Shown here piece after piece: positions 1-26,615 of a DNA stretch of 26,615 nucleotides. Origin of the DNA: a virus. The stretch spans positions 1-26,615 of the IMG/VR virus record IMGVR_UViG_3300010389_000105; one strand, given 5' to 3'. Within the stretch, counting starts at the first letter, position 1, and every line of letters starts with the position of its first letter. The position numbers and the translations under genes were made by a program. Below the pieces are notes generated by a model, which saw only the letters and a list, made by a program, of their open reading frames with translations, had not been told where the DNA came from and searched no databases.

Positions 1-23
1 AGCCCCCGAAAGGGGGCTATTTT
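1..23 (+). terminator. Terminator-like hairpin at left edge
   Basis: A perfect 7-bp stem (AGCCCCC at 1-7, GGGGGCT at 12-18) is closed by a stable GAAA tetraloop and followed by ATTTT at 19-23. This is the layout of an intrinsic terminator with a short U-tract. The hairpin ends 11 nt before the first start codon, leaving no room for a promoter between them. It therefore probably ends or attenuates an upstream transcript, perhaps that of the abundant major tail protein (inference), with some read-through feeding the genes to the right. Upstream sequence is outside the window. Confidence 0.75.
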
Positions 24-29
24 AATGTA

Positions 30-434
30 ATGAACATCCTCCAACTGCGCGACACGGTTTCTCAGCTACTGTCTGAATTGATTGGCACTTATACATTGCC
101 AAACAATACGCAACAGCCAGCTTTGTATGTCACTGGAGAGCATGGCGTGCCCAAGGGCTGGAAGGCCACTGGACTGGAGGTGACCATCCGTCAATATCCA
201 AGGCAAACGTCTCGCGCACTGGTGGGCACGGTGCAGCTCAATAAGACGTGGGAAGTGGTGCTGGTCAATTACACACCTAGCTCCAAGAATCTGGAAGAGG
301 CCATCTTGCGTCTGTTGAGGCATTTCCCAGATGCCAGAAGCAGCTACCAGGAGTACAGTGACATTGCCTATGAGCAGTATCGCGTGCTAATCCCTGACGT
401 TGAGACGCTCACTCAATACATGCCTGCTGAATGA
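30..434 (+). CDS. Putative tail completion/terminator-like protein
   Basis: A 134-residue soluble protein with no signal peptide or membrane segment. It has an N-terminal helix (MNILQLRDTVSQLL), then predicted mixed beta strands with an alternating pattern (TGLEVTIRQYPR, LNKTWEVVLVNYTP), then a helix around LEEAILRLLRHFPDA. Size, fold pattern and position just before the tail chaperones fit a tail terminator or tail completion protein such as lambda U, but I see no diagnostic motif, so the role is inferred from context. The ATG at 30 has no Shine-Dalgarno sequence and directly follows the hairpin at 1-23. Its stop overlaps the next start (ATGA). Confidence 0.6.
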   Translation: MNILQLRDTVSQLLSELIGTYTLPNNTQQPALYVTGEHGVPKGWKATGLEVTIRQYPRQTSRALVGTVQLNKTWEVVLVNYTPSSKNLEEAILRLLRHFPDARSSYQEYSDIAYEQYRVLIPDVETLTQYMPAE

Positions 435-667
435 AGCTGGTCAAAAGTAAATGTGAGAAAGCTTGGTTGTTTGATACAACCAAGCGGAATGATGAAATTG
501 CTGCTGGATTGGCGTGCTTCTTGCCTGGCTGCGGGGAAAGCCTTGAGGTGGAGTTTCGCGGAGAAGACTGCCGTATTGTCGTGCCATTAAGGGCTGTAAA
601 TAGCCCTGTGCCAGTAAAAGTGACCAACGCTAGACTCTCTCTGCTTATTAGCGCCCCCCATGAGTAA
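431..667 (+). CDS. Small hypothetical protein in tail operon
   Basis: A 78-residue protein that I do not recognise. It starts at an ATGA overlap with the preceding gene and overlaps the next gene by 8 bp, so translational coupling is likely. The sequence looks beta-rich (LEVEFRGEDCRIVVPLRAV, then VPVKVTNARLSLLI) with four cysteines in the first two thirds (C8, C29, C34, C47). No signal peptide or transmembrane segment is visible. Tight packing between the tail completion candidate and the chaperone supports a real gene with a tail assembly or structural role, but no function can be assigned from sequence. Confidence 0.6.
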   Translation: MKLVKSKCEKAWLFDTTKRNDEIAAGLACFLPGCGESLEVEFRGEDCRIVVPLRAVNSPVPVKVTNARLSLLISAPHE

Positions 668-1187
668 ATATTCCTCGTTTTTTCTTCTCAGCAGCCCAGA
701 GTACGAGAAGCTTGGCGATAAGTTGCGTCTACGGAAGTATGGCAGTTGGCTTGCAGAGGAGGCGTGGCTGAGGGAGGAGCAATCCCAGAAGCGGGCGCTG
801 TTTACTTTGAAGGCCATCGACCTGGCCCGCAAGATTGCCAAGGAGAAGGGCATCGAAGACGCCGAAGCGTTTGAGATGCTGCAGAGCAGCGGCATGGTTG
901 ACGAGGAGCTGATGGGCGGCTATGCGGCGGAGGCTACGGCTCTCATGGAGAGCATGCCATCCAATCGCAGCCAGTTGGAGCAGCTCGTGACGATATTCTT
1001 TCGCAATAGGGGAGAAGTGCTGCAGGGCAAGAAGTGGGAGCCCACGGACGATTGGACAGATGAAGACACCAAGATGCTGCCCAAGGTGGTGCTCGATCAA
1101 GTGGAGGAATTCATGGTGGCAGAGGAGACCACTGGCGTGGTGAAAGATGAAGATGAAGAGCCAGGCGAGGAAGAAGCAAAAAACTAA
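660..1187 (+). CDS. Tail assembly chaperone, lambda gpG-like
   Basis: A 175-residue helical, highly charged protein with an acidic C-terminal tail (DEDEEPGEEEAKN). Position directly before the tape measure region and the frameshift arrangement identify it as the short form of the tail assembly chaperone pair (lambda G/GT type), which binds the tape measure during tail assembly and is absent from the mature virion. The last codons, GCA AAA AAC TAA, contain a perfect A_AAA_AAC -1 slippery heptamer. A fraction of ribosomes should shift there and make a 311-residue G-T fusion. The start at 660 has no Shine-Dalgarno and overlaps the upstream gene by 8 bp. Family is assigned by organisation more than by residue identity. 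Confidence 0.82.
   Translation: MSKYSSFFLLSSPEYEKLGDKLRLRKYGSWLAEEAWLREEQSQKRALFTLKAIDLARKIAKEKGIEDAEAFEMLQSSGMVDEELMGGYAAEATALMESMPSNRSQLEQLVTIFFRNRGEVLQGKKWEPTDDWTDEDTKMLPKVVLDQVEEFMVAEETTGVVKDEDEEPGEEEAKN
1178..1184 (+). promoter_or_regulatory. Programmed -1 frameshift slippery site (A_AAA_AAC)
   Basis: The heptamer AAAAAAC sits in frame as GC[A AAA AAC] TAA, the canonical X_XXY_YYZ arrangement. The zero-frame stop is the very next codon (1185-1187). After a -1 slip, translation continues CTA ATC GTT CGG... without a stop to 1594. The downstream reading frame has no ATG for about 180 nt and only a weak TTG at 1220, so frameshifting is the natural way to express it. Confidence 0.88.
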
Positions 1188-1594
1188 TCGTTCGGTTAGC
1201 TGAGCGGTCAGAAGCTGTTTTGAAAACAGCCACTGACTGGACATTTCTTTATTGCCAGCTAACCGCACTCAACCTTCCCGATCCTATTTTTCACGCATCG
1301 AATTTTGCTCGATTGCCAGTGCGCTTGATTACAGACGTGCTGGACAATAGTGCAAGGGTGTCTCGCATGCGGGCCAATGCCAATAGCGTTGCCACTGCGA
1401 AGATGGGAGCAATGGTTGCGTCTGCGCTTGGCAGCAAGAACAATCAAGTGAAGGTGTCTGACTTCCTGCCTTACGAAATGGAAGAAGACAACACCAGCGT
1501 TTCGGAACGCACTAAAGAAGTGCTCAAATGGGCACTGAAAACCCAGAAACTCCCCACTGCCATTGTTGCAATGGTGGGAAGTGAATTGTCGTAA
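1184..1594 (+). CDS. T extension of tail chaperone (gpGT, via -1 frameshift)
   Basis: This open frame continues from the slippery site and adds 136 residues to the 175-residue G-like protein, giving a 311-residue fusion. It begins LIVRLAERSEAVLKTATDW and includes an Asn/Pro-rich stretch (ALNLPDPIFHASNFARLP) and a helical C-terminus. By analogy with lambda GT, the T part should recruit the major tail protein while the G part holds the tape measure. No Shine-Dalgarno or ATG exists near its beginning; a TTG at 1220 is the only alternative start, and I consider it unlikely. The protein family is too variable to confirm by motif, but the placement (chaperone pair, then tape measure) is typical. 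Confidence 0.82.
   Translation, partial: LIVRLAERSEAVLKTATDWTFLYCQLTALNLPDPIFHASNFARLPVRLITDVLDNSARVSRMRANANSVATAKMGAMVASALGSKNNQVKVSDFLPYEMEEDNTSVSERTKEVLKWALKTQKLPTAIVAMVGSELS
1193..1265 (+). promoter_or_regulatory. Nested stem structure, candidate frameshift stimulator
   Basis: CGGTTAGCTG (1193-1202) is perfectly complementary to CAGCTAACCG (1256-1265), giving a 10-bp outer helix that begins 8 nt after the slippery heptamer, within the usual spacer length. Inside it, 1205-1211 pairs with 1233-1239 (7 bp, one G-U). After a 2x2 internal loop, GCTGTTT (1214-1220) pairs with AAACAGC (1224-1230) around a UGA triloop. All of this lies in the -1 frame coding region of the T part. The pairing is seen in the sequence; the stimulatory role is inference from spacing. 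Confidence 0.7.
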
Positions 1595-1615
1595 ATGCTA
1601 GATTATCAATAGCAT
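1595..1615 (+). other. Small inverted repeat after GT stop
   Basis: ATGCTA (1595-1600) and TAGCAT (1610-1615) form a 6-bp stem with a 9-nt loop directly after the GT stop codon. There is no U-tract, so it is not a standard terminator. It might mark an RNA processing or stability element in the 41-nt gap, or be chance. Confidence 0.3.
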
Positions 1616-1635
1616 AAAGTTGGCGCATTGTAGTT

Positions 1636-2154
1636 GTGACGTATCAAGTCCGCTTTGAGAGCAATGCGTTCAAAGCTGATAGTGCTATCGGTAAGGCCTT
1701 GGAGGCATTGCAGCGGACGATCAACGGCGCGAAGAAGATTGCTGGCGTAAGAATTCGGGAAGAAGAAGTGAATCGCCTAGTCAAACTTAAGGGTGTGAAC
1801 CAGCGCGTCTTTGCTCGTGCAATGGACTGGGCTGACAATGATTTTGATCAGCAAATTACGTCCGAGAAGTGGGACTGGAAGGGGCCAGATGTGCAGACGC
1901 GCAGGAAGAACGGCCAGGTGGTGACAGAGCCTCGCGATATTGTTGACACTTCTACATTGTTAAACAGTAAACGACGAGAAGATATTACGAGTTCTGTTAC
2001 TGAGTTTGAATGGACAGCGCCGCACGCGGAAGGTGTTCATGACGGTTATGTTGCAAGAGGCGGTGGCCGCAATCCTGCGAGACCATGGACGGAGCCAACC
2101 ATCGAAGATCTAGACGAGGTTATTAAGACCTTGTTTGAGGAGGGCACTAAGTAA
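1636..2154 (+). CDS. Minor tail/connector-like protein (HK97 gp10 or lambda Z type, tentative)
   Basis: A 172-residue protein starting at GTG 1636; no ATG is available in frame after the upstream stop at 1615-1617. The N-terminal half is helical (residues about 10-70). The C-terminal half contains VDTSTLLNS, a strand with EFEWTAPHAEGVHDGY, then ARPWTEPTIEDLDEVIKTLF. This resembles the HK97 gp10-like and lambda Z pattern: a beta strand, an 'A..vh.G', 'aRPw..p', then a terminal helix. Such proteins cap or complete the tail or its head junction. The position between chaperone and tape measure is unusual for the family. The stop overlaps the tape measure ATG (TAATG). Family call is tentative. Confidence 0.55.
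   Translation: MTYQVRFESNAFKADSAIGKALEALQRTINGAKKIAGVRIREEEVNRLVKLKGVNQRVFARAMDWADNDFDQQITSEKWDWKGPDVQTRRKNGQVVTEPRDIVDTSTLLNSKRREDITSSVTEFEWTAPHAEGVHDGYVARGGGRNPARPWTEPTIEDLDEVIKTLFEEGTK
2137..2144 (+). promoter_or_regulatory. Strong Shine-Dalgarno for tape measure gene
   Basis: GAGGAGGG lies inside the last codons of the preceding gene, 9 nt before the ATG at 2154. It is one of the few strong ribosome binding sites in the window and supports that start. Confidence 0.7.
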
Positions 2155-5100
2155 TGGCACGTTATACGATTGATTTCTCTACAAACGCGAGCGCCGTCGT
2201 TCGCGAGATAGAGAAGGTTAACCGTGAGATTGCGGACGTAGCCAGGAATGGCAAGAAGGTAACAATCAATCTCGACACGAGCGGGCTCAAGACGCAGATC
2301 AGTGCGACGTTTGCGCAGCTCAATCGAGAGATTGCCTCTATGCAGGCAAAGCTGTCGAAGCTTCAAATTGGCAGTCAGCCTTTCAGGAAGACTGCGGCAG
2401 CCATGGGCTTCCGCGAGGGGCAGGTAGAACGCGGGCAGATGATTGCGCAGCCCCTAAGGCTGCGCGGCCAGGCCCAATCTTTTGAAGAGGGTTCTCTCAC
2501 TCGCCTGCAGAAGGAGCTGCAAGCAGCGCAAATTGAAGCTGCGCAGATCAAGCCCGCCACTGAGCCATGGATGCGGCTTCAGACGGAGATCGCCCGCATT
2601 AGTGGTCAGCTACAAAAGGCCGACAAGCTTGCGGAAAGCATCAAACTTACGAATGACCTGGGAGCTTTTTCTTCTGGGAGCTTGAACCAGCTTGAGGCGA
2701 AGCTCACCATTCTTCGTAATCGGGCGAGGGAAATCTCGCCTAATAACAGTGAATGGAAGGAGCTTAACAAAGAGATTGTTAAGGCCGAACAGGGCATTGC
2801 AAAACAGACGAAGAAGCCCCTGACAAGGGGGCAGCGTCTTGGCGCTGCTGGTGGTGCCTTCCTGTATGGTGGCGGCCTTGGAGGCGGCGCTGGTAGCGCC
2901 ATTGGTGGTATTGCTGGCGGTCTCATGGGAGGCGTGCCAGGTGCCTTTACAGGCGCCGCTATTGGCCAGGCAGTAGACAATCTGGGGCAATACGCCGCTG
3001 CCATCGCGACAACAGTTGCAAACGTCAACAAGGCTCGCGTGGCGCTTGCTGGCGTCACTCGCAATGTTGATGATTACGACAATGCACTGGCTGCGGCAAC
3101 GGCGGCAAGCAATAAATTCTTGTTGCCAATTTCTGATGCCACAAGACAATTTGCACGTTTGCAAGCAAGTATTGCTGGCGCTGGTTATCAAACTGATACA
3201 ACCAAGAAAGTATTTGACGGCATTGCCGCAGCCATTGTTGCGACTGGTGGCAAAACAGAAGATCTAAATGGAGCGCTGCTTGCTACTGCCCAGGTGTTTA
3301 GTAAGGGCAAGGTAAGTGCGGAAGAGCTTCGCGGACAAATTGGTGAGCGCTTGCCTGGTGCTTTCACTGTCTTTGCGGCATCTATCAACAAAACGCCACA
3401 AGAACTTGACGATGCGCTCCAAAAAGGCGAAGTCAGCCTTGAGGATTTTGTTAAATTCACTGAAGAGTTAACAAAGCGCTACGGCAAGACTGCAGAGATT
3501 CTTGCAAGTGCGCCAGAAAATGCTGGTGCCCGACTAAAGGTTGCATTAGAAGCTGCCCAGGTAAGCTTTGGTGGATTTTTCCAAGTAGTTGGGGCTGGCT
3601 TCCAATCTTACGTCGCGGATCTTGTCAATTTTGCACTGAAAAACGAAGAAACAATCAAGACTGTCATCGCGCAGTTTGGCGTATTTGCGCAAGATCTTTA
3701 CACAATCCTTTCTGGCGTAATCGAGGCAATTGCTCCAATCTTCCAGAATTTCTTCTCTTGGATGTTTGATAATTTTGCGAAGGGCTTGAATGCCCTCGCG
3801 AAATTGGCCGATGAGAGCAGGAGGGCTGCTGGCGGTCCCGAGAAGCGTGCGCAGGCAATGGTCGATGCCCTTTATCAGGGGCGTCCTCTTGAGGGGCACT
3901 TTGGCGGCAGAAGGAAGGCTTATGAGGAGGCTCTTCGTGTTGAATTGGCTTATGAGGGTGAGGCCTCTCAGCGACAGAAGACAAGGCAGCAGCAGATTAA
4001 CGATCTCAAGAAGACCTTGTTCCCCAACTTCAAGCCCACATCGTTTGGTAGTGGGCTTGGAAGCACCGCTGTTGGTTTGCCTGGGGCAGGTGGCGGAGCA
4101 GGCGGCAAGGCTAAAGCTGGTAAGGAACTCAAGGAATACACAAGCGACCGCATCGACATCCTCAAGTCGGAGATGCAGCAGAAGCTTGCTGCCATCGATC
4201 AAGATGAGAGTATCTTCTCCCGCGAGAAGGAGCTGCAGAAGGCTCGCACTGCAATGCAGTACGAAGGCCTCATCTTGCAGGAGCAGGCACGTCTTGCCCA
4301 GCAGGAAGCAGCCAAATTCACGCCTGAAACTCGCGGACTATTCCTTGAGGAGAAGAAGCAGGAGTTTGACAGAGAAGCTCTGCGCCTCAAGAACGAATAT
4401 GCAAGCGTTGTCAAAGGGCCTTTGATGGATGCTGCCGAGAGCTATAACCAAGCTCTCGATGAGGAGGCCAAGAAGCTTGAACTGGCGATACTTGGCAGGG
4501 AGCGTCTCACCTTTGCTGAAGAGACAGAGGCTCTCATCCGTGACAAGCTTGTTGGTGCCACGGAAGAAGAGAAGCAAATGGCAGAAGGGCTCATCAAAAC
4601 CCTTCGTGACCTAGCGCTTGCACGAGACAATGCCTTCTCTAGTAACTACCTCCTCAACATTGAGAACAAACTAAGGGAGGCAAGAGAGCAAGCTGCTGCT
4701 CCGCTAGGCCAAGAAGGCCTGGTGGCTCGGCAGCAAGAATTCAGGAGAGAGAATATTGATCCAGCACAGGCAGAGCAATACTTTGCTCAAGAGCAAGAGC
4801 TTGAGAAGGTGCAGCGCATGCGCCAAGCCTTCCAAGGCTTGGCTTCCGATATCAACAGCGGCCTTGGCACTGCCATCACTGATATTGTCACCGACTTTGC
4901 CAACATGCAGCAGCATGGTCTCACCTTCATTGAGACCCTTGCCAATGCATTCAAGAGCCTGGCCAATACGATCATTCAAGAGATGACGAGGGCATTGGTG
5001 AACCAGGCAGTATCGAAGCTGCTTGGTGGCGCCCTGGGCATGCTTGGCGGTGGATTATCTGGCGGCAACATGGGTGGATCTGGTTACTACAACCCAATGA

Positions 5101-5468
5101 CTGGGGTTGGAACTGCTGGTCCCAACTTTGGCTTCAAAGCCGCCAATGGAGGCATTGCTCCTGGAGGATTCCGTGCATTTGCTTCTGGTGGCGTTGTAAC
5201 TGGCCCGACCATGGGCCTCGTGGGAGAAGGCCGCTTCAACGAAGCCGTAGTGCCATTGCCTGACGGCAAGAAGATTCCAGTGGAGCTTGGTGATGGCGCA
5301 GGTAGCAACATTGCTACTAACATTGTTGTCAACGTCAACAACGGCCAAGCATCGTCTCAAATGAGCGGCAATGGTGGTCAATCACTGGGTCGCGAGCTTG
5401 AAGGGGCTGTTCGCAGCGTCATCCTCAAAGAAACTCGCCCTGGTGGCATCATTTACAACCAGCGTTAA
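2154..5468 (+). CDS. Tail tape measure protein
   Basis: At 1104 residues, this is the longest gene in the window. Residues about 1-220 are helical and charged. About 225-292 is a Gly/Ala-rich hydrophobic stretch. About 293-466 matches the tape-measure N-terminal domain pattern (SNKFLLPISDATRQFARLQ, GKVSAEELRGQIGERLPGA). About 479-545 is a second hydrophobic segment (SGVIEAIAPIFQNFFSWMF). About 560-890 is charged coiled coil. About 895-970 resembles the lambda-type C-terminal domain, and the end carries PTMGLVGEGRFNEAVVPLP (about 1018-1036), a common tape-measure signature. The protein sets tail length and is ejected during infection; the hydrophobic segments may act at the host membrane. It follows the chaperones, as expected. 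Confidence 0.95.
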   Translation: MARYTIDFSTNASAVVREIEKVNREIADVARNGKKVTINLDTSGLKTQISATFAQLNREIASMQAKLSKLQIGSQPFRKTAAAMGFREGQVERGQMIAQPLRLRGQAQSFEEGSLTRLQKELQAAQIEAAQIKPATEPWMRLQTEIARISGQLQKADKLAESIKLTNDLGAFSSGSLNQLEAKLTILRNRAREISPNNSEWKELNKEIVKAEQGIAKQTKKPLTRGQRLGAAGGAFLYGGGLGGGAGSAIGGIAGGLMGGVPGAFTGAAIGQAVDNLGQYAAAIATTVANVNKARVALAGVTRNVDDYDNALAAATAASNKFLLPISDATRQFARLQASIAGAGYQTDTTKKVFDGIAAAIVATGGKTEDLNGALLATAQVFSKGKVSAEELRGQIGERLPGAFTVFAASINKTPQELDDALQKGEVSLEDFVKFTEELTKRYGKTAEILASAPENAGARLKVALEAAQVSFGGFFQVVGAGFQSYVADLVNFALKNEETIKTVIAQFGVFAQDLYTILSGVIEAIAPIFQNFFSWMFDNFAKGLNALAKLADESRRAAGGPEKRAQAMVDALYQGRPLEGHFGGRRKAYEEALRVELAYEGEASQRQKTRQQQINDLKKTLFPNFKPTSFGSGLGSTAVGLPGAGGGAGGKAKAGKELKEYTSDRIDILKSEMQQKLAAIDQDESIFSREKELQKARTAMQYEGLILQEQARLAQQEAAKFTPETRGLFLEEKKQEFDREALRLKNEYASVVKGPLMDAAESYNQALDEEAKKLELAILGRERLTFAEETEALIRDKLVGATEEEKQMAEGLIKTLRDLALARDNAFSSNYLLNIENKLREAREQAAAPLGQEGLVARQQEFRRENIDPAQAEQYFAQEQELEKVQRMRQAFQGLASDINSGLGTAITDIVTDFANMQQHGLTFIETLANAFKSLANTIIQEMTRALVNQAVSKLLGGALGMLGGGLSGGNMGGSGYYNPMTGVGTAGPNFGFKAANGGIAPGGFRAFASGGVVTGPTMGLVGEGRFNEAVVPLPDGKKIPVELGDGAGSNIATNIVVNVNNGQASSQMSGNGGQSLGRELEGAVRSVILKETRPGGIIYNQR

Positions 5469-5471
5469 ATT

Positions 5472-5825
5472 ATGGCACAGCCCACGTTAGTTCTTGATGT
5501 TGAATACGGTCTTACCGCCAGAAGGGGCACTCGTGTTAGGCGCGTGCAGTTTGGCGATGGCTTTGAGCAGGTAACACCAGATGGTATCAATGTAGACATT
5601 AGAAAATACGACATAAGGACAGTCCCAATTACTGACGAGCAGGCCCTTGATTTGGACTCTACTCTGTCTAATTTGCAGGGAGATTTTTTCTACGCTCAGT
5701 TCTTTCAGGATGACGATGAATACAAGTATCGACTAGACCCAAACGAATGGAGCTGGGAGAGTATCGGTCCCAATTCAAACATTGTCTCTTTTTCGTGTAA
5801 GCGCGTTTACGATTCTCGGGAGTAA
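5472..5825 (+). CDS. Minor tail protein, lambda gpM-like
   Basis: A 117-residue tail tip component. The segment RRVQFGDGFEQVTPDGIN matches the hallmark of the phage minor tail (gpM) family, where lambda M has an equivalent VRFGDGYSQRAPAGLN. The C-terminal part is beta-rich (WSWESIGPNSNIVSFSCKRV). In lambda, M joins the tail initiator complex with L, K, I and J around the tape measure. It starts 3 nt after the tape measure stop, in the same frame, with ATTATGGC and no Shine-Dalgarno, so coupling to tape measure translation is likely. Confidence 0.9.
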   Translation: MAQPTLVLDVEYGLTARRGTRVRRVQFGDGFEQVTPDGINVDIRKYDIRTVPITDEQALDLDSTLSNLQGDFFYAQFFQDDDEYKYRLDPNEWSWESIGPNSNIVSFSCKRVYDSRE

Positions 5826-5827
5826 TC

Positions 5828-7321
5828 ATGACTATTCAATCGGACGTAAGGAAAGGGTGGCATGACGCCATCGTCGAGATGTTTGAAATTGATCTTTCAA
5901 CCATCGACGAAAAATTTACGGGCAAATATTATCTCACCAACGAGGTGGCGCCAGACGGATCCGCGATTAAATGGAAGGGACAAGAATATACATCTTTTCC
6001 CATTGATGCCAGCGGGTTTGAGGTGTCCACAAAAGGGCAAATGCCACAGCCTCAAATTACCGTCGCCAATGTTTTCGGTACTTTTAGTGCTGCGATATCA
6101 ACTGCGGATGATTTAGTTGGAGCAAAAGTTACCAGGAGGAGAACACTTGCAAAATACTTGGATAACGGTTCAAGCCCAGACGATACGCAGGAATTCCCTG
6201 AAGACATTTTTTATGTAGAGAGAAAAACATCCGAGACAAACACATCGGTTACATGGCAGCTCTCTAGCAAGATAGATCTTGAAGGGCTAATGCTGCCGCG
6301 AAGGGTGATTACGCAAAATCATTGTTTGTGGCGCTATAGAGGATCGGAGTGCGGCTACACGGGGCCGCCAGTAGCGGACGAGTTTGATGACGCCGTTGGG
6401 GGATCTTCTTCTGAGGCGAGGGTTTACAGCGCCGCGCTGAAAGCGCTCAGGCGTGCGCAAGCCAAGACAAGGGCAGCGGCGGGTGAGCTGAGTTATTCAA
6501 AGGGAGACAAAGAAATTGTCTGCGAAATTGCCCAACTAGAAAGGAGTGGGCCTTTATTCGACCTTAAGGCAACCAAAGGAAAATATACTTTTGGCATACA
6601 AGATGGAGTTAATTACTTCGCGGCTTACAACGATAATGCGGTGGTCATTGTGGACACCTTTCGTTTTTTCGGGTCAAGTCCATCTTCTGGGGACACGTAT
6701 TTCGGCACTCCTCAAAACACGGGAAGAGGGCCAAGCAAGAACCTGACTGGCACTATTTGGGCTGTAAATAAATGGATTGGCGTACCAAAACCGCCGCCAG
6801 GTTCGGAAGGTGTAACCCCACCACCTCCAGATGTCATTGTCGCAGAAATTGTTACAGAAGACGTATATGATCCCCCGAATACATTTGCAATATTGGACTT
6901 AAATGACAATGTACTGATTGCAAGTAGTGGAGTTATTATCGCCTCTGGCAGCGTAAGTAGCGTTGCGGCAGGTGGGAAACCCTCCATCGCCGCGTCTGGG
7001 CAGACCGTTTACGCGAGGGGCAAAGTTCAAAGTTTTGCTGGTGTCGGTCCAGTTTCCGCTATTCACAGATGGGAAGTGTCTTCTGCGGCCTGCACCAAGG
7101 CCACAGATCGTCTTAACGCCGCACAGGCGGCTTACGACACGGCAGCGGCAGAAGAGGTTGCCGCCAAGGCTGTTTATGACGCCGCCCTTGCCGCGCTTCC
7201 AGAAGATGATGACCTCTATCAAAATGATCGCTGTGGCAAGCGGTTAGATAGTTGTCGGCTACGCTTTGGAACAGGAACGCTTCCATTTGGCGCTTTTCCA
7301 GGTGCAAACTTATTCCGATGA
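5828..7321 (+). CDS. Tail tip protein, lambda gpL-like, with a large insertion
   Basis: A 497-residue protein; lambda L is about 232. Residues 1-175 resemble the gpL N-terminal part, ending with C166 and C175 in NHCLWRYRGSECGYTG. The end, DRCGKRLDSCRLRFG...LPFGAFPGA, is the classic gpL C-terminus with C469 and C476. These four positions (C-X8-C and C-X6-C) match the conserved cysteines of gpL, reported to bind an Fe-S cluster. Here about 290 residues separate the pairs. The insertion holds a beta-rich domain, a proline linker (about 318-338), an Ala/Ser/Gly beta-repeat-like stretch (about 355-400) and an Ala-rich helix (about 425-460). GGGAG upstream gives a modest ribosome binding site. Role: tail initiator assembly; the insertion is of unknown function. 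Confidence 0.9.
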   Translation: MTIQSDVRKGWHDAIVEMFEIDLSTIDEKFTGKYYLTNEVAPDGSAIKWKGQEYTSFPIDASGFEVSTKGQMPQPQITVANVFGTFSAAISTADDLVGAKVTRRRTLAKYLDNGSSPDDTQEFPEDIFYVERKTSETNTSVTWQLSSKIDLEGLMLPRRVITQNHCLWRYRGSECGYTGPPVADEFDDAVGGSSSEARVYSAALKALRRAQAKTRAAAGELSYSKGDKEIVCEIAQLERSGPLFDLKATKGKYTFGIQDGVNYFAAYNDNAVVIVDTFRFFGSSPSSGDTYFGTPQNTGRGPSKNLTGTIWAVNKWIGVPKPPPGSEGVTPPPPDVIVAEIVTEDVYDPPNTFAILDLNDNVLIASSGVIIASGSVSSVAAGGKPSIAASGQTVYARGKVQSFAGVGPVSAIHRWEVSSAACTKATDRLNAAQAAYDTAAAEEVAAKAVYDAALAALPEDDDLYQNDRCGKRLDSCRLRFGTGTLPFGAFPGANLFR

Positions 7322-8025
7322 ACCCACTTTCGTTAGACATTAAAAAAGCATTGGCTTACGAGGCCAGGCAAAAAGCCCCAAATGAATGCTGTGGATTCAT
7401 AGTCAACGGAAAGCTTTTGCCTTGCGAGAACGCGCACTCTTCTCCAGCGACCAATTTTGCCATTAGCGCAGAGGATTACGCAAGAGCTGAAGAGGCTGGG
7501 GAAATAGAGGCCGTGTATCATTCACACATCGACGGAATGGATGGTTTTTCTATTCACGACATCAAAGCATGTAAGCAATCTAATCTTCCGTGGGCGATGA
7601 TTCATTTGCCTACCAGTAATTTCCACTACATGGATCCCACTGGAAACGCGCCCTATGAGGGGCGCGAATGGAGCTATGGGGTGCATGATTGTTATGCTCT
7701 TACCCGAGATTTTTACAAAAGAGAGTTTGGCATTGTATTGGATGACTTTGAGAGAGGAGCTGACGAAGAATGGTTAAATCCTGGCTGGTCAATGTTCGTA
7801 AACAATTACGGCGGCCAGGGGTTTTATGAAGTGAGTCGCCCAGAAAAGAAAGGCGATATTTTGCTGATGAGAATGCAAGCACCAGAACCAAACCATGTGG
7901 GCGTGATGAGTGGCAGGGGCGGAATATTTTATCACCACTTGGCCGACAGGTTATCGCAGGCTTCTGTCTACGGCGGATACTGGGCTAAAGTGACAGTTAC
8001 AGTGTTGCGGCATAAAGACTTATGA
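7318..8025 (+). CDS. Tail tip peptidase, lambda gpK-like (JAMM + NlpC/P60)
   Basis: A 235-residue two-domain hydrolase. Residues 1-110 form a JAMM/MPN domain: E23 in NECCGF, then H68-S-H70 with S78 and D81 (YHSHIDGMDGFSIHD), a complete H-x-H-x7-S-x2-D zinc motif. Residues about 115-235 form an NlpC/P60 cysteine peptidase domain with C125 (GVHDCYALTRDFY), H193 (NHVGVM) and a following polar residue near H206/H207. Lambda K has the same pair. The NlpC domain is expected to cut peptidoglycan peptides during entry, and the JAMM domain may process tail proteins (inference). I chose the ATG at 7318, which overlaps the gpL stop (ATGA); an upstream ATG at 7252 would overlap gpL by 70 bases. Confidence 0.95.
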   Translation: MNPLSLDIKKALAYEARQKAPNECCGFIVNGKLLPCENAHSSPATNFAISAEDYARAEEAGEIEAVYHSHIDGMDGFSIHDIKACKQSNLPWAMIHLPTSNFHYMDPTGNAPYEGREWSYGVHDCYALTRDFYKREFGIVLDDFERGADEEWLNPGWSMFVNNYGGQGFYEVSRPEKKGDILLMRMQAPEPNHVGVMSGRGGIFYHHLADRLSQASVYGGYWAKVTVTVLRHKDL

Positions 8026-8639
8026 CTGGCACTAAGAGGCGCTGGGTAGAAGTTAAGTTACTGGGTGAGCTTGGGCGAAAATTTGGTCGTACATATCGCT
8101 TTATGGCAATAAACGCGAAAGAAGTCATCTCTGCGTTGGCACGTCAAATACCTGGCTTTTCTGAGTATATGAGCCGTGCCCATGAGAACGGCATTGGCTT
8201 TAAGCTCGTCACCAAAGACCCAGAAGGTCTTGATTATGACGGTATTTTCTTAAGTTGTGACCGCCTTGTCATGGCGCCAGTTATCACTGGCGCTGGGAGC
8301 AACATCGGTCAAATCTTGATTGGCGCTGCGTTGATTGCCCTATCGTTCGTTTCGTTTGGCGCTGGCGCCTTCGCTGGCGTCGGTACGGCGGGGGCGTTTG
8401 GTAGCACTGCTCTGTTTAGCTTGGGCGCAAGCCTCTTCCTTACTGGCATCGCTGGACTTTTATCGCCGCCAGTAAAGACGCCCACAAGCGACACGAAGAA
8501 AAAAGAAAGTTATATGTTTGACAGGGCGGCAGAGTTAACCACTCAGGGTTATCCAGTTCCAGTGCTTTACGGAAGGTACATCCTAGATTCTCCCCTGGTC
8601 ATTTCTTCTTCTATCTCTGTCGAAAGGATTGCTGTTTGA
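8022..8639 (+). CDS. Tail assembly protein, lambda gpI-like
   Basis: A 205-residue protein. The N-terminal 90 residues look ubiquitin-like (VEVKLLGELGRKFGRTYRF, then AKEVISALARQIPGF). A central Gly/Ala-rich hydrophobic segment follows (about 88-150, IGQILIGAALIALSF and onward). The C-terminus has TTQGYPVPVLYGRYILDSP, matching the lambda I ending (QGNVLPVLYGEMRVGS). In lambda, I is needed for tail initiator assembly. It starts by an ATGA overlap with K. It ends in tandem stops TGA TAG immediately followed by the J-like ATG in the same frame. Confidence 0.9.
   Translation: MTGTKRRWVEVKLLGELGRKFGRTYRFMAINAKEVISALARQIPGFSEYMSRAHENGIGFKLVTKDPEGLDYDGIFLSCDRLVMAPVITGAGSNIGQILIGAALIALSFVSFGAGAFAGVGTAGAFGSTALFSLGASLFLTGIAGLLSPPVKTPTSDTKKKESYMFDRAAELTTQGYPVPVLYGRYILDSPLVISSSISVERIAV
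8273..8294 (+). other. Strong intragenic hairpin in gpI-like gene
   Basis: GCGCCAGT (8274-8281) and ACTGGCGC (8286-8293) form a perfect 8-bp stem with a TATC tetraloop, plus a possible flanking G-U pair. There is no following U-run. It lies where the hydrophobic segment begins. GGCGC-type codons are common here, so chance is a real possibility. Confidence 0.4.
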
Positions 8640-8642
8640 TAG

Positions 8643-10613
8643 ATGGAAAAGCTGTACGGACAAGATCAGCAATGGAAGATCAGCGGATCCAAGAAGGGCG
8701 GTGGCGCGAGCACCCCAACTGAAGACCCAGATACACTGCGAAGCAGGGGCGAGGCAAGTCTCTTGGCGGCTTTATGCGAAGGCGAGGTCGAAGGGTTTCC
8801 TACAGATGGAGTTCGGGGAAGTCATATTTATTTAGATGGCACACCATTGCAGACCAGTAGTGGTGACGCAAATTTCAATACCAAAGGCGATGAAGATGTG
8901 ACTGTCCAGTTTAGAACTGGCACTCAGTCGCAGTCACCGATGAGTGGGTTTTCTGATGTCCGCATTGAGCAAAGTTCTGGCGTAAAACTGTCGAAAAGCA
9001 CTGGGGAGACATCTGTCACTACTACCAGTGCCGAGTTGGACAGCATTGTCGTGAGGATGGGTGTGGGCTCTCTCTTTAAGATCGAAAAAGATGATGGAGA
9101 CATTAAAGGCACCTCTGTCGAATTTAGGGTTTCGATTGTCGATATAACAGGCAGCAAAGTGGGAGGCGGAGATTTCACTATCGAAGGTAAGAGCAGGGGG
9201 CCTTTTGAGAGGGAGTATGGTTTTGGACTCTCAGGAACTGGTCCATGGACTGTAAGAGTCAAGCGCTTAAGCGCTGATCCAGAAGACTTAAAAGTAAACA
9301 ACGATTTGTACTTCAAGGCGGTCGTTGGCATTATTTCTGACAAATTCTCCTATCCCAATACAGCGCTAATTGGGATGAAATTTGCGTCGGAGGCGTTTAA
9401 TAGTGTTCCAAGAATCTCCGTTGAGCTTAAGGGTCTAAAAATCAAAGTACCAAAAGACGTTAGCTCTACTGGGGTGTGGGGAGGGAAGTTCACGACCGAG
9501 TACAGCAATAATCCTGCGTGGGTGCTTTATGACCTGATGACAAATACGCGCTATGGCGCTGGACTTTTCATAGAAGAGGACGATGTAGACATCTACTCTC
9601 TATATGAAATAGCAAAATATTGCGATGAAAAAGTCTCGGACGGGAAAGGCGGCAAGCATAAGCGCTTTACCTTCAATGGCGTAATTAACAATAGGGCGGA
9701 AGCGTATGAAGTAATGAATGGCATTGCTGCTGTTTTTAGGGGCATGATTTACTTTGCCCAGGGCACAATCATGGCCACCCAAGACAGGCCTGGTAGCGTC
9801 GCTCGGCAATTTAGTCCCAGCAATGTCATCGTGGATGTAGATGACACTGGAACCGTAACTGGTCCTCCATTTGTATATGAAGGCACCGCTCTAAAAGCAA
9901 GAAAAACTGCAGCCCTTGTTTCATGGAATGACAGCTCAGATGGATTCAAGAGCAAGGTGGAATACGTGGAAGATGCATCTGGCATCCAGAGATATCAATA
10001 CAGAGAAACCGAAGTCAGGGCCTTTGGTACGACAAACAGGGCTCAAGCAAGGAGGGTTGGATACTGGACATTGTTAACAAATTTGAACGAAACAGAGACT
10101 GTCACATTCAAGGTTGGAGCGGAAGGATTCTTTCTTATGCCTGGAGATATTATTGAGATTATCGATCCCTATAGGACTCCTGGATTGGCTGCGGGAGCAC
10201 TGTCAGAAGCAAGCACTACTGGACTTGTTCTGGATCGCAATGTCACATTGAAAGATGGTATTTCGTATGAGATTATCATCAGGGATGGCGGGCAAGAGTT
10301 CCAGGCTGCAATCACAAGTTCTGCTGGTGTAACAAACAATATTTCAGTGTCGCCAGCTTTTGCGATTGCGCCAGAAGCAGGGTCGGCCTGGTTCATCCGA
10401 GAGGCCAATATTGAAGCGAAGAAATACAGGGTTACAAGCCTTGCCGAAGAGAAAGGGGTTGTGACGGTTATGGGCACTCAATATTACGAAGCCAAGTATG
10501 ACTTGGTTGACAAGCTGTCACTACTTTCACCGCAACTCACATCGGTGGCCACGTCTAAGCTGATAAACGTACCATCTGTTGCGCCACTCTCCATTGGATT
10601 CTCGGGATTATGA
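8643..10613 (+). CDS. Tail tip attachment protein, lambda gpJ-like N-terminal body
   Basis: A 656-residue homologue of roughly the first 620 residues of lambda J (about 1130). Collinear landmarks include RGEASLLAALCEGEVEGFPTDG near the start, YPNTALIGMKFASEAF (lambda YPNTALVGVQVDSEQF), then WGGKFTTEYSNNPAW and YDLMTNTRYGAG, CDEKVSDGKGGKHKRFTFNG, and TVTFKVGAEGFFLMPGDIIEI. This part forms the tip hub and channel. The FN3 and receptor-binding regions of lambda J are missing; the next gene encodes an FN3-like domain instead. No Shine-Dalgarno is seen; tandem stops of gpI precede the ATG directly. The adhesin function has probably moved to separate downstream fibre genes. Confidence 0.93.
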   Translation: MEKLYGQDQQWKISGSKKGGGASTPTEDPDTLRSRGEASLLAALCEGEVEGFPTDGVRGSHIYLDGTPLQTSSGDANFNTKGDEDVTVQFRTGTQSQSPMSGFSDVRIEQSSGVKLSKSTGETSVTTTSAELDSIVVRMGVGSLFKIEKDDGDIKGTSVEFRVSIVDITGSKVGGGDFTIEGKSRGPFEREYGFGLSGTGPWTVRVKRLSADPEDLKVNNDLYFKAVVGIISDKFSYPNTALIGMKFASEAFNSVPRISVELKGLKIKVPKDVSSTGVWGGKFTTEYSNNPAWVLYDLMTNTRYGAGLFIEEDDVDIYSLYEIAKYCDEKVSDGKGGKHKRFTFNGVINNRAEAYEVMNGIAAVFRGMIYFAQGTIMATQDRPGSVARQFSPSNVIVDVDDTGTVTGPPFVYEGTALKARKTAALVSWNDSSDGFKSKVEYVEDASGIQRYQYRETEVRAFGTTNRAQARRVGYWTLLTNLNETETVTFKVGAEGFFLMPGDIIEIIDPYRTPGLAAGALSEASTTGLVLDRNVTLKDGISYEIIIRDGGQEFQAAITSSAGVTNNISVSPAFAIAPEAGSAWFIREANIEAKKYRVTSLAEEKGVVTVMGTQYYEAKYDLVDKLSLLSPQLTSVATSKLINVPSVAPLSIGFSGL

Positions 10614-11008
10614 GCACTCGCATTGAGGTTACCTGGGAATTTCCTCGGTACACAAGCTATTCGGTGCTGAATGCAATTAGCCCCGTGATTTGCTGGCAGG
10701 AGCCTGTCAACAACCCTCTCATAAGGTACTTTGAGGTGGAGATGTATAGATCGGAAGAGGATCTATGGGTGAGGGTGGCAAATACGGAGAAAAATTATGC
10801 CTATGTTGACGCACAAGATTACGACTTTAGAACTTCCTACCGTATTCGCATTGCTACAATTGGCGTAAATGGAAAACGTAGTGGATGGTCGTACAGTCCA
10901 AGCTACTTGGCTTCTCCGCTGCGGTTTGATTTTTCCGCTGTCGACCCAGTTAGGCTACCGAACGGTGAAACAAAGCCTAACCAACGCCTTCTTTTCTTGA
11001 TGTTCTGA
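10610..11008 (+). CDS. Stand-alone FN3-like tail tip domain
   Basis: A 132-residue protein starting by an ATGA overlap with the J-like gene. The body looks like one fibronectin type III-like beta sandwich: NPLIRYFEVEMYRSEEDLWVRV, then YAYVDAQDYDFRTSYRIRIATIGVNGKRSGWS, with the aromatic Y-R-I-R pattern and an ending like 'vna.G..SgWS.s' typical of FN3. In lambda J such a domain follows the hub directly. The coupling suggests a split J in which this product sits on the tip as a separate subunit. A short, polar C-terminal tail follows (about 105-132). FN3 assignment is by pattern, not by alignment. Confidence 0.72.
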   Translation: MSTRIEVTWEFPRYTSYSVLNAISPVICWQEPVNNPLIRYFEVEMYRSEEDLWVRVANTEKNYAYVDAQDYDFRTSYRIRIATIGVNGKRSGWSYSPSYLASPLRFDFSAVDPVRLPNGETKPNQRLLFLMF

Positions 11009-11010
11009 TT

Positions 11011-11424
11011 ATGGCACTCTTCGGTCTCGACGCAGCGGGCAATTCAGCATACGTTCAGGCTCAAGGTGACGGGAGCGTTAGTGTTCCCTACATTTTGCAG
11101 CATGATATTCTTCCGTCTGGCATTCAATCGGCTTGGGCTGCCAGTACGAGTGGTGTAGTGGTCGTGTCTGGTGTGACTGGTTCGTCTTTGCGTATTTTGA
11201 ATGTTTTCTGCACCGCCACAAGCGGAGGAACTGTTCAGTTCCGAAGCGGTGCTTCTGGTGTGACTTTGACACCGAATTTCCCAGTGTATGCCTCTGGAGC
11301 CCCTCTTTCCATGGGAAGCGTCATGGGATTGTTCCAAACGGGCAGTGGCGAGGGTCTGGAAACCGTGGTAAGCAGTGGCATCGAATATCAAGTGCTGATC
11401 ACTTATCGCGAGGTTGTGGTATGA
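11011..11424 (+). CDS. Small beta-sandwich virion protein
   Basis: A 137-residue protein of alternating hydrophobic and polar residues typical of beta strands (SSLRILNVFCTATSGG, VQFRSGASGVTLTPNF, GLFQTGSGEGLETVV, IEYQVLITYREVVV). The jelly-roll-like pattern, with a conserved-looking 'F.TGSGEGL' turn and a terminal 'v.itY..v', is seen in small decoration or adhesin-type virion proteins. No specific family can be named. It starts ATTATGGCA with no Shine-Dalgarno, 2 nt after the FN3 gene, and its stop overlaps the next start. Likely a tail tip or fibre accessory subunit (inference). Confidence 0.6.
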   Translation: MALFGLDAAGNSAYVQAQGDGSVSVPYILQHDILPSGIQSAWAASTSGVVVVSGVTGSSLRILNVFCTATSGGTVQFRSGASGVTLTPNFPVYASGAPLSMGSVMGLFQTGSGEGLETVVSSGIEYQVLITYREVVV

Positions 11425-12251
11425 CGCGGATTGTCGGCTTTCTAGAAGGCGCGAAAGGCCCATTGAATGGGCGATTGTATGTGAAGGCAGGGGGCGCCTT
11501 TATTGGCGCCCCCACCAAGGATTTGTCCTTCAAGGTGGAAGACGGCATTGTCGATGTGGAATTGCCGCCTTGCCCTCCTGGCATGCCCTATTTCGTCGAT
11601 TGGAAGGATACTGGCGACATTAGCCGTTTGAAGTATGTGGAGCGTTGGCGAGTGCCCGCTGCTCCCGAGGTGAGCATTGAAGAGGTGCGCGGGCTTGTTA
11701 GGTCACGCCCTGGCCGTGCGCAAGCAGCGAGCAACAAAGGCGAGCTGCTTGAAGCGAAGATGCTGAAAAGCGAAATCAATGAGCTGGCGGCCAATTTGCA
11801 GCGTCTTGAGCAGGAAAATGCCAAGCTCTTGCGTGAAGTAACCGAGGCTGAGAGCAAGGCCGCAGCAGCCCAAGCAAAAAGTGCATCCATGCTTTCGGAG
11901 CTGGCTGGTGCCAAGCGTGAGGCAATTGATGCTCGACTTGCTCAACAAGAGGTGGTTATCGAGAGGGTGATTGAGAAGCCCATCGTTCCTGCCGACATGC
12001 AAGAAACGATTAGTGACTACCGACAGCGCCTAGAGCTAATGGCGCGTGAGAATGAAGCATTAAAGAAAGAAGTGGAAGACGCATTCTCGCTTACCACTCA
12101 TTATGCAAGTCTCCATTCACAAATTGATAGACTGACGATGGAGAAGCAGCAGCTTCTGTCTCGCATTGATGAACTGAAGCGTCCCAAGCGCAGCACAACG
12201 TCGTTGCGTAACGAAGCCATTGCAAACCTCGACCGTCTAATTAGTGGCTGA
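11421..12251 (+). CDS. Coiled-coil virion protein with N-terminal beta domain
   Basis: A 276-residue protein from ATG 11421 (ATGA overlap; GAGG 7 nt upstream). The frame is open further upstream but that stretch would lie wholly inside the preceding gene, so I reject longer starts. Residues 1-90 look like a compact beta domain with a proline cluster (VELPPCPPGMPYFVDW). Residues about 110-262 are almost pure coiled coil (EINELAANLQRLEQENAKLL, YRQRLELMARENEALKKEV). A trimeric rod or scaffold connecting the tip to fibres is a plausible job, or an assembly chaperone. No family recognised. A strong GC hairpin lies within codons for residues 24-31. Confidence 0.7.
   Translation: MTRIVGFLEGAKGPLNGRLYVKAGGAFIGAPTKDLSFKVEDGIVDVELPPCPPGMPYFVDWKDTGDISRLKYVERWRVPAAPEVSIEEVRGLVRSRPGRAQAASNKGELLEAKMLKSEINELAANLQRLEQENAKLLREVTEAESKAAAAQAKSASMLSELAGAKREAIDARLAQQEVVIERVIEKPIVPADMQETISDYRQRLELMARENEALKKEVEDAFSLTTHYASLHSQIDRLTMEKQQLLSRIDELKRPKRSTTSLRNEAIANLDRLISG
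11490..11513 (+). other. Strong GC-rich intragenic hairpin
   Basis: GGGGGCGCC (11490-11498) and GGCGCCCCC (11505-11513) form a perfect 9-bp GC stem with a TTTATT loop, about 70 nt into the coiled-coil gene. No U-tract follows, so it is not an intrinsic terminator; it could slow translation or mark an RNA processing site. Function unproven. Confidence 0.5.
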
Positions 12252-12928
12252 TGGAAAGCATTAACGTAACAGTGAGGGAAGGTGACAGCTTTGACGAGCT
12301 GTACCTTGCTTTCCAGAAACCTATTGGCACTTATCGCGATTTCACCAATTCCGAAGTGATCGCACAGATCAAGGAAACCTTTGGAGGTGATGTTATTGAC
12401 ACATTCAACATCACTAAGCTTGCTACAACTGGTCACCTAAAGCTCGCCCTGTCATCGTCTCAAACAGAGGCATTGCGTCGCAACATCGCGAGTGGTTATG
12501 ACGAGCGCCTTGTCACCTATGACGTGGGAAGGCAGGCTGCTGACCCCGCCGACATTGGTGCGCTGTATTTGTGGGACTTAAAAGAACTGTACTACGTTGA
12601 AGAAGGTGGCAGCATCGTACAGATAACAGGAGGAACAATAATTGACCCACTGTTAAACACGCGAAGAATCAGGATTGCAACTGAAGATAGACACAATCTT
12701 GGCCCATCGGACATTGTCAGAATTACTGGAACTGGCGTTGCTGGCTACAATGCCACTTACACCGCCAATACATTAGAGATCATCTCTGAGCGGGAATTTG
12801 AAATCCTGCCAGTTAACAACACTCCAATCTATAGCTCCAATTCAATAGGGGGCACTCTAAGAGTGTTGAAAGAGGATACGATTGTATTGGGGACACTGCA
12901 GGTCAAGCCTCGCATCACATCGATTTAA
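12251..12928 (+). CDS. Fibre adaptor-like protein (BppU-N-like plus beta module)
   Basis: A 225-residue two-part protein. Residues about 1-120 (INVTVREGDSFDELYLAF, later HLKLALSSSQTEAL) share a pattern with the protein at 22201: 'G.sF...v', a central strand, 'tG.lkL.L..s.T', 'YDv..tD', consistent with BppU N-terminal-type adaptor domains that anchor receptor-binding proteins. Residues about 135-205 (RHNLGPSDIVRITGTG, YTANTLEIISEREFEILP) resemble the 'HGf..Gd.V.i' beta module found in the genes at 16706 and 17522. It starts at TGATG, sharing one base with the upstream stop. Likely links fibres to the tail tip; family call is tentative. Confidence 0.62.
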   Translation: MESINVTVREGDSFDELYLAFQKPIGTYRDFTNSEVIAQIKETFGGDVIDTFNITKLATTGHLKLALSSSQTEALRRNIASGYDERLVTYDVGRQAADPADIGALYLWDLKELYYVEEGGSIVQITGGTIIDPLLNTRRIRIATEDRHNLGPSDIVRITGTGVAGYNATYTANTLEIISEREFEILPVNNTPIYSSNSIGGTLRVLKEDTIVLGTLQVKPRITSI

Positions 12929-12934
12929 GGAATT

Positions 12935-14485
12935 ATGCCTGACATTGAAGAAGGTCAACAGGTAGTAACAGTTGGCAGAACTGAGCCTATTCAGGCGGGT
13001 CAGGCGACCATGGAAAAGTCGCTGCCTGTTGCCCTGGCCAGCGACCAAACCCCTATCCCCATCCTTGATAATCTCAGTGCCCCTTCTGAGGTGCATGATG
13101 ATTTGTTGGGCAATCCCCGTGTGCAAACAAGTCTTGCGCTTTGGGATTCGACCAACATTATTGCCATCGATCCAAAGCTTTGGAAGCTAACGGAGGACCG
13201 AGAGGGCAATCCTCTTCATGCAACAGTCACTCACCTTCCCCAGGAAAGTGGTGCTCAGCTTTTAATCAATACCAATGCGCCCAACTCTACGGTGGCGCAA
13301 ATGCAAAGCCGTCTGGTGTTCCCATACCAGACTGGACGTATCACTGATGCCAGTTTTGGTATCAGCATGCTGCGCAATGTGAATGCAATTCACGAAGCTG
13401 GCCTGTTTGATGAGAAGAATGGCTATATCGTTCGCGTTATTGGCAATGATTTATTCTTTGTTCGCCGCACAAATTCTGGAGAAACTCCGCAGAACCACGG
13501 CGCACCTGCTGGATCGACAGATTTCACTGTCACCGATCCAACATCTATCTATTTCAACCATCGCTACCGCCTTTTGCCCGATGATCCTTCCGTCATGGAA
13601 GAGATTGTTCCGCGCAGCGTATTCACTGGAGACAAACTGAACGGCATTGCCCCCAGCATCCACACGCTGAGCCTGGCAAATGTCACGATGTTCCGCATCC
13701 AGATGGGCTGGTACGGCGGTTCGGCTTGCAGGCTGATGGCTTACGTGCCAGTTGACGAAAACCTGCCTGGTGGTGCCGAGCCCAAGAATGCTCGCTGGGT
13801 GACCATTCACCAGATCAACACTTGCGACCGCCTGCCGTTCCCCAGTCTTGGTAATCCCAATCTGCCTTTGACGTTCCGCGTCGTCAAGTCGGGAAGCCTT
13901 GCCCAGGCAGTGTTCCTGAAGATTTACGGAACCAAAGTAGAGGTGGATGGTGGAGACGCCACGAAGTATGACATCTTTTCGCGTGCATCTTCTTCGGTGC
14001 AGGTGAATCCTGGCGTACCCCGCGCCCTGATCTCTATTCGCTGCAAAGAAAATATTGTCAATGCAGAGGGAGCCATTACAAAGAACATCTTGCGTGTTGT
14101 TCCTTTGATGCTCAACCTGTCTTCTGCATCTTCGACGAAGTTTACGCTTGTGAAGAATGCAAGTGGCCTTGTGATTAGCGGAGCCACATACGATCCCAAG
14201 GAAGCTGGAAACCAGTGGGTGTCAGCCTCCCAACTTTCTGCTATTGAATACAACACCACCGCCTCTGGTATTTCTGGCGGCGAAATTGTTACCACGTTCT
14301 TTACTGGTGATGATGACGGACAGAATCTGGAGCTTGGCGAAATCTTCCGTTTCAACCGCGAATTCCTCACTCGTCCAATTTCTAATGAAGCTGGCGAGTC
14401 TGGTGACGTATTAACTCTTGTCGCCGAAAGTCTCGCAGTTAGCGGGAATACGGTGGCTGGTTCAATTACCTGGGGCGAGCGCTGA
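12935..14485 (+). CDS. FPYQ-type virion structural protein, paralogue 1
   Basis: A 516-residue protein, one of three related genes here (with 14514 and 25358). Shared landmarks are LGNPR near the N-terminus, RLVFPYQTGR (from about residue 126), AGLFDEKNGYIVRVIGNDLFFV, GWYGG (258-262), and a later PLTFRVVKSG. I recall this family as abundant virion or fibre proteins of cyanobacterial phages. It probably forms beta-rich fibre or baseplate-like parts around the tip; enzymatic function is not visible. An AAGGA lies 3-4 nt before the ATG at 12935, a rather short spacing. The last 100 residues form a further beta region (SAIEYNTTASGISGGEIVTT). Confidence 0.75.
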   Translation: MPDIEEGQQVVTVGRTEPIQAGQATMEKSLPVALASDQTPIPILDNLSAPSEVHDDLLGNPRVQTSLALWDSTNIIAIDPKLWKLTEDREGNPLHATVTHLPQESGAQLLINTNAPNSTVAQMQSRLVFPYQTGRITDASFGISMLRNVNAIHEAGLFDEKNGYIVRVIGNDLFFVRRTNSGETPQNHGAPAGSTDFTVTDPTSIYFNHRYRLLPDDPSVMEEIVPRSVFTGDKLNGIAPSIHTLSLANVTMFRIQMGWYGGSACRLMAYVPVDENLPGGAEPKNARWVTIHQINTCDRLPFPSLGNPNLPLTFRVVKSGSLAQAVFLKIYGTKVEVDGGDATKYDIFSRASSSVQVNPGVPRALISIRCKENIVNAEGAITKNILRVVPLMLNLSSASSTKFTLVKNASGLVISGATYDPKEAGNQWVSASQLSAIEYNTTASGISGGEIVTTFFTGDDDGQNLELGEIFRFNREFLTRPISNEAGESGDVLTLVAESLAVSGNTVAGSITWGER

Positions 14486-14513
14486 TCGCCTTTCACATTG
14501 TTAGTTATTGCTC

Positions 14514-16703
14514 ATGGCACCGTACTACCAGCTTTCGCATGAAGTAGGGCAAAAGCGCTACGCAGTTCCTAGTGGTGCCAACGCTGGCGCCGTCTTGCAA
14601 GAGGCTGGTGAGTTTCCAGTTGGGCAAGCGCTAATGGAAGAGAGCATTCCAGTGGTGGTTCCACTGGAAGGCTCTCCTCTTACGATTACAAAGTATCTTG
14701 AAAAACCATCAGAAATAAAAGTAGATATTCTTGGCAACCCAAGAACTGACGAAGCGCTTAGCCTTTTTAATTACACTGACGATTACGCTTTTCGGGATGA
14801 CATTTATGTCACGGAAATCCAAGGGTTAAACGAAAGCGGTGAAGACGATGAAGAGAGTGCCAAGTGGAGCCAGTTAGAGCGAGTTGGAGTTAATTACTCA
14901 CCGCTTCCCGTAGGTTCGTTTAGGCACGATATTCGCCGTAGGGGTGTAAATGTTGAGCTTGCCAAGGCTACTGGAGGCTTCCAACGCGCTCGCCTAAGCA
15001 CACGAAAGAGGTTCCGTTATCAGACAGGGCGCGTCATGCGCATGTCTGTATGCGTGCAGATGAGTCTTGCCGACCTGCCTGCGTGCGAAAAGCTTTGGGG
15101 CATTGGAGATAGCCAGGATGGCTTCTTCTTCCAAATTAGAGCCGCTGGCGAGGGAGATGATTTCCGAATTGTCTATCGTCGTTCATCTGGCGATGGTTTG
15201 CTGAAGGAAGTTGTTGTTCCCCGTAGCGAGTTCAACCACGACCCAATGGATGGCACTGGCTACAGCGGTGCCAATATTGACTTCACCAAGAACTGCATGT
15301 ATCTGGTGGAGTGGGGCTGGTATGGCGCCAGTTCTGCCCGCTTCTACGCCTTTGTCGTAGACGAGCAAGAGGGGCTGCCCGCGACCGTCCGTAAGGTGCC
15401 CCGTGGTCGCTGGGTGCTGATGCACGAGCTGCTTATTCCCGACAGCCTTGATGCGCCAAGTCTTGGCACTCCAGTGCTGCCATTCACTCTAGAGGTGAGC
15501 AACACTGGCTACCTCGTTGCGCCGCAGTTCATCTTTAAGTATGGACTCAGCGTACAGGTGGATGGAGGTGAAAGTGAAAAGGCCGACATTTATGGGGCCG
15601 ATCTATCGAACGGTCGAGATATTGGCCCAGTCCTCGGCGGCAACGCACCGTCTCACTTTTTCCCATTGTTTGCAATTCGCGCCAAAGACTTTGCAAACGG
15701 TAATATTTTGAACACGCTCCAGGGTCTACCAAAGACCCTGGAAATGTTTGCGAACTACGGCACAGAGCTTGCAGTTTTTCGGGATGCCGAATTTGGCGAC
15801 TTTGGCGAAGTTGGGCATTTCAATGGAACGCTGCCAGATGAAGATGGAGGAGACTTCGGCCTTGGCGAATCGTTAATTCTCGCGCCTGGCGGTGATCTCG
15901 TCATTATCACATTGCTGTTTCCAGACGGGAATAATCCAAGCTTCCAAATTATTGACGATGCGGTGACCGAGGGTGTTCTGTCGAATCCAGACGGCTTTGT
16001 CTATGCAGACCCCTTCAATCTTCTTACCCAGCCTCCAGAGCAGCTTCCTTTAACGCTTCAAGACACATATAGCAACACAGACATGGGCACCCTTGAGGGT
16101 AACTTTGTTGTGAAGAAGACTGTTACGGGCAAAGAGCTAACCCGCCTATATATTCCGCCCAATAAGCACTCAACTGTGAAGCTTACGTCGATATACGACT
16201 TGGTGCGCGAATCTATTACAACTGAGTATGACAGTAAATTTGATTTCCCCGTTTCAAACGAGGACTATCAAATCACTTCGATTACAACCGAAGGTGTTGT
16301 CACGCTTGACAGAAAGCACACCATTGAAGAGGGATTCAGGGTTGTTGTCAACAACCAAACCTTCTATGCAAAGACAATTGAGGGTGAGTTTACTTTGACT
16401 TTGGCAAGGTCACGAGGCGGTGCTCAGCTCAATAGAGCTGAAATGTCCATTGACACTCCTGCATACGCACGCGCCTTTTATGACGTTGTCCTCAGCTCTG
16501 CCGTTGCATCCAGGGCTCGCCCAATTCAGCAAAGCGTTATCGCCTTTGCTGCCAGGAGAGTGGAAGATGGCCTGGCCGTAACTGACCTGGGAGAGGTGAA
16601 TGCGGAGTGGATGCGAGTGTCGAACTGCTCAACTACTAATTCCTATAATGTGTTGAGCCCTGTGCCTGAAGTGAGGGCATTCCTTAACTATGGCTTGCGG
16701 TAA
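14514..16703 (+). CDS. FPYQ-type virion structural protein, paralogue 2 (long)
   Basis: 729 residues from the ATG at 14514 (a TTG two codons earlier, at 14508, is a poorer choice). It shares with the previous protein an N-terminal stretch (QALMEESIPVVV, PSEIKVDILGNPR), RFRYQTGR (from about 166), the GWYGA motif (268-272), RWVLMHELLIPDSLDAPSLG, and VQVDGGE. About 250 C-terminal residues (from about 480) are unique and beta-rich, with SVKL-like strands and a terminal domain ending AFLNYGLR. Probably a fibre or tip protein related by duplication to its neighbour and extended by a new C-terminal domain. No Shine-Dalgarno is seen; a 28-nt AT-rich gap precedes it. Confidence 0.75.
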   Translation: MAPYYQLSHEVGQKRYAVPSGANAGAVLQEAGEFPVGQALMEESIPVVVPLEGSPLTITKYLEKPSEIKVDILGNPRTDEALSLFNYTDDYAFRDDIYVTEIQGLNESGEDDEESAKWSQLERVGVNYSPLPVGSFRHDIRRRGVNVELAKATGGFQRARLSTRKRFRYQTGRVMRMSVCVQMSLADLPACEKLWGIGDSQDGFFFQIRAAGEGDDFRIVYRRSSGDGLLKEVVVPRSEFNHDPMDGTGYSGANIDFTKNCMYLVEWGWYGASSARFYAFVVDEQEGLPATVRKVPRGRWVLMHELLIPDSLDAPSLGTPVLPFTLEVSNTGYLVAPQFIFKYGLSVQVDGGESEKADIYGADLSNGRDIGPVLGGNAPSHFFPLFAIRAKDFANGNILNTLQGLPKTLEMFANYGTELAVFRDAEFGDFGEVGHFNGTLPDEDGGDFGLGESLILAPGGDLVIITLLFPDGNNPSFQIIDDAVTEGVLSNPDGFVYADPFNLLTQPPEQLPLTLQDTYSNTDMGTLEGNFVVKKTVTGKELTRLYIPPNKHSTVKLTSIYDLVRESITTEYDSKFDFPVSNEDYQITSITTEGVVTLDRKHTIEEGFRVVVNNQTFYAKTIEGEFTLTLARSRGGAQLNRAEMSIDTPAYARAFYDVVLSSAVASRARPIQQSVIAFAARRVEDGLAVTDLGEVNAEWMRVSNCSTTNSYNVLSPVPEVRAFLNYGLR

Positions 16704-16705
16704 AG

Positions 16706-17518
16706 ATGGCAGTTGGTAGCGACATTGTCAATCTGACAGACGAAGGGTTGCCAGATCAATTGGTTGATCGTGCCTACGCTTTTTGCATAGGCACGCAGCT
16801 CCTGCAGACACCGTCTTTTGATCCGAGAGACGGCAAAATTCAATTCAAGGTGACGCCAAACCTGCTTCGCGTGGGAAGGGCTGGAAACATTGTTCCAACC
16901 ACCGCGATTGGCCTGGCCACAAAGGACAATATTTCCTCATTGTCCGCTTGGCAGTCCACTGAGGAGCTGTCAGATGACGGCCTTCAATACGGCGTCTATT
17001 CCATTGGATTCGCTGAAAATGTAAACAATGGGACGCTGGTGAATGTCACCGCCGCTGGTGAATCGATTGGCAGCATTGCAAAAGACCGAGTGGCAAGCGG
17101 TGTCAGCATTGCATTTGACACATTTGTTTGCTCTGGCCATGGATATAACGCTGGAGATGCAGTTGTCATCTATAGCGGCAACACCCCCGCTCCATTGCAG
17201 ACTGGCGTGACTTATTACGTCTTGCCGTCTGGCGAAAATCAGTTCAAACTGTCTGCTCGGCGGATCGACGCCATTGCAGGTAGTGGTATCGACATTGTCG
17301 TGAGTGGTGGCCCTATTTATCTTCGTAGCGATGATATCTGGGAACTCCGACGCGATGGCCTGTCTGGGGTTGTTACGGTTTATCGGAATGACAATCTAAC
17401 CTATACTTATAGTGGCACTACTCTAGAGTCTTTGCGGCCCTTCTTCTGGACCAGGGAAAAGTCTGCGAGTGCTACCATACCTGTATTCAAGGAAATCAAA
17501 GTTAGCGGGGCTTCCTAA
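16706..17518 (+). CDS. Virion protein with 'HGY/GD' beta module
   Basis: A 270-residue protein. Residues 1-130 form a beta-rich domain of unknown type. Residues about 137-207 (FVCSGHGYNAGDAVVIYSG, then LQTGVTYYVLPSGENQFKLS) match the module seen at about residues 378-470 of the next gene: 'HGf.tGe.V.i.s.g..P..L..Gv.Y.V......q.qLa'. The remainder (DIWELRRDGLSGVVTVYRN, TTLESLRPFFW) resembles a lectin-like beta sandwich ending, perhaps a sugar-binding or fibre-tip domain (inference). It starts 2 nt after the upstream stop with no Shine-Dalgarno. Three tandem hairpins lie over codons 17-43. Confidence 0.65.
   Translation: MAVGSDIVNLTDEGLPDQLVDRAYAFCIGTQLLQTPSFDPRDGKIQFKVTPNLLRVGRAGNIVPTTAIGLATKDNISSLSAWQSTEELSDDGLQYGVYSIGFAENVNNGTLVNVTAAGESIGSIAKDRVASGVSIAFDTFVCSGHGYNAGDAVVIYSGNTPAPLQTGVTYYVLPSGENQFKLSARRIDAIAGSGIDIVVSGGPIYLRSDDIWELRRDGLSGVVTVYRNDNLTYTYSGTTLESLRPFFWTREKSASATIPVFKEIKVSGAS
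16754..16833 (+). other. Three consecutive intragenic hairpins
   Basis: Hairpin 1: GATCAA (16754-16759) with TTGATC (16764-16769), TTGG loop. Hairpin 2 abuts it: GTGCCTA (16770-16776) with TAGGCAC (16788-16794), one inner mismatch, then two more pairs around a TTTTT loop. Hairpin 3: CCGTCT (16811-16816) with AGACGG (16828-16833), 11-nt loop. None is followed by a U-tract. Confidence 0.4.
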
Positions 17519-17521
17519 TCA

Positions 17522-19411
17522 ATGGCTCAAAGCAGACTCATTACTGATCTTGTTGAGCTGATTCAGCCCAACAATGATGATATTTTTGTCATTGTTGACA
17601 ACACCTCGGATCCCACGCTATCCGTTACCAAGAAGATTAGCTACGCCAATCTGAAGGAAAGCCTTCAAGACATGATTGACGTGCTGTTTTCTGCGGGAAA
17701 CGGCGTTGATCTAACTTACGACGATACTGGTAACACGGTAACAATTACCGTGCTGGCAGATTCAACGGTCCAAAAGTCTATCTATAGCAATAGTGGGACT
17801 ACTGTTGGCACACGTCAACAGCTAAACATCGTCCCTGGCGCTGGGGTTACCATTAGCGGCGTTGACAACGGTGCTGCTAATCGCGTTGATCTTACTGTTA
17901 ATACCACCAATGTTTCTGCCGCGACGAACCTAGCTGCTAACGGTTCGCACGCAACCATCATTCAGGCCGTCAACACCCTTGTTGATGGAACAAAGGACAT
18001 CCGCGTTCGTTCTATCGAAGCGGCCAGTAACAAAGTGGCCGTTGCCACTGGCTCCACTGGTAACAGTGTTGCGCTGGATGTTGTTCCTGGCAACATCAAT
18101 ATCAACGATCTGCAGGTGGGTCAGCCCTTGGCGGTTGCGCTGGGTGGCACCAATGCCACCACGGCATCTGCAGCTCGCGCAAGCCTTGGTGCTGCCGCTC
18201 GTGGCGACAACAGCGACATCACAAGCATCAATGGGCTGACCACAGCTCTTTCCGTTGCGCAAGGTGGTACAGCAGGCAATACTGCTCAAGCCGCCCTGTT
18301 CAACCTTGAGGGTGTTTCCAACGCTGTTAATGTTGGTTCCACTGGTCAGTCGCTGATTGTCAACGGCAAGGCCGCTGTTGCTGGCGAATATCGCGTGGAG
18401 CTTAAGAGCATTCGCCCTGGTTCCTCCAAGGCGTCTGTTTCTACAGTTGGACAGGAAATTGTTGTTGACGTTAATGCCAACAACGTGTTGAACTCTGCAT
18501 CGCAGAATGTCAACCTCAACAACTTCCGCATCACGAACCTTGCGCCGCCGATTAGCGCTAATGATGCGGCAACCAAGGAGTATGCTGATTCCGTTGCACA
18601 GGGCCTCACCCTTAAGGAAGCCTGTGTTGCTGCTTCGACCAGCAATTTCTCTGGCACTTATTTCAACGACAGCGGCACCGTTAGTTCTGTTGATACTGGC
18701 GCCGACACGCTGACAATCAACAACCATGGTTTCAACACTGGAGAGCGTGTTTACATCTCTTCTACTGGCACTGTCCCTGGTGGATTGAGTGCTGGCGTTG
18801 AATATTTCGTTATCAATACTGGCGTTAACAGCATTCAGCTTGCTGCCGATGCTGCTGGTGCTGCTGGTGGCGTTGATATTGATATCACCAGTGTCGGTTC
18901 TGGCACCATCACGGTTGCTCACACGCTCTATCTGCTTGCCAGTGGCAACGGCGCTCTGAGCCTTGATGGCGTGACCATCGCCCAGGGTGATCGCGTTCTA
19001 ATCAAGAACCAGACAGATGCCACTCAAAACGGCATCTACGTGGCCACTGATGAGGGTGCGGTGAACCGTCCCGCAGTGCTCACTCGTGCTGAGGATGCAA
19101 ATACAAGCGCCGAGCTTGCTGCTGGTAGCTTTACTTTCATTATTAGCGGCACCACTCAAGGTGGCATTGCTTACGTGCAGGTGGCTGATGCTCCCATCCT
19201 CGATGTGGATGACATCAACTGGACGGTGTTTTCATCGAGCGCCATTGCTCCTAACTCAGTAGCCAATGATCGCCTTGTGCAAATCAACGAGGCGCTAATC
19301 AAGGGTCGTGCTGCTGGAGCTGGCGTTGGCGATGTGCAAGATCTCACTGCCAACCAAGTGGTTACCATTGTCAACACGGCGACCACTGCCATTGATTGCG
19401 GCACGTATTGA
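17522..19411 (+). CDS. Tail fibre protein with GGT repeats and nested beta module
   Basis: A 629-residue Gly/Ala/Asn-rich fibre. Residues 1-50 look like a capsid- or tip-attachment head (MAQSRLITDLVELIQPNNDD). About 195-265 has phage-tail-repeat elements (AVALGGTNATTASAARASLGA, LSVAQGGTAGNTAQAALFNL). Around residue 347 comes ANDAATKEYADSVAQGL, then a fibre domain whose standard core ALSLDGVTIAQGDRVLIKNQ resumes only near residue 480. Between them (about 378-470) sits an inserted 'HGF/GE' module (INNHGFNTGERVYISSTG). Likely trimeric fibre; the C-terminal end, ATTAIDCGTY, is short, so the distal tip may be another gene product. Start is ATGGC with no clear Shine-Dalgarno. Confidence 0.8.
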   Translation: MAQSRLITDLVELIQPNNDDIFVIVDNTSDPTLSVTKKISYANLKESLQDMIDVLFSAGNGVDLTYDDTGNTVTITVLADSTVQKSIYSNSGTTVGTRQQLNIVPGAGVTISGVDNGAANRVDLTVNTTNVSAATNLAANGSHATIIQAVNTLVDGTKDIRVRSIEAASNKVAVATGSTGNSVALDVVPGNININDLQVGQPLAVALGGTNATTASAARASLGAAARGDNSDITSINGLTTALSVAQGGTAGNTAQAALFNLEGVSNAVNVGSTGQSLIVNGKAAVAGEYRVELKSIRPGSSKASVSTVGQEIVVDVNANNVLNSASQNVNLNNFRITNLAPPISANDAATKEYADSVAQGLTLKEACVAASTSNFSGTYFNDSGTVSSVDTGADTLTINNHGFNTGERVYISSTGTVPGGLSAGVEYFVINTGVNSIQLAADAAGAAGGVDIDITSVGSGTITVAHTLYLLASGNGALSLDGVTIAQGDRVLIKNQTDATQNGIYVATDEGAVNRPAVLTRAEDANTSAELAAGSFTFIISGTTQGGIAYVQVADAPILDVDDINWTVFSSSAIAPNSVANDRLVQINEALIKGRAAGAGVGDVQDLTANQVVTIVNTATTAIDCGTY

Positions 19412-19451
19412 GCAATCACGGTCAGTTTCATCCATTCATTTGTAATTAACA

Positions 19452-20639
19452 ATGGCTGCCCAAGTTCCCATTTACAACCTTCGCAGCGGGACCGCCTCTA
19501 AGCGGCCCGCTGCTTCTGGCCTTGGTTTTGGTCAGATTGCCGTCAACTACAACCAGGAAGATCCTGCCATTTATCTGCGTGGTCATAGTGATGACCTCGT
19601 GAAAGTGGCGCCTGTGTATGTCGGCACCACTGCTCCCAATGCCACGCCTGCAAGTGGAGGCGCCTCTGGAAATACCACTGGCGAGCAATGGCTTGATACC
19701 ACCAATGGTGATTATGTCGTCAAAGTGTATGACGGCACAGCATGGCGCTCGCCTGTTATTACAAGTGCGCTGATTAAAGACGGCACTATTGTCAATGGTG
19801 ACATCAGTGCCTCTGCTGACATTGCACTGAGCAAGCTGGCCACTGGCGCACTTCCGTCTGGCATCACGGTTAATAGTGACAACATTGTTAACGGAAGCAT
19901 TGTTAATGCTGACATTAGCGCTTCTGCCGCTATCTCCCTTGCAAAGCTTGATCCTGGTGCCCTGCCTTCTGGCATTACTATCAACAGCAGCAATATTGTT
20001 GATGGCAGCATTGTCAATGAGGACATTAGCCCCAGTGCAGCTATTGCACTGAGCAAGCTGGAAGCTGGCGCTCTGCCGTCGACTATCACCATCACAAGTT
20101 CCAATATTACGAACGGAACAATTGTTGACGAAGATATTAGCACTGGCGCTGCCATTCAAGATGCGAAGCTGAATACTATTACCACTGCTGGTAAAGTGAG
20201 TGGTGGTGCTATTACTAGCGGGACAATTAGTGGCTCCACTGCAATTAGCACCAGCGGTGCCATTGCAACCACTGGGACACTGGCCGTTGGTCAATCTAGT
20301 GTTGCGACCAACGCTGATTTTGATGTCAATGGCGCACTGGCTCAAACAGTGCAAGCTGTTGGCGCTCTAGATATTGATTGCTCCACTGGTAACTATTTCA
20401 CCAAGACCATCAACGCGAATAGCACATTTACTTTTAGCAATGTGCCCGTTTCTCGCTCTTATAGTTTTGTCCTTGAGCTGACCCACACTTCTGGGACAAT
20501 TACATGGCCCGCTGCTGTTAAGTGGCCGAGTGATGCATCCCCCACATTGACCACTGGCAGGACACATTTGTTTGTGTTTAGCACGGACGACAGCGGAAGC
20601 CGTTGGCGCGGTGCAGCCCTTGTAGACTACGTCAACTAA
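19452..20639 (+). CDS. Repeat tail fibre with Mtd-like N-terminus
   Basis: A 395-residue fibre. Residues 1-60 (LRSGTASKRPAASGLGFGQI, AVNYNQEDPAIYLRG) resemble the short N-terminal fold seen in Mtd-like phage fibres. Residues about 107-254 hold four copies of a 37-residue repeat (core GSIVNADISASAAISLAKL), probably a trimeric beta-helical shaft. Residues about 291-395 form a C-terminal domain shared almost intact with the protein at 24661 (CSTGNYFTKTINANSTFTFS, SGTITWPAAVKWPSD, SRWRGAALVDYV), presumably the distal knob. A 40-nt gap lacking a Shine-Dalgarno precedes the ATG. The gene is the fused counterpart of the pair at 24337 and 24661. Confidence 0.8.
   Translation: MAAQVPIYNLRSGTASKRPAASGLGFGQIAVNYNQEDPAIYLRGHSDDLVKVAPVYVGTTAPNATPASGGASGNTTGEQWLDTTNGDYVVKVYDGTAWRSPVITSALIKDGTIVNGDISASADIALSKLATGALPSGITVNSDNIVNGSIVNADISASAAISLAKLDPGALPSGITINSSNIVDGSIVNEDISPSAAIALSKLEAGALPSTITITSSNITNGTIVDEDISTGAAIQDAKLNTITTAGKVSGGAITSGTISGSTAISTSGAIATTGTLAVGQSSVATNADFDVNGALAQTVQAVGALDIDCSTGNYFTKTINANSTFTFSNVPVSRSYSFVLELTHTSGTITWPAAVKWPSDASPTLTTGRTHLFVFSTDDSGSRWRGAALVDYVN
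19770..20213 (+). repeat. Four 111-nt in-frame tandem repeats
   Basis: Units begin at 19770, 19881, 19992 and 20103, exactly 111 nt (37 codons) apart. The encoded units begin LIKDG, NIVNG, NIVDG and NITNG and include GTIVNGDISAS or GSIVNADISAS-type cores. The first three are closest and the last is the most divergent at its end. The exact period indicates expansion by in-frame duplication, later diverged at DNA level. Confidence 0.85.
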
Positions 20640-20652
20640 GGGAGAATCGTTC

Positions 20653-21519
20653 ATGGACCCCACGTCAAGGGCTCTTCTTGCTGGCGCTGCTGCCCAGGGT
20701 GGCACTTCAACTGTTATCACGGTGAATGGCACTTCATATGATTTAGCCACGTCTCCTTATACAGCCACTACTAGCGGGAAATACGATATTGATGCCGATG
20801 CTGGCCTGGTAGTCAAAATTCAACTTTGGGGAGCGGGCGGCACTGGCGGAGCTGGCACTGGCGGAGCTGGTGGCTATGCAAAAGGCGTTTATACATTTAA
20901 TGGCTCCACTCACACTGCTTTCGTTGGCGGCACTGGCACCTCTGGAGGCAGCGCCTATCCAGATGGTGGTTATGCCGTCAATTATGGCGGCAATGGCGGT
21001 GGATCGTCGCGATTTGGTCCGTCCGTGTCAGATGCAAACAGAAACCTTTCTGGAACCATCTATTATTTGATTGCTGGTGGTGGCGGTGGCGGCAGCTACG
21101 CGGCCACAGGTGGCAATGGTGGTGGCACCACTGGGCAGGCTGCAGTGGGCGGCGAATATAGTGCTGGCCCTGGAGGTGGTGGCACCCAAAGTGCTGGTGG
21201 CGCTGGCGGTGTTGCCTCTACTTATGGCGGCGCAGGCAATCCTGGCGCTAAATACAAGGGAGGTGATGGAACAGTCGTTTCCAGTTACGGCTCTGGAGGC
21301 TCTGGAGGCGGTGGCTATTACGGCGGAGGAGCTGGAGGCACTGTTTATGCGGGTGGTGGCGGCGGATCTGGCTATATAGACACGGGAGTGATGTCTAGCA
21401 CTGAGCTTGCACAAAACTCCACGCGAACTGTTGCATACGATCCTTCTGAAGCTAATCGCCCCAGCGGCAGAGGTGGTTCGGCCCAAGTGGGGGCCATGAT
21501 TATCACCCTGGTTCCCTAA
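20653..21519 (+). CDS. Glycine-rich tail adhesin
   Basis: A 288-residue protein with a good Shine-Dalgarno (AAGGGAG, 8 nt before the ATG). Residues 1-50 are a beta-rich lead (STVITVNGTSYDLATSPY). Residues about 54-245 are very glycine-rich (VVKIQLWGAGGTGGAGTGG, YLIAGGGGGGSYAATGGNGG, GGSGGGGYYGGGAGG). The end GGSAQVGAMIITLV closes the domain, as is typical of Gly-rich phage adhesins. Short Gly-rich runs of this kind can form polyglycine-II bundles presenting variable loops, as in the S16 gp38 type adhesin (established for that protein; inference here). It likely binds the host surface and sits next to the fibre assembly chaperone. Confidence 0.75.
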   Translation: MDPTSRALLAGAAAQGGTSTVITVNGTSYDLATSPYTATTSGKYDIDADAGLVVKIQLWGAGGTGGAGTGGAGGYAKGVYTFNGSTHTAFVGGTGTSGGSAYPDGGYAVNYGGNGGGSSRFGPSVSDANRNLSGTIYYLIAGGGGGGSYAATGGNGGGTTGQAAVGGEYSAGPGGGGTQSAGGAGGVASTYGGAGNPGAKYKGGDGTVVSSYGSGGSGGGGYYGGGAGGTVYAGGGGGSGYIDTGVMSSTELAQNSTRTVAYDPSEANRPSGRGGSAQVGAMIITLVP

Positions 21520-21540
21520 TCCATTTAATTGTTTCATCCC

Positions 21541-21981
21541 ATGACTTACGCAATCGTCAAGAACAATCAAATTGAAGCCGTTGGCACCATTGGTCAACTG
21601 TTTCCAAACGTGTCCTTTACATCGGACGGTCCAGACGCCGCTTTCTTAAATGAAAACGGTGTTGTCGATGTATTAAGCAGCAAAGAATACGATGCTGCCA
21701 CTGAAAAGCTTGAGTGGTGTGCCCCTTATCTTGAGGGCGGCAAAGTTTATGCCGTTGAAGCCGTTGCACTGACAAGTGCAGAGCTTGCAGAAAAGGAAGC
21801 AGCTCAGGTGGATCGCGTGCGTGCCGATCGCAACGTGAAGCTTGATCAGTGTGACTGGACCCAGCTTCCCGATTCTCCTGTTGACAAGGCAGCCTGGGCG
21901 GCTTATCGCCAAGAGCTTCGTGACGTGCCCGACCAGCAAGGTTTCCCTTTGAGCATTAACTGGCCTGCAATGCCGCTTTGA
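21541..21981 (+). CDS. Tail fibre assembly chaperone-like protein
   Basis: 146 residues from the ATG at 21541 (MTYAIVKNNQIEAVG); an in-frame ATG four codons earlier (21529) lies in the short AT-rich gap and is less likely. The C-terminal 50 residues, KLDQCDWTQLPDSPVDKAAW then AAYRQELRDVPDQQGFPLSI and NWP, match the phage tail assembly chaperone domain common at the ends of fibre assembly proteins: 'cDWTqlpD.p...aWa.YRq.LRd.p.Q..fp..i.WP..P'. It probably helps fold or trimerise the adhesin or fibre encoded just upstream. No Shine-Dalgarno is visible. Confidence 0.8.
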   Translation: MTYAIVKNNQIEAVGTIGQLFPNVSFTSDGPDAAFLNENGVVDVLSSKEYDAATEKLEWCAPYLEGGKVYAVEAVALTSAELAEKEAAQVDRVRADRNVKLDQCDWTQLPDSPVDKAAWAAYRQELRDVPDQQGFPLSINWPAMPL

Positions 21982-21983
21982 TT

Positions 21984-22121
21984 ATGGCTGCAAAATCAAA
22001 GACTGGCATCAGCGGAGGCAAGCGCTTAATTGTTAGCAAGCCAAAGCTTACGCGCCAAGGAAATGGTCAAAATAGCAAAGCCTCTCACGGCAGGAAGCTG
22101 AGAAAGGGGCAAGGCAAATAA
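21984..22121 (+). CDS. Small basic protein, 45 residues
   Basis: An overlooked-size gene starting 2 nt after the chaperone stop with the recurrent ATTATGGC context. It reads MAAKSKTGISGGKRLIVSKP then KLTRQGNGQNSKASHGRKL and ends RKGQGK. It has about 13 Lys/Arg and no acidic residue, and is likely disordered and nucleic-acid-binding or virion-associated. I recall similar short 'KPK.TrQG.G..Sk.....kk.rGQG' proteins in other phages, especially of cyanobacteria and marine bacteria, with no known function. It is the last gene before the terminator, and its position, start context and composition all support coding. Confidence 0.75.
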   Translation: MAAKSKTGISGGKRLIVSKPKLTRQGNGQNSKASHGRKLRKGQGK

Positions 22122-22123
22122 AC

Positions 22124-22150
22124 AAAGGCCACCCTTGAGGTGGCCTTTTT
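22124..22150 (+). terminator. Strong intrinsic terminator between fibre cassettes
   Basis: AAAGGCCACC (22124-22133) and GGTGGCCTTT (22139-22148) form a perfect 10-bp stem with a CTTGA loop, ending in TTTTT (22146-22150). It follows the small basic protein stop by 2 nt. This is a textbook Rho-independent terminator that divides the fibre genes into two transcription units. Confidence 0.92.
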
Positions 22151-22153
22151 AGT

Positions 22154-22200
22154 GTGATGAATCACTGCTAGATTTAGGAGACTAGGCGATACTATTGGGC
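22154..22200 (+). promoter_or_regulatory. Possible promoter/operator region of right cassette
   Basis: After the terminator, 50 nt hold GTGAT GA ATCAC (22154-22165), a perfect dyad with 2-nt centre, and TACTAT at 22190-22195, a fair -10 element. No convincing -35 is present at 17-nt spacing. A start about 7 nt after TACTAT would fall at or beside the ATG at 22201, giving a leaderless message. A new transcription start is expected here because of the terminator, but this exact site is weakly supported. Confidence 0.3.
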
Positions 22201-22542
22201 ATGATACAGCCAGGTCGTTACGATATCACGCTGCAACAGGGCGCCACGTTTGAAATGACGGTGCAATACAAGGACAGCAATGGTGACCCAGTAGATATGA
22301 CTGGCTATTCCATTGCGTCCAAAATTTACAATCGACTTGGCACCGCCGAGCTTGCCACGTTTTCTACCCCATGGGATGTCCAAGCAAGTGGCTTGTTTAA
22401 GTTACGACTTCCCGCATCTGGGACTGCCACGATCACTGAGCAGGGCCAATATGACGTGCTTATCACCGATGTAGCAGGGGACAAGTTTTACATTCTTGAG
22501 GGTACTGTATTTGTAAATCCTGGCCTTACTGGGAGGGTATAA
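22201..22542 (+). CDS. Fibre adaptor-like protein (BppU-N-like), second copy
   Basis: 113 residues from the ATG at 22201 (MIQPGRYDITLQQGATFEM); a TTG at 22195 would add only two residues. The pattern matches the N-terminal domain of the protein at 12251: 'r.GdsF/.GatFem', a strand with DPVDMTGYSIASKI, 'tG.lkL.L..s.T/ SGLFKLRLPASGTATI', then 'YDVLITD' and a closing strand. BppU N-terminal-type domains anchor receptor-binding proteins to the tail; that role is inferred here. It is first in the right cassette, as its relative is near the head of the left one. The upstream ribosome site is weak. Confidence 0.65.
   Translation: MIQPGRYDITLQQGATFEMTVQYKDSNGDPVDMTGYSIASKIYNRLGTAELATFSTPWDVQASGLFKLRLPASGTATITEQGQYDVLITDVAGDKFYILEGTVFVNPGLTGRV
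22531..22537 (+). promoter_or_regulatory. Strong Shine-Dalgarno for gene at 22545
   Basis: GGGAGGG ends 7 nt before the ATG at 22545 and lies within the last codons of the preceding gene. It fixes the start of the 94-residue protein. Confidence 0.65.
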
Positions 22543-22544
22543 GC

Positions 22545-22829
22545 ATGGCGCACGAGCTATCGAAAGTAGAAATAGCCCCAGTTTCTCCCACCATTGTTTC
22601 TGTTGATCCAGTTGATCACAGCATTATTGCCGTTACGCGCAATGAAACAAAGGTAGAGTTATCGACGGCAGGGCCGAAAGAGACTGCTGGCACCTTTGCT
22701 TCTATTGAAGATGTGGACATTGCCAATAAAGTGGACAAGTCTGTGGTCTATTATGATGGAAACAGTGACACATTTAAGGCCGACAGCCTTTATACCGTGA
22801 TCACCCTCACAGACGGCGGTAATTTCTAG
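22545..22829 (+). CDS. Small hypothetical fibre-cassette protein
   Basis: A 94-residue protein with a strong ribosome binding site. The first part is beta-rich (VSPTIVSVDPVDHSIIAVTR), followed by ETKVELSTAGPKETAG and an ending VDKSVVYYDGNSDTFKADSL then YTVITLTDGGNF. Endings of this 'k.DkSvvyYd...dtfkAD...t..tltdGGnF' style are familiar from phage structural proteins, often as linkers leading into fibres. No function can be named. It is 2 nt from both neighbours and is probably a virion or assembly component of the second cassette. Confidence 0.6.
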   Translation: MAHELSKVEIAPVSPTIVSVDPVDHSIIAVTRNETKVELSTAGPKETAGTFASIEDVDIANKVDKSVVYYDGNSDTFKADSLYTVITLTDGGNF

Positions 22830-22831
22830 CA

Positions 22832-24298
22832 ATGGCCAACACTCTCCGCATTAAACGGCGTGCCTCTGGATCGCCTGGTGCGCCTACATCGCTCGCCAAT
22901 GCGGAATTGGCCTTCAATGAAGTAGATAACACTCTTTATTACGGCAAAGGCACGGGCGGTGCTGGCGGCACCGCCTCTAGCGTTGAGGCAATTGGTGGTA
23001 GCGGCGCCTATTTGACGCTTTCCACCACTCAAACGATTTCTGGAAACAAGACTTTTACTGGCGACGTTGTTGTCCCCACTCAGTCAACATCTGATGACAG
23101 CACAAAAGCAGCATCGACTGCCTATGTGAAGGCGCAGAACTATTTGACTGGCAACCAGTCCATCTCCGTCACGGGAGATGCTTCTGGCACTGGTACAACA
23201 TCTATTACGTTGACGCTTGCGTCCGTAGGAACTGCTGGCACATATACGAAAGTTACCACAGATGCAAAGGGTCGTGTCACTTCTGGTACAACGCTAAGCG
23301 CCAGTGATATTCCGACGCTAACAGCGTCAAAGATTAGCGATTTTGATACACAAGTTCGCACTAATCGTCTTGATCAACTGGCGGCTCCTTCTGCCAGTGT
23401 TTCGTTAAACAGCCAGAAGATTACGAATCTGGCCGATCCAACTGGTGCGCAGGATGCTGCCACCAAGGCTTACGTTGACGCCACAAAACAGGGCCTCGAT
23501 GTTAAGGATAGTGTTCGTGCTGCCACCACTGCCAATATCACCCTGAGTGGCACTCAAACCGTCGATGGAGTGAGTCTGCTTGCTGGTGATCGTGTGCTGG
23601 TGAAGAACCAGAGCACGGCTTCCGAGAACGGCATTTATGACGTGGTAAGCGGCGGGTCGTGGACACGTTCTGCTGATGCCAATGTCAGCTCGGAAGTCAC
23701 CAGCGGCCTGTTTGTCTTCGTTGAGGAAGGCACCACCAATGCAGACAGTGGCTGGGTGCTCACCACTGATGGTTCCATCACCCTCGGCACGACATCACTT
23801 GCGTTTGTTCAGTTCTCTGGTGCTGGACAAATTACTGCTGGCGCTGGCCTTAGCAAGACTGGCAACACAATTGATGTTGGCACCGCTTCTGCTTCTCGCA
23901 TTGTTGTCAACGCCAACGATATTGATCTTGCCACAACTGGCGTAAGCCAAGGCACCTACAAGAGTGTCACGGTTGACACCTACGGTCGCGTTACTGCGGG
24001 CACCAATCCGACCACGCTGTCTGGTTATGGCATCACTGATGCCCAGCCCCTCGATGCTACTCTCACTGCTCTTGCTGGTGTAAGCGTTGCTGCCAACCAG
24101 CTCATTTATGCAACTGGTAGCGACACCTTCACCACTACTTCCTTTACATCGTTTGGTCGTAGCCTGGTTGATGATGCTGATGCTGCTGCTGGCCGCACCA
24201 CTCTGGGACTTGGCACCATTGCCACTCAGAATGCCAACAATGTGAGCATTACTGGTGGTTCCATCGATAACATTGAATTCGACGGCGGAACATTCTGA
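22832..24298 (+). CDS. Tail fibre protein, DAATK type
   Basis: A 488-residue fibre. Residues 1-55 (MANTLRIKRRASGSPGAPTS, LANAELAFNEVDNTLYYGKG) form an Mtd-like attachment domain. About 65-100 has NKTFTGDVVVPTQS and a STKAAST AYV motif. About 200-220 has DPTGAQDAATKAYVDATKQG. About 232-330 is the common fibre domain ITLSGTQTVDGVSLLAGDRV, LVKNQSTASENGIYDV, uninterrupted here, unlike in the gene at 17522. Later parts contain TYKSVTVDTYGRVTAGTNPT and GYGITDAQPLDATLTALAGV, a tail-collar-like repeat, ending FDGGTF. Probably a trimeric receptor-contacting fibre. It starts 2 nt after the upstream stop with no Shine-Dalgarno. Confidence 0.85.
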   Translation: MANTLRIKRRASGSPGAPTSLANAELAFNEVDNTLYYGKGTGGAGGTASSVEAIGGSGAYLTLSTTQTISGNKTFTGDVVVPTQSTSDDSTKAASTAYVKAQNYLTGNQSISVTGDASGTGTTSITLTLASVGTAGTYTKVTTDAKGRVTSGTTLSASDIPTLTASKISDFDTQVRTNRLDQLAAPSASVSLNSQKITNLADPTGAQDAATKAYVDATKQGLDVKDSVRAATTANITLSGTQTVDGVSLLAGDRVLVKNQSTASENGIYDVVSGGSWTRSADANVSSEVTSGLFVFVEEGTTNADSGWVLTTDGSITLGTTSLAFVQFSGAGQITAGAGLSKTGNTIDVGTASASRIVVNANDIDLATTGVSQGTYKSVTVDTYGRVTAGTNPTTLSGYGITDAQPLDATLTALAGVSVAANQLIYATGSDTFTTTSFTSFGRSLVDDADAAAGRTTLGLGTIATQNANNVSITGGSIDNIEFDGGTF

Positions 24299-24324
24299 TC
24301 CATCGTCCTGCTACATAGCACTCT

Positions 24325-24329
24325 AAGGA
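24325..24329 (+). promoter_or_regulatory. Shine-Dalgarno for gene at 24337
   Basis: AAGGA, 7 nt before the ATG at 24337, in the 38-nt gap after the DAATK fibre gene. Confidence 0.55.
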
Positions 24330-24336
24330 CGGCCAC

Positions 24337-24657
24337 ATGGCAAACACTTTCAAACTGAAACGCAGTGCCGTACAGGGCAAGGTGCCAACAACTGGAGACC
24401 TCCAGCTTGGCGAGCTTGCCCTGAACACTTATGACGGCAAGCTTTATACGAAAAAAGACAATGGCACTGCATCCATTGTTGAGATTGGCGCTGGTGGCGG
24501 GGGTGGATCAGTTGGTCCCATCCTGGAAACTCTTCAAACGCTTGTGTCGTCTCAGTCAATCAACAGTGGCTACAACGCCCTATCTGTTGGTGAGGTGACG
24601 GTAGCATCTGGCGTGTCTATTACTGTGCCCGCCTCTTCAACCTGGATGATTCTTTGA
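24337..24657 (+). CDS. Mtd-like N-terminal domain protein, short
   Basis: A 106-residue protein. Residues 1-50 (MANTFKLKRSAVQGKVPTTG, DLQLGELALNTYDGKLYTKK) are a clear copy of the short attachment fold found at the start of many phage fibres (Mtd N-terminal type) and at the start of the gene at 22832. A Gly-rich hinge (GAGGGGGS) follows, then about 45 residues, beta-rich at the end (NALSVGEVTVASGVSITVPA). It ends without a large fibre domain. The next gene begins 3 nt later and lacks such a domain, so the two together look like a split version of the protein at 19452. Confidence 0.72.
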   Translation: MANTFKLKRSAVQGKVPTTGDLQLGELALNTYDGKLYTKKDNGTASIVEIGAGGGGGSVGPILETLQTLVSSQSINSGYNALSVGEVTVASGVSITVPASSTWMIL

Positions 24658-24660
24658 ACC

Positions 24661-25347
24661 ATGGCTTACGGAAGTGTAAAAGTTGATTCGATTACAACCA
24701 GCACCAAGACAATAACGGTTGATAATCTTCTAGATGGTGCAGCGGGAAGCATTACAAGTGCAATGATCGCCGATGGTGCCATTGTCAATGGCGACATCAA
24801 TGCGTCTGCGGCAATTGCCTACAGCAAGCTTTCACTGTCTAACAGTATTGTCAACGCAGATATAAACTCATCTGCGGCCATCGCAGACAGCAAGCTTGCC
24901 ACTATTTCCACTGGCGGGAAAGTAAGTGGCACTGCCATTACCAGTGGCAACTTGAGCACAAGCGGCAGTATTGCTACCACTTCAACGCTCGCAGTTGGAC
25001 AGTCAAGCGCAGCGGCTAACACTGATCTTGATGTGAATGGCGCCTATGCAGGCAACGTGGTGGCCGTGGCAGCGCTTGATATCAATTGTTCCACTGGTAA
25101 CTATTTCACAAAGACAATCAGCTCTAACAGTACATTCACCTTCAGTAACGTGCCGTCGAGCAGGGCTTATAGCTTCACCCTTGAAGTGGACCACAACAGT
25201 GGAACGATTACCTGGCCTGCAGCAGTTAAATGGAATGGCGACACCGCCCCCACGTTGACCACTGGCAAAACCCATCTGTTTATTTTTGTCACCGACGATG
25301 GTGGCAGTCGCTGGCGCGGCATGGCCGCCGTTGATTTCGTTGATTGA
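24661..25347 (+). CDS. Repeat tail fibre with shared C-terminal knob
   Basis: A 228-residue paralogue of the C-terminal part of the protein at 19452. It has an N-terminal lead (MAYGSVKVDSITTSTKTITV), two short repeats (GAIVNGDINASAAIAYSKL, NSIVNADINSSAAIADSKL), a link KVSGTAITSGNLSTSGSIAT, and the shared C-terminal domain from about residue 120 (CSTGNYFTKTISSNSTFTFS, SGTITWPAAVKWNGD, SRWRGMAAVDFVD). The shaft has fewer repeats than the left copy. No Shine-Dalgarno is visible 5' of the ATG, which follows the previous stop by 3 nt. Confidence 0.82.
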   Translation: MAYGSVKVDSITTSTKTITVDNLLDGAAGSITSAMIADGAIVNGDINASAAIAYSKLSLSNSIVNADINSSAAIADSKLATISTGGKVSGTAITSGNLSTSGSIATTSTLAVGQSSAAANTDLDVNGAYAGNVVAVAALDINCSTGNYFTKTISSNSTFTFSNVPSSRAYSFTLEVDHNSGTITWPAAVKWNGDTAPTLTTGKTHLFIFVTDDGGSRWRGMAAVDFVD

Positions 25348-25350
25348 GGA
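25346..25350 (+). promoter_or_regulatory. Shine-Dalgarno for gene at 25358
   Basis: GAGGA, overlapping the preceding stop codon and 7 nt before the ATG at 25358; supports that start. Confidence 0.55.
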
Positions 25351-25357
25351 CTGAACC

Positions 25358-26569
25358 ATGGGACAAATTCGCATTAACGACGAACAGTTTGAAACTGGCA
25401 TCGTCGCTGACCATCGTGGTCAGCTCCTATCAGTGGGGCCTGATAGCGGCGTAGTCGATGCGTTTGGCAGACAGCGCGTAAGCGAACCTTTCACTCTGTT
25501 TGATAGCACGATGCGCTTTGATGCGCGTCCTGATCTATGGTTCACAGCACTTGCAGGCGGTGGTGCTGCAACGCACCTGCCCAACGAGAGTTCACTCTCT
25601 ATGGCTGTCACCACCAATGGTGACAGCGTGCTGCGCCGTTCTAAGAAGCGCTTTCCCTATCAGCCAGGAAAGAGCTTGCAAATTCTGCAAAGTTTTGTAG
25701 GCACCACTCCTGTTGATGGTCTTGTTCAGGAGTGTGGTTTATTCGATGATGACAATGGCATTATGGTGCGCGTGAATGGCACCACTGTCCAGTTTGTCAT
25801 TCGCGGAAAATACGATGGCACCGTTCAGGAAACAGTCATCAATCAAGATGATTGGAATATTGACACATACGATGATCTAGATATTTCCAAGGCCAACATT
25901 TTTACCGCCGACATTGAATGGCTTGGCGCTGGTCGCGTGAGGCTTGGTTTTGTTGTTGATGGCGAATACAAATATTGCCATGAACAGAATCACGCTAATG
26001 CCATTGATCACGTTTATATGACCACGGCTATTCTGCCGTGCTCCTATCGCATTGCTAGCACTGGCCCCGCTGGGACCATGAAGCAAATTTGCACCAGCGT
26101 GCAAAGCGAAGGTGGATATGAGCCCTCTGGCCCCATCTACATTGCTAGCCGTGGTGCAAGTGGCGTGGCTGCTATTACCAGTGAGCAAGTGGTGGCTGGC
26201 ATTCGCATGGCAAGTGGTCGCACTGGCAATGTGATCATGCCCACGCAAGTAGATGCCACTATTGAAGGCAATACAACAGCGCTTTGGCGCCTGCGTCTCA
26301 ATCCAACCATCATTAGCGGCACTTGGACTACAGCAGACAATGGACGTGGCAATGTTCAAACCCTCACTGCCGCTACATTCTCTGGTGGCACCGTTGTGGC
26401 TGCTGGCCTCGTTGGAAGTCGTGGTAGCACTGCATTCAATGCTGAATCTGCATTGAGCCTTGCTTTGGGCGTCGATGAGAATGGCGCGTCAGACATTCTG
26501 GTGTTGACCATGGAAGCCGACAGCTCTACGAAAGGTTTAGGCGTACTGGGATGGCGTGAGCTGGTGTAG
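25358..26569 (+). CDS. FPYQ-type virion structural protein, paralogue 3
   Basis: A 403-residue third member of the family at 12935 and 14514. Landmarks: DAFGRQRVSEPFTLFDSTMR, KRFPYQPGKSLQIL (about 97-110), ECGLFDDDNGIMVRVNGTTV, ADIEWLGAGRVRLGFVVDGE (187 onward), then CHEQNHAN and YMTTAILPCSYRIASTG. This is the most canonical copy; I recall near-identical motifs in cyanophage virion proteins. The C-terminal 120 residues (IEGNTTALWRLRLNPTIISG and onward) form another beta domain. It is the last complete gene in the window and closes the second cassette. Likely a fibre or tip protein; no enzyme signature. Confidence 0.82.
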   Translation: MGQIRINDEQFETGIVADHRGQLLSVGPDSGVVDAFGRQRVSEPFTLFDSTMRFDARPDLWFTALAGGGAATHLPNESSLSMAVTTNGDSVLRRSKKRFPYQPGKSLQILQSFVGTTPVDGLVQECGLFDDDNGIMVRVNGTTVQFVIRGKYDGTVQETVINQDDWNIDTYDDLDISKANIFTADIEWLGAGRVRLGFVVDGEYKYCHEQNHANAIDHVYMTTAILPCSYRIASTGPAGTMKQICTSVQSEGGYEPSGPIYIASRGASGVAAITSEQVVAGIRMASGRTGNVIMPTQVDATIEGNTTALWRLRLNPTIISGTWTTADNGRGNVQTLTAATFSGGTVVAAGLVGSRGSTAFNAESALSLALGVDENGASDILVLTMEADSSTKGLGVLGWRELV

Positions 26570-26581
26570 CCGCTAGGCTAC
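26566..26581 (+). other. Hairpin at end of right cassette
   Basis: GTAGCC (26566-26571) and GGCTAC (26576-26581) form a perfect 6-bp stem with a GCTA loop, overlapping the stop of the last complete gene. There is no U-tract, so it is a weak or non-canonical terminator at best. Confidence 0.4.
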
Positions 26582-26586
26582 GCCGC

Positions 26587-26615
26587 ATGGAGCCCATTAC
26601 CAAGCCAGAAGTGCA
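26587..26615 (+). CDS. Possible start of next gene (partial)
   Basis: An ATG at 26587 opens a frame (MEPITKPEV...) that runs to the window edge. There is no Shine-Dalgarno, but many starts here lack one, and the position just after the last fibre gene fits a new gene. Nine residues are too few to name it. Confidence 0.35.

Follow-up and report, generated by a model that had tools for sequence, protein, structure and literature searches.

A putative lambda-type G/GT −1 frameshift signal with a nested downstream RNA structure in a family of aquatic viruses

The lambda G/GT shift and its counterparts in long-tailed phage relatives have been described (Levin 1993; Xu, Hendrix, Duda 2004, as cited in PMC5009743). 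In lambda, the −1 product is a minority product and carries a T domain needed for tail assembly (PMC5009743). Slippery sites such as A_AAA_AAC and C_CCA_AAG, together with stimulators composed of a Shine-Dalgarno (SD) sequence and a stem, are established elements (PMC5009743; PMC4066793). A_AAA_AAC is unusual for bacteria, and Sharma et al. reported AAC to AAA re-pairing to be less acceptable to E. coli ribosomes (PMC4066793). A literature search found no paper on the G/T frameshift of the virus family analysed here.

The window, that is the whole stretch of DNA under study, is a 26.6-kb viral record (IMG/VR virus record IMGVR_UViG_3300010389_000105, positions 1 to 26,615). G sits 5′ of a lambda-like H-M-L-K-I-J series: 3′ of G and T come an ORF at 1636-2154, the tape measure gene and then relatives of lambda M, L, K, I and J in the lambda order. 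The genes and signals concerned are:

660..1187, + strand: gene G, putative tail assembly chaperone of 175 aa (ORF, with its stop TAA at 1185-1187).
1167..1171, + strand: internal Shine-Dalgarno-like GAGGA, with 7 nt between the end of its GAGG and the heptamer.
1178..1184, + strand: slippery heptamer A_AAA_AAC, in phase and adjoining the G stop (3′ end of G GCA AAA AAC TAA, 1176-1187).
1184..1594, + strand: T, read for 136 codons in the −1 frame beyond the shift (open frame, stop at 1592-1594; conserved in all relatives).
2154..5468, + strand: tail tape measure protein (PHROG 339, E 4.6e-35; Pfam TMP_3, E 4.8e-22).

The first-pass annotation had spoken of a chaperone gene. We keep this name for G because of the gene order, which fits it; neither sequence nor fold matches allow a confident name for G or T. 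Neither protein of the window matched Pfam or PHROG at E 0.001, and T gave a weak match to phrog_337 ‘tail protein’ (best E 0.015). Viral fold matches were mostly unnamed, a named tail chaperone being among them at E 0.14. Foldseek and VIA-align searches with an AlphaFold2 model of G (pLDDT 79) yielded nothing useful in the PDB, and the AlphaFold2 model of T was poor (pTM 0.30). By analogy with described tail genes, G and G-T may act as chaperones. The ORF at 1636-2154, at a place where lambda has none, matches phrog_37577 weakly.

Both G and the J-like protein have Synechococcus phage S-CBS4 as nearest isolate. The virus is apparently a relative of Synechococcus phages, and a cyanobacterial host is therefore likely. 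A near-DNA search of phage records with the window gave no match. Relatives of G were also sought in a genome contig collection and none was found, so that this collection holds no prophage evidence. Two features of the tail-fibre genes were seen in passing: a C-terminal module is duplicated between two tail-fibre-like proteins (20241-20611 and 24947-25319; DNA 71% and protein 64% identical), and three diverged paralogues of the virion structural protein PHROG 1645 (12935-14485, 14508-16703 and 25358-26569) lie in one tail-fibre region.

To follow the junction through evolution, two G-based scans of IMG/VR were performed, giving some 80 loci. After removal of duplicates and incomplete loci, the final set comprised 67 distinct IMG/VR junctions (window included) and the isolate S-CBS4, 68 in all. 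Homologues of G are thus present in 67 further loci, with 51-91% identity in the IMG/VR relatives; identity to the window's T was 35-86% in the IMG/VR rows sampled, with a TDW motif near the start of T kept. In every one of the 68 junctions T is homologous and lies in the −1 frame after G, and an in-phase X_XXY_YYZ heptamer is found in the overlap. These heptamers are A_AAA_AAC adjoining the stop in 33 cases, C_CCA_AAA or C_CCA_AAG adjoining the stop in 20, C_CCA_AAG three or six codons before the stop in 13 and A_AAA_AAA in 2. As background, elsewhere in the homologous G genes in-phase X_XXY_YYZ occurs at 31 of 10305 codons, and no other gene of the window has an in-phase heptamer adjoining its stop. 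In a tree built from G and T together, essentially one branch divides the A_AAA_AAC from the C_CCA_AAR group. The first-pass annotation had placed a slippery heptamer against the G stop, which proved exact to the base in coordinates and counts, and had predicted a 311-residue peptide, which agrees with 175 residues of G and 136 of T, the −1 frame being open up to 1594. Its reading of the junction as a −1 frameshift is supported by the 68 homologous junctions.

The six A's in the heptamer of the window and its clade could also suit transcriptional slippage, in which RNA polymerase would add a base on the A6 run and mixed mRNAs would encode G and G-T. However, 35 of the 68 junctions do not carry A_AAA_AAC, and most of these have C_CCA_AAR, with runs of three or four A's, at the homologous place. 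A downstream covarying stem and an upstream SD that both track the heptamer, documented below, are moreover stimulators of ribosomes and not of polymerase. We consider polymerase slippage extremely improbable.

Translation of T on its own was examined through the start codons available in its frame. In 49 of 67 loci, no ATG, GTG or TTG precedes the conserved TDW. The remaining loci have few start-like codons, at positions that vary even in the four closest relatives of the window, and none is conserved. Re-initiation or an internal start after the G stop, with an incidental heptamer and with GAGG as the ribosome-binding site of T, could draw on the presence of the SD-like GAGG near the end of G and, in the window, on a TTG at 1220 in the T frame. 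The conserved T residues R4 and L5 nevertheless lie upstream of this TTG and could not be produced from it; starts, where present, differ in place and type, even within the five closest loci; and the interval between GAGG and the heptamer is constant at 7 or 10 nt, with no conserved start codon nearby. Independent translation of T is thus very unlikely, and −1 slippage on the heptamer is retained.

The SD-like element, GAGGA in the window (anti-SD duplex −5.9 kcal/mol), had not been noticed in the first-pass annotation. The end of G upstream of the heptamer is a Glu-rich stretch, where GAA and GAG would be expected to vary freely. Compared with synonymous shuffles, pairing with the 16S tail was nevertheless 5.5 to 7.6 SD better, with z about −6 in the A_AAA_AAC set and −7.6 in the C_CCA_AAR set. 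The distance from the 3′ end of GAGG to the heptamer is 7 nt in 23 of 33 A_AAA_AAC loci and 10 nt in 18 of the 20 C_CCA_AAR loci with the heptamer next to the stop, so that the signal is present separately in both heptamer groups, each at its own spacing. Codon choice follows the same pattern: at codon −6 of the A_AAA_AAC set, 26 of 29 Glu codons are GAG (background 0.40), at codon −7 of the C_CCA_AAR set with the heptamer next to the stop all 18 of 18 are GAG (background 0.31), and codons −5 and −4 avoid GAG. The P values for GAG at the one relevant codon, 3e-8 and 9e-10, are uncorrected for kinship, which inflates them. Judged by codon choice, the SD-like element is under strong synonymous selection in both major clades.

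Downstream of the heptamer, the following RNA features were delineated:

1185..1192, + strand: spacer of 8 nt containing the 0-frame stop TAA (read from the sequence).
1193..1202, + strand: 5′ arm of the outer helix P1, CGGTTAGCTG (100% of cells paired in five loci; also in RNAalifold).
1256..1265, + strand: 3′ arm of P1, CAGCTAACCG, in perfect 10-bp pairing with CGGTTAGCTG.
1205..1239, + strand: inner hairpin, made of P2 (1205-1211/1233-1239; 7 bp, one of them G-U) and topped in the window by P3 (1214-1220/1224-1230; 7 bp).
1241..1250, + strand: possible small third hairpin (1241-1243/1248-1250), a weak 3-bp stem seen in the RNAalifold consensus only, with which the fold would become a three-way junction; in the window's own minimum free energy fold it lies 2 nt earlier.

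The first-pass annotation had described a 10-bp perfect helix beginning 8 nt downstream and enclosing the 1205-1239 hairpin, and the sequence bears this out. RNAfold of 1170-1280, the fold that it had suggested, gave −34.7 kcal/mol, with z −3.96 against dinucleotide shuffles, none of 200 being as good. When shuffles preserved the T protein and codon counts, z was −3.1, again with 0 of 200 as good, and in 2000 synonymous shuffles no Watson-Crick helix that started 5-11 nt beyond the heptamer exceeded 8 bp, so that 10 bp was never reached. The downstream structure of the window is not due to chance. Rfam scans, one of the window and one of 1120-1320 with a permissive E, returned chance-level matches only and no known frameshift element.

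Covariation was examined in the clade of the window, consisting of five loci that align without gaps (the window and L002-L005, on the same contigs as L021-L024). P1 is fully paired in all five, with two pairs changed on both sides (U-A to C-G and C-G to U-A). P2 is 91% paired, and its pair 1210-1234 runs through four pair types (A-U, U-A, C-G or G-C), at third codon positions on both sides. Compensatory changes, proposed as a check for both helices, are thus present in each. All covariation measures for the five loci were above 500 of 500 column shuffles and above every slid control. RNAalifold, unprompted, returned the same two helices, together with a covarying outward extension (1190-1191/1267-1268) and the weak third stem. 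By contrast, the innermost 7 bp, P3 (1214-1230), are paired in 63% of cells and are not conserved. Constraint is also apparent in silent positions throughout the A_AAA_AAC set: the CGG codon of the 5′ arm is invariant in 33 of 33 loci (synonymous identity 1.0, expected 0.20), and GCC at T codon 8 reaches a synonymous identity of 0.97, against 0.26 expected. The claim of a nested two-stem stimulator therefore stands for P1 and P2, on compensatory changes, synonymous constraint and a fold-energy trough just after the G stop, but not for P3.

The nested architecture belongs to this clade of five. In a sister clade of 24 loci with the same heptamer, the same 5′ arm, CGGCTTGC at the same 8-nt spacing, pairs with GCAAGCCG three bases away, and the distal site offers no more than 3-7 pairs out of 10. 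The pairs of this proximal hairpin hardly vary, which leaves it without covariation evidence of its own. L005/L024, within the window's clade, keeps the distal helix and could also form a partial proximal one (constrained folds −29.7 vs −19.9 kcal/mol). In L025, the 5′ arm has a third partner. The partner distance is 53 nt in the window's clade, 3 nt in the sister clade and about 80 nt in L025. We lean towards the view, with some reserve, that the 5′ arm (CGG-Leu-Ala, 8 nt after the heptamer) stays fixed while its partner switches between clades, so that the stimulator would have been rebuilt repeatedly, and that heptamer type and SD spacing (7 vs 10 nt) changed together at one deep branch. 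Like the upstream GAGGA, this sister clade with the same 5′ arm and a nearby partner is new beyond the first-pass annotation.

Pooled over all loci, folding beyond synonymous expectation peaks at T codons 1-24, directly after the G stop (72-nt windows). The mean z is −2.13 and −1.80 in the two heptamer groups, falling to about −0.4 six codons further on. A second, shallower excess is seen at T codons 31-60 (1277-1366 in the window, and relatives), with mean z about −1 in both heptamer groups. In the window itself, T codons 67-90 have a folding z of −3.0. A possible offset of the weaker A_AAA_AAC by stronger structure was considered, the mean z being −2.12 vs −0.94 in 108-nt windows and only −2.13 vs −1.80 in 72-nt windows; we do not claim it because the 72-nt difference is small and the comparison is a single deep contrast on the tree.

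In most of the A clade the heptamer and the stem are separated by 8 nt, in other clades typically by 9-11 nt. Taken together, 5′ arms cluster 8-11 nt after the heptamer. Since this spacing is kept even when 3 or 6 codons separate the heptamer from the stop, the stem follows the heptamer and not the stop. Downstream structure is not universal among heptamer-bearing loci. The first-pass annotation would have counted against its reading any homologues that keep the slippery site and lose both stems without compensation. L030 and L032 keep the site with little structure (z −0.5 and −0.3), while other clades keep stems. Going by these two loci, the shift could be genuine and yet depend only on heptamer, adjacent stop and SD, with the RNA structure arising as a by-product of other constraints or serving another purpose, such as mRNA stability. 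Some prokaryotic −1 sites have no hairpin (PMC4066793), and a second fold-energy dip lies at T codons 31-60. A structure without a role in the shift would, however, hardly account for a stem that moves with the heptamer, for the compensatory changes, for a trough at the very start of T or for unlike stems at about the same spacing in different clades. We regard such a dispensable structure as improbable.

The junction is very probably a lambda-type G/GT programmed −1 frameshift with a dnaX/IS911-like three-part signal (SD, heptamer and 3′ structure), as far as comparative sequence analysis can tell. We infer that slippage gives mainly G and some G-T. Most ribosomes would stop at TAA 1185 and release G of 175 aa, and a minority would slip back one base on A_AAA_AAC to give a 311-residue G-T fusion in the −1 frame. 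GAGGA would pair with the 16S tail of the elongating ribosome and aid slippage, and the RNA structure 8 nt downstream would resist unwinding while two tRNAs occupy the heptamer. If lambda is a guide, the two products, in a fixed ratio, may chaperone the tape measure and major tail proteins.

This locus adds an unannotated aquatic virus family, apparently of cyanophages, to the set of G/GT frameshifts. In one gene pair, the heptamer, the internal SD and the 3′ structure can each be traced over evolution, with selection discernible on all three, largely in silent codons. If the 5′ arm is indeed a constant anchor, the family would provide a series of naturally occurring stimulators, exchangeable with one another, while the encoded protein stays conserved. 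With the same arm and different partners by clade, stimulator features (spacing, stability, topology) could be tested by swapping natural versions.

Of the described systems, lambda G/GT shares with the window a −1 shift close to the 3′ end of a tail gene that precedes the tape measure gene, a long T domain in the new frame and the neighbour order H-M-L-K-I-J. By sequence, the window's G and T cannot be recognised as homologues of their lambda counterparts; in further contrast to lambda, its family uses A_AAA_AAC (C_CCA_AAR in relatives) with an added SD-like element and a covarying stem, and an extra ORF separates T from the tape measure gene. A_AAA_AAC is also the slippery site of the g-t shift in Haloarcula virus HCTV-2 (PMC5009743), whose host is archaeal.

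The E. coli dnaX signal has the same combination of internal SD, heptamer and 3′ stem (PMC5009743), the SD spacing being 10 nt in dnaX, 7 nt in the window and 10 nt in the C_CCA_AAR clade. The dnaX-like parts found in the window are the upstream SD and the 10-bp stem after an 8-nt spacer, with covariation. The two signals differ in that dnaX has A_AAA_AAG and a simple 11-bp stem, and the window A_AAA_AAC and a long-range two-helix structure. Frameshifting shortens the product in dnaX and would lengthen it in the window. The IS911 (IS3-family) transposase shift offers a precedent for a branched stimulator: its heptamer is followed by an elaborate stem that encloses stem-loops and forms a three-way junction (PMC5009743). 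It differs in concerning a transposase and not a tail gene; in the window the third stem is a weak 3-bp prediction and one inner hairpin is supported.

Among isolates, S-CBS4 gp031-gp033 (NC_016766) has homologous G (about 35% identical) and T (33%). Its heptamer is A_AAA_AAA, located 13 codons ahead of the G stop; it is preceded by GGAGGTG and followed after 10 nt by a stem of 15 bp. At this locus (NC_016766.1, 9001-9971), G occupies 9001-9546 and T continues in the −1 frame to 9971. The deposited annotation differs in giving separate hypothetical proteins with other boundaries and no G-T fusion; gp031-gp033 are probably mis-annotated here. The kind of frameshift is thus a known one, and what is less ordinary is the view across a family, with a fixed anchor arm, a changing partner and an SD spacing tied to the heptamer type.
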